Assembly: GCA_947176375.1 (NCBI GenBank)
Contig: CAMWQM010000002.1
Location: forward strand, 1 to 64,000
Direction of reading: 5' to 3'
Length of the DNA: 64,000 nt
From: an uncultured Helicobacteraceae bacterium
Lineage (GTDB): Bacteria; Campylobacterota; Campylobacteria; Campylobacterales; Helicobacteraceae
Below the pieces are notes generated by a model, which was given only the letters and a program-made list of their open reading frames with translations, ran no database searches and was not told the DNA's origin. The position numbers and the translations under genes are program-made. Below, in pieces: positions 1-64,000 of this stretch (position 1 is its first letter; the number at the start of each line of letters is the position of its first letter).

Positions 1-1483
1 TTTGTTCCATATTCCACACACCACTGCCATTTTGAGAATCCACACCTTGCGCCTCACCTCCCTGTGGCATATCCTTATTTGCCTCTAAACGCTCGGCATT
101 AAAAATTCTAGTATCTTGCGCGAGATTTGAATGTTGTGCAAGATGAGGCGAAGGAGCGGACTTGGCGTCCGTAATTGAAGCTAAATTGACGCACTCATTC
201 AAAGATTGCGTAAGAGACGAATTTTTCACAGCACCAATGCCCCATTTACCCTCGCATATTAACTTCGCCCCAATCATCGCAGGCACACCTGTGGTATAGC
301 TCACACCTTGTGCATTGACTTCAGCGTAGCATTTTTCGTGCTCGCATACATTATAAATATAAATCGTGCGCTCCTTGCCACCTTTGACACCCTTGATATA
401 GCAGCCAATATTTGTCTTGCCCTTTGTGCGTGAAGCTAGACTTGCAGGGTCGGGCAAAAGTGTCTTTAACACTTCTATTGGCACGATTTTTTGCCCCTTA
501 TGTTCCACAGAATCCACGCGCAAAAGCCCGACATTCTCGAGGCATTTCATGTGCGTAAGGTAACTCTCGCCAAAAGTCATAAAAAAGCGGATTCTTTTTA
601 AGCCTCTAATATTACGCACAAGCGATTCTAGCTCCTCGTGATAAAGCAAATAGCTGTTTTTCACGCCCACTTCGGGATAATCCCACTCTTTCATTAGCGC
701 AAGGGGTGGAATATCGCGCCACTCACCATTAAAATATGGCTCATTTTTCAAATCCTGCGTGTTAGATTCCAATTTAAAATGCTTCTCTTTAGCCTCAAAT
801 TTGCGATAAATGCTATCGTGCGAGAGGTCAAAATTATGCGCATATTGACTTTTTGAATCTTTTACCCAAAACCTCGCCTTAGAGCTGACTTCACGCAAGT
901 TTATCTCGGGATTAAAGTTTGTCGCAAAGGCGTATCCGTGGTCACCTGCATTACAATCTAAAATATCAATCTCAAAAACTTCATCAAAATAATGTTTTAG
1001 TGAATACGCACAAAAGACATTCGTAACACCCGGGTCAAACCCACTACCTAGTAGTGCAAATATTCCTGCTTCTTTATATCGCTTATCATACGCCCATTGC
1101 TCTTTATACTCAAAATGTGCAGAATCGGGGTGCTCATAATTTGCAGTATCTAAATAATGTGTCTTTGTGCGAAGACACGCCTCCATAATGCTTAAATCCT
1201 GATAGGGCAAGGCAACATTCACCACCAAAAATGGCTTGTATTTTTCTATCAAAGCGACAAGCTCTTCTACATTATCTGCATCTACACTTTCACACTCAAT
1301 CTCTCCATAACCCTTTTTATAAATAGAATCTGCGATTTCTTGACATTTGCTAAGTGTTCGAGAAGCAAGTATTATTCGAGAAAATACTGCTCTATTCATT
1401 GCCATTTTATGAGCAACTACTCCACCAACTCCACCAACTCCTATTTGTAAAACAATCTTTTTTTGCAAAGTTACATCATTCAT
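1..1483 (-). CDS. Saccharopine dehydrogenase family protein (carboxynorspermidine dehydrogenase-like), 3' end outside window
   Basis: NAD(P)-dependent dehydrogenase of the saccharopine / carboxynorspermidine dehydrogenase family, probably acting in polyamine synthesis in the cytoplasm. I read the frame by hand: it opens at ATG 1483 with GGAGT about 9 bases upstream and stays open to the window edge (at least 494 codons). The N-terminus has a Rossmann glycine loop (QIGVGGVGGVVAHKMA), followed by DTANYEHPD and GSGFDPGVTNVF, both typical of the family. Near the C-terminus, after GKWGIGAVKN (about residue 410), lies a stretch of about 60 Ser/Asn/Gln/Ala-rich residues before the family-like end GVWNMEQ, which looks like a repeat-derived insertion. 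G+C looks higher here than in the neighbours. The gene is divergent from gltS. The exact substrate is inferred; lysine catabolism is less likely. Confidence 0.8.
   Translation of the reverse strand, partial: MNDVTLQKKIVLQIGVGGVGGVVAHKMAMNRAVFSRIILASRTLSKCQEIADSIYKKGYGEIECESVDADNVEELVALIEKYKPFLVVNVALPYQDLSIMEACLRTKTHYLDTANYEHPDSAHFEYKEQWAYDKRYKEAGIFALLGSGFDPGVTNVFCAYSLKHYFDEVFEIDILDCNAGDHGYAFATNFNPEINLREVSSKARFWVKDSKSQYAHNFDLSHDSIYRKFEAKEKHFKLESNTQDLKNEPYFNGEWRDIPPLALMKEWDYPEVGVKNSYLLYHEELESLVRNIRGLKRIRFFMTFGESYLTHMKCLENVGLLRVDSVEHKGQKIVPIEVLKTLLPDPASLASRTKGKTNIGCYIKGVKGGKERTIYIYNVCEHEKCYAEVNAQGVSYTTGVPAMIGAKLICEGKWGIGAVKNSSLTQSLNECVNLASITDAKSAPSPHLAQHSNLAQDTRIFNAERLEANKDMPQGGEAQGVDSQNGSGVWNMEQ
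28..220 (-). repeat. In-frame low-complexity insertion in the dehydrogenase gene
   Basis: About 64 codons, including peptides ASITDAKSAPSPHLA and NLAQDTRIFNAE, sit between two conserved blocks of the enzyme. Composition and lack of enzyme-like motifs suggest a dispersed repeat captured in frame. Its family membership is inferred from style, not from an alignment. Confidence 0.5.
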
Positions 1484-1577
1484 TAAAATACTCCAAAATA
1501 AAAGTTTTGCAATTATACTTTTAATGAAATTTATTGTAAATTTATATTTTCTATTTTAATTAAGAAGGTTGGTTTAG

Positions 1578-2819
1578 ATGGAATTAAATTTTTATGCCAC
1601 TTTGGTATCTTGTGTAGCAGTTTTACTATTTGGTAGATTTATAATTAAGAGAGTTGATGTTCTCTATCGTTTTAGTATCCCAGTGCCTGTTGTAGGTGGG
1701 ATTATAGTGGCAATCATTTTACTTATTTTAAAAGCTAAATTTGATATTAGTATAAAATTTGATGAGAGCATAAAAGAGCCTTTAATGCTAGCATTTTTTA
1801 CATCCATTGGGTTAAGTGCGGATTTTTCATCGCTTAAAAAAGGTGGAAAGATTCTGGTTATATTTCTGATTTTGGTTTCGATTGATTTATTTCTTCAAAA
1901 TATAATTGGAATCTCTATTGCCACGATTTTGGGAGTGAATCCACTTTTAGGATTGCTCGGTGGTTCTGTAACTATGGTAGGAGGGCATGGCACAGGTGCA
2001 GCTTGGGGAGATATTTTTTTCAAACAATATGGCTTTACTCAAGCAAAAGATGTGGCTATGGCTTGTGCGACTTTCGGGCTTGTAATGGGTGGAATTATAG
2101 GCGGACCTGTCGCTAGATATTTGATTAAGAAAAATAATCTTAAGCCAGAAATCAAAGAAAATAAAGACTATGAGGTTAAAGAAACAGATTATAAAGATGA
2201 GAGCTTAATTTTTGAAATGCCAAAGAAAGAGAAGCTAATCACGGCTGAGAGTTTCGTAGAATCTCTAGCATTGATTGCTATTTCACTTCTAATCGGCACA
2301 CAGCTTTATACATTTGCAAAAGGGACATTGTTTGAGTTGCCAAATTTTGTGTGGTGCTTGTTTTTGGGTGTGATTATTAGAAATGGTATTCAAGCATTAA
2401 AAATTCACAAAGTTTTTGATAGAGAAGTTTCAGTGATTGGAAATGTTAGTTTGTCGTTGTTTCTAGCACTAGCATTGATGACTATTAATTTGATAGATTT
2501 GGTTTCGCTTGCTGTGCCGATTTTGGTGATTTTGAGTGTTCAAGTTGTCCTTATGGCTTTATTTGCTATTTTTGTAACATTTAGATTTATGGGAAGAGAT
2601 TATGACGCAGCGGTTCTAAGTGCTGGGCATTGTGGATTTGGGCTTGGTGCTATGCCTACTTGTATCGTAAATATGCAAACAATCACACAGCACTATGGAC
2701 CTAGCCATATGGCATTTATCATTGCACCGCTTGTGGGAGCGTTCTTTGTGGATTTAGTCAATGCTATTGCAATTAAATTATTTTTAATGTTGCCTATGTT
2801 TAATGTTATTGCTTTTTGA
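1578..2819 (+). CDS. gltS: Sodium/glutamate symporter GltS
   Basis: Inner-membrane Na+-coupled glutamate uptake carrier of the GltS (ESS) family, 413 residues, the usual length. The protein is hydrophobic throughout, with about ten membrane segments. It carries the two GltS re-entrant signatures: GGSVTMVGGHGTGAAWG near residue 130 and, in the second half, GFGLGAMPTCIVNMQ followed by HYGPSHMAFIIAPLVGAF. A charged cytoplasmic loop (about residues 190-220) separates the two halves. The ATG start has AAGAAGG about 10 bases upstream. The gene is alone and divergent from the dehydrogenase. Glutamate uptake fits amino-acid-using Helicobacter. Confidence 0.95.
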   Translation: MELNFYATLVSCVAVLLFGRFIIKRVDVLYRFSIPVPVVGGIIVAIILLILKAKFDISIKFDESIKEPLMLAFFTSIGLSADFSSLKKGGKILVIFLILVSIDLFLQNIIGISIATILGVNPLLGLLGGSVTMVGGHGTGAAWGDIFFKQYGFTQAKDVAMACATFGLVMGGIIGGPVARYLIKKNNLKPEIKENKDYEVKETDYKDESLIFEMPKKEKLITAESFVESLALIAISLLIGTQLYTFAKGTLFELPNFVWCLFLGVIIRNGIQALKIHKVFDREVSVIGNVSLSLFLALALMTINLIDLVSLAVPILVILSVQVVLMALFAIFVTFRFMGRDYDAAVLSAGHCGFGLGAMPTCIVNMQTITQHYGPSHMAFIIAPLVGAFFVDLVNAIAIKLFLMLPMFNVIAF

Positions 2820-3043
2820 TTCTAAGTAAATAGATTAAGTATATTAGTAAAAAATATTTTTAATATGGTTTTAGCTGGTATATTGTTATTCAATGGTTTG
2901 TTTTTGTTGATTATTTGAATTCTGATTAATTTAGTAAATAATTTTGGGTTTAGATACTTTAGGAAACTAAATTATTCATTTTTTACTTATAGTCTAAATT
3001 TGTGGAATACATTAGAATCTAGATTTTAAATTTGGATTTTGCT

Positions 3044-3600
3044 AGATTTAATAAAATTTAAGATTCTATCTGTCCTTGAATGTGCCTATAAAAGTCAATG
3101 ATATTTTAGATTTTTATATACCCAAAGTGTATTTAGCGTGGTAGTATAAAACCTGTTAGCAAATTAAGCTCTATGTCTTCATTTTCTTTGAAATATATTG
3201 ATAATATAAAGCTATTTATATCATAATTATTTGTAAAGTTTTGTTATATTTTTTGATTGTATTTTGCAAAAAAATTTATTGCTTTGATTTGGCACTTCCT
3301 CTTCTAAAAGAATCCACAAAGTCATTGCTATTTTGCTCACTTCCATAGCTATAATAACTCCTAATTTTTAACCCTTTATCTTGTGGTAATTTTTGCATTT
3401 GTCTTAAAAACTCTTGTAATATTTTTTGCCATTTTAATACTAAAAGTAGCAAAAATGGCATTAAACCCTCTCAATCTTTTATCTTATAGTGATTTTCTCT
3501 TTTGGTTTTTATATCAAAGTTTTGCAAGATATATGAGGCAATCTTGCTTATTTTTTCTTTAGATTCCGAAACCTTATCTTTATTTATATCCTGCATTTGT
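3044..3600 (-). pseudogene. hsdR: Decayed hsdR fragment 1 (type I restriction, helicase part)
   Basis: Remnant of a type I restriction endonuclease subunit (EcoR124 family). Read 5'-3' on the minus strand with frame changes and stops, it gives ISKIASYILQNFDIKTKREN, then (shifted) FNAIFATFSIKMAK, then EFLRQMQKLPQDKGLKIRS, then TTLNTLWV and KNLKYH, and finally SRTDRILNFIKS. These match, in order, the family's helicase-2 region (FDQKTKR ... GFNSIFA ... LP-DKRLKI ... TLNTLWVDKNLKYHG ... SRTNRILN). There is an in-frame TGA at 3471-3473 and at least two frameshifts. Homology ends at about 3044. The amino-terminal two thirds of the gene are absent; upstream lies only a repeat-like scrap (about 3745-3795) before murD. 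The continuation of the gene lies at 10778 on the other strand. Confidence 0.8.
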
Positions 3601-3797
3601 TTGTCGCTAGATTCGCTATCTATATTTTACTTCCTTGATATTTTTTTGAGAGTTGTCATTTTAAAAGGTTTTAGCCGAAAATACATATTTTATGGTGATT
3701 TTACTTTATGGATTCAGGCTAAAACTTTTAAAATAAGAAAAAAGGTTTCAATATGACAAAGAGTGGACTTAGAATAGCGATGCGGGCTGGATTGCTT

Positions 3798-5141
3798 TTA
3801 TTTTAAACTTAAAGCATAACACTTAAAAAGCTCTCCTCGATGTTTATATGAGCTAAATTGGTCTAAACTCGCACAAGCAGGCGATAGAATGCAAACACAC
3901 TCCTCCAAACTCTTAAAATTAAAATCTCTGCAACCTGCAGAATCTGTGCTCTTAATACTAGATTCTAAATTAATTTTAGAATCCATTTTTTTGTTACACT
4001 CTTTGTTCTTTATATGGCTAGATTCTAAATTAGAATCTACTCTAAAATCCTTATTTATAGAATCTAGAGCATTTTTTAGCTCAAAATTATTTTGGCAATG
4101 AATCTGATATTTATCACAAAGATTTTTTATATGTGTGTTGCTTATCCCTATTGAATATACTCTAACCTTATAGTCTTTTAAGCTAGAAATTAGAGGCTCT
4201 AGGCTCACACCCTTATTATCTCCACCTAAAATTAGAAATATAAATTTATCCTTATAGATTTTTAGTGCCTCTAGCGTGGCAGAAATATTTGTAGCCTTGC
4301 TATCATCTACAAATAGCCTACCCTTGCTATCTCTAAACTCTTCAATCTTATGAGCACCTATCTTAAAGCTATTTAATAAAGTATAATCAGTTTTATTAAC
4401 TGCAACTTTCGCAATACAAAGTGCCAAAGTCGCATCAAGGGCAAATGCTCCCATAAAGTGCAGTTTTTCTAAAGAGATATTAAATTCCCCCGCTAGAGAT
4501 TCTACATCATCATAAAAATATATTTTCCCTTTGTATGCTTTTGCTTGTAGGCTATTTTCATAGATTTTTGGGATAATTGCAATAGAATCTTTTTGCATTA
4601 AAGTTAGTGGCTTTAACTTTGCACTAACATACTCCTCAAAGCTCCCGTGCCACGAGATATGGTCGGGAGTTACAGGAAGCAATGCGTAGATATATGGATT
4701 TGCCTTATTTGTGTAATGCAGACTAAAAGAGCTAGTCTCTAGTACCCAAAGCTTTGCATTTTGCGATAGATTGCAAAGTGGAGTGCCTATATTCCCGCCA
4801 CAAACAGAGCCAAAATCTTCTAGCAATAACTGCGTCATTTCAGTAGTCGTGGTTTTTCCATTCGTCCCACTAATCCAAATGCTCTTTGGAGAAGGAAAAA
4901 AGTAGTCATACTCACTAATTAGATTCTTAGCATTTTTTATTAGAGGTGAATTAGGTGGAATTCCTGGGCTTACAATCTCAAGATTAGAATCTAGTGGATT
5001 AAACATAGAACTAGGAAGCAGGGTATTTCTAAAATCATCTTTTGAAACTTCACAAAATTTATCATCAAAAATATTGCAAGGGGCGAGCTTATGTGAAAGC
5101 TCTTGCATAGTCTTACCATAGCCAAAAAGAGAGATTTTCAT
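3798..5141 (-). CDS. murD: UDP-N-acetylmuramoyl-L-alanine--D-glutamate ligase MurD
   Basis: Cytoplasmic Mur ligase that adds D-glutamate to UDP-MurNAc-L-Ala, 447 residues. Visible motifs: ATP loop SGTNGKTTTTE (about 91-101), ETSSF, TPDHISWHGSFEEYVSAK with the Mg/carbamate-lysine region, DDSKATN, LILGGDNKG, and the C-terminal LSPACASLDQFSSYKHRGE. A Ser/Asn/Lys-rich insert of about 50 residues near position 370-415 is built largely from copies of the TAGATTCT motif. It follows mraY on the same strand with a 40-base gap, a standard division and cell-wall pairing, so the two are probably one transcript. Confidence 0.96.
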   Translation of the reverse strand: MKISLFGYGKTMQELSHKLAPCNIFDDKFCEVSKDDFRNTLLPSSMFNPLDSNLEIVSPGIPPNSPLIKNAKNLISEYDYFFPSPKSIWISGTNGKTTTTEMTQLLLEDFGSVCGGNIGTPLCNLSQNAKLWVLETSSFSLHYTNKANPYIYALLPVTPDHISWHGSFEEYVSAKLKPLTLMQKDSIAIIPKIYENSLQAKAYKGKIYFYDDVESLAGEFNISLEKLHFMGAFALDATLALCIAKVAVNKTDYTLLNSFKIGAHKIEEFRDSKGRLFVDDSKATNISATLEALKIYKDKFIFLILGGDNKGVSLEPLISSLKDYKVRVYSIGISNTHIKNLCDKYQIHCQNNFELKNALDSINKDFRVDSNLESSHIKNKECNKKMDSKINLESSIKSTDSAGCRDFNFKSLEECVCILSPACASLDQFSSYKHRGELFKCYALSLK

Positions 5142-5181
5142 TTTATATTTCCTAATTGCTAGATTCTATTTAATTAGTTTT

Positions 5182-6237
5182 TCATCTTATCTTCAAACTC
5201 AAAAGTGCCAAGATATTACTTAAAAGTGCGATAATCCAAAATCGAATTATAATCTTATTTTCACTCCAGCCTTTCACCTCAAAATGATGATGAATAGGTG
5301 CCATTAAGAAAATCTTTTTACCACGAAGTTTATAACTTCCAATCTGCAAAATCACGCTCAAAGTCTCTATTACAAAAATTAAGCCAACTAAAATTAATAG
5401 AATCTCATTATTTGAAACAATCCCCATATATGCGATAAATGCACCCATAGATAGGCTTCCACTATCACCCATAAAGACTTCTGCAGGATGGCAGTTATAC
5501 CATAAGAATCCAAATAAAGAGCCAAGCACTGCAGAGGATACGACAAAAAGCTCTCCACCATAGATTGTCTTTGGTAGCAATAAATATGAGCTAAAAAATG
5601 CATTCCCAGCTATATAAACAAAAATGCTAAGCGTGGTAATTGCACAAATGGTAGGCACCGTTGCAAGCCCATCTAGCCCATCTGTGATATTTACAGCATT
5701 GCTTGAGCTAATAAAAATAATTAACCAAAAAATAATGGAAAAATAGCTCATATCAATGATAGGATTCTTAAAAAATGGCATATACAAAAAGCTATTATGT
5801 TCTATCATAAATAAAGCAAAAGCTACTGCAAAAGATGCAAAAAATAATAAGAGCATTTTTCTTTTAGCAGAGATTCCGCTATTTGTGCGACTTGATATTT
5901 TTATGTAATCATCACGAATCCCAATGAGTGAAAAAACTACCAAAACCAATAGCCCAAATAGCACATAAAAATTTGTAATATTTGCACAAAGAAGCCCTGT
6001 TATAACACTAGAGCTGACAAACACAACTCCTCCCATTGTAGGTGTATTTGACTTGATTTTATGTGCTGGAAGAGAATCTGATATAGGCTGGCTTGCTTTT
6101 TTTTGCTTTGCCCATGCAATAAATTTTGGAAAAATGAACAAACACAAGCAAAGTGCGATTATAAAAGCAAGACCAGCACGAAATGAAAGATAGCGAAAAA
6201 TATTGATTCCAAATTCAGAATATAGGTAGTAAAGCAT
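5182..6237 (-). CDS. mraY: Phospho-N-acetylmuramoyl-pentapeptide-transferase MraY
   Basis: Integral membrane enzyme making lipid I from UDP-MurNAc-pentapeptide and undecaprenyl phosphate. About ten membrane segments with MraY signatures: [42 protein letters not shown] and, near the C-terminus, [14 protein letters not shown] chose ATG 6237 (351 residues, the family length) because the frame upstream to 6306 adds 23 polar residues not expected in MraY, and AAGG lies about 7 bases before 6237. It is divergent from gpmI and upstream of murD. Confidence 0.96.
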
Positions 6238-6281
6238 AATAGACCTTATAAGATTAAAAAAATATTTATGATTTTTTGATA

Positions 6282-6287
6282 TATAAT
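6282..6287 (+). promoter_or_regulatory. Likely -10 element for gpmI
   Basis: TATAAT 35 bases upstream of the gpmI start, in the short divergent gap with mraY. No clear -35 is needed in Helicobacter-type promoters. Position and sequence are the only evidence. Confidence 0.5.
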
Positions 6288-6321
6288 TATACTTTAACTT
6301 AAGCATTTTAGGACTATCAAA

Positions 6322-7797
6322 ATGAGAAAAAAAGTAGTATTAGTAATTACTGATGGAATAGGTTTAAATGAGAGCAAAGAATGGAATGCCTTTGAGAGCG
6401 CTAAAAAGCCAAATTATGATTTTCTTTTTAAAAATATCCCATATTCGTTACTTAGCACTTTTGGCACAGATATAGGGCTACCAGAGGGGCAAATGGGAAA
6501 TAGCGAAGTGGGGCATATGTGTATTGGTTCAGGGCGAGTTTTATATCAAGATTTAGTAAAAATTTCTATGGCAATAGATAATAAGACTTTGGAAAAAAAC
6601 GAGACTCTGCTTTCATTTTGCAAAGATTTAAATGTAGTTCATCTATGCGGTTTAGCAAGTGATGGCGGGGTACATTCGCATATAAATCACCTAAAAGCAT
6701 TAGCTTTAATCTTGCAGTCTTTTGGGAAAAAAGTTTATATCCACGCAATAACTGATGGCAGAGATATTCCACCATTTTCTGCACCAAAATTTATAGAGGA
6801 ATTATTGGAGTTAGAATCTAGTAATATTAAACTTGCCACAATTAGTGGAAGATTCTATACAATGGATAGAGATAATCGCTGGGAGAGGATAAAAGTGGCT
6901 TATGATTGCCTAACTCTTGGCACGAATCCGCAAGAAAATCCACTAAAATATCTAGAATCGCAATTCAAAGAAAATATAAGTGATGAGTTCATAATCCCTG
7001 CTAGTTTTAATGGTTTTAGTGGGATAAAGGATAATGAGGGTTTTATTTTTACAAATTTTAGGAGTGATAGGGCAAGAGAGATTATAAAAGCACTTGGAAA
7101 TGCAGATTTTAGCGAGTTTGAACGAGATAAAAGCCCAAAAATAAAGATTCTAACGATGTGTGAATATGATAAAACTTTTAGTTTTCCTATTTTATTTCCA
7201 AAAGAGGACATAAATGATACTTTAGCTGAAATTATTAGCAAAAATAATCTCACTCAAGCCCACATTGCTGAAACTGAGAAATACGCTCATGTAACATTTT
7301 TCTTTAATGGTGGAAAAGAAGAGGTTTTAAAAAATGAAGTTAGATTCCTAATCCCATCTCCTAAAGTCAAAACCTATGATTTAAAGCCAGAGATGAGTGC
7401 TAAAGAAGTATGTGATGCAGTGCTAGAAAATATGCAAAAAAATATAGATTTCATTGTCATAAACTTTGCAAATGGTGATATGGTAGGACATACTGGAAGT
7501 TTTGAAGCAGCAATAAAAGCAGTTGAGGTAGTCGATAAAGAACTAGGCAGAATTATAGAATCTGCTAAAGAAAATAATTATTCACTAATTATTACAAGCG
7601 ACCACGGAAATTGTGAAAAGATGAAAGATGAATTCGGAAATATCCTTACAAACCATACAGCAGGCTATGTATGGTGCTTTGTGCTTGATAAAGATGTAAA
7701 AAAAGTAGAAAATGGTAAGCTAGACAATATAGCTCCTAGTGTTTTAAAACTGCTTGACATTGAGATTCCAAAGGTTATGTCAAAACCATTATTTTAA
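6322..7797 (+). CDS. gpmI: 2,3-bisphosphoglycerate-independent phosphoglycerate mutase
   Basis: Interconverts 3- and 2-phosphoglycerate in glycolysis/gluconeogenesis using a Mn-dependent phosphoserine mechanism. It has 491 residues, typical of the family. Seen: VITDGIG at the N-terminus (metal ligand Asp), [15 protein letters not shown] with nucleophile Ser61, [20 protein letters not shown], and C-terminal metal motifs [12 protein letters not shown] and [13 protein letters not shown] lies 9-12 bases before the ATG. It is divergent from mraY-murD. Confidence 0.97.
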
Positions 7798-7954
7798 TCT
7801 TTAAAATAATTTTAAGTTTATTAAATGAATCTTCATTTTGTTAATTTATTGTTTTATGCTTGAACATAAGGTTAAGGTATAAATAATTAAGAATCTTTAT
7901 AAGAGTTGGTAGATTTATTGTAAGCTAAATTTTTAAAAAATTATAAGTTTATGC

Positions 7955-7978
7955 TAAGATTAGCTTATGCTAATCTTA
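7955..7978. terminator. Perfect 10-bp hairpin between gpmI and the TRL-like gene
   Basis: TAAGATTAGC, a 4-base loop TTAT, then GCTAATCTTA. It lies between convergent genes and is flanked by A/T runs on both sides (AAAAAATTAA to the right), so it may end transcripts from both strands. Confidence 0.6.
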
Positions 7979-7983
7979 AAAAA

Positions 7984-8301
7984 TTAATTACCTGTTATGA
8001 TAGTTGTATAAGTTGAATAGATTCCAAGAACATTAAAAGTCTCATGATCAACTGTTGATATATTAGTAATATTACTAGTTTTTCTAGCTGCTTCAATAGA
8101 ACAATCACCCCAAGCAACAATACCTAAAATTGAAGTACAGACTGCTTTACCTTCTTTACTTCCTTTTTTATTTGTAGTTGAAGTTATAGGACCTTTTACA
8201 TCACTATAAATCGCTCCTAATACAGGTGAAGAAGCTGTGCTACAACCAGCAAAAAATGCTAAACTTGCACCTAATAATCCACATAAAACTAAATTTCTCA
8301 T
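7984..8301 (-). CDS. TRL-like family lipoprotein
   Basis: Small secreted lipoprotein of about 105 residues. The N-terminus MRNLVLCGLLGASLAFFAGC has a hydrophobic core and an LAFFAGC lipobox, so lipid attachment at that Cys is expected. The rest resembles the TRL family (GAIYSDVKGP, KEGKAVCTSILGIVAWGDCSIEAA, then alternating Thr/Ile near the end). The first in-frame ATG (8313) itself contains the GGAGGG ribosome-binding site, so the true start is probably ATG 8301 (or 8304). Function is unknown in the family. It ends against a hairpin. Confidence 0.75.
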   Translation of the reverse strand: MRNLVLCGLLGASLAFFAGCSTASSPVLGAIYSDVKGPITSTTNKKGSKEGKAVCTSILGIVAWGDCSIEAARKTSNITNISTVDHETFNVLGIYSTYTTIITGN

Positions 8302-8442
8302 CATTCCCTCCATAAATTAAATTTTGATAATGAGGATAAATTATATATAGTAATATCTTAATAAATACTTATAATTATGAGAATTTAAACTACAATTTTT
8401 AAAACAATAATGCTTGTAAAATTTCAGATTTCTAAATTATGA

Positions 8443-8448
8443 TATAAT
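8443..8448 (+). promoter_or_regulatory. Likely -10 element for pglB
   Basis: TATAAT within TTATGATATAATCC, an extended -10 form, 49 bases before the pglB start. Confidence 0.5.
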
Positions 8449-8496
8449 CCCAGCCACACTTCCAAAAATATTAACTTATACTTAAGGACTCCTAAA

Positions 8497-10692
8497 ATGT
8501 TTAATAAATGGCTAAAAGTAGAATCTAGCAGAATTTATTTACTTGATATAATATTTATTTTAATTGCCATTGCTATATCAATTTACGCACGAGAAGCGTT
8601 TATAAGTTATTCATCTGCATTTAAAATGTATTTTTTTAATGGAGAGAGAATCTTAACCACAAATGACGCTTATCATTTCGCAACTGCAACAAAAGATTTA
8701 GTAAGTGGACATTTGAAAGATAGCTTCTATCCCGTGGCAGCACTAGAATTACCCTCATTATTAAGTGCATTTTTCTATCATATTTTGCCACTTTCATTGG
8801 ATAAATTATTTTTCTTAATGCCTGTATTTGCTTCGAGTTTGCTTGCAATTCCTGTATTTTTAATTGCAAAAGAAATATCAAATCGCTATGTAGCACTATT
8901 TGCAGCAATTTTAGCTCCATTAACGCAAGGCTATGCGAATAGAACGATTGCTGGATATTACGATACTGATATGCTTATCTTAACCTTGCCATTATTTGGA
9001 ATCTATTTTTTAATCAGGCTTTTAAGGGTATATAGTTTTAGGGATTTGGGTTTAGCCACTATATTTTTTATTTTTGCTCTTGCGTGGCATAAAACGAGTG
9101 CTACTTACATTTTGTTTGCCTCACTTTTTATTGCCACTATCTATATATTTATCGCAAAGAAAAAAGATTATAAGCTATATGAAAGCGTTGGCGTGCTAAT
9201 TGTCGCAATCTCTTATATGGATATTTTTGTAAAAATTATTTTGATTGCTATTTTGCTTCACTTTATCATTGATAAACCACTTTTATTTAGCTCATTTACT
9301 GCTAAAATAAAGAAGAGATTAAAGTTTAAAAGCTTAATTATTTTTCTAATTGGAATCTCTGTGCTATTAGTTGCAAATGCAGATTTACTAATCTCTAAAT
9401 TTTCAATATATGTTACAGAAAATGTGCTAGATACTTCAAATATTGTTTTCAAAAAAACTTCTAACACAATAATGGAGCTACAAAATATCAATTTTGATGA
9501 TTTAATAAGACGAGAAATAGGGGATAAAATAGGTTTTATTATTGCTTTGATTGGAATCTTGATTATGTTTGTTAAAGAGCCACGAAGCATGATTTTACTG
9601 CCATTTATAATCCTTGGTGCAACATCATTGAAACTAGGAATGAGATTTTCAATGTTTAGCGCACCTGTATTTAGCATAGGATTCTTTTATTTGATATATT
9701 TTTTGAGTTCATTTGCTAATAAAATTTTTAAAGATAAAATTGTTATAGTTGGCACAAAAGCTGCTGTTATGCTTATTTTTGGCTTTATGATAATTGCCCC
9801 AAATTATTATTATGGTAAGAATCTCCTAATCCAGCCTGTTATAAATGGAATGGAAATAAGCGCACTAAATGCTATAAAAGAAGATTCTAAAAGTAGAGAT
9901 GATGTAACCATATCGTGGTGGGATTATGGCTTTATGATTCCATATTATGCAAATACACACACGATAATATCAGGAACAGATTTAGATGGAGTAAATCACT
10001 TTATAGCTAGTTTTATTCTATCAAATGAAAACCAGCTCTCATCTTATAATATGGCCAAACTGGCGATTGATGCAATCTACCAATCTAGTAATGATAAAGA
10101 AAATGCAAAACTACATAATATTAATAAAATCCTAAAAAAGTATGATTCCCTAAACAATCCACAAGAATTTTTTCAAACTTTAGGTGATAGCAGTTTCAAA
10201 GCCCCAAGCGTAAATAGAGATATTTATATTTATCTACCATTTTCAATTCTCCCTATACAAACAGCAATAGATGAATTTAGCGATATAGATTACACAAATG
10301 GACAGGTTATACATAAAGAAGATACTAAAACTTTGGCAATATATAATGCGACCGAAGATAAAGATGGCAATTACAAACTAGATGGAAAATTGCTTTTTAA
10401 TCCAAAGATTGGTGAGATTGAAAGTATAGAAGAAAAGAAAAAGAAACAAGTGCAGAAATTCCACATCATAGAAAAAAAGAATGGAATCTTAACAACCACC
10501 ACGACAAGCTACAATGATGACAAAGATAAGCTTCATATAATCTACTCAAAAAAGTTAAAAATGTTTTTTGCAATTGATGATAGAACGAACAACTCTCTAA
10601 TAGTGCAACTTTTTATCTATGAAAATTATGATAAGAATCTATTTACTTTGCTTTATAGTGATGAATACTCAAAGGCGTATAAGTTAAAATAA
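8497..10692 (+). CDS. pglB: Oligosaccharyltransferase PglB (STT3 family)
   Basis: Membrane enzyme that transfers a lipid-linked glycan to asparagine of periplasmic proteins (bacterial N-glycosylation). It has 731 residues, near the 713 of Campylobacter jejuni PglB. The first about 430 residues are hydrophobic, with about 13 membrane segments. An acidic DTD in GYYDTDML (about residue 155) fits the metal-binding loop. The catalytic hallmark WWDYG is at residues 474-478, followed by the soluble C-terminal domain. There are no other pgl genes beside it. This isolation matches what is known for H. pullorum-type species, where pglB genes stand alone. It is followed by an inverted-repeat terminator. 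Confidence 0.95.
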   Translation: MFNKWLKVESSRIYLLDIIFILIAIAISIYAREAFISYSSAFKMYFFNGERILTTNDAYHFATATKDLVSGHLKDSFYPVAALELPSLLSAFFYHILPLSLDKLFFLMPVFASSLLAIPVFLIAKEISNRYVALFAAILAPLTQGYANRTIAGYYDTDMLILTLPLFGIYFLIRLLRVYSFRDLGLATIFFIFALAWHKTSATYILFASLFIATIYIFIAKKKDYKLYESVGVLIVAISYMDIFVKIILIAILLHFIIDKPLLFSSFTAKIKKRLKFKSLIIFLIGISVLLVANADLLISKFSIYVTENVLDTSNIVFKKTSNTIMELQNINFDDLIRREIGDKIGFIIALIGILIMFVKEPRSMILLPFIILGATSLKLGMRFSMFSAPVFSIGFFYLIYFLSSFANKIFKDKIVIVGTKAAVMLIFGFMIIAPNYYYGKNLLIQPVINGMEISALNAIKEDSKSRDDVTISWWDYGFMIPYYANTHTIISGTDLDGVNHFIASFILSNENQLSSYNMAKLAIDAIYQSSNDKENAKLHNINKILKKYDSLNNPQEFFQTLGDSSFKAPSVNRDIYIYLPFSILPIQTAIDEFSDIDYTNGQVIHKEDTKTLAIYNATEDKDGNYKLDGKLLFNPKIGEIESIEEKKKKQVQKFHIIEKKNGILTTTTTSYNDDKDKLHIIYSKKLKMFFAIDDRTNNSLIVQLFIYENYDKNLFTLLYSDEYSKAYKLK

Positions 10693-10723
10693 TGCTTTTA
10701 ATGCCATATATAATTAGAGTTAG

Positions 10724-10766
10724 AATCTAGAATCTAAAATTTTACTTCAAAGTAAGATTCTAGATT
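10724..10766 (+). terminator. Terminator-like inverted pair of the TAGATTCT motif after pglB
   Basis: AATCTAGAATCT (10724-10735) and AGATTCTAGATT (10755-10766) are perfect reverse complements with a 19-base loop, followed by TTATC. It sits 32 bases past the pglB stop. Confidence 0.6.
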
Positions 10767-10777
10767 TTATCAAGTAA

Positions 10778-11600
10778 TTTGGCAATATTATTTGTTTTAG
10801 AAATCTACAAAATGCCACAAATAACGCTATAAAATTATTTAATGATGAAGATACTCGAAGCATTGTCCTACTTAGGAAGCTTGTGATTGTTTCTATGGAT
10901 TTGATGGATAAAAAGGTTATAAAGAGCCCGTAGAGGAGTTAAAAGATTCCTTTATTTTAGGTGAGGAAATCATAGAAGAGGATAGAAAAAAGAATTTGTA
11001 AGGCTTTTGGGATAAATTAAAAATAGAAAATATTTTAAGTATTTTTTAGCAAATTTAGCAATAATAAACTTATAGATGAAGCTTAAAAGTAAATCTATTT
11101 AGATATTTATGATGAATTTATTAACAATAAAGAAAAAAGAAAGTTTTAATAATGAAGCTATCTTTGAAATAGAGTTTGTAAAACAGGTAAAAATTAATAT
11201 TGATTTTATCTTAAATCTTATCAATAAATATAGCAAAGAGGATATTATAAAGTTTGGCAAAAGGTGCAAAAAAGTATAGATTCTAGCCATACTTTGTGTA
11301 ACAAAGTAGATTTGATAGAAGCTTTACCCCTTGGTTATATAAATGAGAAATTTATTGAATTTATGAGAAAAAGAAAAATGAAGAGATGAAACAAATTATA
11401 AAAGAGGAGAATCTAAAAGAACAAACAAAATAATTTATGGATAGGGCTTTCAAAAATAGGAGAATTTAAAGGATATAGATAAGAATTTGCAAATATTTTG
11501 CTCACTATGTCATTTTTTCAAAAGCAATCTAATTAAAGAGAGCAAAAACACTTTAATATCCTTGCAGAATTTACAAGATTCTATAAAAGATTAAAGATAT
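10778..11600 (+). pseudogene. hsdR: Decayed hsdR fragment 2 (type I restriction, C-terminal part)
   Basis: Carboxy-terminal remnant of the same kind of type I restriction subunit as at 3044-3600. It opens with FGNIICFRNL and continues IKLFNDEDTRSIVLLR; then, with frame changes, VEELKDSF and GEEIIEEDRKKEFVRLLG, IFEIEFVKQVKINIDFIL, SIDSSHTLCNKVDLIEA and FMDRAFKN. These follow in order the EcoR124-family C-terminus (FGNIV-FR, IKLF, GEEA-KDFI-LFG, IELIKQVEVNIDYIL, IDSS-LR-KKDLIE, FI--AF--G). Many stops and frameshifts make it non-functional. Its first codon in homology is the one expected right after the end of fragment 1. Confidence 0.8.
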
Positions 11601-11675
11601 AGCTTACTATTTGTATTATTAAATTTTTATAATAAGTTTTCATAAAGATTTAAATACGCTAAAAACCTAATTTGC

Positions 11676-11681
11676 TATAAT
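11676..11681 (+). promoter_or_regulatory. Extended -10 (TTTGCTATAATT) before the GNAT gene
   Basis: TATAAT preceded by TTTGC, 42 bases before the start. The same TTTGCTATAATT string occurs before csd4, and a close variant (TATGCTATAATT) before ftsK. Confidence 0.6.
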
Positions 11682-11723
11682 TTATGTATATCAAATGCTT
11701 TAAGAGGTATAAAAGGAGGTTTA

Positions 11724-12263
11724 GTGATAAGAGCTGCAAAAAAGACGGATAGTAAAAAGGCTATTGCTCTATTAGGCGATGCAGCTGGTCATTTTATCTA
11801 TAAAATGAGTGGATATGATGATAAAGACAAGGCTTTGGCGGTTCTAGAGGAGTTTTTTTGTAAGGAAAATAATCGCTTGAGTTATCAAAATGTTTTTGTT
11901 TATGAGCAAAATAACATTGTGATTGGGGCAATTTGTATTTATGACGGAGCAAAAGCAGAATCTTTAGATGAGCTACTAAATTTGCATTTACACAAGCTAG
12001 GAAAAGAGAATCTTCTTAAAGAATGCGAAGATGAGTATTATCTTGATACAATAGCAGTGGATATAGAGGCTAGAGGACAGGGTATTGCCAAAAAACTTAT
12101 AGAGTTTGCAACAAAAGAAGCACAAAATAAAGGCAAAAAACTTTCTTTAATCGTAGAATATGATAACACCATCGCAAAGGCACTTTATCACAAGCTAGGC
12201 TTTAAATTTGTGAAAATTAAGGATTTTCATGGGCATAAATATGAATATATGATTAGGAAATAA
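11724..12263 (+). CDS. GNAT family N-acetyltransferase
   Basis: Acetyl-CoA-dependent acetyltransferase, 179 residues, substrate unknown. The GNAT fold is recognisable: N-terminal MIRAAKKTDSKKAIALL, central strand DEYYLDTIAVDIEARGQGIA with the acetyl-CoA pyrophosphate loop ARGQGIAKKL (motif A), then SLIVEYDNTIAKALYHKLGF (motif B, the Tyr of which usually protonates CoA). The start is GTG 11724, fixed by a strong AAAGGAGG 6-13 bases upstream; no in-frame ATG sits closer. It stands alone between two decayed stretches. Confidence 0.9.
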   Translation: MIRAAKKTDSKKAIALLGDAAGHFIYKMSGYDDKDKALAVLEEFFCKENNRLSYQNVFVYEQNNIVIGAICIYDGAKAESLDELLNLHLHKLGKENLLKECEDEYYLDTIAVDIEARGQGIAKKLIEFATKEAQNKGKKLSLIVEYDNTIAKALYHKLGFKFVKIKDFHGHKYEYMIRK

Positions 12264-13544
12264 AATCTTTATTTTGTCATTACGATATTTTTTCATTATT
12301 AAAATCGTGGCAATTTAGAATCTTTATAAGCTAAAATTATTAGCTTCATTGACTTATTGAGCTTATTAAACAAGTGAAATATCTATTAGATTCTAATTTA
12401 ATCTCTAAAATCTTAGATACTATTTTAGTTTCCAAAGATTTGCTAGATGTGAATAAAATTATTATGTGTATTTTATTTATAGTTTTAAGCCTGGAATCTA
12501 TTTTTACTTTCTTTGTAATGAAAAATTATTTCATTTTTTGATTGATACTTAGATTTTTCACCTAAATGTTTAGAATGACATAGAAGTGAGAATAATAGAA
12601 TTTTTATTGTCATTTTGAAGTTTTTTAAGAAACTGAAGAATCTATATCATCCTTAAATTGCTTTAGCTAAAGCTTTGCAAAGACAATAATTCTTGTCATT
12701 TTAGATTCTAATATTGTTTATAGTTTGATTTTTTGTAAGTAAGTTTATATTTGTCTGCATTGCAGGGGTAGAATCTATTTTAGAATCTAATCAAAAAATT
12801 TACAAAGAAGTAAAAATTAATTTAAAAGATAACTTTTAAAAAATGTGCTAGAGTTTGGCTTTCAAAATGAGAAAATAAGAGTCATTGTATTAACAGCTCA
12901 ATAGTTTTTAATATTTTTAAAGATAATTTGCAAGATTATGATACAGAGTTTTATTTTAAAAATGAGCTTATAGCTAAAATTTTGCTTGATAAAGAAAATC
13001 TTTGTTAAATATTAAATATTTAAGCAATAAATGCTTTTATATAAAGCCACTTTTGTAGAAAGCTTTTAGACGCACATAATGAATTTACTTTATTTTTTCT
13101 AATGCTTGCAGGTCGATTTTGCGAGGGTAAATGCCACAAGTATATTTTATCTAAATGCTTGTGTTGAGACACTCTTTATTATGTTATCTTGTGAAGTTGT
13201 GATAAAAGAGGGTGTTTTAGTAAATTAGGGAAGTATTATAAACTTTTACCAAAATACTTGCTAAATATATACAGGGCAATTTTTAAATTTCTAAATTTTA
13301 AAAATCAAAACAGGGTGCTAGATTCTCTAAATTAATATTAATATTATAGAAAAGCTTTTTGCTAAAAGTTCTAAAAATTTTAAGCTTGAGATTCTACCTT
13401 ACAGAGAAGCAATATTTTCTCACTGCAAGGCTATAAAAAGATTATTTTAGATTTATTGTAAATATGAGGAACTTTAAAATCCAAGCATATAAATAATTAA
13501 AGTAATATCTAATATTAATACTTTAAGATTCCTGCTTATGATAT
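12264..13544. other. Gene-free decayed stretch
   Basis: I see no intact gene. Short open remnants on the plus strand occur at about 12355-12540 (IKQVKYLLDSNLISKILDT) and about 12907-13008 (SIVFNIFKDNLQDYD, ending KENLC at a TAA), separated by stops. Traces of dispersed repeats (GTCATTACGATATTTTTTC near 12278; GTCATTTTGAAGTTTTTTAAG near 12607) and several TAGATTCT copies are present. The original genes cannot be named. Confidence 0.5.
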
Positions 13545-13859
13545 TTACAATCTATCTATTTTTTTTCTTATACTTTTTACGCAATTTGCGAAGTTATGCT
13601 CTAGTCTAGATATTTCTGCATCAATATTTGCATATCCATTGTATAGCATTAAATGATTTATTTCCATAATATTAGAATGAACCAAATTTACATCCGCTTC
13701 ATTAGTAAATGATAATATATCTTCATATTGTGGTTTGCCAATATATGGTCCATCAACAGGCACATACACCAGCACCACATCAATGCCTCTAATATGTATA
13801 TCACAAGTAAGGCTAAAAGAGCTTACTTGTGATATTCTATCCTTATATAGCATTCTCAT
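13545..13859 (-). CDS. Hypothetical protein preceded by a poly-G tract
   Basis: About 104 residues from ATG 13859 (MRMLYKDRISQVSSFSL...), ending KSIRKKIDRL. I do not recognise the family; there is no signal peptide or membrane segment. A run of nine G (13868-13876) ends 8 bases before the ATG, where a ribosome-binding site is expected. The same frame also runs upstream through the tract to 13961 inside rpsI (138 codons). Another ATG just before the tract (13881) would enter this frame with 8 or 11 G. The gene may therefore be phase-variable in translation. A 13-bp inverted repeat lies at 13799-13834. Whether it is a whole gene or a remnant is unclear. Confidence 0.45.
   Translation of the reverse strand: MRMLYKDRISQVSSFSLTCDIHIRGIDVVLVYVPVDGPYIGKPQYEDILSFTNEADVNLVHSNIMEINHLMLYNGYANIDAEISRLEHNFANCVKSIRKKIDRL
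13799..13834. repeat. Perfect 13-bp inverted repeat inside the small hypothetical gene
   Basis: TATCACAAGTAAG at 13799-13811 and CTTACTTGTGATA at 13822-13834, with a 10-base loop. It lies within about 60 bases of the start codon, so the mRNA could fold there. Confidence 0.7.
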
Positions 13860-13867
13860 TAATTCTA

Positions 13868-13876
13868 CCCCCCCCC
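13868..13876 (-). repeat. G9 homopolymer (C9 on plus strand)
   Basis: Nine consecutive G on the coding strand, 8 bases upstream of ATG 13859. Tracts of this length slip in Helicobacter and Campylobacter. Confidence 0.85.
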
Positions 13877-13914
13877 ACCATATTTTAAGTAAAACTCTTA
13901 ATAATTTGTAAAAA

Positions 13915-14304
13915 TTATCTTTTAGAGAATTGAGGACTTCGTCTTGCTTTCCTTTTGCCATATTTTTTACGCTCTACAACTCTAGAATCTCGTCTTAATA
14001 ATCCATAAGACTTTAAAATTGCTCTAAATGATACATCATAAATATTTAGTGCTTTTGAGATTCCGTGTCTTAAAGCTTCTGCTTGTGCGTTATATCCACC
14101 ACCAAATGTGGTAGCAACTATATCTAGTGATTTTTCTTGTTTAGTTAGAAGCAGAGGTTGAGTTACTTTCATTTTAATTGCCTCGTGTCCGCCTAGCCAC
14201 TCATCTAAACTTTTGCCATTAATTAATAAGCTACCTTTACCACTTTTAATCCAAACCTTTGCTATCGCACTTTTTCTTTTACCTGTTGCATAAATTTTTG
14301 TCAT
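13915..14304 (-). CDS. rpsI: 30S ribosomal protein S9
   Basis: Small-subunit ribosomal protein uS9, 129 residues, full length. N-terminal [12 protein letters not shown], central [21 protein letters not shown], and the basic C-terminal tail [19 protein letters not shown], whose end reaches the P-site tRNA. It follows rplM by 6 bases, the conserved L13-S9 operon. Confidence 0.98.
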
Positions 14305-14310
14305 ATTTTA

Positions 14311-14742
14311 TTAATCCTTCTTGTTTTTGTTAATTTGTGCAGTATGTGGGTGCTCACTGCCACTATAAACTTTGAGTTTGCCTATCATAGCTTTTCCTAG
14401 CTTTGTTTTGGGAAGCATTCCTCTAACAGCTATTCTAAATAACTTCTCTGGACTTTTTTCAAGCATTTGAGCTAAAGTTTTAGATTTTGTGCTACCAAAA
14501 TAGCCTGAATGTGTGAAATATTCTTTAGAATCTAGTTTTAATCCACTAAATTTCACTTTACTTGCATTAATTATCACAACAAAATCGCCACAATCAACAT
14601 GTGGAGTGTAGTTTGGCTTATGCTTACCTCGTAAATAAGTCGCAGCTTTTGTTATCAATCTACCAAATATTTCATTTTCAGCATCAAGCACAATCCACTC
14701 TCTGCTTACTTCGCCTTTCTTCATCATAGTAGTTAAATTCAT
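14311..14742 (-). CDS. rplM: 50S ribosomal protein L13
   Basis: Large-subunit ribosomal protein uL13, 143 residues. Motifs REWIVLDAENEIFGRL, ATYLRGKHKPNYTPHVDCGD, VRGMLPKTKLGKAM, and the terminal YSGSEHPHTAQ. First gene of the rplM-rpsI operon. Confidence 0.98.
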   Translation of the reverse strand: MNLTTMMKKGEVSREWIVLDAENEIFGRLITKAATYLRGKHKPNYTPHVDCGDFVVIINASKVKFSGLKLDSKEYFTHSGYFGSTKSKTLAQMLEKSPEKLFRIAVRGMLPKTKLGKAMIGKLKVYSGSEHPHTAQINKNKKD

Positions 14743-14945
14743 TTATTATGCCTTTGTTTTTAAAAGTTTTGAATGAATTTGGGATTCTAGTAGATTAAAC
14801 TTATATAAATCTTAATTTAAGAAAAGTTTAAACAAATTTTTTGTTTGTTAAAATCTCTTTTTTATATTTTAGAATCTAAATTTGAGTGTATTTTTATACA
14901 GATTAAAATCTTGAATTTATTTGTGGACTTTTACTGCAAATAATT

Positions 14946-15440
14946 CTATAAATAATTTTGCTCTTGAAAATTTAAAATATTTACATCTTTATCATCTAGC
15001 TTATAATTTTCATCATATTGCTTTCTTACAATTTCTTTAATAGTGTCTTTTTGCTCTTGCATTTCTTTATCTAGGATTTTATCAATTAGATTGTAAAGCT
15101 GTATATTTTGAGCAATAATGTCAAATGCCCGTTGTCTGTCTTGTATGTATAGATTATTATCTTTTTTGTATTCTAGTAGTCTCAAAATTACTCTGTCATA
15201 GACCTTTAGTGCAAGATTTTGTGGTTTTATAGAATTCAGTAAGTATTCTTTTGCTTTGTCTAGCGAATTTTGCTGTGAAGTATTATTCATATTAATGAGT
15301 GCAGGAAGGATAATAAAAAGCTTCTCAATCTTGCTTCCAAGTGCCCTAGTTTGCAATTTAATAAAGATTCTATCAATAAAGCTATATTTATATAAATCAA
15401 TGAGACTTGAGGCGGGATTATTAAAAGTGAATTTTTCCAT
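14946..15440 (-). CDS. Hypothetical protein, mostly helical
   Basis: 164 residues, no family recognised. It has no signal peptide; the sequence is rich in Leu, Ile, Lys and Asn with predicted long helices and a charged C-terminal half (DKEMQEQKDTIKEIVRKQYD). ATG 15440 is preceded by AAGGAAAAAA. It lies between rplM and argB on the same strand with gaps over 100 bases on both sides, so it is probably transcribed alone. Codon use looks like that of real genes here. Confidence 0.6.
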   Translation of the reverse strand: MEKFTFNNPASSLIDLYKYSFIDRIFIKLQTRALGSKIEKLFIILPALINMNNTSQQNSLDKAKEYLLNSIKPQNLALKVYDRVILRLLEYKKDNNLYIQDRQRAFDIIAQNIQLYNLIDKILDKEMQEQKDTIKEIVRKQYDENYKLDDKDVNILNFQEQNYL

Positions 15441-15567
15441 TTTTTTCCTTGTTTAATCTTGTAAGTTCCATAATATTTGGCTTTCTTTTTTTAGTTTCCA
15501 TTTAGATTCCACAATTATATCCAAGCAAAAGCTATCTAATTGCAAATTGGTTTGATAGTTTAAAAAT

Positions 15568-16422
15568 TTATTCATTTATTATTTGCGTTCCTATGCCCTG
15601 TGTGGTGAAAAGCTCTAGCAGTATTGAATGTAGAATCCTACCATCAATTATATGAACTTTCTGCACGCCATTTTTAACGCAAGAGACGCAAGCATCAATT
15701 TTTGGAATCATTCCTCCTGTGATGATATTTAAATCTTTATATTTTTTTGCACTTTGTGGCGTGAGTGTGGGGATTAGCTCACTATTTTCATCTAAAACAC
15801 CTTTTGTATCAGTTAGAAATATCACTTTATTGGCATTCAATGCTTTTGCAATCTCACAAGCAGCAGAATCTGCGTTTATGTTAAAGCCAGGATGCTCTAG
15901 ATTGTCTCCAGAGGCAATGGGTGCAACTACTGGTAAAAATCCATCATCTAGCAGTTTTATTAAGATTTTTGTATCCACTTTTGTAATCTCACCACTAAAG
16001 CCAAAAGTATCAAAATCTAGTGGTTTTGCTTGTAATAATCCTGCGTCTTTTCCACTAATGCCGACAGCCTTTATTTTATTTAGATTGAAAAAAAATGTTA
16101 GTTCTCTATTTATATCGCCATTTAGCACCATTTCCACTACTTTCATTGCTTCTTTTGAAGTAACTCTAATACCATTTATAAACTTGCTTTCAATTTTTAG
16201 AGATTCAAGCATTTGCGTGATTTTTGAGCCACCGCCATGCACTATTACGATTCTAATTCCTAACATATATAAAAGTATTATATCTTTAGCGAAATTCTCT
16301 TTCAACTCTAGATTCTGCTGGGCTGACCCACCATATTTAATTACAATAGTGCTATTTCTAAATTCTTGTATAAAAGGTATGGAATCTACTAAAATATTCG
16401 CAATTTTTATCTTTCCATTCAA
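15568..16422 (-). CDS. argB: Acetylglutamate kinase ArgB
   Basis: Second step of arginine synthesis: phosphorylates N-acetylglutamate, cytoplasmic. 284 residues, usual length. Amino-acid kinase fold: VIKYGGSAQ (phosphate-binding Lys), IVIVHGGGSKITQML, a central NGDINREL, NINADSAACEIAKAL, and ITGGMIPKIDACVSCVKNGVQKVHIIDGR near the C-terminus in two adjacent blocks. Together with argJ at 55990 it shows a cyclic acetyl pathway. Divergent from the 2-hydroxyacid dehydrogenase. Confidence 0.97.
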   Translation of the reverse strand: MNGKIKIANILVDSIPFIQEFRNSTIVIKYGGSAQQNLELKENFAKDIILLYMLGIRIVIVHGGGSKITQMLESLKIESKFINGIRVTSKEAMKVVEMVLNGDINRELTFFFNLNKIKAVGISGKDAGLLQAKPLDFDTFGFSGEITKVDTKILIKLLDDGFLPVVAPIASGDNLEHPGFNINADSAACEIAKALNANKVIFLTDTKGVLDENSELIPTLTPQSAKKYKDLNIITGGMIPKIDACVSCVKNGVQKVHIIDGRILHSILLELFTTQGIGTQIINE

Positions 16423-16458
16423 AGTTTTATCCTAAATTTTGATATTTTTTAAACTAAA

Positions 16459-16475
16459 TTGGCTATTATAGCCAA
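16459..16475. promoter_or_regulatory. Perfect 7-bp inverted repeat in the argB / dehydrogenase divergent gap
   Basis: TTGGCTA-TTA-TAGCCAA. It lies 37 bases before argB and 18 bases upstream of a TATAAT (16493-16498) for the plus-strand gene. It could be an operator; no regulator is identified. Confidence 0.4.
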
Positions 16476-16529
16476 ATAGGTATTTTAATATCTATAATCT
16501 TACTAAAATCAAAAACGAAGGGAGATATA

Positions 16530-17471
16530 ATGAATATAGTCATACTTGATGCAATGACTTTGGGCGGTAGTAGTTTAGAAGAAATAAAAAAACTAGGAAA
16601 ATTGACAATTTATGATACTACAAATAAAAAGGAGGTTGTAAAAAGGGCAAAAGATGCAGATGTGATTTTGACAAATAAGGTTGTGCTAGATTCTGTTATT
16701 TTAAAACAGCTTCCAAATCTTAAATTAATCTGTGTAACCGCAACAGGAATGAATAATATTGATTTAGAATCTGCCAAAGCGCTAAAAATTGATGTTAAAA
16801 ATGTGGCAGATTACAGTACGAATGCGGTTGCACAACATACATTTATGTTTGCCTTGAATCTGCTTGGGCAGCTAAAACACTATGATAAATTTGTAAAAAA
16901 AGGCAAATGGGCGAAAAATGAGATTTTCTGTCATATTAATAAAAGCAATGAAATTTATGAGCTAGATAATAAAACTTGGGGAATTATTGGGCTTGGCAAT
17001 ATTGGTGCTAAAGTCGGAAATATTGCAAAAAGTTTTGGTGCAAATGTGATTTATTACTCAACGAGCGGCAAGAATAATTCTAAAGAATTTAAACAAGAAA
17101 AAAACCTAGAAAATCTAATCAAAGATAGTGATATTATCTCAATACACGCACCACTAAACGCACAGACAAAGAATTTAATCACAAAAAAAGAACTAAATCT
17201 CCTTAAAACTAACGCTATCTTGTTAAATATGGGGCGAGGTGGAATTGTAAATGAAAGTGATTTGTATAAATGTATAAAGAAAAAGGATTTTTATTTTGCT
17301 TGTGATGTGCTTGAGGTCGAGCCGATGACAGAAAATCACCCATTTTTAGATAAAAAGATTCAGCATAAGCTACTTTTAACTCCACATATTGCGTGGGCTT
17401 ATAAAGAGAGTAGAGCAAGACTACTTGAGGGTGTGGAGAAAAATATAAAAGATTTTATTTCTAAAAAATAA
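16530..17471 (+). CDS. D-2-hydroxyacid dehydrogenase (NAD-dependent)
   Basis: Reduces a 2-keto acid to a D-2-hydroxy acid, or the reverse; glycerate/hydroxypyruvate-type by overall likeness, 313 residues. NAD-binding GLGNIGAKVG (about 150-160), then the catalytic triad regions MGRGGIVNESDL (Arg), DVLEVEPMTENHPF (Glu) and LTPHIAWAYKESR (His). Substrate-domain N-terminus MNIVILDAMTLGGSS. GAAGGGAGA lies 6-14 bases before the ATG. Stand-alone gene, divergent from argB. Confidence 0.9.
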   Translation: MNIVILDAMTLGGSSLEEIKKLGKLTIYDTTNKKEVVKRAKDADVILTNKVVLDSVILKQLPNLKLICVTATGMNNIDLESAKALKIDVKNVADYSTNAVAQHTFMFALNLLGQLKHYDKFVKKGKWAKNEIFCHINKSNEIYELDNKTWGIIGLGNIGAKVGNIAKSFGANVIYYSTSGKNNSKEFKQEKNLENLIKDSDIISIHAPLNAQTKNLITKKELNLLKTNAILLNMGRGGIVNESDLYKCIKKKDFYFACDVLEVEPMTENHPFLDKKIQHKLLLTPHIAWAYKESRARLLEGVEKNIKDFISKK

Positions 17472-17988
17472 TAATTTATAAATTTTAGGAACAAGACTCT
17501 TATTTTTTAGCAAGATGCAATTTATACTAGCAAACTAAAACTTTAATAAATAGACTTACTTTTTTAAGTCTATATTTTTAAGTCTTTAGCTAGGAAAGTT
17601 TTTGGGAGCATAAACCTTAAAATCTCTTATTTTAGACAATATTTTTTATCTTTTAATTTGTAAAGTTTCTTCTTTTTTAGAGTGCAGTAACAGCAAATAT
17701 GGCTTTAACTTAATATAAATATTTAACTATTAAATGATATTTTTAAAGAATTTAGGATATAAAAACTTATTATTAAAGTCCAAAATGGAATCTAAAATGC
17801 AATATTTTAAATTTTTAAATATAAATTTATTGCACCTCAAATCCTAATATATCTTTAAATCTTTTAATAATATTTAAGAAAAGGAGAATTTATCTTGCTA
17901 GTGGCTTAATTTTATTTCACTATACAAACATTTATTTGATAGCTTTTTATAAAAAGTTTTAAGGAATGCTAATTGAAAATAAAGAAAT
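17472..17988. other. Intergenic stretch, no gene seen
   Basis: Very AT-rich with many stops in all frames. I see no conserved protein remnant or RNA. Confidence 0.5.
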
Positions 17989-18023
17989 AATTTATAGATT
18001 CTAAAAACTAGAATCTATAAATT
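17989..18023 (-). terminator. 14-bp inverted repeat built from the TAGATTCT motif
   Basis: AATTTATAGATTCT (17989-18002) and AGAATCTATAAATT (18010-18023), a perfect stem with a 7-base loop. It lies 34 bases past the stop of the 18057-19508 gene and is followed on that strand by T-rich sequence. Confidence 0.65.
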
Positions 18024-18056
18024 AGCTAACTTTTTTGGTTCTTGTTTAAGCTTTTA

Positions 18057-19508
18057 TTATACAATTTGATCTACATCATAAATGATAAATTTTGCATTTT
18101 TATTAATCTTTTTACTCTTGCCAAAAGTTATCATCTCCACTGGATTATTGCTCATTTTCAAATCTATGACAACAAAGTCAAATTTATTATTTGTAACAAG
18201 TATTTCGTACTCCATTTTTTTATCAATCGAAGTTACCATAAAGTCTTTATAAAAGCTAAGAATCTTAATTTTAAGTCCAAATTTTATTTTTTCATTATTT
18301 GAGATAAGTAGGATTCGCTTTGTATTGCGTTCTTTGTAGAGATTTATATAAATATTTAGTAATCTGTCATTATCACTAAGTTTATTAACATCAAGCGTTT
18401 TTAAATATTGCTGTATAAAGGCTAAAATGCAAAAAGCATAGCTAGCAGGGAGTTTAAAAAAATGATTTTTAATCGGCTCGCTTGCCATTCCAAGTTGCCA
18501 CATTCTATTATCAAGCGAAGTGATTGTGATATTTATTGCATTTTTGATATGTTCAAAAATCTGTCCTTTGATTTTGTCAAATTTCTCTATAAATTCTTTC
18601 TCATAAGTCTTTTCAAACAATAATAGCAGTTTTTCAAGTCGCTCTTTTAGTTTGCTTAAATTTTGAATATTTGTCATAGCTTCTTTATGCTGTGAGATGG
18701 ATTTTTCTAGCTTTTCTCTTAAAGTCATTTGTGCGTTTGGGTCGTTATTTGCAAGTCTATTGTTAATATTATTTATTTGGCTTTTTAAAGTTCTTTCTTT
18801 GTTTTCAAACATTAATAAATCATCTTTTATATTTGTTAGCTTCTGTCTTGCGGCTATGTAGTATAATTGTTGTGTTAAAAAAACTTCTCTAAAAACCTTT
18901 TTTGTCTCCTGCTGTGCTTTGTAAAATCCAGTTGTATAATATTGGAGTTTGCTATAAAGTTGTAAATATAGCGAAAAAGTATCTTTTGTAATGCGTTTTT
19001 CTGTGTAAATTAGGGAATCTAGAGTTCTAGTTAAGAATCTTGTAACAACTCTATAATCTAGCACTTCATAGCCATCAATAGGAAGCTTTAGAGCGTGTTT
19101 GATAATTTTTGTTTCATTTTCAAAATGATATTTGATAAATAAATCTATTGAAATGCTAGTTTTAATATTATTTAGTATCGCATAGTCTGTCTTTTTATAG
19201 GTCTCTTCTATTAAATTTTCAAATACACTATTTTCTACTTTTTCTAGCTCTTCATCACTTTGTGTTTTCCAAAAATCCCGCTCTTTTATAATGCTATCTT
19301 TATCAAATTCTTGATATTTAGAGCTTTTTAAATAGATTACATTATTGTTATTTTCATCATCAAGGCGAAATTCTACTAATAGATTTATTTCTGGAATTCT
19401 AGTTTTGTCATGCCAATTTGTTAGTTTAAAATCAAATAGTTTTCTATGAGCATTGATAATTATCCCAACACCTGTGGAATGGGAATACTGAACAATTTTT
19501 CCGTGCAT
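18057..19508 (-). CDS. Cold-shock-like N-terminal domain plus degenerate receiver-like C-terminal domain
   Basis: 483 residues; no named family recognised. Residues 1-60 (GKIVQYSHSTGVGIIIN, FDFKLTNWHD) resemble a cold-shock OB-fold nucleic-acid binder. The middle is helical with a coiled coil at about 210-310 (KERTLKSQINNINNRLANND). The last about 90 residues (KRILLISNNEKIKFGLKIK, FDFVVIDLKM) look like a response-regulator receiver, but Asn-Asn replaces the acidic pair and the conserved Lys is not obvious, so it is probably not phosphorylated. A 72-residue gene ends 3 bases upstream on the same strand, implying co-translation. Confidence 0.7.
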   Translation of the reverse strand: MHGKIVQYSHSTGVGIIINAHRKLFDFKLTNWHDKTRIPEINLLVEFRLDDENNNNVIYLKSSKYQEFDKDSIIKERDFWKTQSDEELEKVENSVFENLIEETYKKTDYAILNNIKTSISIDLFIKYHFENETKIIKHALKLPIDGYEVLDYRVVTRFLTRTLDSLIYTEKRITKDTFSLYLQLYSKLQYYTTGFYKAQQETKKVFREVFLTQQLYYIAARQKLTNIKDDLLMFENKERTLKSQINNINNRLANNDPNAQMTLREKLEKSISQHKEAMTNIQNLSKLKERLEKLLLLFEKTYEKEFIEKFDKIKGQIFEHIKNAINITITSLDNRMWQLGMASEPIKNHFFKLPASYAFCILAFIQQYLKTLDVNKLSDNDRLLNIYINLYKERNTKRILLISNNEKIKFGLKIKILSFYKDFMVTSIDKKMEYEILVTNNKFDFVVIDLKMSNNPVEMITFGKSKKINKNAKFIIYDVDQIV

Positions 19509-19511
19509 TTT

Positions 19512-19730
19512 TTAATCTTTTAGATTATTTTGTGTGCCATTTGTGCTTAAATGATTTTGTTCTATCTCTTTTGCCATTTTTGCCTTTGAAGTGCCACAAG
19601 CAATCATTTGCATTAAGTCGCTCTCATTATTTATAAAAACGAATAATTCTTCATTTTCATTTTTGACTAATGTTGTCTCGCCCAATTTTGCTTGTGATTG
19701 TAAAAACTCGTTTAAAGAAATTTCTTTCAT
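19512..19730 (-). CDS. Small hypothetical protein, upstream partner of the cold-shock/receiver gene
   Basis: 72 residues: MKEISLNEFLQSQAKLGETT..., acidic and helical, no signal peptide, no family recognised. It ends 3 bases before the next gene's start. Its 3' end (ATCTAAAAGATTAAAAAATG) leaves almost no room for an independent start site for the partner, suggesting coupled translation and a shared function. Confidence 0.6.
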   Translation of the reverse strand: MKEISLNEFLQSQAKLGETTLVKNENEELFVFINNESDLMQMIACGTSKAKMAKEIEQNHLSTNGTQNNLKD

Positions 19731-19821
19731 TTTTTATCCCAACTTTAAAAAATTAAATTTGAGATTCTAGCATATTAAAACTATTATTAGAATAAGCCTT
19801 AGGGTTAAAAATTCAATATGC

Positions 19822-19827
19822 TATAAT
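19822..19827 (+). promoter_or_regulatory. Extended -10 (TATGCTATAATT) for ftsK
   Basis: TATAAT in the TGC-extended context, 30 bases before ATG 19857. Because a transcript would begin near 19834, the upstream TTG at 19827 cannot be the start. Confidence 0.65.
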
Positions 19828-19856
19828 TGCACGAAAATTTTATCAATGGTTGTTTA

Positions 19857-22800
19857 ATGGATAAAGAAATAAAACTTATCAAAAATACACAAAAAGAGCA
19901 AGCAAAAGGCACTACAAATACAATTTCCACCCCAAAAATAAAGCCAATAGGAGCAGATAGCCCTATCATTCGTAAATTAAGAGAAGCTGAGGAAAAAACT
20001 AGAAGGCGAAATACCTTGAGCGATGAGGAATTAATCGAATTAGAGTTTAAAGATGAGGCACAAAAATTAAGATTAGAAAGACTAAACAATAAAACACAAA
20101 ATAATGCTATAACACCTTTACAAAGAGAACAGATTCAACGAGATTCTAAGATTCAGGGAAATTTAAAAGCGGATTCTGTTGCAATACATGATAAAAAAGA
20201 TTTTAATTCAAATCTAGCAAATCCAAATCTGCAAGATATAAAAAATACAAATGTAGAATCTAAAAGCATAAAATCCAAAGAAAAAGAAAATGTAATTCAC
20301 ATTGATATTGATAAATCTTTTAGAAATGCTAATTTTAATCTTGACTATATACAAGTAACGCCCACAACACCAACAACTAGGAATATTTCTGAAGCTCAAG
20401 ATGATTACTATGAGAATATAGAGAATATAACATATAAAAAAGATGAATATGATAATGCCAGAATTTTGCAAAAATCTAATAATTCTGGGCATTTTGAAGT
20501 AGATAAAAATACCAATAAAAGAGATTATATAGCAGAGCTTGCCACAGATGAAAATAGTGATGAAAATGTGGGAATTTATATTGAGAAGAATAGACCAAGA
20601 TTTGATGATTACGATAATGTGGAGCATAAAGTTGAAATTGTTGATAAAATCCCTAGCTATGATTTAGATAAGCCCCACACAAATAAAACAAAAATTTATG
20701 CAGAGATTTCTGGAATTAAAAATGAATCTGAACCAAAGCTTAATGAAAATGCCCTAAATGAAATGAATGCAACGCTAATCATAGCACAAAAAAAACTAGA
20801 AGAAAGATTAAAACTCATAGAAGAAAAACAAAAAAGACTTGATATGTCTTATTTGCAGTCAAATGATGCGCAAAATACAAATGAAAATAGCAATATAGCC
20901 ATTCACAATGCACAAAAAAATATGTGGAATAATTCACCTCACAATAAAATAAATAATGGAATAATTGAATCTAGTGAATATAAAGAAAATAAAGTATCTT
21001 TGCAAAATCAATTACAAAGTCAATATTTGCAAACAGATCTAGCTAATTCCACGAATTTTACGAATCCTGCTTTAGCAAATCAATATAGTTTCAATCACAA
21101 CAATCCATTTAGAAACTTGCAAGATGAGCAATATTTAGATTCTAGCTATGAGGGGTTATCACACAATGATTTGGGATTTTCTGATTCTTATGTTAAAGGA
21201 GATGAAGATTTTACAAACTACGATAATCAGGCTGTAAATAGCCAAGATTTAAGGGCTCAAATTTCTAGCACCCAAATGTATAGAAAAGATTTAAATATTT
21301 CTGATATGGAAACTAAAATAGATAAAGTAGAATCTAGCTATCAGTTTAGCAATGAGCAAACAAATGACAATAACATTTCTAAAAATTTTTCTCGACACAG
21401 CCCACATATTGATTTGCATAATAATTTGCATAGTCAAAATTTTAGTGAGGCAGACTCTAAAAATTATACAAATTTAACAAATCCTGCTTTAGATACTACA
21501 CCTTCGCAGCCTAATTTTAGGATTAATGATAATGCACAAAATAATTTAGATTCTATTAATGATAGAAATTTGGATGATAATCTTACTTTTAGCAACAGAG
21601 CAGATTTCTCGCATTCTGCCAACTTTACTTCTAATAAATATAATGCTAATTTATCACGAGATTCTATGTATGGAGATTCTAATTTTAATGCCAGTTTAAA
21701 TACACAAAATGAGATTTCTCACTCTAGTGGCATAGATTTTAACACACAAAATGTCGAATTCACGCTTCCATCAACAGAGCTTTTAAATCCGCCACCATCG
21801 CATAAGTTTGATATTGATGATAGTGAGATTGACTTAAAAGTTCATAATTTATTTAATAAGTTAAAAGTATTTAAAATTGAGGGTGATATTGTTCGCACTT
21901 ACAGCGGACCAGTGGTAACGACTTTTGAGTTTCGTCCTGCTGTAAATGTCAAGGTTTCTCGTATCCAAAATCTGCAAGATGATTTATCTATGGCACTAAA
22001 AGCCACTAGCATTAGAATCCAAGCACCAATCCCAGGAAAAGATGTAGTTGGAATTGAGATTCCAAATAATAAGATCCAAACCATTTATTTAAGGGAGATT
22101 TTTGAAAGTAAAGAGTTTAAAAACTCTAATGCGAATCTTGCAATCGTGCTCGGCAAAGATGTCGTGGGGAATCCTGTTGTAGAGGATTTGGCTACTTTGC
22201 CACATTTGTTAATCGCAGGGACAACAGGAAGTGGCAAGAGTGTGGGTATCAATGCGATGATTCTCTCACTTCTTTATAAAAATACGCCAAAAGATTTAAG
22301 ACTAATTATGATTGACCCAAAAATCCTAGAATTTGGTTTGTATGAGGATATACCGCATCTTTTAACGCCAATTATAACAGATCCTAAAAAAGCAATAATT
22401 GCTTTGAGTAAAATGGTTGATGAGATGAATAGGCGGTATGAAATGATGAATAAAGTAAGAGTAAAAAACATCGTTGGATACAATCTTTTAGCTAAAAGTG
22501 AAGGCTTTGAGAAGCTTCCATATATCGTTGTGATTATTGATGAATTTGCTGATTTAATGATTATGGGGGGTAGAGAGGCTGAAAACTCTCTAATATCACT
22601 AGCTGGGAAAGCAAGAGCTTCCGGAATTCACCTAATAATCGCAACACAAAGACCAACAGTTAATGTCGTAACAGGACTGATTAAAGGTAATCTTCCCTCA
22701 AAAATAAGCTATCGCGTTGGCTCAAAAATAGATTCTAAAGTTATTTTAGATGAATTAGGTGCAGAATCTTTGCTAGGAAAAGGCGATATGCTATTTTCTA

Positions 22801-23153
22801 AAACAAATAAAATTGTGCGACTTCACGCTCCATACAATGATGAGAAGGAAATTGAAAATGTAGTAAATTTCATCAAAAGCCAGCAAGAAGTAGAGTATGA
22901 TGAGTTATTTTCATTAGAGCCAAAGGAGATTCCACCTGAGCAAATGGTGGCTACAAATTTAAGTAGCGATGAAGATTATAAAATAAGAGCGAAAGAAATA
23001 ATTTTGCAAACTCAAAAAACTTCTATTAGCTATATTCAAAGGCAGCTTGGCATAGGCTTTAACAAAGCGGCAAAGATAATTGAAGAATTAGAAAATGATG
23101 GCTTTTTATCGCCACCAAATTCAAAAGGCACGAGAGAGATTATTGGCAATTAA
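19857..23153 (+). CDS. ftsK: FtsK/SpoIIIE-family DNA translocase without a membrane domain
   Basis: Hexameric DNA pump for chromosome segregation at division. 1098 residues from ATG 19857. The first about 640 residues are Asn/Ser/Asp-rich and disordered, with a coiled coil near 320-350 and a repeated TNFTNPAL / TNLTNPAL peptide. The alpha domain starts near 645 (KVFKIEGDIVRTYSGPVVTT). The motor has Walker A GTTGSGKS at 788-795 and Walker B VVIIDEFADLM near 892-902. The C-terminal gamma winged helix (ISYIQRQLGIGFNKAAKIIE) would read polarity sequences. No hydrophobic segment is visible in the N-terminus, unlike typical FtsK with four membrane helices. The start is set by the -10 at 19822. Confidence 0.93.
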   Translation: MDKEIKLIKNTQKEQAKGTTNTISTPKIKPIGADSPIIRKLREAEEKTRRRNTLSDEELIELEFKDEAQKLRLERLNNKTQNNAITPLQREQIQRDSKIQGNLKADSVAIHDKKDFNSNLANPNLQDIKNTNVESKSIKSKEKENVIHIDIDKSFRNANFNLDYIQVTPTTPTTRNISEAQDDYYENIENITYKKDEYDNARILQKSNNSGHFEVDKNTNKRDYIAELATDENSDENVGIYIEKNRPRFDDYDNVEHKVEIVDKIPSYDLDKPHTNKTKIYAEISGIKNESEPKLNENALNEMNATLIIAQKKLEERLKLIEEKQKRLDMSYLQSNDAQNTNENSNIAIHNAQKNMWNNSPHNKINNGIIESSEYKENKVSLQNQLQSQYLQTDLANSTNFTNPALANQYSFNHNNPFRNLQDEQYLDSSYEGLSHNDLGFSDSYVKGDEDFTNYDNQAVNSQDLRAQISSTQMYRKDLNISDMETKIDKVESSYQFSNEQTNDNNISKNFSRHSPHIDLHNNLHSQNFSEADSKNYTNLTNPALDTTPSQPNFRINDNAQNNLDSINDRNLDDNLTFSNRADFSHSANFTSNKYNANLSRDSMYGDSNFNASLNTQNEISHSSGIDFNTQNVEFTLPSTELLNPPPSHKFDIDDSEIDLKVHNLFNKLKVFKIEGDIVRTYSGPVVTTFEFRPAVNVKVSRIQNLQDDLSMALKATSIRIQAPIPGKDVVGIEIPNNKIQTIYLREIFESKEFKNSNANLAIVLGKDVVGNPVVEDLATLPHLLIAGTTGSGKSVGINAMILSLLYKNTPKDLRLIMIDPKILEFGLYEDIPHLLTPIITDPKKAIIALSKMVDEMNRRYEMMNKVRVKNIVGYNLLAKSEGFEKLPYIVVIIDEFADLMIMGGREAENSLISLAGKARASGIHLIIATQRPTVNVVTGLIKGNLPSKISYRVGSKIDSKVILDELGAESLLGKGDMLFSKTNKIVRLHAPYNDEKEIENVVNFIKSQQEVEYDELFSLEPKEIPPEQMVATNLSSDEDYKIRAKEIILQTQKTSISYIQRQLGIGFNKAAKIIEELENDGFLSPPNSKGTREIIGN

Positions 23154-23225
23154 TACCAAATCTAATAAAACATTTATAGTTTTTAGATAAAATTTATTTT
23201 TTATTTTAATTAGGAGTTAAAAAAT

Positions 23226-24149
23226 ATGGAAGAGGCAAAATATATTTGGCAAGATGGAAAGCTAATAGATTGGAAAGATGCTACAACGCATGTGCTTTCA
23301 CATAGTTTGCACTATGGGAACGCTACATTTGAAGGGACTAGAGCGTATATGACAAAAAAGGGATTAGCTATTTTTAGATTAGAAGACCATACAAAAAGAC
23401 TACTAAATAGTTGCAAGATTCTAGTTTTAAACTGCCCTTATAGCTTTGATGAAATCAATAAAGCACATATTGAGCTTTTAAAGGCAAATTTGGATTGCTA
23501 TACTCAAAATGTCTATATTCGTCCGCTTGTATTTTTGGGCTATGGCGTTATGGGACTTTATCACGCTAAAGCCCCTGTGAATATGATTATAGCAGCGTGG
23601 AATTGGGGTGCATATCTCGGTGAAGAGGGGATAGAAAATGGAATTAGAGTAAAAACCAGCTCTTTTGTTAGGAATCCTATCAAAGCGACTATGGGCAGGG
23701 CGAAAGCTAGTGCAAACTATCTAAATTCACAAATGGCAAAATATGAGGCTATAGAATGTGGCTTTGATGAGGCGCTTTTGCTGGATGATAGTGGATTTAT
23801 CGCAGAGGGAAGCGGAGAGTGTTTTTTTATTGTTAGAAATGGTAAGTTAATCACCCCGCCAAATGATAATTCTTTAGAATCTATTACACAAGATAGCGTT
23901 ATTCAAATCGCAAATGATTTAGGAATAGAAATTGAGCGAAGAAGAATTACTAGAGATGAGGTTTATATCGCTGATGAAGCATTTTTCACAGGAACTGCTG
24001 CGGAAGTAACACCTATTAGAGAGCTTGATTTTAGAGCTATTGGAAATGGAAAAAGAGGTGAGATTACAAAAAGATTGCAAGATGAGTTTTTTTCTATTAC
24101 AAAAGGTGAAAATCCAAAATATGATAAATTCTTAACCTATATAAATTAA
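23226..24149 (+). CDS. ilvE: Branched-chain amino acid aminotransferase IlvE
   Basis: PLP-dependent class IV aminotransferase for the last step of Val/Leu/Ile synthesis, 307 residues. Seen: SHSLHYGNATFEGTRAY, the PLP-lysine region MGRAKASANYLNSQMAKYEA, DEALLLDDSGFIAEGSGE, and TGTAAEVTPI. TAGGAG lies 9-14 bases before the ATG. It precedes the prohibitin-like gene by 15 bases, an order also known in Campylobacter, so the two are likely co-transcribed. Confidence 0.96.
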   Translation: MEEAKYIWQDGKLIDWKDATTHVLSHSLHYGNATFEGTRAYMTKKGLAIFRLEDHTKRLLNSCKILVLNCPYSFDEINKAHIELLKANLDCYTQNVYIRPLVFLGYGVMGLYHAKAPVNMIIAAWNWGAYLGEEGIENGIRVKTSSFVRNPIKATMGRAKASANYLNSQMAKYEAIECGFDEALLLDDSGFIAEGSGECFFIVRNGKLITPPNDNSLESITQDSVIQIANDLGIEIERRRITRDEVYIADEAFFTGTAAEVTPIRELDFRAIGNGKRGEITKRLQDEFFSITKGENPKYDKFLTYIN

Positions 24150-24164
24150 TTTAAAGGAGGTGCT

Positions 24165-25268
24165 ATGCCAATAGATTTAAATGAACATTTAAGAAGAAAA
24201 AATCAAAATAATAACGACAATAAAAATGACAATATTCCACCTAAAAAGCCGCCCAGAAAGCCAAAAGGTGGCTTTGATTTTAATAATGTAAATATGCCAA
24301 ATGGAAAGACTTTTATTAGTATCGTTGTTGTTATTTTAATCGTGCTTGTGCTATTGATTGCAAAGCCTTTTATGATAATTAATTCTGGTGAAGTTGGAAT
24401 TAAGGTTACTGCTGGTAAGTATGATAATACCCCACTTCAGCCTGGATTCCACTTTTTTGTGCCTATTATTCAAAATGTAATTATTGTAGATACTAGAGTT
24501 AGGACGATAAATTTTTCAAGAACAGAGGATATGGGCGTTGTGGGAAAGAATCAAGGGATTTTTAGAAATGATGCAATAAGTGTTATGGATAGCAGAGGAT
24601 TAACCGTCTCAATAGAGTTAACCGTGCAATATTTTCTAAATGCGACTACCGCACCGCAAACTATTGCTACCTATGGGCTCTCTTGGGAACAAAAGATTAT
24701 AAATCCTGTTGTGCGTGATGTTGTGCGAAGTGTTGTAGGTCGTTATCCTGCGGAAGAGTTGCCTATAAAACGAAATGAAATTGCAGATTTAATTAATAAA
24801 AATATAGAAGCAGAGATAATGAAATTTACAAACCAACCTGTATCATTAAGTTCTGTGCAGTTAAGAGAGATTGTGCTTCCGCAAAATATTAAAGAGCAGA
24901 TTGAAAAAGTTCAAGTAGCAAGACAAGAGGCAGAGCGAAAGCGATATGAGGTCGAGCAGGCAAAAATGGAAGCAGAAAAAGCTGTAACACTAGCTAAAGG
25001 TGAAGCAGATGTAAATAGGACAAAAGCTCAAGGTGCAGCGGATGCAGTAACCATCGAGGCAAAAGCGCAAAGTCAAGCAAATAGGCTAATTAGCGATAGT
25101 CTTTCAAATAGACTACTTGATTTAAGGCAGATTGAGACACAAGGAAAGTTTAATGAAGCATTGCGTGAAAATAAAGACGCTCAAATATTCCTAACACCTG
25201 GTGGTGCTGTGCCAAATATTTGGGTTGATTCTAAAAATAAGCAAAGAAGCTCTGCTGCCTTACAGTAA
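24165..25268 (+). CDS. Prohibitin / SPFH (band 7) family membrane protein
   Basis: 367 residues, anchored in the inner membrane by one segment at about 45-70 (ISIVVVILIVLVLLIAKPF) after a basic, Asn- and Pro-rich cytoplasmic head. The SPFH domain follows (NSGEVGIKVTAGKYDNTPLQPG, VDTRVRTINFSR), then a long coiled coil rich in Ala/Glu/Lys (VARQEAERKRYEVEQAKMEA). Family members form large membrane rings and modulate proteases or membrane domains. Strong AAAGGAGG before ATG. It directly follows ilvE. Confidence 0.9.
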   Translation: MPIDLNEHLRRKNQNNNDNKNDNIPPKKPPRKPKGGFDFNNVNMPNGKTFISIVVVILIVLVLLIAKPFMIINSGEVGIKVTAGKYDNTPLQPGFHFFVPIIQNVIIVDTRVRTINFSRTEDMGVVGKNQGIFRNDAISVMDSRGLTVSIELTVQYFLNATTAPQTIATYGLSWEQKIINPVVRDVVRSVVGRYPAEELPIKRNEIADLINKNIEAEIMKFTNQPVSLSSVQLREIVLPQNIKEQIEKVQVARQEAERKRYEVEQAKMEAEKAVTLAKGEADVNRTKAQGAADAVTIEAKAQSQANRLISDSLSNRLLDLRQIETQGKFNEALRENKDAQIFLTPGGAVPNIWVDSKNKQRSSAALQ

Positions 25269-25370
25269 TAAATTAGGGCTTAAAATAGCTTTCAAAAAGC
25301 AAAAACTAATTAAATACTATTTAGTGGCTAAAATCTATTTTAAGAATCTAAAATTAATTTGGAGTAAGAT

Positions 25371-26102
25371 ATGGAATCTAATAAATACTCACTTAACAAA
25401 GCTGAATCTAGCAGTCTAGAATCTATTATAAACTCGCTAGATTGGGATAAAATTTCGCTAATCCCAGCAATTACACAGGATTTAAAAAATAGGATTTTAA
25501 TGCTTGGTTATATGAGTAAAGATTCCCTAATTTTAAGCCTACAAAGTGGTATTATGCACTACTTTTCACGCTCTAAGAATCGTATTTGGAAAAAGGGTGA
25601 GGAGAGCGGAAATACGCAAAAAATAAAAGAAATTTATATAGATTGTGATAATGATGCTTTGCTTTTTAAGGTAGAGCAAAATGGTGTAGCTTGTCATACT
25701 GGGGAGTATTCGTGCTTTTTTAAAAAAATTGGTTTAGCTTCTTTAGACATTAATAAGCCTAATTCTAGTGATAAAATAGATTCTCCTTATCACACATTGG
25801 ATATTTTATATCATATCTTGCAAGATAGAAAAAATGCTCCAGCGACTACTTCCTATACTGCCTCACTTTATGCAAAGGGTGAAAATGCTATTTGTAAGAA
25901 AATAGTAGAGGAGGCAGGGGAATTTTGCTTTGCTCTGAAAGATAAAAATGAAGAAGAAATTATCTATGAATGTAGCGATTTAATCTATCACACTTTAGTT
26001 GGATTAAGCTTTAGAAATATCTCGCCATCAAGGGTTATGCAGGAGCTTCAAAGGCGATTTAGCATAAGTGGTATAGAGGAAAAAAACGCTAGAAAAAAAT
26101 AG
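25371..26102 (+). CDS. hisI: Bifunctional phosphoribosyl-AMP cyclohydrolase / phosphoribosyl-ATP pyrophosphatase HisIE
   Basis: Histidine synthesis steps 2 and 3 in one protein, 243 residues. The cyclohydrolase half holds the metal site: DCDNDALLFKVEQNGVACHT and GEYSCF. The pyrophosphatase half begins near 150 (LYHILQDRKN) and shows KIVEEAGEFCFALKD and ECSDLIYHTLVGL, the MazG-like metal helices. The protein starts with a short Ser/Glu tail containing TAGATTCT-type codons. No other his genes are adjacent. Confidence 0.95.
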   Translation: MESNKYSLNKAESSSLESIINSLDWDKISLIPAITQDLKNRILMLGYMSKDSLILSLQSGIMHYFSRSKNRIWKKGEESGNTQKIKEIYIDCDNDALLFKVEQNGVACHTGEYSCFFKKIGLASLDINKPNSSDKIDSPYHTLDILYHILQDRKNAPATTSYTASLYAKGENAICKKIVEEAGEFCFALKDKNEEEIIYECSDLIYHTLVGLSFRNISPSRVMQELQRRFSISGIEEKNARKK

Positions 26103-26162
26103 CTTTTTGATGAATATGCAAATGATAAATGAAAATAATTGGCTTATTTAGGGTTTAGTTCT

Positions 26163-26630
26163 ATGATTGAGATTGCTTCTATACCAATAAGTATGGCTGA
26201 TATGTTAGTCTTTGGGGTATTATTTATCATTTTTGTTATATCTTTTGTGCTTGGCTTTATGTTTAAAGGGAAGGTTAAGATTTTAATCTTTGCAATTTCA
26301 TATTCATTATTCTTTTCAATTCCTTTCCTGACAGCGCTTATAACTAATGGCTATATATATAGAGTTGAGTTTAAGGATTTGGAATCTAGAAAGTTAGTTT
26401 ATATAAATAATTATTTTGTCAATGGAATCCTTACAAATAAAGGTAAAATATCGCTAAAACAGTGTCGCATTGGAATCTATATTAATAAAAAATTTCCATT
26501 TCAAAAGCCAGAATATGAAGTGAATTTATCACCACTAAAGCTAAATGTAGGCGATAGCTTAGAGATTAGCGAGACTATACCCAACTTTGATGCAGAAAAT
26601 ATTAAATATATAAAATTTAGATGTTTTTAG
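26163..26630 (+). CDS. DUF2393-like membrane protein
   Basis: 155 residues from ATG 26163. Two hydrophobic segments (about 8-32 and 42-62), then a periplasmic beta-rich domain with YRVEFKDLESRK, NYFVNGILTNKGKI and KCR-type strands. This layout fits the DUF2393 family common in Campylobacterota; function unknown. The frame extends upstream to a TTG at 26139, but ATG 26163 lies just before the first membrane segment. It follows hisI closely (about 60 bases). Confidence 0.65.
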   Translation: MIEIASIPISMADMLVFGVLFIIFVISFVLGFMFKGKVKILIFAISYSLFFSIPFLTALITNGYIYRVEFKDLESRKLVYINNYFVNGILTNKGKISLKQCRIGIYINKKFPFQKPEYEVNLSPLKLNVGDSLEISETIPNFDAENIKYIKFRCF

Positions 26631-26773
26631 ATTCTAGGATTGTTAAATGTATATTTTGCTTTGTATAATGAATTTTCAAGCTATATTTGAAATTTGGATA
26701 TTTGCTAACTTGCTTAAAATTACAGAATCTAAAATGCAAAAAATAAAGGGAATTCAAAAATGAGAGAAAATTT

Positions 26774-27361
26774 ATGTTAGCAAAAAGTCATTTATCACTT
26801 GGGTTAATTGGTGGGATTCTAGCTTTTGGCGTGGCTAGAGAGATTGATATAAGTAAAGAGTTTTATTTTGGCATTATGCTACCATTTATTTTGCTTGGTT
26901 CTGTGTTTCCAGATATTGATGAGCCAAAAAGCTATATTGGACGGAAGCTTCCGCTTATCTCACATATTGTTAGTATTAGCTTTTCTCATCGCGGATTTAC
27001 GCATTTTATTGCCTTTCCTTTGATTTTTCTTATATTTGGAATCTTTTTAATTAATGTTAATTTTAATATAGCTTTAATTTTATTTGCCTTTAGCTATGGA
27101 ATCTTGCTTCATCAAATAGGCGATATGTTGACAATTAGTGGAATTCCGCATTACTTTTTTCCATTTTCTAAAGCTAGAGCAGTTTTATTGCCAAAAGTTT
27201 TGCGTTTTAGAACAGGAAGCACAAAGGAAATGTTACTTTTAACAATAGCTTTTATCCCACTAATCGCATTTTTGGCAACTAATTTTGGTGTAAGCGAATT
27301 TGATATGAATATTGACATAAAAAATATCTTAAATTTACTAGGAGAATTATCATCAAAATAG
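26774..27361 (+). CDS. YdjM/DUF457-type membrane metal-dependent hydrolase
   Basis: 195 residues with about four membrane segments. Family hallmarks are visible: AKSHLSLGLIGG at the N-terminus, GSVFPDIDEPKSYIGRK (acidic metal residues), SHRGFTHFI (His-rich), and LLHQIGDMLTISGIPHYFFP. These are putative metal ligands of the YdjM-like inner-membrane family, related to phospholipase C/P1-type hydrolases; the substrate is unknown. It ends 5 bases before the S1-domain gene and is likely co-transcribed. Confidence 0.88.
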   Translation: MLAKSHLSLGLIGGILAFGVAREIDISKEFYFGIMLPFILLGSVFPDIDEPKSYIGRKLPLISHIVSISFSHRGFTHFIAFPLIFLIFGIFLINVNFNIALILFAFSYGILLHQIGDMLTISGIPHYFFPFSKARAVLLPKVLRFRTGSTKEMLLLTIAFIPLIAFLATNFGVSEFDMNIDIKNILNLLGELSSK

Positions 27362-27366
27362 GTGAA

Positions 27367-28182
27367 ATGCAGTTTTTAAAGCTAAAGAGATTTAGCTCTT
27401 TTGGTGCGTATTTAAGCGATGAGGCAGGGGTTGAAGTCTTGCTTCCAAATAGATATATAAATAAATACGAGCATAAAATAGATTCGCTTGTATGGGTGTT
27501 TGTTTATACTGATAGTGAGGATAGGATAGTTAGTATAACTACCACGCCGAAGGCTTTTGTAAATGATATTGCCTCCCTTGAGGTTGTAAGTATAGAAAAG
27601 AATGGAATCTATCTTGATTTAGGGATTCCAAAGGATATTTTTATGCCTAGCAAGAACCCACATCACTATAAAATTAATCAAAAAGTTGTAGTTAAGATTC
27701 TGCTTGATAAGCAAAATAGGCTTATTGCAAGGGCAAACATTTCGGATTTTTTAAGCAAAGCAGTTAAAACAAGCAAAAATTTAGGAAATAAGAGTGTTAA
27801 GATTCTGCCATTTTTAAAAACTGATATTGGGCTAAATTGTGTTGTTAATGATAAATATTTTGGGATTATTCATAATAATGATTTAAATAGAAATTTAGAG
27901 ATTGGTGAGACTTGTAGAGCTTTTGTAAAAAAGATTAGAGCTGATGGGAAGCTCGATTTAGGGCTTAAAAATGATACTAATGCGAATGAGAGTTTAATTC
28001 TAGAGATACTTTTAAAAAATAATAATAGGCTAAACATTGACTTTGATTCAAGCCCAGAGTTAATAAAAAGCACTCTAAATATGAGTAAAAAAGCCTTTAA
28101 AGCTGCTACTTCAAGTCTAATAAAAGCCAAAAAAGTAGCATTTATAAAAGATGGAAATAAATTTATTTTGACTAAAAAATAA
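27367..28182 (+). CDS. S1-like RNA-binding protein (CvfB family)
   Basis: 271 residues, cytoplasmic. Tandem OB/S1-like domains (residues 1-60; FGAYLSDEAGVEVLLPNRYI; then EKNGIYLDLGIPKDIFMPSK and ADGKLDLGLKND) and a C-terminal winged-helix-like region (LNMSKKAFKAATSSLIKAKK). This matches CvfB, an RNA-binding regulator first described for virulence control in Staphylococcus. Its role here is inferred only from the family. Confidence 0.85.
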   Translation: MQFLKLKRFSSFGAYLSDEAGVEVLLPNRYINKYEHKIDSLVWVFVYTDSEDRIVSITTTPKAFVNDIASLEVVSIEKNGIYLDLGIPKDIFMPSKNPHHYKINQKVVVKILLDKQNRLIARANISDFLSKAVKTSKNLGNKSVKILPFLKTDIGLNCVVNDKYFGIIHNNDLNRNLEIGETCRAFVKKIRADGKLDLGLKNDTNANESLILEILLKNNNRLNIDFDSSPELIKSTLNMSKKAFKAATSSLIKAKKVAFIKDGNKFILTKK

Positions 28183-28339
28183 TTTAAATATTTGTTTAAA
28201 TTTAAATTAAAGCCTAAAATCTTACACTTAAGATGCTTAAACTCAAGATAAACTCTATGTTTTTAGGTGCTAAATTCTACACAATAAATAAAATCTAAAT
28301 TTTTTATGTTTTTATTTAGATTATTTTTAGATTTTGAGA

Positions 28340-28966
28340 TTAGTTATACAAGTTTTTAAAAGTTAGTGCTATGTCGCTATAATCCATCTCATTGCTTAAT
28401 TCTTTAGATTCTACATTTTGTTCTTTTGCATTTAGGGCATTATTTAGATTTGATAGCAACTTACTTATCTCCTCAATCTTCTCATTGCAATATATAGATA
28501 AATTATTTTCAATATAGTTTATCGGGTTAGCTATATTCAGACTAAATATATTTCCACTAACTACACAAGATAGATTTGTATCAAATAGCTCCACGCCTAA
28601 AAAAGTAGCATTGCTAATAATATATTTAATATTTGTTATATGTGCGTTTCTTTGGGTTTTTAGCACGAAGCTTTGCTCTTTATTTTCGCTTAACAGCTCA
28701 TCAATGTATTCAATTTTATCATTTAGATTCCGTATTTTTGACAGATTTAAACTCAATGCTTGAGCTGCTCCTATAAACTCATTTATACCTTTCATATTTT
28801 CTCCAAAATTGTGAATTTGTGTTTTTGTTAGTTTTGCTTTGGTAGCTTCTGTATTCTGTAATGCACTTTCTAAATCATTTTCTTCGATATGTTTTTTTAG
28901 TGTCTCTAATATGCTATTATTCAAACTAAACCCCTTGATATTTAAAATTATAGGGCTTTCAAGCAA
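28340..28966 (-). CDS. Flagellar FliS co-chaperone-like protein (HP1076-like)
   Basis: 208 residues, helical, no signal peptide. A flagellin-like stretch (NAHITNIKYIISNATFLGVE then LFDTNLSC) and the position next to csd4 match the H. pylori pair HP1075 (csd4) / HP1076, the latter known as a FliS-binding export co-chaperone. Sequence likeness alone is weak, so the call leans on gene order. It is divergent from csd4. If correct, it would help flagellin folding and export in the cytoplasm. Confidence 0.55.
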   Translation of the reverse strand: MLESPIILNIKGFSLNNSILETLKKHIEENDLESALQNTEATKAKLTKTQIHNFGENMKGINEFIGAAQALSLNLSKIRNLNDKIEYIDELLSENKEQSFVLKTQRNAHITNIKYIISNATFLGVELFDTNLSCVVSGNIFSLNIANPINYIENNLSIYCNEKIEEISKLLSNLNNALNAKEQNVESKELSNEMDYSDIALTFKNLYN

Positions 28967-28991
28967 GTTTCATTCCACTAAATTTATTTGC

Positions 28992-28997
28992 TATAAT
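28992..28997 (+). promoter_or_regulatory. Extended -10 (TTTGCTATAATT) for csd4
   Basis: Identical 12-base context to the element before the GNAT gene at 11671; 37 bases upstream of the TTG start of csd4. Confidence 0.6.
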
Positions 28998-29033
28998 TGC
29001 AATTTTTAACTATATTTATTTTGGTGGTTATTT

Positions 29034-30362
29034 TTGAAAAAATTATTATTTTTTATATTTTTAAACCTGCTTTATTCTCAACCTATCGATTTTAGCCTAT
29101 ATAAATTAGAATCTAAAAATCTCACAAATAAGCCTGTGCTACTTATAATGTCTGGAATTCAAGGTGATGAGCCTGGGGCATTTAATGCTACTTCAATTTT
29201 AATTAAATATTATAAAATCATTGATGGCAATGTCTGGGTAGTGCCAAATCTCAATCAATACAGCATTTTAAAAAATAATCGTGGAATTTATGGTGATATG
29301 AATAGAAAATTTGCTAATTTAGATTCTAGCGACCCAGACTATAAAATTATCCAAAATATAAAAAAATTAATTTTAGATGAAAATGTCGGAAGTATTTTGC
29401 ATTTGCACGATGGAAGCGGATTTTATCGTGATAAATATATAAGCAATTTGCTAAATCAAAATCGCTGGGGAAATTGCTCAATAATCGACCAAAATAGCCT
29501 GCTAGAATACAATGACTTAAATAATAATATTTCAAATATCGTAAATCATATAAATGAGAATCTATTAAATGAGATTCACCGCTTTCATGTGCGAAATACA
29601 AATACAGCAAATGGTGATAGCGAGCAGCTAAAGAGTCTAACTTATTTTGCTACTTTAAATAAAAAGTTAGCTTATGCAAGTGAGGCATCAAAAAGTCTGC
29701 CATTAGGCGAGAGAGTGTATTATCACTTGCTTGCGATTGAAGGAATGCTAAAATTAATGAATATTGAGTTTAAAAGAGATTTTACGCTGGATATAAAAAG
29801 CATTAATAATCTAATTAATGATAAAAACACAAATATCGTTATAAATGATATTATAGAACTACCACTTTATAATATAAAGCCACATTTAAACTATTTCCCA
29901 ATTCCAAAGGAAAATCTAAAATTTTATTCAAATACGCCTATTGTATGGCTTTTTAAAGATGATAAAAATTTTAGAATCAAAAATGGAAATAAGAATCTAG
30001 TCTCTCTAAAACCATTATTTATAGAGTTTGATGATAGTTTGAAAAATATCACATTAGATATTGATAATAGTGAAATCGAAGTGCCAATAGGAACGATAAT
30101 AAAAGCAAAAAATAGCTTTAAAATCACAAATCTTCCTTATCGTGTAAATGTGATAGGATTCCAACAAAGTGGGCTAAATAGCGAAGTAGATGTAGAGATT
30201 AAACGAAGCGATTTGCTAAATAAATTTGCGATTGATAAGAATAATACGAAATTTAGAGTGGAGTTCTACAAGCAAGAAAAAAACAAAAAAGATGAATTTG
30301 CAGGTATGATAATCATTGATTTTAGTGAGACAAATAAAGACGATACGCAAAAACTTCACTAA
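29034..30362 (+). CDS. csd4: Peptidoglycan DL-carboxypeptidase Csd4/Pgp1 (cell shape)
   Basis: Periplasmic zinc carboxypeptidase (M14-like) that trims peptidoglycan tripeptide to dipeptide and so sets helical cell shape in H. pylori (Csd4) and C. jejuni (Pgp1). 442 residues, like Csd4 (438). Signal peptide MKKLLFFIFLNLLYSQ. Zinc ligands: Q43 and E46 in GIQGDEPG, the unusual Gln being a Csd4 hallmark, and a His in ILHLHDG (H125). Downstream EASKSLPLGERVYYHLLAIE fits the catalytic domain end, and the rest is accessory beta domains. The start is TTG 29034; no better ATG matches the signal peptide. Confidence 0.9.
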   Translation: MKKLLFFIFLNLLYSQPIDFSLYKLESKNLTNKPVLLIMSGIQGDEPGAFNATSILIKYYKIIDGNVWVVPNLNQYSILKNNRGIYGDMNRKFANLDSSDPDYKIIQNIKKLILDENVGSILHLHDGSGFYRDKYISNLLNQNRWGNCSIIDQNSLLEYNDLNNNISNIVNHINENLLNEIHRFHVRNTNTANGDSEQLKSLTYFATLNKKLAYASEASKSLPLGERVYYHLLAIEGMLKLMNIEFKRDFTLDIKSINNLINDKNTNIVINDIIELPLYNIKPHLNYFPIPKENLKFYSNTPIVWLFKDDKNFRIKNGNKNLVSLKPLFIEFDDSLKNITLDIDNSEIEVPIGTIIKAKNSFKITNLPYRVNVIGFQQSGLNSEVDVEIKRSDLLNKFAIDKNNTKFRVEFYKQEKNKKDEFAGMIIIDFSETNKDDTQKLH

Positions 30363-30511
30363 AAGATTTGAATAACATAGCAAATTAATATTTGCTTAAT
30401 TTTTTATTTAAGATTATAAGGCAAATTTCTAGCTAAAAAATTAATATTTATCAACATTAGGATAATATTTTATTATAATATTACCTTTTTTAACCCAATA
30501 TAAGGAAAAAT

Positions 30512-30895
30512 ATGAAATATGATGAGATAAATAGTCAATCTATTGATAAACTAATGGATATTTTTTATAACAAAATTAGAGCGGATAAAAGCGAGCTTGG
30601 TGAGATTTTTAATAATAAAGTTGGAAGAAGTGATGATGCTTGGGTGGTACATAAAGCTAAAATCGCAAGATTTTGGCGCTCAATGCTACTAGGTGAGCCT
30701 TGCTATGATGGGCAACCGATGAAAGCACATATCGATTTACCACCATTTCCAAAAGAGCTTTTTAATACTTGGTTAGAAATATTTTATGAAAGTTTAGATT
30801 TAGTATTCAATGAGAAACCCAGAAATTTTATTTTTCAAAGAGCAGAGGGAATTGCCAAGCGATTTAAATATATGATTTATGAAGTAAAACATTAA
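30512..30895 (+). CDS. Group III truncated haemoglobin
   Basis: 127 residues, the size of C. jejuni Ctb. Small 2-on-2 globin that binds haem and O2/NO in the cytoplasm. Motifs: SIDKLMDIFYNKIRAD, WVVHKAKIARFWRSMLLG (distal region), YDGQPMKAHIDLPPFP with the proximal His, FNTWLEIFYESLD. The proposed role in oxygen or nitric oxide handling comes from Ctb. TATAAT at 30474 and AAGG before the ATG. Stand-alone. Confidence 0.93.
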   Translation: MKYDEINSQSIDKLMDIFYNKIRADKSELGEIFNNKVGRSDDAWVVHKAKIARFWRSMLLGEPCYDGQPMKAHIDLPPFPKELFNTWLEIFYESLDLVFNEKPRNFIFQRAEGIAKRFKYMIYEVKH

Positions 30896-31703
30896 ATATT
30901 TTTGTGCAGATTTTTTATTTTAGATAAAAATCTGCTTATTTGGGATTTGTATAAATATTAGCAAATAGCGATATAATCATAATAAGAACAAATAAAAACT
31001 ATGTTTAAAACTAATATTAAATCTAAAACTTATTGCATTCATAAATTAAGTAAGCTAAACTAATATTCTCTCTTAATTCTTGCTCTTACATACTAAAAAC
31101 ACATATAAATTTTTCAAGCTAAAGCTTTTTTATGTTTTTAATAGTATTGCTATATGATTTATGCAATCTTTGTTTATTTTATTATCTGTGAATAGAATTT
31201 AAAAATTAATTTAAATTATGTAATTTCATAACATTTATCTCTTTGTCTTGCATTTAAATCTATTCTATGGATATTAGTAAAACCATTAAAAAACTATCTA
31301 AATAATTTAAATATTTCCTGCTGCTAGTATTTCTTTTGATTTTCAGCCAAATAGATATAGCAAATATATCACTACTATCTTATAATTGACTAATAAATCC
31401 AAATTTACACCATTATTTATAATGCATATTTTTATGCGAAGCCTCTAATACACTCCACTAAATTTAACAAAGAACAATCAAACTATCCACCTAGAATTGC
31501 TCTATTGCCATCATATATACCAAATTAATTTATAAGCAACCTGATATACCAAGCATAAAACCATATAAAAAAATCAAGATTTTTCTGTAATTTTTAGAAT
31601 CTACTCTAATATATTTTCTAAATCATTATGCAAAACATAAGCCTAATTTTTAAAAAATTAATGTTAAAATCTAGCTTTTCAAAATATTTCTAAAGGCAAA
31701 AAA
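30896..31703. other. Intergenic stretch, no gene seen
   Basis: About 800 AT-rich bases with frequent stops on both strands. I find no recognisable peptide remnant, tRNA or structured RNA. Only the part next to 31704 (TAAAGGCAAAAAA) is likely functional, as the mqnE ribosome-binding site. Confidence 0.5.
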
Positions 31704-32747
31704 GTGATAGATGAAAATGATTTGAGTGTTAGCAATTTAGTTAAGCTTTATGATTGCAATTTGTTTGAGCTAGGGGAGAGAGCTGATGAAATTAGGCAGA
31801 ATCTTCATCAAAAAAAAGTATATTTTAACCTAAACAAACACATAAATCCTAGTAATATTTGTGCAGATATTTGCAAATTCTGTGCATTTTCAGCACATAG
31901 AAAGAATCCAAATCCTTATGAAATGACTAAAGATGAAATTATCTTTGAGGCGCAAAAGGCTTATGCAAATGGCGCAATGGAGTTTCACATAGTTAGCTCT
32001 CATAATCCAAATTACAAATATGAGTGGTATTTTGATATTTTTAAGACGTTAAAAGATAATTTTAAAGATATTCATATTAAGGCAATGACTGCGGCAGAAG
32101 TGGATTTTTTGCATAGAAAATTTAATAAATCTTATAAGCAAATATTAGAGGATATGGTGGAATCTGGTGTAGATTCTATGCCTGGAGGTGGTGCAGAAAT
32201 ATTTGATGAGGAGATTAGAAATCACATTTGCAAAGGTAAGGTTAGCTCACAAAATTGGCTAGAAATCCACCAAATATGGCATAGTATGGGTAAGAAAAGT
32301 AATGCAACGATGCTTTTTGGACATATTGAAAAAAGAGAGCATAGAATCGCTCATATGCTAAAGATTAGAGAGCTTCAAGAGCAAAGCGGTGGATTTAATG
32401 CTTTTATACCGCTACTTTATCAAAAGCAAAATAATTTTTTAGATGTTAAGGATTTTCCTAGCGGGATTGAGATTCTAAAAACTATTGCAATTAGCAGGAT
32501 AGTTTTGTCAAATGTCCCAAATATTAAGGCTTATTGGGCGACTTTAGGGCTAAATCTTGCGATGGTGGCACAAGAATTTGGTGCAAATGATATTGATGGT
32601 ACAATAGAAAGGGAGAATATACAAAGTGCTGGCGGTGCAAACAGCAAAAAAGGCTTAAGCAAAGAGATGCTTATATCTCAAATCAAAGATGCGGGATTTG
32701 TCCCTGTGTTACGAGATAGTTTGTATAATGAGTTAGAATCTTTTTAG
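31704..32747 (+). CDS. mqnE: Aminofutalosine synthase MqnE
   Basis: Radical SAM enzyme of the futalosine menaquinone pathway, 347 residues. The cluster ligands are in ICADICKFCAFSAHRKNP (CxxxCxxC). Also seen: GAMEFHIVSSHNP, KAMTAAEVDF, SMPGGGAEIFDEEIR and SNATMLFGHIEKREHR, typical of MqnE. The start is GTG 31704 after AAAGGC. The last codons and TAG stop form one arm of a terminator-like hairpin. Menaquinone is the sole quinone expected in such organisms. Confidence 0.95.
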   Translation: MIDENDLSVSNLVKLYDCNLFELGERADEIRQNLHQKKVYFNLNKHINPSNICADICKFCAFSAHRKNPNPYEMTKDEIIFEAQKAYANGAMEFHIVSSHNPNYKYEWYFDIFKTLKDNFKDIHIKAMTAAEVDFLHRKFNKSYKQILEDMVESGVDSMPGGGAEIFDEEIRNHICKGKVSSQNWLEIHQIWHSMGKKSNATMLFGHIEKREHRIAHMLKIRELQEQSGGFNAFIPLLYQKQNNFLDVKDFPSGIEILKTIAISRIVLSNVPNIKAYWATLGLNLAMVAQEFGANDIDGTIERENIQSAGGANSKKGLSKEMLISQIKDAGFVPVLRDSLYNELESF

Positions 32748-32754
32748 ATTCTAA
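32733..32754 (+). terminator. Terminator overlapping the mqnE stop, made of inverted TAGATTCT motifs
   Basis: TTAGAATCT (32733-32741), loop TTTT, AGATTCTAA (32746-32754), then TTTTG. The mqnE TAG stop (32745-32747) lies at the loop/stem boundary, so the gene's last codons encode the left arm. Confidence 0.6.
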
Positions 32755-32766
32755 TTTTGTAAAATA

Positions 32767-33918
32767 ATGCGAAAGTTTTTTTGGCTTAATCTTTTAGTTG
32801 TTCTTATTGTATCTATTAATTTAAGGGCGCCTATCACACTTATTGGTCCTCTCATTGAAGAAATAAAAATTGTTTATAATATAAATTCCGCTGTGGCTGG
32901 ATTCCTCACAACTTTGCCATTAATTGTTTTTGGTTTTATGTCGTTTGTGGTGGCTTATTTTTCACCCATTCGTGCAATGCTTTTTGGAATGATTTTGATT
33001 TTTATAGTAGAGATTGTTAGAAGCTATGTTGGGAGTGTGGGGCTATTTGTAGGAAGTGTGATGTTAGGCAGTGGCATTGCGATTGCTAATGTGCTTATGC
33101 CCAGCTTTATTAAGGCGAAGTTTCCAAATGAGATTCCAAAGATTATGGGAATTTATAGTCTTTCTTTAAATCTCTCTACAATTATTGGCATATTTTTAGC
33201 ATTGCCTTTGCTAAATCTTATTGGGCTTAAAAATGCTATGGCATTTTTTGGCATTTTTGGCATTTTTGCGATTTTTGTTTATATCCCGCAAATGAAAAAT
33301 GGTAGGATTAAGCGTAAAAAGAAAAATTTAAATAGTGAAGTAAAAATTCTCTCCAACCTAACTGCACTAAAAATCACTATTCTAATGGGGCTTCAGAGTT
33401 TTATATTTTATAGCATAATTACTTGGCTTCCTACAATAATTTTGCAAAATGGCTATGAAATAGAATTTGGCTCAAATATGTTGCTATTATCACAAATTAT
33501 AGCTATTCCTATGGCATTTTTAGCTCCTTTTATTTTAGGCAAGTTAAAAGATGATAGCCAAACTATCTATCTAGCCATACTATTTTTAATGTATGCTTTG
33601 GGGCTTTTATGCTTGCTTTTAAGCACAAATATTTATGTGATAATTCTTGCTTGTATTATTCTTGGATTTCCTATGGGTGGGGCATTTGGTATTGCGATTT
33701 TATTTATCACAATAAAAAGTAGTAATATTAATGTAAGCTCCAAACTCTCTTCTATCTCTCAAGGATTTGGCTACTTAATAGCCGCTCCAGCTCCCGCTAT
33801 CATAGGCTTTTTATATGATTATTTTAATAGTTTTGCTCCTGCTATCATTTTGCTTCTTATTGCTTCTTTTATTCTAAATTTATTTGGAATCTTAACACAT
33901 AAAAGCAGGGCAATCTAG
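32767..33918 (+). CDS. MFS transporter, CynX/NimT-like
   Basis: 383 residues with about twelve membrane segments. The N-terminus LRAPITLIGPLIEEIK and AVAGFLTTLPLIVFG match the CynX/NimT branch of the major facilitator superfamily (cyanate or nitroimidazole-related carriers), as do GSGIAIANVLMPSFIKAKFP and GFPMGGAFGIAIL. Actual substrate unknown. It begins 19 bases after mqnE, across a terminator-like hairpin. Confidence 0.88.
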   Translation: MRKFFWLNLLVVLIVSINLRAPITLIGPLIEEIKIVYNINSAVAGFLTTLPLIVFGFMSFVVAYFSPIRAMLFGMILIFIVEIVRSYVGSVGLFVGSVMLGSGIAIANVLMPSFIKAKFPNEIPKIMGIYSLSLNLSTIIGIFLALPLLNLIGLKNAMAFFGIFGIFAIFVYIPQMKNGRIKRKKKNLNSEVKILSNLTALKITILMGLQSFIFYSIITWLPTIILQNGYEIEFGSNMLLLSQIIAIPMAFLAPFILGKLKDDSQTIYLAILFLMYALGLLCLLLSTNIYVIILACIILGFPMGGAFGIAILFITIKSSNINVSSKLSSISQGFGYLIAAPAPAIIGFLYDYFNSFAPAIILLLIASFILNLFGILTHKSRAI

Positions 33919-34080
33919 CTAGATTCTCCTTTCCTCACGAAAAATTAGCTTTTAAAATATAAAATAAATAGAATCTATCTTTGAAAATAGCAAGACATAT
34001 TTGTATAAATTTGCTATGAATGCGATTTTAATGAGGTTCTAGTTTGGAAACTAATTGAGATTAAAATTTTGAATCTAAAT

Positions 34081-37000
34081 TTAAGATTCCACACTAGAGC
34101 TAACCTCATCTACCAAATACGCAATATGTTGCCACGAAAGAGAACTATACTCATTTAGCCCAATTTCACAGGTAGATGAGGTGCTAAAGCCTCTTTTGAT
34201 ATTTTTATCTTTGTAAAAAGATTCTAAATTTTTTAGTGCATTGTTATTTAGCTCTGGGGTAAAAAAGCCCTTATACCCTGCAAATCCACAGCAATATAGA
34301 CTATTATCAACTACTACTTTTCCTTTTGTGCAGGATTCTGCGAGAGTTAATAAATCAGTGCTAAAATTATTCTTTTTTAGCGCACACATTGTATAAAGCG
34401 CTATATCCTCATTTATAGGGCTAAAAGTGAGCCTATCTTTTAGTTCTTTTTGCAAATAGATTGCTAAATCATAGATTTTAAGTTTGGAATCTTTTAGATA
34501 TTTAAATAAGTGCATAGAACAAGCGCTATGGTCTAACACAATAGGAAATTCGCCATTTAAACTAGATTCTATTAAACATTTTTTTACTTGTTTTAGATTT
34601 TCTTGCATTAAATCTTCATAATTCACAAATGCCTTACCACAGCATAGATTCTCTATATTTTTTGGGAAAATCACATTTATATTTGCTTTTTTGGCGATAG
34701 ATAAAAAGATCTCTTGCAAGCTTCGCATATCTTTTAGGTTTTTACTAGATGAATTTAAGCTAAAATTATTACTACTTGGGGCAAAAGTCCTGTTTATACA
34801 AGTGCTAAAATATACCACACTTGTTGCCCCATTCTTACTAGATTTTGCTTTGTTTATTATAAGATTATCTTTGGTATCTATCTTATTTAAAGAATTTATA
34901 GTAGGGTTTTGAGCTTGATTTGCACTAGTTTTTGTGCTTTCATTAGCATTATCTACAGATTTATTAATCTTAAATTTATTCGCATTTGGGAGATTTAGCG
35001 GGATAAATGGGATTGTTGAGCTTATTTTTCTCATTTTAAGCGAAGTTTTAGATACAAAATTCACTCCAAAAGCATTTGTAAGCCTCAAACCAAACCTTGC
35101 ATTTTTAAGAAAAAATCCCATATTTTTTATAATAAATTTTGCTATATTCTTATCTTTTTGCCTTTGTTTTCTTAAGTTTAGCGCAATATTTGCAGTATCT
35201 ATTTCAAGCGGACACAAGGTCGAACACATCGAGCAAGTAGCACAGGTAACATCCCCGCTATATTCGTATTCTTTTTGCATTTGTTTATATAGAGTATTAG
35301 AATCTTGTGTATTTAGATTCTTAAGCCTTTGCATTTCTCTAATAGAAACAATCCTTTGCCTAGGTGTTAGCGTTAGAAAATTGCTAGGACAAGCCTTTTC
35401 ACAGAATCCACACTCCATACATTTATCTATAAAATCATCAATTTTTGTCATTTCTTTTAGATTTTTAGTGTGAATATTTGGGTCTTTAGTGATGATTACA
35501 TCTGGGTTTAGGAGGTTTTCTTTATCAAAAATTTCTTTAATCTTACAATTTATTTGATATGCTTTTTGTCCCCACTCAATCTCTACAAATGGAGCAACCA
35601 TTCGCCCTGTGCCGTGCTCTGCTTTAATGCTTCCGCCAAAGTTTGAGACACCTTTTGCCATATCACTAACTAGATTTTCAAAATTCTCTCGCTCAAAGCT
35701 ATCATTTAAATTTGGAGTTATGATAAAGTGAATATTCCCGCTTAATGCGTGTCCAAAGATTATGCCATTATTTTCAAAATCATATTTTTTAAAAAGATTT
35801 TGGATAAATTCCACACCCTGCGCAAATTTCTCAATCTCAAAGCAAACATCTTCAGTGATTACTGAAGTCCCCTCTCGCCTATTTGAAGAGGCAATAGGAA
35901 GCAAGCCTTTGCGAATTTTCCACCATTTGCTAAATTCGCTCTCGTCTTTGCTGTATTGTGGAGGGAAAACTAGGTTCGTCTGTTTTAAGGAATCTTGAAT
36001 TTTAGCAAGATTTTTTTCTAGCACACTTAAATCATTGCTTTGTGTTTGGATTAGAATACAGGCATTATCCCTTCTAATTTTCTTTATTATGCTAGGAAGT
36101 CCATCTATATTTTGCACACTTTTTAGTGAGTAGTAGTCCATAACCTCCGCACTTGAAATGATTTCATCATTTTTTGCTAGGATTTGGATAGCCTTTGATG
36201 CCTCTTTCATATTTTCATAAAAGAGCAATCCACAAGCCTTGTGTCTCTCATCATCTACACTCTCTAGCTCTACATTTGAGATAAAGCCAAGCGTTCCCTC
36301 ACTACCTACAAACAAATGATTTAAAATATCAATAATATTCTCAAAGTCAAGCAGGGCATTTAGGCTATATCCAGTGGTATTTTTGATTTTGTATTTTTTT
36401 CTAATTAAATTGCTTAATTCATTATCACCTATTATCTCCTCTCTCAAGGTTAGAATCTTATCTATCAAATCTTTGTGGCTATATAAAAAGGAATTTACAC
36501 TTTCTTTAGAGCCTGTATCAAGCAAAGTGCCATCGCCAAGAATTACACGAATAGATTTAATTGTGGAGTAGCTATTTTGCCTCACTCCACAGCACATTCC
36601 ACTTGAATTATTAGAGACGATTCCGCCAATGGATGCCATTGTGATAGTTGCTGGGTCTGGTCCTATTTTTTTGCCAAGATTTTTTAGTGCTTCATTTGCA
36701 TCACTGCCAATTACCCCACAGCCCAGCTTTATGCTATGCTTTTTAATATCAATATTTTTAAATCCAATAGTGGTGATTACCAAAATACTATCACTTAGTG
36801 CCTGTCCGCTAAGTGAACTCCCATATGCACGAAAAGTAAGTGGTAGCTTAAACTTTCTGCTTAAAGCTAAAACTTTCATCACTTCACTTTCATTTATCGC
36901 ACGAATTACGATTTTTGGGATATATCGATAGCACGAAGCATCACTCCCAAGAGCAAATCTGTATAAATAGCTATTATAGATTCTAGAGCCAAAGATTGCC

Positions 37001-37188
37001 TTTGCCTCATCGTAAAATTGCTTGTAGGCGGAATCTAAATTAGATTCTATCTTGTTAGACTCTGCCTCTTTGAATTCTGTTTTGTTATGATTTATGGAAT
37101 TTTGTGAATCTTTAGAATCCTGTGAGCTTGTAGAGATTGTTAAAGCTGTGGAATCTTTCAAATTTCTATCTTCTTTGTTTTGGCTCAT
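34081..37188 (-). CDS. D-lactate dehydrogenase, FAD- and Fe-S-binding (Dld, HP1222-like)
   Basis: Respiratory flavoprotein oxidising D-lactate or a related 2-hydroxy acid, passing electrons to quinone at the inner membrane. 1035 residues, longer than the H. pylori homologue (about 948). The N-terminal FAD domain has TFRAYGSSLSGQA, GPDPATITMASIGGIVSNNS and VGSEGTLGF; the middle has AEHGTGRMVAPFVE. Two [4Fe-4S] motifs follow: CMECGFCEKACPSNF and CATCSMCSTLCP. The C-terminal CCG-type domain includes ENLCCGKAF and YCCGFAG. Extra length lies in an Asn/Ser/Lys-rich insert (about 735-790) and a Ser-rich head. Stand-alone gene. Confidence 0.88.
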   Translation of the reverse strand: MSQNKEDRNLKDSTALTISTSSQDSKDSQNSINHNKTEFKEAESNKIESNLDSAYKQFYDEAKAIFGSRIYNSYLYRFALGSDASCYRYIPKIVIRAINESEVMKVLALSRKFKLPLTFRAYGSSLSGQALSDSILVITTIGFKNIDIKKHSIKLGCGVIGSDANEALKNLGKKIGPDPATITMASIGGIVSNNSSGMCCGVRQNSYSTIKSIRVILGDGTLLDTGSKESVNSFLYSHKDLIDKILTLREEIIGDNELSNLIRKKYKIKNTTGYSLNALLDFENIIDILNHLFVGSEGTLGFISNVELESVDDERHKACGLLFYENMKEASKAIQILAKNDEIISSAEVMDYYSLKSVQNIDGLPSIIKKIRRDNACILIQTQSNDLSVLEKNLAKIQDSLKQTNLVFPPQYSKDESEFSKWWKIRKGLLPIASSNRREGTSVITEDVCFEIEKFAQGVEFIQNLFKKYDFENNGIIFGHALSGNIHFIITPNLNDSFERENFENLVSDMAKGVSNFGGSIKAEHGTGRMVAPFVEIEWGQKAYQINCKIKEIFDKENLLNPDVIITKDPNIHTKNLKEMTKIDDFIDKCMECGFCEKACPSNFLTLTPRQRIVSIREMQRLKNLNTQDSNTLYKQMQKEYEYSGDVTCATCSMCSTLCPLEIDTANIALNLRKQRQKDKNIAKFIIKNMGFFLKNARFGLRLTNAFGVNFVSKTSLKMRKISSTIPFIPLNLPNANKFKINKSVDNANESTKTSANQAQNPTINSLNKIDTKDNLIINKAKSSKNGATSVVYFSTCINRTFAPSSNNFSLNSSSKNLKDMRSLQEIFLSIAKKANINVIFPKNIENLCCGKAFVNYEDLMQENLKQVKKCLIESSLNGEFPIVLDHSACSMHLFKYLKDSKLKIYDLAIYLQKELKDRLTFSPINEDIALYTMCALKKNNFSTDLLTLAESCTKGKVVVDNSLYCCGFAGYKGFFTPELNNNALKNLESFYKDKNIKRGFSTSSTCEIGLNEYSSLSWQHIAYLVDEVSSSVES

Positions 37189-37668
37189 TTTTCCCTCCTA
37201 TTGATTATATAAATGATAATTGAATGTAGCCCAAGCATTCTAGCAAATTACTTTGAAATTAAGATTATCTAAATTTTAAATTTTAGCTTATTTAGATTCC
37301 AAAATATAAGCTTGAAATCCCAAAATCTTTTATCCTTTTAGGATTCCTAATATATACTGATTTTAAATGTTTAAGTTTGGTTATTTTTAAGATTTTATGT
37401 TAGATTTTGAAGTAGAGTTTAATTTGTAATTTAGATTCCATTTTATAAAATCTAATAAAAATGTCGCTAGATATTATATAACTTTGATTTTAGATTCTGT
37501 GTTTTGCAAATCTATACAAATTTATATTAGATTTATTGCCATATTCACATTATAAATTATCTAAATTTTTGCAATTTGAAGTTCCTAGCTCTCATTTTAT
37601 TTTTTATATCTTTAGAATTAGATTCTAGATGTCTATCCATCTTTAGTTTAAATTTGCTTTTTTTATTT
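37189..37668. other. Intergenic stretch, no gene seen
   Basis: About 480 AT-rich bases with several TAGATTC copies and no readable gene. Probably holds the promoter of the D-lactate dehydrogenase near 37200 and the 3' region of rny. Confidence 0.5.
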
Positions 37669-39228
37669 TTACATTGCGTATTCTGTTGCACGCACTTCTC
37701 TAACTACATTTACTTTAATCTCACCGGAATATTGCAGATTTTGCTCTATTTCTTTTGCGATATTTCTAGCAATCACTACAGCTTCTTTATCATCAACTTG
37801 ATTTGATTTTACAATTACTCTTATCTCGCGTCCAGCGTTGATTGCATAAGCTTGTTTGACGCCAAATTGATTGAGTGCTATTTTTTCTAAATCTTGCACT
37901 CGTTTTAAGAAATTCTCTAGCACCTCTTTTCTAGCACCTGGTCTTGCTCCAGAAATTGCATCAGCAGCACAAACTGCGGCTGCCTCTATGCTTTTTATAT
38001 CCTCATTTCCGTGATGTGCTAAAATCGCATTTATTACAACTGGATGTTCTTTATATTTTTGTGCTAGATTGTAGCCTAGTGTTACATGATTCCCACCTAG
38101 TTCGTGAGTTAGTGATTTGCCTATATCGTGCAATAACCCTGCTCTCCTTGCAAGAGTTTCATCTCCGTCTAATTCAGAGGCAATTAGCCCAGATAAATGT
38201 GCCACTTCGATAGAGTGAGAGAGAGCATTTTGCCCAAAACTTGCACGATATTTCATTTTCCCAATCAATTTTTTGAGCTCTTGATGCATATATCCAAGCC
38301 CCAAATCAAGCACGACATTCTCACCTTCAGTTAGGATATTCTGCTCCATTTCGCTTTCACATTTTTTATAAATCTCCTCAATCCTTGAAGGTTGGATTCT
38401 GCCGTCTTCTATTAGTAGATTCAAAGTATTTAGTGCTATTGCACGGCGATAGAGATTAAAACTGCTTAAAATTATAGTATTTGGTGTATCATCAATTAGC
38501 ACATCCACACCTGTTATAAGCTCTAAAGTCCTTATATTTCGTCCATCTTTGCCTATAATTCTGCCTTTCATTTCATCATCTGGTAAACTTACGACATTAA
38601 TTAGCTTTTCTGCACTATATTCACCTGCGTATCTTGAAGTGGCTAGGGCTATTATGTAGTTTGCCCTTTTTTTTGCCTCCTCTTTTGCTTCCTTTTCATA
38701 ATGTCTAATTAGCTTTGCCTTTTCATTTTGCAAATTATCTTCTAAATTCACTAATAGAATGTTTTTTGCCTCCTCTCTCGATAAAGAAGTGTAGTTTGAT
38801 AGTGTATCTATTAGCTCATTTTGTTTTTGTTTGTATTGTTCTTTTAAATCATCGATAGAATTTTGGCTTTGAATGATATAATTTTTTTGCACTGATAGAG
38901 ATTTATTCTCTTCTTCTAGTTTGCTTAATTGCTGGTTTATTGCTAATTCCTTGCTTTCAAGCTCTAGAAGTTTGTTTTGATGTTCTTTTGATAATTTAAA
39001 TTTTTCATTTTCATATTTTTTTCTAAGCTTAATTTCTTCTTCTTTTAATTTTATTTTTTGATTTTGGAATTTTACTTCGGCTTCCTTTTCTATTGCAATT
39101 GCTTTTATTTTTGCTTGTTTAATAGCTGCATTTTGCCTTGAAGTATAAATTTTTCTTGTTATAAAGTATGATAGGACGCTTGAAATTACACCTATTAGAA
39201 TGAATCCAAGTATTACTAATAAAATCAT
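37669..39228 (-). CDS. rny: Ribonuclease Y
   Basis: Membrane-anchored endoribonuclease that starts mRNA decay, 519 residues. Domains in order: N-terminal membrane helix (MILLVILGFILIGVISSVLS), long coiled coil to about 200, KH RNA-binding domain (GRIIGKDGRNIRTLELITGV), HD catalytic domain with LLHDIGKSLTHELGG, and the C-terminal GARPGARKEVLENFLKR. GAGGG lies before the ATG. Its first 110 bases overlap the 3' end of the 5-FCL gene, so they must be co-transcribed. Confidence 0.97.
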   Translation of the reverse strand: MILLVILGFILIGVISSVLSYFITRKIYTSRQNAAIKQAKIKAIAIEKEAEVKFQNQKIKLKEEEIKLRKKYENEKFKLSKEHQNKLLELESKELAINQQLSKLEEENKSLSVQKNYIIQSQNSIDDLKEQYKQKQNELIDTLSNYTSLSREEAKNILLVNLEDNLQNEKAKLIRHYEKEAKEEAKKRANYIIALATSRYAGEYSAEKLINVVSLPDDEMKGRIIGKDGRNIRTLELITGVDVLIDDTPNTIILSSFNLYRRAIALNTLNLLIEDGRIQPSRIEEIYKKCESEMEQNILTEGENVVLDLGLGYMHQELKKLIGKMKYRASFGQNALSHSIEVAHLSGLIASELDGDETLARRAGLLHDIGKSLTHELGGNHVTLGYNLAQKYKEHPVVINAILAHHGNEDIKSIEAAAVCAADAISGARPGARKEVLENFLKRVQDLEKIALNQFGVKQAYAINAGREIRVIVKSNQVDDKEAVVIARNIAKEIEQNLQYSGEIKVNVVREVRATEYAM

Positions 39229-39790
39229 AATTTTCCCTCTTATTTGATATGATTATATCGCCGTCTATATCGTAGCTATCTGTGATTTTTATATTTGAAA
39301 AGTGCAAGATTCTACTTATAAAAATAGTTTTTGGTTTATTTTTTAAATGCGAGTAGAATCTATCATACATTCCCTTTCCAAAGCCAATTCGCTTAAAATC
39401 TATATCAACACCAAGTATAGGCACTAGCGATAAATCTATTTTATTAAAACTAATAAAATTAGAATTTTTTGTTTGGTGGATATTGTATTGATTTTTTTCT
39501 AATGGAAACCTAAAAGGAGTAATTTTAAAATCATTTTCTATGACAAATGGAGTGAAGATTCTGACATTATTTTGTCTTTTTAGCCATAAAATTAGTGGAA
39601 AAATATTCATTTCCAAAGGAAGAGGAATATATACTAAAATATTTTTAACTTTTGATTTAGAAATTTGCTTTTTAAGCAAGTGTTTAAGCAAAATACAGGA
39701 TTTTTTATCATTAAAAATTTCTTTTGTTTTTGTTAGGCTATTTATATTTTGTTTTGCTATTTTTCTAAATTCTTTTTTTAAATTTTTCAT
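39119..39790 (-). CDS. 5-formyltetrahydrofolate cyclo-ligase
   Basis: Converts 5-formyl-THF to 5,10-methenyl-THF with ATP, cytoplasmic. 223 residues, slightly long because the last about 36 residues are read out of frame with rny. Motifs: basic N-terminus LKKEFRKIAKQN, ILVYIPLPLEMN, VPILGVDIDFKRIGFGKGMY then DRF, the folate/ATP signature. Upstream of rny on the same strand with a 110-base overlap. Confidence 0.85.
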   Translation of the reverse strand: MKNLKKEFRKIAKQNINSLTKTKEIFNDKKSCILLKHLLKKQISKSKVKNILVYIPLPLEMNIFPLILWLKRQNNVRIFTPFVIENDFKITPFRFPLEKNQYNIHQTKNSNFISFNKIDLSLVPILGVDIDFKRIGFGKGMYDRFYSHLKNKPKTIFISRILHFSNIKITDSYDIDGDIIISNKRENYDFISNTWIHSNRCNFKRPIILYNKKNLYFKAKCSY

Positions 39791-39863
39791 TATTATTTTT
39801 AAATTTTAAAATATTTTGTTTGTTATAATAGCAATATTTTTTTGATTTTAAGGTTTTAGAGAG

Positions 39864-40670
39864 ATGAAAATAGTTTATATTTTGATTTTTAGCATTATTA
39901 GCCTTTATTCTTTTGAGGTGCAAAATAAGCTTGTGGTAAATATTCCAGAACAAGCAGATTCTACGATTCGCATTCCAGCATTTGATTTGAAAGTTGGCGA
40001 GAGCGGGATAATTACTAGGGAAGTTAATGATAATGAATTTATTATAGCAAATGCGGTGGTAAAAAGTATTAAAGATGGCGTTGCAGAGATTATTTATAGC
40101 CCATTTACTTCGATGAATGAGGAATATATGCCAAAGCTAAAAGCCACTCCAACACAAAATGACAAAATAATTTTTAGAATCCTCTACAATCGCGCTCTAA
40201 TCATCGCTCCAAATCAAAATGCTTATCAAGAAATTTTAGCGATGAATAAAAATATGGATTTTATCCACCCTGATATTTTTGCCACATTTCTTGCAAAAAA
40301 TGATATTAATATGCCAAAACCAAATGATTTTAAAGATTTTTGTGATAGGTTTAATGTCGGACTAATATTTATCGCAAATGATGATATATGTGTGCTTGAT
40401 TGCCAGAGTTTTAAGATTATAGGTAAAGATAGTTTTAATAGACAGGATAACACACAAAAGCTTCCATTTTTCACACGATTAAGTGATGAAAGCATAGATG
40501 AGATTTTTAATATTAAAAAATTTAGTAATTTTGATAGCTATTTTAGGGTATTAATAGAATCTAACAATATGCAGAATCTAAAAGTAGAGTCTAACTTAGA
40601 TTCTAATGCAAAATATAATCCTAAGATAGAATCCAACGAATCTAAAAACACAAAACCAAATTCCAAATAA
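39864..40670 (+). CDS. pgbA: Plasminogen-binding protein PgbA-like
   Basis: 268 residues with a signal peptide (MKIVYILIFSIISLYSF). The conserved N-terminal domain is visible: FDLKVGESGIITREVNDNEF, ANAVVKSIKDGVAEIIYSPF, DFIHPDIFATFLAKND, NVGLIFIANDDICVLDCQSF. This fits the PgbA/PgbB family, cell-surface plasminogen-binding proteins in H. pylori. H. pylori PgbA also precedes glcD, as here (9-base gap). The C-terminal tail is short and built from Glu-Ser-Asn repeats encoded by TAGAATCTAA-type motifs. H. pylori members have longer Lys-rich tails, so plasminogen binding is uncertain. Confidence 0.8.
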   Translation: MKIVYILIFSIISLYSFEVQNKLVVNIPEQADSTIRIPAFDLKVGESGIITREVNDNEFIIANAVVKSIKDGVAEIIYSPFTSMNEEYMPKLKATPTQNDKIIFRILYNRALIIAPNQNAYQEILAMNKNMDFIHPDIFATFLAKNDINMPKPNDFKDFCDRFNVGLIFIANDDICVLDCQSFKIIGKDSFNRQDNTQKLPFFTRLSDESIDEIFNIKKFSNFDSYFRVLIESNNMQNLKVESNLDSNAKYNPKIESNESKNTKPNSK

Positions 40671-40679
40671 AGGGCTAAA

Positions 40680-42047
40680 ATGTTTAAAAATCTAAAAAAT
40701 ATTGTAGGAAATGCGAATTATTTTGATGATGAGGCGCATTTGAATGCTTATTGTTATGATGCTACAAGAGAGCGATTTAAGCCTGATTGCGTGGTTTTCC
40801 CAAAAGATGAGAATGAGATTTCAAAAATTTTAAAATATTGTAATGAAAATAAAATCACAATTACAGCAAGAGGCGCTGGAAGTGGCTTTACTGGCGGTGC
40901 TTTGCCAAAAAATGGCGGAGTGATTTTAGCATTAGAAAAACATTTAAACAAAATCCTAGAAATTGATAAAAAAAATATGATTGCAAGAGTGCAGCCTGCA
41001 GTAATAAATAAGCATTTACAAAATGTAGTTGAAAAAGAAGGCTTGTTTTATCCACCTGACCCTGCAAGCGAGGATTACAGCACGATTGGTGGGAATGTTA
41101 GCGAAAATGCAGGTGGAATGAGAGCGGCAAAATACGGAATCACAAAAGATTATGTAATGGCACTTCGTGCGGTGCTTCCAAATGGAGATATAATTCGTGC
41201 AGGCAAAAAAACGATAAAAGATGTGGCAGGTTATAATATCGCTGGAATCTTAATTGCAAGCGAGGGGACTTTAGGTGTGATTAGTGAGATTACACTAAAG
41301 CTACTTTCAAAGCCAAAGCTCTCAAAAAGTGCACTTGGAATATTCCCTAGCATAAACTCCGCTATGGAAGCAGTTTATCAAACAATGGCAAGTGGTGTAA
41401 CCCCTGTGGCAATGGAATTTTTGGATAATTTGAGCATCAATGCAGTTGAGAGCAAGTTTAATAAAGGTTTGCCAAAGGATGCTGGAGCAATACTTATCAC
41501 GCAGGTTGATGGAAATTTGGAGAGCGAGATAAGCTACCAGCTTGAAGTGATAGAGCAGATTTTTAAGCAGAATTCTTGTAGTGGCTTTAGGATTGCAAAG
41601 GATTCTAATGAGGCGGCTGATATTTGGTTTGCTAGGCGAAATGCTAGTCAGAGTATTAATATCTATGGAAGTAAAAAGTTAAATGAGGATATTACCGTTC
41701 CTAGAGCGAGCTTGCCAGAGCTGTTAGAAAAAATTAGCCAAATTTCTAAAAAATACAATGTTATTGTGCCGTGCTTTGGTCATACAGGCGATGGCAATGT
41801 GCATACAAATGTTATGGTTAATGGAAGCGATGAAAATGAGTTAAAAAGAGGATATGAGGCTATTGAGGATATTTTTAAGACTGCTATTGAGCTTGGAGGC
41901 ACACTTAGTGGGGAGCACGGAATTGGGCTTTCAAAAGCACCTTTTATGAATCTTGCTTTTAGCGAGGCAGAAATGAATCTTTTTAGAACTATAAAAAAAG
42001 CTTTCGACCCAAATAATATTCTAAATCCAGGTAAAATGGGGTTATAA
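40680..42047 (+). CDS. glcD: Glycolate oxidase subunit GlcD / FAD-linked oxidase
   Basis: FAD-dependent 2-hydroxyacid oxidase subunit, 455 residues. FAD-binding motif ITARGAGSGFTGGALP (about 61-76), then PPDPASEDYSTIGGNVSENA and GTLGVISEITLKLL; the C-terminal cap has PCFGHTGDGNVHTNVMV and GGTLSGEHGIGLSK, with NPGKMGL at the end. It follows pgbA by 9 bases as in H. pylori. No partner GlcE/GlcF gene is adjacent. Confidence 0.93.
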   Translation: MFKNLKNIVGNANYFDDEAHLNAYCYDATRERFKPDCVVFPKDENEISKILKYCNENKITITARGAGSGFTGGALPKNGGVILALEKHLNKILEIDKKNMIARVQPAVINKHLQNVVEKEGLFYPPDPASEDYSTIGGNVSENAGGMRAAKYGITKDYVMALRAVLPNGDIIRAGKKTIKDVAGYNIAGILIASEGTLGVISEITLKLLSKPKLSKSALGIFPSINSAMEAVYQTMASGVTPVAMEFLDNLSINAVESKFNKGLPKDAGAILITQVDGNLESEISYQLEVIEQIFKQNSCSGFRIAKDSNEAADIWFARRNASQSINIYGSKKLNEDITVPRASLPELLEKISQISKKYNVIVPCFGHTGDGNVHTNVMVNGSDENELKRGYEAIEDIFKTAIELGGTLSGEHGIGLSKAPFMNLAFSEAEMNLFRTIKKAFDPNNILNPGKMGL

Positions 42048-43153
42048 TAAAACCTATGGCTAAAAGGCTTTAGAAATGGAATCTTATTTGGTAAATTTAG
42101 GGGTAAAATATTTTGTAGCTTAAATTGCAAATTTTTAAAAAAAGTTTGCAAGCTAAATGGGAAGTGTAAATCTAGCATTCTAAAAGCTAGATTTTAGTCT
42201 TTAAATACTATAAAAGAATATAGAGGAGTGGAATCTAAAGAATATCTGCAAGCAGGATTTAAAAATAGAATCTAAAAAGAAGCATAAATGGAATCAAAAT
42301 ATAAGTGCAATTAGAGGAAATGCAAAGCTTAATAGAATCTAGTGAGCATAAAAGGTGCTAAATGATGTAGCACAGGCAACTAAATAAAATCTTATATAAT
42401 AAATTAAAGGCATAAGCAATACCACCAAAACTGCACTAGAAAGATCAAATTTAGAATCTATTGTTATAGCAGAGTTTATCGCCTCTAATTTGGAAGTTAT
42501 ATCTAAATATAGCAAAAATTTTCTTTATTATGAGATAAATAAAGACAGAGTAGAGTAGGAGAAAATATTCCAAAGGCGAGTAGATAGGTGAAAATGACAA
42601 GCCACTTTTGATTGGAACATTGGGTTTTTATGCTAGATTTTTTGATAATGCATGGAATCAAGTTTTATTTTTTGTAAAAAAGAAGCGATGAATTGCTTGA
42701 ATATTTAAAAAATGAATTCCACAAGCAACAAAGAAATTATATTGATTTATAAAAAATTGTATTTGATTTAAAAGCTGTGTAGATAAAATGGTGTATTTAG
42801 CGGAATTATGGTAGGAGTATAATTTTTAAGCGAAGCTAAAACCTTTCTAACAAATATATAAATAATTAAAAAAGATTCTGACATTTGTCATTTTGTTGTG
42901 GCTTTGCACATATTATTACATTCAATCATTATTTACTTTTAATTTTTAAAACTTTATTGTAGTGGTTTTATATCACTATCATTTGGGTTTAATTTTAAAG
43001 GCTTTCTGACAAGGAGGTAATAGCTTATTATATCACTTTATCTCACAATACGAGTAGCAAAATAGTAGCTATTTACATTACTTGATAGCAATAAGAACCC
43101 ACTTCACAAATTTTAGTCGGTTCTATATAAGTTTGGTTGATAATGTCTAGCGA
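42048..43153. other. Gene-free decayed stretch
   Basis: No intact gene. Plus-strand remnants are readable in pieces: IVIAEFIASNLEVISKYSKN (about 42461-42520) and PLLIGTLGFYARFFDNAW (about 42602-42656), broken by stops and shifts; I cannot assign them. A strong Shine-Dalgarno-like AAGGAGGTAA sits at about 43013 with no start codon after it. H. pylori has dapB after glcD; I do not see it here. Confidence 0.45.
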
Positions 43154-43633
43154 CTAGGCTAGAGATTTTACCCAAGATTCTATTCTTGCGTTATTTTTAT
43201 CCTCATCGGCTTTATCGAGGCAAAGTCCTAGCAGTTTTTGTCCTTTTTGAGCGCGAGAAAAACTAAAATTATAATCCTTGCTATCTACTTCTCCTACAAA
43301 TCTTGCTCCACTAAATCTTAACTTATCATAAAAGTCTGCAATCCCAGAGCAAAAGCTATCAGCGTGTCTTGCTTGTGAGCCTACGCCAAGTAATGCGATA
43401 GTTTTATTGCTAAAATCTATTTCGTGCAAAAGTTTTACTTTATTTCCCCAATCCTCTTGCAATGCGCCAAAGTAGTAGCTTGAAGCAGCAAAAATAATAA
43501 AATCGTATTCTGCAATTTTGCTTATTTGACAATCTTTGATATTAAAGACTTCTGCCCCTATTTTTTCTGCTATTTGTTTTGCAAATCCTTCACATACTCC
43601 ACCTTTACTTCCATAAAAGATAGCTTTTTTCAT
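43154..43633 (-). CDS. fldA: Flavodoxin
   Basis: FMN electron carrier, 159 residues, long-chain type. In Helicobacter it serves pyruvate:flavodoxin oxidoreductase. Order of motifs: AIFYGSKGGVCEGFAKQIAE (phosphate loop), FIIFAASSYYFGALQEDWG (50s loop), KTIALLGVGSQARHADSFC (90s loop), DSKDYNFSFSRAQKGQKLLG and C-terminal IESWVKSLA. The phosphate loop lacks the usual Thr-x-Ser-Gly-Asn pattern. Stand-alone gene ahead of the META lipoprotein. Confidence 0.85.
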   Translation of the reverse strand: MKKAIFYGSKGGVCEGFAKQIAEKIGAEVFNIKDCQISKIAEYDFIIFAASSYYFGALQEDWGNKVKLLHEIDFSNKTIALLGVGSQARHADSFCSGIADFYDKLRFSGARFVGEVDSKDYNFSFSRAQKGQKLLGLCLDKADEDKNNARIESWVKSLA

Positions 43634-43812
43634 TTTATTCCTTATATTTTAAGTATTAAAAGTTTAGAAATAAGAGTTTTTAGTAATATCAAGAAAACTC
43701 TCTAATTATTAATAATGGCAAAAACTTAAACTTTAAAAGCATTGTTTATGTCAAAGCTAGAGATTTTATATTTTTTGCCAATAAATTTAAATATAGAGCT
43801 AAATAATAACTT

Positions 43813-43841
43813 AATATAGATTCTAAAATAGAATCTATATT
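43813..43841 (-). terminator. 12-bp inverted pair of the TAGATTCT motif after the META gene
   Basis: AATATAGATTCT (43813-43824), loop AAAAT, AGAATCTATATT (43830-43841). It begins 4 bases past the stop of the 43846-44283 gene, on that strand followed by T-rich sequence. Confidence 0.65.
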
Positions 43842-43845
43842 TTGT

Positions 43846-44283
43846 TTATTCGGTTTCCTCTAATGTGGCAGAAGTAGAATCTAGCACAATAGAAATTTTG
43901 TCATTTATTAAAGTGATTGTTTGCTCATCATACACGATATTAAACTTATCACCCAAATTTAGTAGATATTGATACTCAAAGCTATTTGCCTCTTCATCGT
44001 GGCATAGCATTTTAGTAGATCCTGCATTAGAGATTTCTAATGTCTTATCATCAAGCCATTTTATCCCTGCAAAATATCTGTTACAACCCGCATTGCCATA
44101 GATTCTATCATTCTTAAAGCCTAAAGTAGCAGATTCTGGAGCTTTTAACTCCTCATTATCTAATACAATGTAATTTATTTTATAAACTTTAGATTCCACT
44201 TTTTTTGCAATCATCGCATTTGCTCCACAGCCAGCCATAAATATGGCTAAAACTAATAATATATTAATGTTAAACTTTTTCAT
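43846..44283 (-). CDS. META/HslJ-domain lipoprotein
   Basis: 145 residues. Signal peptide with lipobox (LAIFMAGC, Cys at 19), then the META fold: SATLGFKNDRIYGNAGCNRY, AGIKWLDDKTLEISNAGSTK and MLCHDEEANSFEYQYLLNL. The motif GNAGCNRY is diagnostic of the family. HslJ-type proteins are linked to heat and novobiocin resistance in E. coli; role here unknown. Its ATG overlaps the thioredoxin stop (ATGA), so translation is coupled. Confidence 0.85.
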   Translation of the reverse strand: MKKFNINILLVLAIFMAGCGANAMIAKKVESKVYKINYIVLDNEELKAPESATLGFKNDRIYGNAGCNRYFAGIKWLDDKTLEISNAGSTKMLCHDEEANSFEYQYLLNLGDKFNIVYDEQTITLINDKISIVLDSTSATLEETE

Positions 44284-44573
44284 TTTACTTTATTTATCTC
44301 CTCTAAAATTTCATTTTTAGTTTTTGGTTCTACGAGCCTAGTGCCAACTTCTTTACCATCTTTAAAAAATATTAATGTTGGGATTCGTCTTATGTTAAAT
44401 TCGTTTGAGAGATTCTCATTCTCATCAATATTAACTTTGTGAATCTTAATTGTAGAATTGAGTTCATTTAATATAGGTTCTATTCTCCTACAATCTCCAC
44501 ACCAAGGCGCATAAAAATCAACCATTACAAGTCCATTTGCTATCTCTTTTTTAAAATTTTCTATTACTTCCAT
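44280..44573 (-). CDS. Thioredoxin
   Basis: 97 residues, cytoplasmic, no signal peptide. Active site VDFYAPWCGDCRRIEPIL with WCGDC rather than WCGPC, which suggests altered redox potential; cis-Pro in RRIPTLIFFKDGKEVG. It sits 11 bases after yeiH and overlaps the META lipoprotein by 4 bases, forming a three-gene operon. Likely a second thioredoxin, not the main TrxA. Confidence 0.93.
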   Translation of the reverse strand: MEVIENFKKEIANGLVMVDFYAPWCGDCRRIEPILNELNSTIKIHKVNIDENENLSNEFNIRRIPTLIFFKDGKEVGTRLVEPKTKNEILEEINKVK

Positions 44574-44584
44574 AATTATCCTTT

Positions 44585-45589
44585 CTAAATTATTTTTATT
44601 AATAGAAAAGTTAGTATAGCAAGAAAAATAAATAATTTAAAGCCCAGCATAAATACCTTTAATCCCATCGTTTTAATTTTAGAGAAGTCGATTTGAAGCC
44701 CTAAAGCAGTCATTGCAAAGACTAGCAAAATTTGTGAAATTAGCTTTATAAAATCTAATATTTCATTTGGCAATTTAATAAAATAATTTAAAATAATTAC
44801 AAGTAGAAATAATATTGCAAAATATGGAATCTCAATCTTTTTAGATTCGCCTTTATTTAGAAAATAAGCGGTTACTAATAGCAGAGGAACGAGCAAAATC
44901 ACTCTAATCATTTTTATGATAATTGCATTTTGTTCGACTATATCATCATTTACAAATGCACCACTTGCACCCACGACATTTGCAACTTCGTGCAAACTTG
45001 CTCCCAAAAATAGCCCAATTTGATATTTCTCAAGTGGTAAGATATTTAAATTTAGCACAATAGGGAATAAAAACATTCCAATTAATCCAAAAATAACAAT
45101 ACAAGATAGGGCTAAAATACCTTTATATGGTTTGCTTTTTAAAATAGATTCCATTGCAAGAATGGCAGCTGCTCCGCAAACTGCGCTCCCAACGCTTATT
45201 AAAATGCTTGTTTCTTTATCTAGTTTTAGGATCTTAATCCCAAAAAATAATCCAGCCAAAAATACGCATACAACAATCCCAAGTGCTAACAAGAATCCAT
45301 CAAGCCCGATATTAATTATCGAATCTAGGCTGACATTAAACCCAAATAAAATAATCCCTAATCTTAAGAATTTCTTTGCACTGAAATTTATCCCTCCCTC
45401 TAGTGTATTTTTGAATATAAAAAAGATTTTGGAAAATACAATTCCAATGCAAACTCCAATAATCAATGCAGAAATATGGAATCTCGCTATAAACTCTAGC
45501 TTTGAGATATAAAATGCTAAAATCACTAGAATCCCGATAAAAATGAATCCACGATATGTGTTTTTAAAAAATAAACTAAATTTTCTCAA
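44585..45589 (-). CDS. YeiH family membrane protein (putative sulfate exporter)
   Basis: 334 residues with about ten membrane segments. Family motifs: LRLGIILFGFNVSLD, VGSAVCGAAAILAME, GLFLGASLHEVANVVGASG, and FAMTALGLQIDFSKIKT. UPF0324/YeiH proteins are annotated as putative sulfate exporters; the substrate is unproven. First gene of the yeiH-thioredoxin-META operon, divergent from rnpB. Confidence 0.88.
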   Translation of the reverse strand: MRKFSLFFKNTYRGFIFIGILVILAFYISKLEFIARFHISALIIGVCIGIVFSKIFFIFKNTLEGGINFSAKKFLRLGIILFGFNVSLDSIINIGLDGFLLALGIVVCVFLAGLFFGIKILKLDKETSILISVGSAVCGAAAILAMESILKSKPYKGILALSCIVIFGLIGMFLFPIVLNLNILPLEKYQIGLFLGASLHEVANVVGASGAFVNDDIVEQNAIIIKMIRVILLVPLLLVTAYFLNKGESKKIEIPYFAILFLLVIILNYFIKLPNEILDFIKLISQILLVFAMTALGLQIDFSKIKTMGLKVFMLGFKLFIFLAILTFLLIKII

Positions 45590-45671
45590 CTATCAAATTC
45601 CAAAAAATATTTTTAAATTATAACTAAATGAAAATTAATTTTTAAGTATTTATGATAAAATTCGCTTTCAT

Positions 45672-45990
45672 AGGTGTAGCGAGTGATTGCTTGAAAAACT
45701 TTTAAGAGGAAAGTCCGGACTACAATGAGATGGGATTCCATTTAACAAATGGCTATCGTAAGATAAGGGAAAGTGCAACAGAAAGCAAACCGCCAAACTT
45801 TTTGGTAAGGGTGAAAGGGCGAGGTAAGAGCTCGCCTTGATTTTAAGTAATTCTAATCAATGAAAACCCAATCCGTAGCAAGAAGGGCAGGTTAGAAATC
45901 TCATATTTTTAGCCCTTCGCTAGAAAATTATTGTGAAATAATTTTTAGATAAATAATCACTTAAACAGAATCCGGCTTATAGCTACACCT
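45672..45990 (+). ncRNA. rnpB: RNase P RNA (bacterial type A)
   Basis: Catalytic RNA that trims tRNA 5' leaders, about 319 bases. The conserved core is visible: GAGGAAAGTCCGGAC near the 5' end (P4 and J3/4) and CAGAATCCGGCTTA near the 3' end. The outer P1 helix pairs AGGTGTAGC (45672-45680) with GCTACACCT (45982-45990). AAGAAGGGC near 45882 fits the internal conserved region. The ends are set by P1; the true 3' end may be a few bases later. Preceded by an A/T-rich promoter region with TATGATAAAAT. Confidence 0.95.
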
Positions 45991-46195
45991 TTGATTTAAA
46001 TTATAAATCCTAAAAAATTATAATCACTGCAACCATAACAAATAGATTCCTTACAAATTAGCCAAATTTTTGAATAATAATTTGCTAATTTATACAAAAT
46101 GCGAGGAGTAAAAGCTACATACTACACCAAATATCGCAAGGAATCTTTAAGTAAAACTACACTAAAGTAAGCTAAAATCAATATGAGGGGAGGGA

Positions 46196-46318
46196 ATGGG
46201 AATTATTGCAAATTATCAACAAAGCACAGATAGAGAATTAGAAGAGTTAGCAAAGCTAAAAGATAATAGTGATGAATTATTTGAAGAAATTGATAAATTT
46301 TATTTAAATAGAATCTAG
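46196..46318 (+). pseudogene. 40-residue fragment like the start of DUF1877 (YfbM) proteins
   Basis: ATG 46196, with a very strong GAGGGGAGGGA just upstream, encodes MGIIANYQQSTDRELEELAK and 20 further residues before TAG. The MGxIANY opening and following acidic helix match the N-terminus of DUF1877 proteins (normally about 150 residues). What follows shows no continuation, so it is probably a truncated gene that may still be translated. Confidence 0.45.
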
Positions 46319-46359
46319 TAAGTAATAAATTTATAGAGCAATTTTTAAAGATATCTCCC

Positions 46360-46390
46360 TTGACAGACACTTAGTGTTAGGTTATATAAT
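46360..46390 (+). promoter_or_regulatory. MerR-type promoter: TTGACA - 19 bp - TATAAT
   Basis: TTGACA (46360-46365), a 19-base spacer and TATAAT (46385-46390). The spacer holds the palindrome ACACTTAGTGT. A 19-bp spacer with a central dyad is the hallmark of MerR-family promoters. It drives the 46440 and 47400 genes. Confidence 0.7.
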
Positions 46391-46439
46391 TTTATTGTTA
46401 AAATATTTTTTAATATAAATAAGAGGTAAGATTAGAAAA

Positions 46440-47378
46440 ATGGATTTAAATGTGAAAAATAAAGCTAAAATGCATACAAAATTAGAATCTAAAAGACGAA
46501 AATTCTTAAAAGATTCCATTCTAATGGCTAGTGCATTTGGATTTTTAAGTGTTAATAGTTTGGGTGCGAGTGAGGCAAAAGAAAATAATTTCAAAGGAGA
46601 TAATATGAAAAATCTAACCCCAAAGGCAGAGCAGAATCTTAAAAATATTTTTGGGAAGAATCAAAGTTTAGCTAATAGTGAGCTTTGGCAAACAGATGGC
46701 GAATTTATGAGTAATTATGCCAATTTTGCTTTTGATGAGGTTTTTAGCCAAAGTAGTGATTTGGATTTGCAAGAAAGGATTATGCTAATTCTTGGGAGTT
46801 TGATTAGTGTAGGCGGGGAAGCAGAGTATAAGATAATGCTAGAAGCAGCACTAAATAATGGCATTAGCCCCATTGCAATAAAAGAGATAGTTTATCAAGC
46901 TACGCCCTACATTGGCATTGGCAAGAGTATGGAATTTATTTTAGCGACAAATGAGGTTTTCAAAGCTAAAAATATTTCTTTACCTCTTGCAAATCAAGGC
47001 AAAGTCAAATATGAAAATAGGCAAGAAAATGGGCTAGAGACTCAAAGATCTATCTTTGGAAGTGCGATTGATAAAGGCAATGCTTCTACTCCAGAGGAGC
47101 TAAAACATATTAGAAGCTTTTTAAGTGCAAATTGCTTTGGGGATTATTACACGAGAGGTGGATTGGAGCTAAAATTTAGAGAACTTTTAACTTTTGTATT
47201 TCTCATCTCACTTGGTGGAGTAGAATCTCAAGTTAAAGCTCACATACAGGGCAATTTAAATATGGGACAGAGCCGAAAATCTCTAATTAGTGTAGTAACC
47301 GCTCTAATTCCATACATTGGCTATCCTAGAAGTTTAAATGCCTTAAGTGCGATTGATGAGCTAACGTTTAAAAATTGA
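46440..47378 (+). CDS. Carboxymuconolactone decarboxylase (CMD) family protein, Tat-exported
   Basis: 312 residues. The N-terminus has a twin-arginine signal (SKRRKFLKDSILMASAFGFL), so a folded periplasmic protein is expected. Two CMD repeats follow: LQERIMLILGSLISVGGEAE with EIVYQATPYIGIGKSMEFIL, and ELLTFVFLISLGGVESQVKA then HIQGNLNMGQ. The usual CxxC/His peroxidase-type Cys pair is not seen, so the reaction is uncertain. Expressed from the MerR-type promoter at 46360, with the cupin gene 21 bases downstream. An internal ATG (46606, MKNLTPKAEQ) would give a cytoplasmic form. Confidence 0.88.
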   Translation: MDLNVKNKAKMHTKLESKRRKFLKDSILMASAFGFLSVNSLGASEAKENNFKGDNMKNLTPKAEQNLKNIFGKNQSLANSELWQTDGEFMSNYANFAFDEVFSQSSDLDLQERIMLILGSLISVGGEAEYKIMLEAALNNGISPIAIKEIVYQATPYIGIGKSMEFILATNEVFKAKNISLPLANQGKVKYENRQENGLETQRSIFGSAIDKGNASTPEELKHIRSFLSANCFGDYYTRGGLELKFRELLTFVFLISLGGVESQVKAHIQGNLNMGQSRKSLISVVTALIPYIGYPRSLNALSAIDELTFKN

Positions 47379-47399
47379 AAAAATTCAAAGGAGAAATTT

Positions 47400-47891
47400 A
47401 TGAAAAAGATTGTATTTTTTTTATTTTGTATTTTAATTTTTGGAGGAAATGTAATGGCAGATAGTATTAAGAGTAAGCAAGAAATCATCAAAAAGGAGAA
47501 TCTAAAAAGTATAAAAGGTGATTCTAAAATCTTTAGTGGTGAGGTTAGGGTAACGCTTTTATTTAAAGAGGAAACTTATCGTCCTTTTAGTGCGGGATTA
47601 GTGGAGTTTGAGGCGGGTGTTAGAAGTGCTTGGCATACACATCCAGCAGGACAGAGTCTCATTGTTACAAAAGGAGAGATTTACACAGGCACAGAGGAGG
47701 GAATTACACAGATTGCAAAAGAAGGCGATACTATCCTTTGTCCGCCAAATGTAAAGCATTGGCACGGAGCAGGGCTTAAACAAGGAGGCTCTCATATAGC
47801 CCTAACAGGAATAAAAGATAATAACAATGTCGTGTGGCTAGAGAAATTAAGCGATGAGGAGTATGAGAGGGCAATCAAAGAGGCTAAATAA
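47400..47891 (+). CDS. Secreted cupin-domain protein
   Basis: 163 residues with a signal peptide (MKKIVFFLFCILIFGGNVMA). Cupin motif 1: WHTHPAGQSLIVTKGEIYTG; motif 2: DTILCPPNVKHWHGAG, giving the His/His/Glu/His metal set. Cupin proteins paired with CMD proteins form a frequent stress- or quinone-linked cassette; the substrate is unknown. It shares the promoter at 46360. Confidence 0.88.
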   Translation: MKKIVFFLFCILIFGGNVMADSIKSKQEIIKKENLKSIKGDSKIFSGEVRVTLLFKEETYRPFSAGLVEFEAGVRSAWHTHPAGQSLIVTKGEIYTGTEEGITQIAKEGDTILCPPNVKHWHGAGLKQGGSHIALTGIKDNNNVVWLEKLSDEEYERAIKEAK

Positions 47892-48018
47892 GCCCACTCC
47901 TCTTCTCTCGTCCACATCTTTTTTTCTATCTATTCCTCCCAGCATTCCTTCCTATTAGCCTTTCTTTTTTTATCACATTTCATTTTTTACTCTCTTTTTT
48001 TGTTTTTTTAAAGCACAT

Positions 48019-48039
48019 ATCTTAAAATAATTTTAAGAT
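48019..48039. promoter_or_regulatory. 21-bp perfect A/T palindrome upstream of the merR remnant
   Basis: ATCTTAAAAT, a central A, then ATTTTAAGAT. It lies 26 bases before a TTGAGA and may be an operator or the end signal of the cupin transcript. Confidence 0.4.
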
Positions 48040-48064
48040 AGTTCAAAATGATTTAAATTCATCC

Positions 48065-48095
48065 TTGAGATATACAAACTATAAAGCTTTACAAT
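48065..48095 (+). promoter_or_regulatory. Possible MerR-type promoter: TTGAGA - 19 bp - TACAAT
   Basis: The spacing equals that of the 46360 and 49951 promoters, but the spacer core matches them only partly (9-10 of 19 positions). It lies just before the merR remnant, which would suggest autoregulation. Confidence 0.35.
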
Positions 48096-48110
48096 ATCCT
48101 TTAGATTTTA

Positions 48111-48308
48111 GTGTTAAAGGATAGAGATGAAAATAAGGTGAGATATTTTAGTGAACTTGATATCAAAAAAGCAGCTCTGGTGCATTGTTTGAGACAGACA
48201 GGTATGAGTGCGAAAAATATTAAGTATTTTTTGCTTTTGTGTTTAGAGGGTGAAACTTCCATAAAAGAAAGATTAGAAATATGCCAAAGCAAAAAGATAG
48301 GAAAATAG
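48111..48308 (+). pseudogene. Truncated MerR-family regulator
   Basis: 65 residues from GTG 48111. DENKVRYFSELDIKKAALVH, CLRQTGMSAKNIKYFLLLCL and EGETSIKERLEICQSKK match the region after the helix-turn-helix in MerR proteins (R-Y-tEeDl, a hydrophobic helix, R--Gm-i--I, G--T---R--I). The first about 30 residues with the DNA-binding motif are missing; an in-frame TAG lies 9 bases upstream. As it stands it cannot bind DNA in the normal way. Confidence 0.7.
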
Positions 48309-49384
48309 TAGCAAAATATAGAAAAATGAAAAAGTAAACAGGCAATAGGAGTTTAAATTTATTTGTAATATCAGCTAGATAGAGCATTATTAGCTTTTTG
48401 GGGTTTATAAAATTGTGATTAAAATTTGTGATTGATTTTAGATTTTATTTTTGAGGTTAGAATTATTTTAGATTCTAACTTTGAAAAAATTAGCAAATGA
48501 AAATAAAATGTATCATTAATATTATTTGTCTGCTATAGAATCTGTAGGAAGAGATGATGAATTTAAAATTATAATAGGCGTATCTTTGGAAGAGGTAGAA
48601 GAGATTACAAATATCCTCTGTAAAAAGAAGCGATAATTATGTATTTAGATTGTGCTAAAGTTTTATTATTTTCTCGTGTGGAATCGCTATCGCATTTATT
48701 ACTTCAAAGCAATGATAGAATATATTTATTTAAGTATTTTAATAATTAAAATATACAGAATCTATTTTAGAAATTTTACATTCATATCCTATTATTTGTG
48801 AGATTTCTCCACCACTATCTACAGATTTATTTTGCTTATCTAACTCATTAAACCAAATAAAGATAGGAAATATTTATTAAAATACTTAGAAAATCTCTGT
48901 AAAGAAATCTTATCAATCTATAAAAAATAAACTGAATAAGCTATGATTAAAATAAATACTTATTTGCCTGATGATTAGCTAGAAATAATTGATTCTATAA
49001 TATTAAAAGCATAAAAGCAAAAAAAGGCTAATAGAAAAATTTGATGATTCCAAATTTAAATGAATATATAATTAATGATGAATATCAAACTCTAAAGAAG
49101 CTATGTAATAGTTTGATAAAAAAGTATTTTAAATGATTAGAATATTTTTTATTATTTGTTTAGCTATCGTTGTATCATTATCTCAAACTTTTTAGATTCT
49201 AATTATAGTGGGAATCTTAATAGCAATCTAATTTAAAAACTAGTTTTATAAAATTGTAAAACTACAAAATCATATACTAACTTGCAGCTCTCTATCAAAA
49301 AATATTTAAAAATTGTCTTAAGTCAATAAAGCTAAATTTATGGACGCTAATATTAGGCTTTCAAATACAGCACAAAGGATAAAA
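48309..49384. other. Gene-free decayed stretch
   Basis: Plus-strand remnants such as FKIIIGVSLEEVEEITNILC (about 48562-48621) and YIINDEYQTLKKLCNSLIKK (about 49066-49125, followed by a stop) show former coding sequence. I cannot name it. There are stops in every frame. Confidence 0.45.
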
Positions 49385-49838
49385 ATGTATTATATTATTG
49401 CTTTTTGTATGGGTATAGCCATCGCATTGCAGTCCCCTATCAACGCACTTTTAGGCAAGTCACTTCAAAGTCCACCTTTAATACCTGCTTTAATATCCTT
49501 TATGATTGGCACAATCTGCCTTTTGATATTATCTTATTTTAGTGGGGTATTGAATATTTCTGTATTTAAAAATCTCGTTTCAGAACCTTTATGGAAGCTT
49601 TCAGGTGGAGTTTTGGGGGCATTTATGGTATTTGGCACGATTTTGCTTGCCCCAAAAATTGGGCTTGTTAATATGTTTTTGATTATGATTATCTCGCAGC
49701 TCCTAACCTCACTCTTGCTAGATAGTATAGGAGCATTTGGGCTTAGCCGCAAAGCCTATAAATTTGTATAAAATTATTGGGTTTTGCGTAATGATTATCG
49801 GGCTTTTTATATTTTTTTATAAAGATATTAGGAGCTAG
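49385..49838 (+). pseudogene. DMT-type transporter (DUF606/YdcZ) with a C-terminal frameshift
   Basis: From ATG 49385 (AAAGGA just upstream) it encodes MYYIIAFCMGIAIALQSPIN, PALISFMIGTICLLIL, GGVLGAFMVFGTILLAPKIG and LLLDSIGAFGLSRKAYKFV, then TAA at 49769-49771. The +1 frame continues directly as KIIGFCVMIIGLFIFFYKD to a TAG at 49836, which supplies the missing last membrane helix of the family. So one base has been gained or lost near 49768. It may still insert in the membrane, but without its last helix. Confidence 0.75.
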
Positions 49839-49950
49839 GAGTTTTTTTAGATTCTATTGGCATTTTGCCCTCATCTTTTTTTAATAGGTTGGATTTAACT
49901 ATTTGATATTAGAATCTTAAAAGAATAAAATTTTAGATTCCATTTTAGAC

Positions 49951-49981
49951 TTGACAAACATTTGGTGTAAAGTTTGATAAT
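49951..49981 (+). promoter_or_regulatory. MerR-type promoter: TTGACA - 19 bp - GATAAT
   Basis: TTGACA (49951-49956), a 19-base spacer, GATAAT (49976-49981). The spacer agrees with that of the 46360 promoter at 13 of 19 positions, including TTxGTGTxA. It is placed before the 50014 gene. Confidence 0.65.
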
Positions 49982-50013
49982 ATCTTTTTTAAATTTTCAA
50001 ACCACAAAGAGAG

Positions 50014-50370
50014 ATGATGAAAGAGATAAAATTAATGTTATTTGTGCTATTTATGTTTTTTGGATTGCAAGGAATCGCAATAGCAGAGGTAAAAGGTGAT
50101 AATTGGTATAAAAGTGCCAAAGTTAGCACCCAAAAAGTAAGTTTCAAAACGCAGTATGGAGGCAAGGTAGTAGGGAATCTTTTTATCCCAAAAGATTTGG
50201 TAGAAAGCGAAAATAGCAAAGATGATATAGCCAAGATGACGCAAATGCAAGCTAGCTTTACAGAGAAAATAATAAGGCAAAAAAAAGATGAGTGGTTTTG
50301 GTTTCACAAGCGATTTAAGGCAAAATATGATTATATTTATAAGCAAAAACCAACAGAATCTATAAAATAG
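50014..50370 (+). pseudogene. Chimera: start of a secreted alpha/beta hydrolase joined to the tail of a lipid A acyltransferase
   Basis: 118 residues. The N-terminus is a signal peptide (MMKEIKLMLFVLFMFFGLQG) followed by KVSFKTQYGGKVVGNLFIPK, as at the start of secreted alpha/beta hydrolases. After about residue 65 the sequence changes to DIAKMTQMQASFTEKIIRQK then DEWFWFHKRFKAK, which resembles the C-terminal end of LpxL/HtrB acyltransferases. The join is near 50200-50225. Neither half contains its catalytic residues (no Gly-x-Ser-x-Gly, no HxxxxD), so it is probably non-functional. It has the MerR-type promoter. Confidence 0.65.
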
Positions 50371-50394
50371 ATTCTAAGATTTTGACTTTTGTCA

Positions 50395-50724
50395 TTGTAA
50401 ATAAGATTTTCATCGTCATTACTAAAGAAACTTCGCTGCTAGCAGCTCGTTTTGCAAGCAACGCAGTTGTGAATTTGAGAGATTTTGGCTTCATCGTTAT
50501 TGCGAGCGTGAGCGAAGCAATCCACAAAATTAACTTTATTTTTAAAGATTCTCTTTTTTAGAATCTCTTTATTTGGTTTAATCCTATTTAGATTCTTTGT
50601 ATTTTCTTTTTGCAAGGGGGGGGGCAAGGGGGCTTGAATTAGCAAGCTCGCTCCCTTTCCCCTTGCACCCCCAAACCCCGACGACGCTAGAAGGTGCGTT
50701 CCGCACACCAATTCCATTTATTTG
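50395..50724. repeat. Dispersed-repeat-like intergenic region with a G9 tract
   Basis: Contains ATTGCGAGCGTGAGCGAAGC then AATCCACAAAAT (about 50498-50529), GTCATTACTAAAGAAACTTC near 50416, and a G-rich part (G9 at 50616-50624; CTCCCTTTCCCCTTGC near 50651). The composition is unlike the neighbours. Such units recur in many Helicobacter genomes in my general knowledge; copy number here is untested. The minus-strand frame 50439-50717 through it does not look like a protein gene. Confidence 0.55.
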
Positions 50725-51168
50725 TTATGATTCAATAGTTTTTATTTCAGATTCTGTGAGACTATAGAGTTTATACACTAAACAATCAATTTGCGATTCT
50801 AGTTTGCTTGTGTCAAGGGTGGAATCTTTGGCTTTAGATTCTAAAATATCATCGACTAAGGCGATGATTCTATCGGCAATTTTTTGGTTTGATTTGGTGA
50901 TTTTTGGGATAGGGAGCTTTTCGATATATTGTTTTATCCACCGAAATGCTCCATCTCCCAAATTTGAAGCAATTTGTCGCATATAAAAATAAATCAACTT
51001 TGAGTTTAAAATCGCGCATAAATATGTATCATCTCGTGGGATAAAATAGCAAGTTTGATTAATATAAAATCCTTGTGCATCATAAGTAAAGCAAGGCGTG
51101 TTTGTCATCTCTGCCCAGATAATCTTACCTTGATATTGCATATTAGAATCCCGCACAAAAGATTCCAA
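50725..51168 (-). CDS. Target-recognition module 3 of the type IIG locus (needs frame change to be read)
   Basis: 147 codons, nominal TTG start without a ribosome-binding site. It holds a TaqI-like C-terminal specificity module: QGKIIWAEMTNTPCF, LCAILNSKLIYFYMRQIASN, FRWIKQYIEKLPIPKITKS and the closing LESQIDCLVYKLYSLTESEI. The frame is open upstream through the (GA)8 tract (TEIIENLYYLLES). Losing one GA, or gaining two, joins it to module 2. Alone it is unlikely to be translated. Confidence 0.7.
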   Translation of the reverse strand: MESFVRDSNMQYQGKIIWAEMTNTPCFTYDAQGFYINQTCYFIPRDDTYLCAILNSKLIYFYMRQIASNLGDGAFRWIKQYIEKLPIPKITKSNQKIADRIIALVDDILESKAKDSTLDTSKLESQIDCLVYKLYSLTESEIKTIES

Positions 51169-51188
51169 TAAATAATAAAGATTCTCAA

Positions 51189-51746
51189 TTATTTCTGTTC
51201 TCTCTCTCTCTCTCTTGTTGAAAATTCAGATTCAATTAAGTTTATCTCATTTTCATTCAATCCATAGGCTTGATAAATCAAGGAATCAAGGTGAGTTTCT
51301 AAATCGGCTATGCTAGAGTTAGAATCTGCTTCTTTAGATTCTAAAATCTCACTTGCAAGATTTTCAATCTCTTTTAAAAGTGTAGAATCTATTTTATGAG
51401 TTTCTACCACAGGTAGTTTTTCTACAAAGATTTTGCTCATAGATAAACCATCTGCTCCAAGTGTGCTACAAATTTGCTTTAAATACCAAAAACTCATTTT
51501 TGAAGCAAGGACGGCGTTAAGATATTCTAGATTCTCACCCTTAATCATAAAAGCAGTTTTGTCTAAAAAATAACCCATTTTATCAAGCATAAAATTCACA
51601 CCTTGTGTTGTTTCGGGATAAATAATTTTAGATTCATACCGATAGCTTGGTATTTTAAGTCCCTCACAGAATTTAAAGGTTTCTTTTAACTCTAATTCAA
51701 AATTTTCACAAAGCAACTTCACTAAAACAATAAGTTGAGATTCCAC
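51189..51746 (-). CDS. Target-recognition module 2 of the type IIG locus (fused when the G tract is 10)
   Basis: 185 codons, nominal GTG start without a ribosome-binding site. The module contains KIPSYRYESKIIYPETTQG, LNAVLASKMSFWYLKQICST, MSKIFVEKLPVVET and LETHLDSLIYQAYGLNENEI, alignable with modules 1 and 3. With one added G at 51785-51793 the main gene reads ...GGGAEQYSLAYLLLAC into this frame without a stop. It ends RERERE-QK inside/after the (GA)8 tract. Confidence 0.75.
   Translation of the reverse strand: MESQLIVLVKLLCENFELELKETFKFCEGLKIPSYRYESKIIYPETTQGVNFMLDKMGYFLDKTAFMIKGENLEYLNAVLASKMSFWYLKQICSTLGADGLSMSKIFVEKLPVVETHKIDSTLLKEIENLASEILESKEADSNSSIADLETHLDSLIYQAYGLNENEINLIESEFSTREREREQK
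51199..51214 (-). repeat. (GA)8 dinucleotide tract (TC8 on plus)
   Basis: Eight GA units on the coding strand near the end of module 2. A change of -1 or +2 units places module 3 in frame; the tract is the likely second switch. Confidence 0.85.
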
Positions 51747-51766
51747 ACAGGCAAGGAGCAGGTAAG

Positions 51767-54700
51767 CTAAACTATATTGTTCTGCCCCCCCCCATTACTT
51801 ATTAGCTCTATTTCCTCATTGCTTAAGCCATAGAGGGAGAAAACCATAGAATCTAGCTTGGATTCTAAAGAATCAAGGCGAGATTCTAAATCTTGCAATT
51901 CTTCTTTATTATTAGAATCTTTTTCTTCTCGCAAAAAAGGGTTTATCCCCTCCACGCTCCCCTTAGCCCCAAAAAAGACACCGCTTTTTTGGCAATCAAG
52001 GGGAGAGCCTCGCTTATTCGCTTCTAGCTCTAATCGTGCGGAGGCACTACTGCCTCCTTTTTCCACGATTTCCGCACCACGAAGCGAGCGAGTATTTTTG
52101 TTGCCCTTAGCTCCTAAAGACTTTTTGCACTCTATAATCTCTCGCATGATTGCTATAAATTCTACTTCTTGGCTTTGAGTAATTTTTGGGATTGGGAGAT
52201 TTTCTAAAAAGGCTTTCTTGTAGCGATAGCCACTTTCTCCTAATCCCCCTCCTGCATAAAATTCCTTAAAGGCAAAAGTGCAAAGTTTAGAATGTAAAAG
52301 CCCTAAGAGGTATTCTAAACTCGCTTGCATTTTGTCATATTGAGGGCTTTTGCCCGAAATATCTTTTTTAGAATCATTAAGAGATTCTTCGCTTTTTTGC
52401 GAAAGCTCAGAATGACAATTTGCTGTTAAAATAAAGCTTGTCGCTTCTGCATAGAAATGTCCAAACTTAAACTCACCATTGTCTAAATAAAATTGTGGTT
52501 CTCTAACGATTTCACTATATACGATTTTAGGTTTGGCAAATTCATTATAATATGCAATGTTATCCTGCGTTTCAAACCATTTGTTGCTTGTTTTCTTTCT
52601 GCAACCTTTTTCACCACTTTGTGCTATGCGTGGCATAAAAGATTCTAAATAGCTTTTTACTGCTGGATACTCATCAATATCAAGTTTTAAGGCGGGAAAA
52701 GTGCCTATTATCCACAATCCCGCCCATTCATAGCTATATCGCTTAATGTCTCTCCCACGCAAAATCGGCTTGATGAGCTGTGCTGTCCTTGCCCTCTCGT
52801 TCTCATCTTTGCAAGCTTTTAGTATCTCCTCTCTTTTTGCTGTATCAATAATAAAGGCTTCATTGTAGCCTGTCAAGATTCCACGATAAATGTTTATATC
52901 CCAATCCTTTAGCGGTGTGCCAATAGATTCTATTTTTGCTTTCAAGGCTGCAACCTCTGGACTTGTGAAAATAAAGGAATCCGTGCTTAGGGAATCTTGG
53001 GGGATTTGAGTAAGCTCTAAGCTCTCCTCTAAAGGTTTGTTTTCTTTGGGATTATAATCCTTTGGATTTGCATAGTTTAAGCTGTGGCTTGCATCGGCTT
53101 TTACCTTATGAAATTCTAAAATACTCGTATCCACCATGGCGGATTCAAAAACTTTCACACCATTTAAATCAAGATAGGTATTTATTTGCGTATTTTTAAG
53201 CAAAAATTCTCGCAAAGGCTCACCATAAGCAGCCCTGCACCATTTATTAGAGGTGATGAAGCTTAAAGTTCCATTTGGTGATAAAATCTTGTAGCCTTGC
53301 TCATAAAAGTAAGTGTAAATATCACTCGTTCCCTTGTAAATACTAAAAGTTTTTTGGAGTTGAGGCTTTAAGTGTTTGATTTCTTCTTGCCTAATATACG
53401 GCGGATTCCCAATCACCAAATCAAAGCCCAAAAAGTCTCCATTATTATCTAGCACTTCGGGGAATGCAAATCGCCATTCAAAGGGTTTATTAGATTCTAG
53501 GTTAAAAATGCTTTCGTATTCCTTTTTTAGCGCATCAAATTCCTTTTGTGCAACTTTCGTATCAAACTCACCAACAAACAATCTTTGCTGCACATAGAGG
53601 CTCAAATCATTATCGTCTTTTGCAAGATAGTTTCCATATTTCTTAGAATATTCCTCGCATTTTATATCAAAGCTCTTGATTTCTTTTTTGAATTTATCTT
53701 TGAAGCAAAAAATCTTAAAGGCTTGAAGCAAGTCTTTGATTTGTTCATCGATTTGGAGTTTGTCTTGATAGAATCCCTCTTTGTAGTTTTGCACAACTCG
53801 CTTATAGTCTTGCATTTTTGTACCAATATTAGGATAGTGCGCAAGATTTGCTTGAATGTCAAAGTAGCTCACTAGGCTATTCCCGTCTTTAATGTTAATA
53901 TCAATATTGGGTAAAGTTTGGAGTTTGTGAATCTTAGAATCCTCATCTTTGGCAAAATTCAGATAATAGCTATTTTTAAGCAGCTCTATCCAAAGACGAA
54001 GGCGACAGATATTCACAGAGTTAGGATTAATATCCACGCCAAAGAGATTGTTTTCTATGATAGATTTTTTTAGAGCAAAGAGTTCTTTTTGGATTTGATG
54101 ATTTTTATTTTCTTTTTTGGGTCGTTTGTAGGAAAAGACTTCTCCTGCACTATCTTTGATAAAAAGCTCATCATTTATAAGGCTAACTTCACAATCACTT
54201 AAAAATAATCCTAAATAATGATGAATATAAATAAGCTCATTAAGTGTTGAAACAAGAAAATGTCCACTGCCTACGGCTGGATCGCAGATTCTAATAGAAT
54301 CTAGCAAATTTTTGTAACTCTCTTTAATCTCTTGGCTTTTGTCTCTATTTGAACGGATTTGTGCTTGGATTTCTTCTGCTATATTATCTAGATTTTTGGC
54401 ATTCCAATCGGGATTTAAAGTATTAAATTTTGCTAAAACAATTTTATTTAGAGATTCTTTACACATATAGCTTGTAATAAAGCTAGGTGTATAAAAGCTC
54501 CCCTCTTTATATCCATTTAGTTTCTCAAAAACAAGCCCTAAGACAGAAGAGTTTATTAAAGGCTTCTGCTCTAAATGGGGAGGAGTATTAGTAAGAGAAT
54601 CTATGCTAGATTCTACTTTTAAATCCCCCTCTATCACACCAAAATCAAAGGCATCTAAAAACTCAAAAAGATAATAAAGCCATTTTTGCTTACCTTGTTT

Positions 54701-55951
54701 TTGTTTAGCGTGAATATCTTTAATTTGTGTGTTAGAAAAATACTCTAATTCCAAATCACTCAAAGTTCTAATCTCTATAAATTCTTTGCTATCTTTACTA
54801 AAAAGGCTAGAATTAAGATAGGGAAGATAAGCTAAAGTGGGATTAGAATCATCTCTATCCTCTATTTTTCTAGCTAAAATCTTAAAGAATAAATCATTTA
54901 AAATAATATAATTTGGGATTTTCTCTTTATTTAAAAAACTCAAATTTTTATCGTTATTAAAATTTATAAGATTTGATTCTAATAGCTTTAAAAAGAGGAT
55001 TCTATTTATCCAAATGATTAATATTTCTAGGATATTTTCATCTATTTCTCCATTTTTAAAGCTCTCTAAATCTTTTTTAGACTCTGCTAGATTATTGAAA
55101 ATATTGTAATACAAAGTGCCTTTGGCTCCCAATGTTTGATCGCTTGGCTTTAGTAAAATCTTACCATTTATAGACTTTTCACAAAGTCCTAAAATGTAGA
55201 GCAACTCATTATAAAAGTTTTGGTTTAGGGTATTTGCGTCATTTGGATTAAATTCATTTAATAAAAAATCTCTATGAAAGACTTTGTAAAGATTACTATC
55301 GGTGCTTTTTATATCAATATCTAGCCCATTTAGTGCTTCATTTTGATATTCTTGTGAATCTAAGATTTTGCTTATTTCACTATAAAATTCCTTTGTATTA
55401 CCTTCAAATAGGCTTGAATTAGATATAAAATTTTCATATAACTTTTTAAAAGATTTGTTTTTATAAAAAAGTCTCTCAAATTCTTTTGCCTCAAAAATAA
55501 AAAAACGATAAAAATCTGTAATGATGATATGTTTTATAGAGCTATTTTGCTTCTCTCGTTCTCTAAAGTAATACAGAATTGCCTCGTGCAAGGCTTTAGA
55601 ATTAATATTAGTAGAAATAAAATCCCTATTATTTGGCTTTTTGGCTTCTATAATTACTTCTATATTAGAATCTTTTAATATTACTAAATCAATCTCACTT
55701 TTGCCTTTTTGTTTGCTCTTAACCTTAACTTCAAAATCCAAATTTCGTAAAAATTGAGCTAAAACATTAGCTACTAAATGGTCTTCATTTTCTTCTTTAT
55801 GCATTTGTAAGTTTAGCAAATATTGCTTCTTTGCATTCTCAAAATTATTGCGTCTATCGCTGTTTTTTATGCGATTATAAAGTGGATTTAAAAAGCTATT
55901 TATTGTTAATTTTTTAAAACTCAAACTTTTAGATTCCACATCAGATTTCAT
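51767..55951 (-). CDS. Type IIG restriction-modification enzyme (nuclease + N6-adenine methyltransferase + specificity module 1)
   Basis: 1394 residues; a single protein that both cuts and methylates DNA. N-terminal PD-(D/E)XK nuclease: SEIDLVILKDSNIEVIIEAK (about 85-105). Helical linker, then the Eco57I-type methyltransferase: motif I DPAVGSGHF (about 554-562), FGVDINPNSVNICRLRLWIE, motif IV NPPY (about 847-850), then ITSNKWCRAAYGEPLREFL. The TaqI-like specificity domain lies at about 1040-1370 (AYYNEFAKPKIVYSEI, AFLENLPIPKITQ, LESRLDSLESKLDSMV). It ends GLSNEEIELISNGGGQNNIV in a G9 tract. Strong GGAGGGGG before the ATG. Two in-frame repeat insertions sit in the specificity region. Resembles C. 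jejuni Cj0031/32, also phase-variable. Confidence 0.93.
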   Translation of the reverse strand: MKSDVESKSLSFKKLTINSFLNPLYNRIKNSDRRNNFENAKKQYLLNLQMHKEENEDHLVANVLAQFLRNLDFEVKVKSKQKGKSEIDLVILKDSNIEVIIEAKKPNNRDFISTNINSKALHEAILYYFREREKQNSSIKHIIITDFYRFFIFEAKEFERLFYKNKSFKKLYENFISNSSLFEGNTKEFYSEISKILDSQEYQNEALNGLDIDIKSTDSNLYKVFHRDFLLNEFNPNDANTLNQNFYNELLYILGLCEKSINGKILLKPSDQTLGAKGTLYYNIFNNLAESKKDLESFKNGEIDENILEILIIWINRILFLKLLESNLINFNNDKNLSFLNKEKIPNYIILNDLFFKILARKIEDRDDSNPTLAYLPYLNSSLFSKDSKEFIEIRTLSDLELEYFSNTQIKDIHAKQKQGKQKWLYYLFEFLDAFDFGVIEGDLKVESSIDSLTNTPPHLEQKPLINSSVLGLVFEKLNGYKEGSFYTPSFITSYMCKESLNKIVLAKFNTLNPDWNAKNLDNIAEEIQAQIRSNRDKSQEIKESYKNLLDSIRICDPAVGSGHFLVSTLNELIYIHHYLGLFLSDCEVSLINDELFIKDSAGEVFSYKRPKKENKNHQIQKELFALKKSIIENNLFGVDINPNSVNICRLRLWIELLKNSYYLNFAKDEDSKIHKLQTLPNIDINIKDGNSLVSYFDIQANLAHYPNIGTKMQDYKRVVQNYKEGFYQDKLQIDEQIKDLLQAFKIFCFKDKFKKEIKSFDIKCEEYSKKYGNYLAKDDNDLSLYVQQRLFVGEFDTKVAQKEFDALKKEYESIFNLESNKPFEWRFAFPEVLDNNGDFLGFDLVIGNPPYIRQEEIKHLKPQLQKTFSIYKGTSDIYTYFYEQGYKILSPNGTLSFITSNKWCRAAYGEPLREFLLKNTQINTYLDLNGVKVFESAMVDTSILEFHKVKADASHSLNYANPKDYNPKENKPLEESLELTQIPQDSLSTDSFIFTSPEVAALKAKIESIGTPLKDWDINIYRGILTGYNEAFIIDTAKREEILKACKDENERARTAQLIKPILRGRDIKRYSYEWAGLWIIGTFPALKLDIDEYPAVKSYLESFMPRIAQSGEKGCRKKTSNKWFETQDNIAYYNEFAKPKIVYSEIVREPQFYLDNGEFKFGHFYAEATSFILTANCHSELSQKSEESLNDSKKDISGKSPQYDKMQASLEYLLGLLHSKLCTFAFKEFYAGGGLGESGYRYKKAFLENLPIPKITQSQEVEFIAIMREIIECKKSLGAKGNKNTRSLRGAEIVEKGGSSASARLELEANKRGSPLDCQKSGVFFGAKGSVEGINPFLREEKDSNNKEELQDLESRLDSLESKLDSMVFSLYGLSNEEIELISNGGGQNNIV
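51785..51793 (-). repeat. G9 phase-variation tract at the end of the type IIG gene
   Basis: Nine G on the coding strand. G9 ends after QNNIV; G8 ends after GGGRTI; G10 fuses to module 2 (predicted 1587 residues). Confidence 0.9.
51930..52120 (-). repeat. In-frame repeat insertion 2 in the type IIG gene
   Basis: About 60 codons after module 1's KITQSQEVEFIAIM helix: RSLRGAEIVEKGGSSASARL then ELEANKRGSPLDCQKSGV and FFGAKGSVEG. The DNA is G+C-richer than its surroundings and reads like other dispersed repeats, not like a specificity domain. Confidence 0.55.
52330..52430 (-). repeat. In-frame repeat insertion 1 in the type IIG gene
   Basis: Encodes CHSELSQKSEESLNDS and SGKSPQYDKMQA between FILTA and SLEYLLGLL of module 1. 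The DNA (CATTCTGAGCTTTCGC, GCGAAGAATCTC) is of the widely dispersed TCATTCTGAGC...GAAGAATC repeat type. Confidence 0.6.
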
Positions 55952-55989
55952 ACATCCCCCTCCAAAAATTTTTTAATAAAGCAAAAATC

Positions 55990-57261
55990 CTAGCTTCTAT
56001 AATCTGAATTAATTTCCACATATTTATAGCCTAAATCACAACCATAGGCAATAAAAGTCGCTTCTTTATCTTCGCTCATTCCTAAATCGCAAGTAATTTT
56101 AAAAGAATCTTTACTCATCACTTTTGCAGCAGCCTCTTCATTCTCAAAATATATTTTTTGGCATTCATAAAGTGGCACTTCGCCAATATATATTTTTAAT
56201 TTTCTATCATCTACGCTAATGCTACACGAACCAATAGTTGAGGCGATTCGCCCCCAGTTTGGGTCGCCTCCAAAGATAGCAGTTTTTAGTAAAAGTGAGT
56301 TTGAGAGAGCTTTAGCACAAGTGATAGCTTCATTTTTATTTAGTGCATTTTTCACCTCAAATGCTACTACTTTTGTGCTTCCCTCGCCATCGCTTACTAT
56401 ATCAATGGCTAGTTTTTTCATAATCATCTCTAGCGCCACTTTGAAAGCTTCTTTGTTATAAGCTTTGCTTTTTCTATTAGTTAGTAAAAATATGCTGTCA
56501 TTCGTGCTTGTATCGCCATCTACGCTAATTGCATTAAAAGTATTTATTGAGCAAGTTTGCAATAATTCTTTCATATCGTCTTTTGGAATATCTGCATCTG
56601 TGGTGATAAAGCAAAGCATAGTAGCAAGATTTGGCTCTATCATTCCCGCACCTTTTGCCATAGCTGCGATTGTGAAGCTAGAATCTTTTTTATTCTCATT
56701 GTTTAAATCTGCTTGATTTTTGATTATTTGTGAATCTGTTATTTTTATATCGCTTTGGTCTAAATTATCCTCTAAATCCACTCTTAAAGCTATTTCTTTG
56801 CTAAATCTATCGGTTGTTAAAATCGCATTTGAAGCATTTATATTATTTTTAGATTCCAAATTAAAGAGGCTAAAAGAATTTATAATCTTTTCTTTTAGTA
56901 AATATTGCCCGATAACGCCTGTGCTAGACATAATTGGATTAGTAATATTTGGAAATCTTGCTTTTAGGGAGGAGAGAATTTCATCCACATCTCTAATCCC
57001 CCTATCTCCTGTCATTGCGTTCGCATTTTTGGTATTTATCAAAATGAAATTACTCTGCTTATTTTTCACATTTTTTAAATAGTGCAAAATTGGGGCTGCC
57101 CTAAATTTATTATTCGTAAAAATTGCTTCCACATCGCATAAAGTATCACTATAAATAAAGGCAATATCTAGCTCATATTTTTTAAGACCAGCTTTCACTC
57201 CATCGCAGTAGATTCCATTAACTGCACTAATCCCGCCTTTAATTGGGATAATATCAAACAT
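55990..57261 (-). CDS. argJ: Bifunctional ornithine acetyltransferase / N-acetylglutamate synthase ArgJ
   Basis: Arginine synthesis, recycles the acetyl group; 423 residues. Self-cleaving enzyme: the site is in [20 protein letters not shown], where the Thr of A-T-M-L becomes the nucleophile of the beta chain. Also [18 protein letters not shown] at the N-terminus, [13 protein letters not shown]-type [16 protein letters not shown], and [15 protein letters not shown] near the C-terminus. Its start overlaps the end of kchA by 8 bases. Partner of argB at 15568. Confidence 0.97.
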
Positions 57262-58381
57262 ATTTCAACTCCTCTGGCTTTTGTCTTCGCATAATTACTC
57301 TTTTTGTTGCTCTTATATCATTTGTCGCACCGATTAGGAGGAATTTACATTCACTTGAAATTAAGACTTCACCTGTTGGCATTGAGATATATTTGCCATC
57401 TTTTTGCATAATCCCAACGACAGAGACTTTGAAAGCCTCTCTTAAATGTGCTTCTTTTAGCTTTTTTAACACTAGCCAGCTGTATTTTGGGACGACTACT
57501 TCTTCTAGGCTTAAGGCATTTTCTTTATTACTCATAAAATGCTCTATTATATTTTCACTTCCAGGCTTTAAGATAATAGAGCTGATTCTCTGTGCAGCGA
57601 GATTTGTAGGAGAGATGATGTAATCACAGCCTATTTTTTTGATTTTATCTGCTTCCTCATCATTATTTGCAATGGAGATTATATTATATTCTCTTCTTTT
57701 TAGTTCATTTTGATAGAGGCGGATTGATACAATTAGAGCAATATTATCAGTAGTATTTTTAGAGAAAATCACAACACCTTTTGCGCTTGAGAGATGAGCT
57801 TTTAGTATCGCATTTATCGAGTGTGGATTATCATTTATAAAATATGGATATTTGTATTTTAGTGCTTTTCTCTCAAAATCAGGACTATCATCAATCATAA
57901 CAAATGGAATCTGTGCTTCTAGAAACTGCTTTGAGAGCTCTATTGAAAACTCATTATGATAAAAAATTACATAGTGATTTTTTAGCCTTGCAATTTTATT
58001 TACCATTTTAATCTCCTTAATTATAGAAATAAGTTTGCCACCCATAATAACATTAACCACAACTGCCACGCAAAATGTAATCGTAGCTGCTCCAATTAGC
58101 ATTAATATGGTCGTGAAAATTATTGTAATAGGGCTAAATTGATGCTCTCTTAATGCACCAAATCCTGTGTTTGTAAAAGTATATGAGGCTTGAAAAAATG
58201 CTTCTATTAATGTGTAGTCTTCTAATGCTAAATATCCAAGAGTGCCTATGATTAGGAATATTTGGACTACAACAAGGGGGAATCTAAAACGAGATAATTC
58301 ATCTAACAGCTCTCCTGTTAAATCAATATCTGGTTTTTTACTCTTATCAGAGCCAAAGAACCATTTAAATCCTTTAGCCAT
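57254..58381 (-). CDS. kchA: Potassium channel-like protein with TrkA-N (RCK) domain, KchA-like
   Basis: 375 residues. Two membrane segments ([37 protein letters not shown]) flank a pore loop reading [12 protein letters not shown], the position of the K+ filter but not the standard TVGYG. Then a RCK/TrkA-N Rossmann domain ([20 protein letters not shown]) and a TrkA-C-like C-terminus. It matches H. pylori HP0490 (HpKchA), needed for colonisation, and like it lies directly after rpmB. It overlaps argJ by 8 bases. Confidence 0.88.
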
Positions 58382-58391
58382 TAGTTATGAT

Positions 58392-58580
58392 TTAAACACT
58401 CTTTTTCATAGTTCTAAGTGTAGAAGCTGCGACTTTTAGTTTTACTTTAGAGCCATCTTCAAGTGTTAGTCTAATTGTTCTTAAGTTTGGATAAAGTTTT
58501 CTTTTATTTTTATTATTTGCGTGGCTTACATTATTGCCTACCATTGGGGATTTACCACTAAAAAAACATCTCTTTGCCAT
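58392..58580 (-). CDS. rpmB: 50S ribosomal protein L28
   Basis: 62 residues, ribosomal bL28. [34 protein letters not shown] and [13 protein letters not shown] are typical. It retains the N-terminal Cys. Ten bases upstream of kchA on the same strand, an order shared with H. pylori. Confidence 0.97.
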
Positions 58581-58660
58581 TTTATTATCCTTGTAAAATT
58601 TTATAAACCTGCGATTCTATTTATTTTTCTAAAAAATTAGCTTAAAAATTAAATATTTGG

Positions 58661-59425
58661 CTAAATTTTTTGACTTGCGATAAATATGCTAGCAGTTTGC
58701 GACTTTAAAATTAGCGGGTGATTTATACTAAAGGAACACTCTTTTAATAGTTCTCTTTCTCTCTTGCTAAAACCACCTTCAGCTCCTATAATAAAGCTAT
58801 TTTTATCTTTTAAATTATCTATTATTTCACAGCCAAAATCAAGTGCAAAACAATTTTTATAAGCCTCTAGCACGGAATCTAAATTATTAAAAACTTCGAT
58901 TTTCATCAAGTCTAGTCTCCCACATTGCATTGAGGAATTAATCAAAATATTTGTTAGTCTTTCCAAATTTATTTTTTGGTTCCTTTGGCTGAAATCAGCG
59001 TAAAACAGAGTGATTTTATCCACATAGAGCTCATTTAAAAAAGGCAGAATCTTATCAAAATCATTATTATCAATGATTGCTTGAATGATATGCGTTTTAG
59101 GAGGATTTAGTGCAATTTTTTGAGCTTTTAAAATAATGGCATTTAAATCATTTGGGTTTGTGGAATCTAAATTAGAAATTTTAGAATCTAGCAAGTTTGT
59201 ATAATCTTGTATAATGCCCTCCAAGTCTATAATTTTAAAAGTTGCCATTTTTTTGTTTATTTCTTTGAGTGCATAAAAATAGATTCTGTTATCTTTTAAG
59301 TTTGCAAATTTAAATGTTTTTCCTATTTGTTTGCTTTCCCTTCTAACACCAAAAATATAGTGAAAGTCTTTACCTTCTAGTGTTATTTCTGCATTTGGAC
59401 AATCTTTGTAATAAATAAATTGCAT
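58661..59425 (-). CDS. rsmE: 16S rRNA (uracil(1498)-N(3))-methyltransferase RsmE
   Basis: 254 residues, SPOUT methyltransferase modifying U1498 of 16S rRNA. N-terminal PUA-like domain (HYIFGVRRESKQIG), then the knotted C-terminal SAM site: FIIGAEGGFSKRERELLKEC and LILKSQTASIFIASQKI. The middle has ARQ-type AQKIALNPPKTHIIQAIID. Upstream of the small membrane protein's partner genes as in H. pylori (HP0374). Confidence 0.93.
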   Translation of the reverse strand: MQFIYYKDCPNAEITLEGKDFHYIFGVRRESKQIGKTFKFANLKDNRIYFYALKEINKKMATFKIIDLEGIIQDYTNLLDSKISNLDSTNPNDLNAIILKAQKIALNPPKTHIIQAIIDNNDFDKILPFLNELYVDKITLFYADFSQRNQKINLERLTNILINSSMQCGRLDLMKIEVFNNLDSVLEAYKNCFALDFGCEIIDNLKDKNSFIIGAEGGFSKRERELLKECSFSINHPLILKSQTASIFIASQKI

Positions 59426-59440
59426 TTTTAAGCCTTTACT

Positions 59441-59851
59441 TTAAATGAAAAATGAAATTATTGCGATTGCATAAGTGAGATTTAGAAATCTTGCTATATA
59501 GATATATTTATTTCTAAAATCTATTTTTAGCCTTGCTAAACGCATTTTTTTTACTCTGAAAATTTCAGCAATGATTAAAACCAAAGATAAGCCAATCATT
59601 AAAAGAATCTTAATACTAAAGCTAAACTTTATCATTGCCCAAATGCTAAATCCACTTAAAATATTAATTGAGAGGATTCCAAAGAAAAGTGGAGTGATAA
59701 ACCAAGTGATTTTGTGAATCCTAACAAAATCTTTGGTAAGTGATAATATTACCAAGTTAATAAAAATTATTATTAATAATACAATATTAATCATTGTATG
59801 AAATGATATTGCTTGAGCCAAAGATAAGGCTTCCATACTCATTGTTTCCAA
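59441..59851 (-). CDS. Small integral membrane protein (HP0375-like position)
   Basis: 136 residues, four hydrophobic segments (IVLLIIIFINLVILSL, WFITPLFFGILSINILSGF, IKILLMIGLSLVLIIAEIF, LTYAIAIISFFI). Basic loop RVKKMRLARLKIDFRNK. No catalytic motif. The same place between rsmE and hemH holds a membrane protein in H. pylori. It ends 15 bases before rsmE and likely shares its transcript. Function unknown. Confidence 0.75.
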   Translation of the reverse strand: METMSMEALSLAQAISFHTMINIVLLIIIFINLVILSLTKDFVRIHKITWFITPLFFGILSINILSGFSIWAMIKFSFSIKILLMIGLSLVLIIAEIFRVKKMRLARLKIDFRNKYIYIARFLNLTYAIAIISFFI

Positions 59852-59953
59852 GATTTTGCACCTTAAAAGTATATTTTATTTAAGAATTTTTATTATATCA
59901 TTCCATTTTTATTTTTATTAAGAAAATTTAATAGACAAGGAAGTAATAATATT

Positions 59954-61003
59954 TTGGGCAATTTGCAAAATATAAATAAAAGCCATAACAAAGAGGAAAA
60001 TGATAACAACACAAATAATCAAAAAGAAAATCAAAAGGTTTATAAAGAAGCAGTTGTTTTGCTAAATATGGGTGGACCAAATAATTTATTTGAAGTTGAA
60101 ATGTTTTTAAAAAATATGTTTAATGACCCTTTAATTTTAACAATTAAAAATAATTTTATTCGCAAAATGGTAGCTAGTATTATCACAAATAAAAGGCTTG
60201 AGGTAACCAAGAGTAACTATAAACACATAGGCGATAAATCTCCGCTAGTAGAGCTAACTTTTAATTTAACAAAGACTTTAAGTGTATTAGATGATAGTAG
60301 GTTTTACACTTATGCAATGCGTTATACTCCACCTTTTAGTGATTTAGTCATAAAAGAACTGCAAGAGAAAAATATTTCTAAAGTAATTTTATTCTCAATG
60401 TATCCACATTATTCAAATACTACCACTTTATCATCTATTAGGGATTTTTTGCGTGCGGCAAAAGAGTGCAATTTTAATGCTAGTATTGAAGTGGTTGAAA
60501 ACTATCCTGCAGATAGCGGTTTTATAGAATCTTGTATTGAGAAAATAAAAGAAACAAAGCAAAATTTTAGTGATTTTGTTTTATTTTTATCAGCTCACTC
60601 GATTCCGCAGAAAATGATAGAGCAGGGCGATTTATACCAAAGGGAAATAGAAGAGAGTGCAAAAGCTCTAAAAGAAGCACTCATAGCACAAAATATACAT
60701 TTTAAAGATGTAATAATCACTTATCAATCAAAGCTAGGTCCGATAAAATGGCTCTCTCCTAGCACAAGAGATATGATTAAAAAATACAGAAATGAAAATA
60801 TTATGATTTATCCACTTGCTTTTAGCATTGATAATTCAGAGACAACTTATGAGCTAGAGATTGAAAATAGGGGGTTTGCAGAAGGGCTTGGTGTCTCAAA
60901 TTATGTCATTTGCAAATGTCCAAATTATTCATCTACTTTTGCAAAAGCAATAATTAATTTAATTCAAACACGAAGAAAGGATATAAATGAAGCAAAAATT
61001 TAA
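59954..61003 (+). CDS. hemH: Ferrochelatase HemH
   Basis: Inserts Fe2+ into protoporphyrin IX, last step of haem synthesis; 349 residues. Motifs: AVVLLNMGGPNNLFEVEMFL, FYTYAMRYTPPFSDL, LFSMYPHYSNTTTLSSI, FLSAHSIPQKMIEQGD (catalytic His in SAHS), ITYQSKLGPIKWLSPST and YPLAFSIDNSETTYELE. The start is TTG 59954 with AAGGAAG upstream; the first about 30 residues are an Asn/Lys-rich leader. It overlaps the next gene by 17 bases. Confidence 0.95.
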   Translation: MGNLQNINKSHNKEENDNNTNNQKENQKVYKEAVVLLNMGGPNNLFEVEMFLKNMFNDPLILTIKNNFIRKMVASIITNKRLEVTKSNYKHIGDKSPLVELTFNLTKTLSVLDDSRFYTYAMRYTPPFSDLVIKELQEKNISKVILFSMYPHYSNTTTLSSIRDFLRAAKECNFNASIEVVENYPADSGFIESCIEKIKETKQNFSDFVLFLSAHSIPQKMIEQGDLYQREIEESAKALKEALIAQNIHFKDVIITYQSKLGPIKWLSPSTRDMIKKYRNENIMIYPLAFSIDNSETTYELEIENRGFAEGLGVSNYVICKCPNYSSTFAKAIINLIQTRRKDINEAKI

Positions 61004-61562
61004 TTTTTTAATAATATTTATTAGTTTATTTTTTATAGCTTGTGGTGATGACAGGATAGATTCTAGTGTTATTTCAGGTGGTTCAAATATGAGTAAAGAG
61101 GCAAAAGAAATAGAGCAGAATCTCGATAAGCACAGCTATGCTGATTTAGCAGATGTATTTTTAGATACAAAAGATATTAGATTTGATAAGGAAGTTTTAA
61201 TCATTTTTGGAAAGAATAATTGCAAATACTGCGATATGTTAAAAGATATAATAAAAAAAGATGACGAATTAAAGGCAATGATAAAGGATAATTTCAATCC
61301 ATATTACATAAATATTAGTTATTCAAAGATTCATAATATTGATTTTATGAATAAAAAGGCACAGCTCTCAACGAATAATTTAGCAAGTATCTTTAGTGCG
61401 AGTTCTACGCCTACTATCGTATTTTTAAGCAAAGATGGCAGTGTAAAATATATTTATCCAGGATTTAGCCCTAAATTTGATTCTCTTGTAAAAGAAGTTA
61501 TATCAAAAAATAGTTCTATGGGAAGCTATGAAGCAATAGATTCTGCATTGAAAAAACTATAA
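60987..61562 (+). CDS. Thioredoxin-fold lipoprotein for cytochrome c maturation (HP0377-like)
   Basis: 191 residues. Lipoprotein signal LIIFISLFFIACGDD with Cys at 19, so tethered in the periplasm. The thioredoxin fold has active site GKNNCKYCDML (CxxC), cis-Pro in SSTPTIVFLSKDGS. It matches the H. pylori HP0377 position, a thiol-disulfide protein thought to keep apocytochrome c haem-binding Cys reduced. It lies between hemH and ccsBA, which supports this. Confidence 0.88.
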   Translation: MKQKFNFLIIFISLFFIACGDDRIDSSVISGGSNMSKEAKEIEQNLDKHSYADLADVFLDTKDIRFDKEVLIIFGKNNCKYCDMLKDIIKKDDELKAMIKDNFNPYYINISYSKIHNIDFMNKKAQLSTNNLASIFSASSTPTIVFLSKDGSVKYIYPGFSPKFDSLVKEVISKNSSMGSYEAIDSALKKL

Positions 61563-61573
61563 GGATAAAGAAA

Positions 61574-64000
61574 ATGAATATTTTTAAGATTCTCTTTGCA
61601 TCGCTTTATGTAGCGATTCCTCTTATGGGAATATATGCAATTCTAATTGCAGTGGCAACTTTTATAGAAAATGATTATGGTAGTAATGCTGCTAGAGCGC
61701 TAATTTATAATACTTGGTTTTTTAATTTTTTGCATATTTGGCTATTAGTTGTGCTTATTGGTGTTATGTTTCGTTATAAGTTATTGCAAAACAAAAAATA
61801 TGCCTCATTTGTTCTGCATTTGTCGTTTGTTGTGATAATTATTGGTGCTGGTGTAACTAGATTTTTCGGAGTTGAAGGAACTATGCACATACGAGAGGGT
61901 GAGGAAGTAAGCAGTTTTACAAGTATGGAAAATTATTTAAATATTATGGTTAGCGATAATGGCGCTAAATATATAATCCATATTCCCACAAATATAAGTT
62001 ATGCTACAAATAGAATGTTGAGCGAAAAAGTTGCTTTTGGCGATAAAAGTTTTAAAATCAAATCAAATAGCATAAGCAAAATGAATAATGATAAGGCAGA
62101 TTCTACTTCTATTATCGATGGTTTTATAGAATATAGTGGGAAGGAGATTCCATTTGAGCTAATAGGTGGTAGCGGAATTGGCGAGGATAAGATTATTAGC
62201 ATTGATGATAATGTTGATATTATAATGAATTGGGGTGCTAGAGAGATTATGCTAGATTTTTCAATCAAGCTTGATGATTTCATCTTGAAGCGATACCCCG
62301 GCTCAATGGCACCATCATCTTATGAATCTAAAATTACTCTTTTTGATAAAGCAAAAGATTTGACTATGCCCTATGAGATATATATGAATCATACGCTTGA
62401 TTATAAAGGTTATAGATTCTTTCAATCTTCCTATGATGCAGATGAGGGTGGGACAATCTTAAGTGTGAATAATGACCCAGGTAAGATTCCAACCTATCTT
62501 GGCTATATTTTGTTAGTGATTGGTTCAGTTTGGATTCTATTTGCTTCTAATTCTAGGTTTAAGAAATTAAGTAGATTCTTGCAGTCTCAAAATATTTATA
62601 GCCTTATTTTTATAGCCTTATTTATTGGCTTTAATTTGCCGCTAAATGCGCAAGAAAAAGCAGAATCTAATACAACCAAAATAGAATCTAAACCTAGCGA
62701 GATAGAATCCAAATCTAATCTCTCCACTTCTAGCAATATTAATTCAATAGAATCTAGCGTGGTTAATCATCTTGATTTGTTGAAAAATAACTCCAAAGAG
62801 CACGCAAAGCTTTTTGGGGAGTTGCAGATTCAAGATTTTGGCGGGAGGGTTAAGCCGCTTGATACATTAGCTAGTGATTTTGTGCATAAAATCACAAAGA
62901 AAAATAATTTTCTAGGATTTAGTAATACACAAATCATATTAGGAATGTTAGTTTATCCAAATGAATGGAAATATGTGAAAATGATAAAGGTCTCTACACC
63001 GCAGTTAAAGGAGATTCTAGGAGTTGATGAAAATAGTAGTCATGTGTCTTTTATGGATTTGTTAGAAGATAGCGGGGCATATAAACTTACAAATTATGCA
63101 GAGGAGGCAAATAGAAAGAAACCGCAAGAGCGAAGTAAATTTGATAATGATGTGTTAGATGTCGATGAGCGAATAAATCTAGCTTATGGAATTTATACTG
63201 CAACGTTTTTAAAAATGCTTCCCGTCCCGCAAAGTGGTGAAATGTGGCTATCACCTATGGATATGTTAGATTTTAGTGGAGAGGAATTAAGAGCAAAAAT
63301 AGAAAATCTACTGCAAAACTATTTTAGTGGTGTTGATGAAGGTGTTTTAGATAATAATTGGGCTAAAGCAAATGAGGCGTTAGAAGCGATTAAAACCTAT
63401 CAAAAAGAAAATAGCATAGAGGCACTTTATCTTAATGAAAGTAAGCTAAATGCTGAAATTTTCTTAAACAATACAAATATTTTTAAGCAATTAATCTTGC
63501 CATACCTCGCAATTGGCTTGCTTTCATTTATATTAGTTTTTGTGTATATTTTTAGACCAAAACCTAGTATTAAAAAAGCATTGAAATTATTATACTATTT
63601 ATCAGTTTTTGTAGTAGCCTTGCATTTACTCGCATTGCTTTTAAGGTGGTATGTGTCAAATCATGCTCCTTGGAGCAATGCTTATGAATCTATGCTCTAT
63701 GTCGCATTTACCGCTGGAGTGGCTGGAGTGATATTCTTTAGAAAATCATATTTGGCTATTTCTGCCTCTGTATTTTTAGCAGGAATCTCGCTTTTTGTAG
63801 CAAATCTCGGATTTATGGATCCGCAAATTGGCAATCTAGTGCCTGTGTTAAAATCATATTGGCTAAATATTCATGTATCAGTGATTATTGCTAGTTATGG
63901 ATTTCTTGGGCTTTGCTTTTTACTTGGGATAATCACATTATTATTATTTTTAATCCGAAAGCCGAATCTTTCAAAAGTAGATTCCATAATCAACTCAATC
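61574..64000 (+). CDS. ccsBA: Cytochrome c biogenesis protein CcsBA (fused ResB-ResC), 3' end outside window
   Basis: System II cytochrome c synthase: exports haem and attaches it to apocytochrome c. I read the frame by hand from ATG 61574 (AAGGATAAAG upstream), open for 809 codons to the window end. The N-terminal ResB part has membrane segments (ASLYVAIPLMGIYAILIAVA) and a large periplasmic domain; a linker near 355-400 is built from Glu-Ser-Lys repeats. The ResC part begins near 640; the WWD-like haem site is LRWYVSNHAPWSNAYESMLY, followed by FMDPQIGNLVPVLKSYWL. Follows the HP0377-like gene by 11 bases. Confidence 0.93.
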   Translation, partial: MNIFKILFASLYVAIPLMGIYAILIAVATFIENDYGSNAARALIYNTWFFNFLHIWLLVVLIGVMFRYKLLQNKKYASFVLHLSFVVIIIGAGVTRFFGVEGTMHIREGEEVSSFTSMENYLNIMVSDNGAKYIIHIPTNISYATNRMLSEKVAFGDKSFKIKSNSISKMNNDKADSTSIIDGFIEYSGKEIPFELIGGSGIGEDKIISIDDNVDIIMNWGAREIMLDFSIKLDDFILKRYPGSMAPSSYESKITLFDKAKDLTMPYEIYMNHTLDYKGYRFFQSSYDADEGGTILSVNNDPGKIPTYLGYILLVIGSVWILFASNSRFKKLSRFLQSQNIYSLIFIALFIGFNLPLNAQEKAESNTTKIESKPSEIESKSNLSTSSNINSIESSVVNHLDLLKNNSKEHAKLFGELQIQDFGGRVKPLDTLASDFVHKITKKNNFLGFSNTQIILGMLVYPNEWKYVKMIKVSTPQLKEILGVDENSSHVSFMDLLEDSGAYKLTNYAEEANRKKPQERSKFDNDVLDVDERINLAYGIYTATFLKMLPVPQSGEMWLSPMDMLDFSGEELRAKIENLLQNYFSGVDEGVLDNNWAKANEALEAIKTYQKENSIEALYLNESKLNAEIFLNNTNIFKQLILPYLAIGLLSFILVFVYIFRPKPSIKKALKLLYYLSVFVVALHLLALLLRWYVSNHAPWSNAYESMLYVAFTAGVAGVIFFRKSYLAISASVFLAGISLFVANLGFMDPQIGNLVPVLKSYWLNIHVSVIIASYGFLGLCFLLGIITLLLFLIRKPNLSKVDSIINSI

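Follow-up and report, generated by a model that had tools for sequence, protein, structure and literature searches.

Whether the recognition end of a single restriction-modification enzyme can be extended stepwise by slippage of short repeats, and what such extension would do to its specificity, is the question raised by a locus within a 64,000-nucleotide window (the whole stretch of DNA that was analyzed) from an uncultured Helicobacteraceae bacterium. The gene and its downstream modules are on the minus strand. In its assembled short form the gene (51767-55951) encodes 1394 aa, with the start assigned to the ATG at 55951, immediately 3′ of the ribosome site GGAGGGGG. PADLOC classified it as REase_MTase_IIG (E=0, 1296.6 bits, residues 11-1159), and Pfam identified the domains DUF7149, DUF7814, Eco57I (2.6e-40) and TaqI_C. 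The N-terminal DUF7149 region contains the sequence SEIDLVIL...EVIIEAKK (55637-55699), which we take to be a PD-(D/E)XK-type nuclease motif and whose D, E and K columns show no variation across 12 relatives. An AdoMet-binding methyltransferase motif, DPAVGSGHF (54257-54283), and a catalytic motif of the N6-adenine type, NPPY (53396-53407), follow; columns of the former are nearly all invariant in 12 relatives, and the latter is invariant. Nuclease, gamma-type N6-adenine methyltransferase and TRD thus share a single chain, which is the type IIG layout. The window gene has no on/off tract, and many of its relatives bear a G/C tract close to their 5′ end. Because the short form matches ordinary single-TRD enzymes from Campylobacter and Helicobacter relatives, it is probably active alone. 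Identity to Campylobacter homologs is 44-52% in the core. The closest PDB relatives found by sequence search span the methyltransferase part alone, and the TRD array taken by itself gave no sequence match in the structure search.

The TRD was divided using Pfam matches, motif positions and alignment. Part A (LKDWDINIYRG ... IKPILRGRDIKRYSYEWAG ...; 52535-52912) is present in a single copy. Module 1 (51794-52534), delimited by profile match and assigned to TRD type 1 by clustering, comprises part B and the closing helices. It is followed by linker 1 (..ALLLxxxIES..VKLLCENFExELKEAFRFCEGLK..; 51642-51784), which linker comparison found to be conserved between species, and by module 2 (51215-51641), a second part B of type 6 with a TaqI_C match of 6.5e-7 and dN/dS of 0.16-0.40. 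Linker 2 (RERERTEIIENLYYLLE...; 51139-51198), common to other species in the same comparison, leads to module 3 (50725-51138), a third part B of type 2 that is followed by the stop codon (TaqI_C, 3.4e-15; dN/dS 0.13-0.18). Both downstream modules exceed the Pfam curated cut-off for TaqI_C. Module 1 matches this profile from position 1, whereas modules 2 and 3 span positions 36-118 only. From this limited match, and from the likeness among modules (37% identity between modules 2 and 3, E 2e-30; 38% over 66 aa between modules 1 and 3), modules 2 and 3 are judged to be half TRDs, that is, additional copies of part B. The extra domains therefore resemble part of the enzyme’s own TRD, and the sole matches to module 3 in its own genome were modules 1 and 2 of the same gene. 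An initial annotation had described three tandem specificity modules, which says too much of modules 2 and 3, each of them half a TRD. Its strand-helix-closing-helix order common to all three was recovered by module comparison, and the matches to TaqI_C bear out the kinship with TaqI-like specificity domains that it had expected of modules 2 and 3.

An AF2 model of module 3, built from an alignment of 32 modules, had a mean pLDDT of 89.2 and a pTM of 0.82. It was superimposed on M.BseCI 441-576 (Z 14.4, 2.0 Å, 128 aa), CamA 442-577 (Z 13.9), PglX 769-936 (Z 12.3) and MmeI 743-893 (Z 10.8), and module 3 is predicted on this basis to adopt the fold of a TRD C-terminal half plus closing helices. 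By tail comparison, its C-terminal tail is of the kind typical of single-TRD enzymes. Module 1 contains two long in-frame inserts (near 51937-52109 and 52320-52430) that are missing from modules 2 and 3. These were considered as dispersed genomic repeats, an idea that was dropped when a DNA search of the genome returned the locus itself only.

A slippable tract is present at each of the two internal module ends. The assembled protein terminates in ...NGGGQNNIV, five residues past a G9 tract (switch 1; 51785-51793, minus strand). Frames were re-read with altered tract lengths. With G7, G10 or G13, the frame stays open into module 2 and gives 1586-1588 aa, ending in the GA tract as assembled; G8, G9, G11 and G12 each reach a stop within five codons past the G tract. 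The GA tract is (GA)8 (switch 2; 51199-51214, minus strand), and when switch 1 is open, 4, 7, 10 or 13 GA units fuse module 3 as well, for a total of 1738-1746 aa. Both wrong phases of each tract meet a stop within five codons. These values agree with the initial annotation, in which the 1394-residue gene stopped at G9 past module 1, G10 gave 1587 residues, and 7 or 10 GA units opened module 3 (1741 aa with G10 and 7 GA); the placement of both tracts at module ends was also confirmed. Since module 3 can be reached only via module 2, the locus has three protein states, not four. A slippable tract after a complete TRD thus opens into a further recognition domain, and tracts of slippable length, a reversible frame and a conserved downstream frame, as in phase-variable genes, are all found here. 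Note that G9 and (GA)8 are near the lower length limit for phase variation, which counts against the switching reading. The exact flank pattern was also searched in viral contigs for tract-length variants, without a match.

Long tracts were defined as G/C runs of at least eight or dinucleotide repeats of at least six units. The 64-kb window contains four, of which two are the array switches. The third consists of nine G at 50616-50624, downstream of the array, and the fourth of nine C at 13868-13876, in a small ORF adjoining rpsI.

Related genomes were surveyed with a family-wide search of 121 genomes and a scan of named genomes, using a module profile built in this analysis; an array was defined as two or more tandem part-B modules. 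This survey, which had been suggested as a check on the original reading, yielded 23 arrays: 20 in Helicobacteraceae genomes (window counted), two in Campylobacter and one in a Neisseriaceae MAG. Named carriers are H. turcicus, H. saguini, Helicobacter sp. SUG33, and Campylobacter UBA1713 and MIT 21-1684. A repeat tract occurs at every one of the 33 module junctions, starting between −11 and +17 bp from the module end. All but one of the junctions (32/33) open into the next module by a change in tract length, and 14/33 are in frame as assembled. Junction tracts are of the types G, C, AG, CT/TC, AT and CA. In the 31 junction windows outside the present locus (1,860 bp) there are 31 long tracts, versus 6 across the other ~194 kb. 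Natural fusions exist. The nearest relative, L013, which is of the same genus, encodes three modules in one 1665-aa frame via G9 and (AG)10, and L056 encodes three in one 1786-aa frame via G9 and (AG)8. These two fusions and the openable junctions support the stepwise addition of modules by slippage that had been proposed from the window alone. In L092 the array comprises four modules with three G tracts. Relatives in Bacteroidota, cyanobacteria and other groups possess one TRD, and its end bears no tract.

The core gene is broken or out of frame in several array carriers (for example L049, L084 and L098). Farther 3′ of the arrays in L076, L071, L074 and L085 are partial TRD pieces consisting of closing helices only, as if modules come and go at the array end. 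A G/C tract proximal to the 5′ end, an on/off switch, is found in L047, L067, L074, L085, L091, L096 and L102, some of which add a module switch; L119 has G10 near the start plus (AG)12 at a module end. Five relatives have an alternative TRD downstream in opposite orientation: L059:2679-3447(+), L080:2024-2846(+), L081:2511-3174(+), L082:2295-3066(+) and a minus-strand ORF in L070. These start at or near the conserved sequence RPILRGRDIKRYxYEWAG and share with the expressed gene inverted repeats of 47-424 nt that are 92-100% complementary. They look like silent cassettes for inversion switching. The L070 array is itself located within the inverted downstream cassette, and L080 combines an inverted alternative TRD with an (AG)13 module switch.

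Values of dN/dS for modules range from 0.08 to 0.40, also for pairs whose modules are currently out of frame, and indicate that purifying selection conserves the modules. Linkers flanking the tracts are conserved at the protein level across species. The tracts themselves vary: equivalent first junctions carry G, C, CT, TC, AT or CA, and junctions with the shorter linker carry AG or G. What has been retained would therefore be slippability and not the tract sequence, and the six repeat types at equivalent junctions are strong comparative evidence that selection maintains slippability itself. Stops in the wrong frames come at a median of 3 codons, compared with 7 at control positions (64 frames, p < 5e-4), as would be expected where the short forms are genuine products. 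Module types are shared among positions 1, 2 and 3 and are also met as the sole TRD of single-module enzymes; type 2, which is module 3 in the window, is the sole TRD in L045, L055 and L082. Tails of last modules are like those of single-TRD enzymes, and tails of first and middle modules are different. Module 2 of the window and that of L013 are separated by a dS of only 0.27 versus 2.4 for the cores, and over 428 bp the DNA of module 1 is 94% identical to that of L084, a genome of a different genus. It follows from these two comparisons that modules travel between species as cassettes.

Taken together, it is probable that the recognition end of the window enzyme is extended stepwise by slippage, with a change in specificity. 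As assembled (G9), the G tract is out of phase and the product would be the complete 1394-aa enzyme, with part A and module 1 as its TRD. Slippage to 7, 10 or 13 G would join module 2, and if switch 1 is open and the GA tract is in phase (4, 7 or 10 units), module 3 would be joined too. Each module would serve as an alternative copy of the C-terminal half of the TRD, and a joined module would displace module 1 beside part A. A population could then contain as many as three specificities of methylation and restriction, which have the part-A portion of the site in common and differ in the part-B portion. We infer slippage in the population, expression of each form and specificity change at the window locus, and with them several methylation states. 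That a joined module displaces module 1 and so alters specificity is the most likely outcome, and is favored because domain addition altered the methylated motifs of H. pylori JHP1272 and HP1353-HP1354. An AF2 model of L013 that included three modules and the methyltransferase had a pLDDT of 68.7 and a pTM of 0.55, and several of the module-only alignment rows were ambiguous. This low-confidence model gave compact fits, through module 2 only, to PglX (model residues 1-1024; 4.0 Å, 465 aa) and to M.TaqI (model residues 3-920; 4.0 Å, 311 aa), whereas fits that end in module 1 had an rmsd of 17-20 Å. The model agrees with displacement, but at this pTM the domain arrangement is unreliable and is taken as a hint only.

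Modules might instead be added without replacement, so that module 1 stays and the long forms either acquire a second or third recognition activity or read a longer, composite site, with several motifs marked by one polypeptide. This we regard as possible but rather doubtful. Consistent with addition, every module has a complete part B and closing helices of its own, and the extended form of JHP1272 in E. coli methylated the new motif (92.3%) as well as the old one (72.8%) (PMC3936762). Part A, however, is in single copy, HP1353-HP1354 moved cleanly to its new motif (PMC3936762), and the L013 model puts a later module, not module 1, in the TRD place, if weakly.

Three other readings are less likely than stepwise DNA slippage. 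Modules 2 and 3 could be decaying, never-translated leftovers of former TRD exchanges, given that both switches are closed in the window assembly and that partial TRD remnants lie 3′ in several relatives (L076, L071 and L074, for example). Frames that stay open for 201 and 166 codons, the dN/dS range of 0.08-0.40, the tract borne by every junction and the existence of relatives with natural fusions make this very improbable. An equally slim chance attaches to the downstream modules being separate small specificity proteins, made from internal starts and acting in trans. Starts are available at GTG 51746 (185 aa) and TTG 51168 (147 aa), and there is the case of H. pylori HpyUM032XIII (PMC4450513), in which a specificity subunit split by G12 acts separately. 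Neither start, however, is preceded by a ribosome-binding sequence, and linkers 1 and 2, which are 5′ of these starts, are protein-conserved across species in the fused frame. It is also highly unlikely that ribosomal or transcriptional slippage, rather than DNA slippage, yields all forms in each cell: a G9 tract could permit some polymerase slippage, but the equivalent junctions elsewhere carry dinucleotide tracts (AG, CT, AT and CA). Dinucleotide tracts are classical DNA phase-variation tracts and unusual as sites of RNA or ribosome slippage.

Several parts of the arrangement have precedents. The initial annotation had cited single poly-G switches in Campylobacter Cj0031 and in H. pylori enzymes. 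Cj0031 of Campylobacter jejuni, a type IIG enzyme (CCYGA, 1243 aa, Eco57I plus TaqI_C; PMC4889913), has, as far as described, the same one-polypeptide layout as the window gene, but it is not the closest precedent. Its G9 tract is at position 2573 of 3732, in the catalytic half, where it switches the whole enzyme on or off (PMC4889913), and it has a single TRD, whereas the window tracts are at module ends. Closer are H. pylori JHP1272 (Hpy99XIV) and HP1353-HP1354 (HpyAXVI), which gain an additional C-terminal recognition domain (CTRD) by fusion across a second homopolymer tract late in the gene (Krebes et al., PMC3936762). As in the window gene, the tract-gated extra domain resembles part of the enzyme’s own TRD. 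Addition of the CTRD changed the methylomes from GGWTAA to GGWCNA and from CRTTAA to CRTCNA, with one change clean and one partial (PMC3936762). The H. pylori enzymes have one extra domain, versus two or three in the present arrays, and two poly-C tracts of which the first is an on/off switch, versus six tract types in the present family. JHP1272-like genes were found via the MmeI methyltransferase model. Eight likely orthologs (L207-L214, recognized by their size, a pair of poly-C tracts and a tail of ~110 aa resembling the CTRD) gave no match to the module profile at E≤1, so the displacement analogy would be functional and not by descent. Pfam MmeI_TRD had no match in 120 family genomes. Within L207-L214 (Helicobacter genus g2) the poly-C phases vary by species; L209, L210, L212 and L213 have the first of the two tracts open.

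In the BcgI-like system HpyUM032XIII of H. pylori, S1 and S2 are split by G12 and recognition changes from CYAN7TRG to CYAN7TTC (PMC4450513). Poly-G length governs the joining of a second TRD there as in the window gene, but in that system specificity resides in a subunit of its own and there is one switch. For H. canadensis, phase variation at the C-terminus was proposed in general terms, without recognition modules or arrays, unlike what is seen here: tracts at gene ends alter or extend the C-terminus or join two reading frames (PMC2823697). In domain movement (DOMO) and inverting hsdS loci, recognition domains shift position and species like the present modules, but by recombination and not by tract slippage (PMC3077401, PMC7394358). 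The tract-gated extra recognition domain is thus known already, from JHP1272, HpyUM032XIII and the H. canadensis C-terminal variation. What is new is more than one extra module, nested switches, half-TRD cassettes that change places within arrays and between species, the variety of tract types and the broad distribution in Helicobacteraceae. A search of the open-licence literature returned no type IIG enzyme in which tracts gate more than one extra TRD.

Most phase-variable methyltransferases are switches with two states, and the window gene would give an ordered three-state series, its order set by the frame because module 3 is available only by way of module 2; L092 has four modules and three tracts. 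More generally, the chances seem even that Helicobacter and its relatives possess a type IIG family that acts as an epigenetic counter, with up to four interchangeable, tract-guarded half-TRD cassettes and ordered specificities, in which the long forms may read several motifs together. With the arrays, it becomes possible to test directly how the resident half-TRD is overridden or supplemented by an extra one. They also amount to a natural collection of TRD halves that can be interchanged and that have counterparts in single-TRD enzymes; some of these come from Campylobacter, in which motifs of related enzymes are known. Such a collection could aid the prediction of specificity and the engineering of type IIG enzymes.
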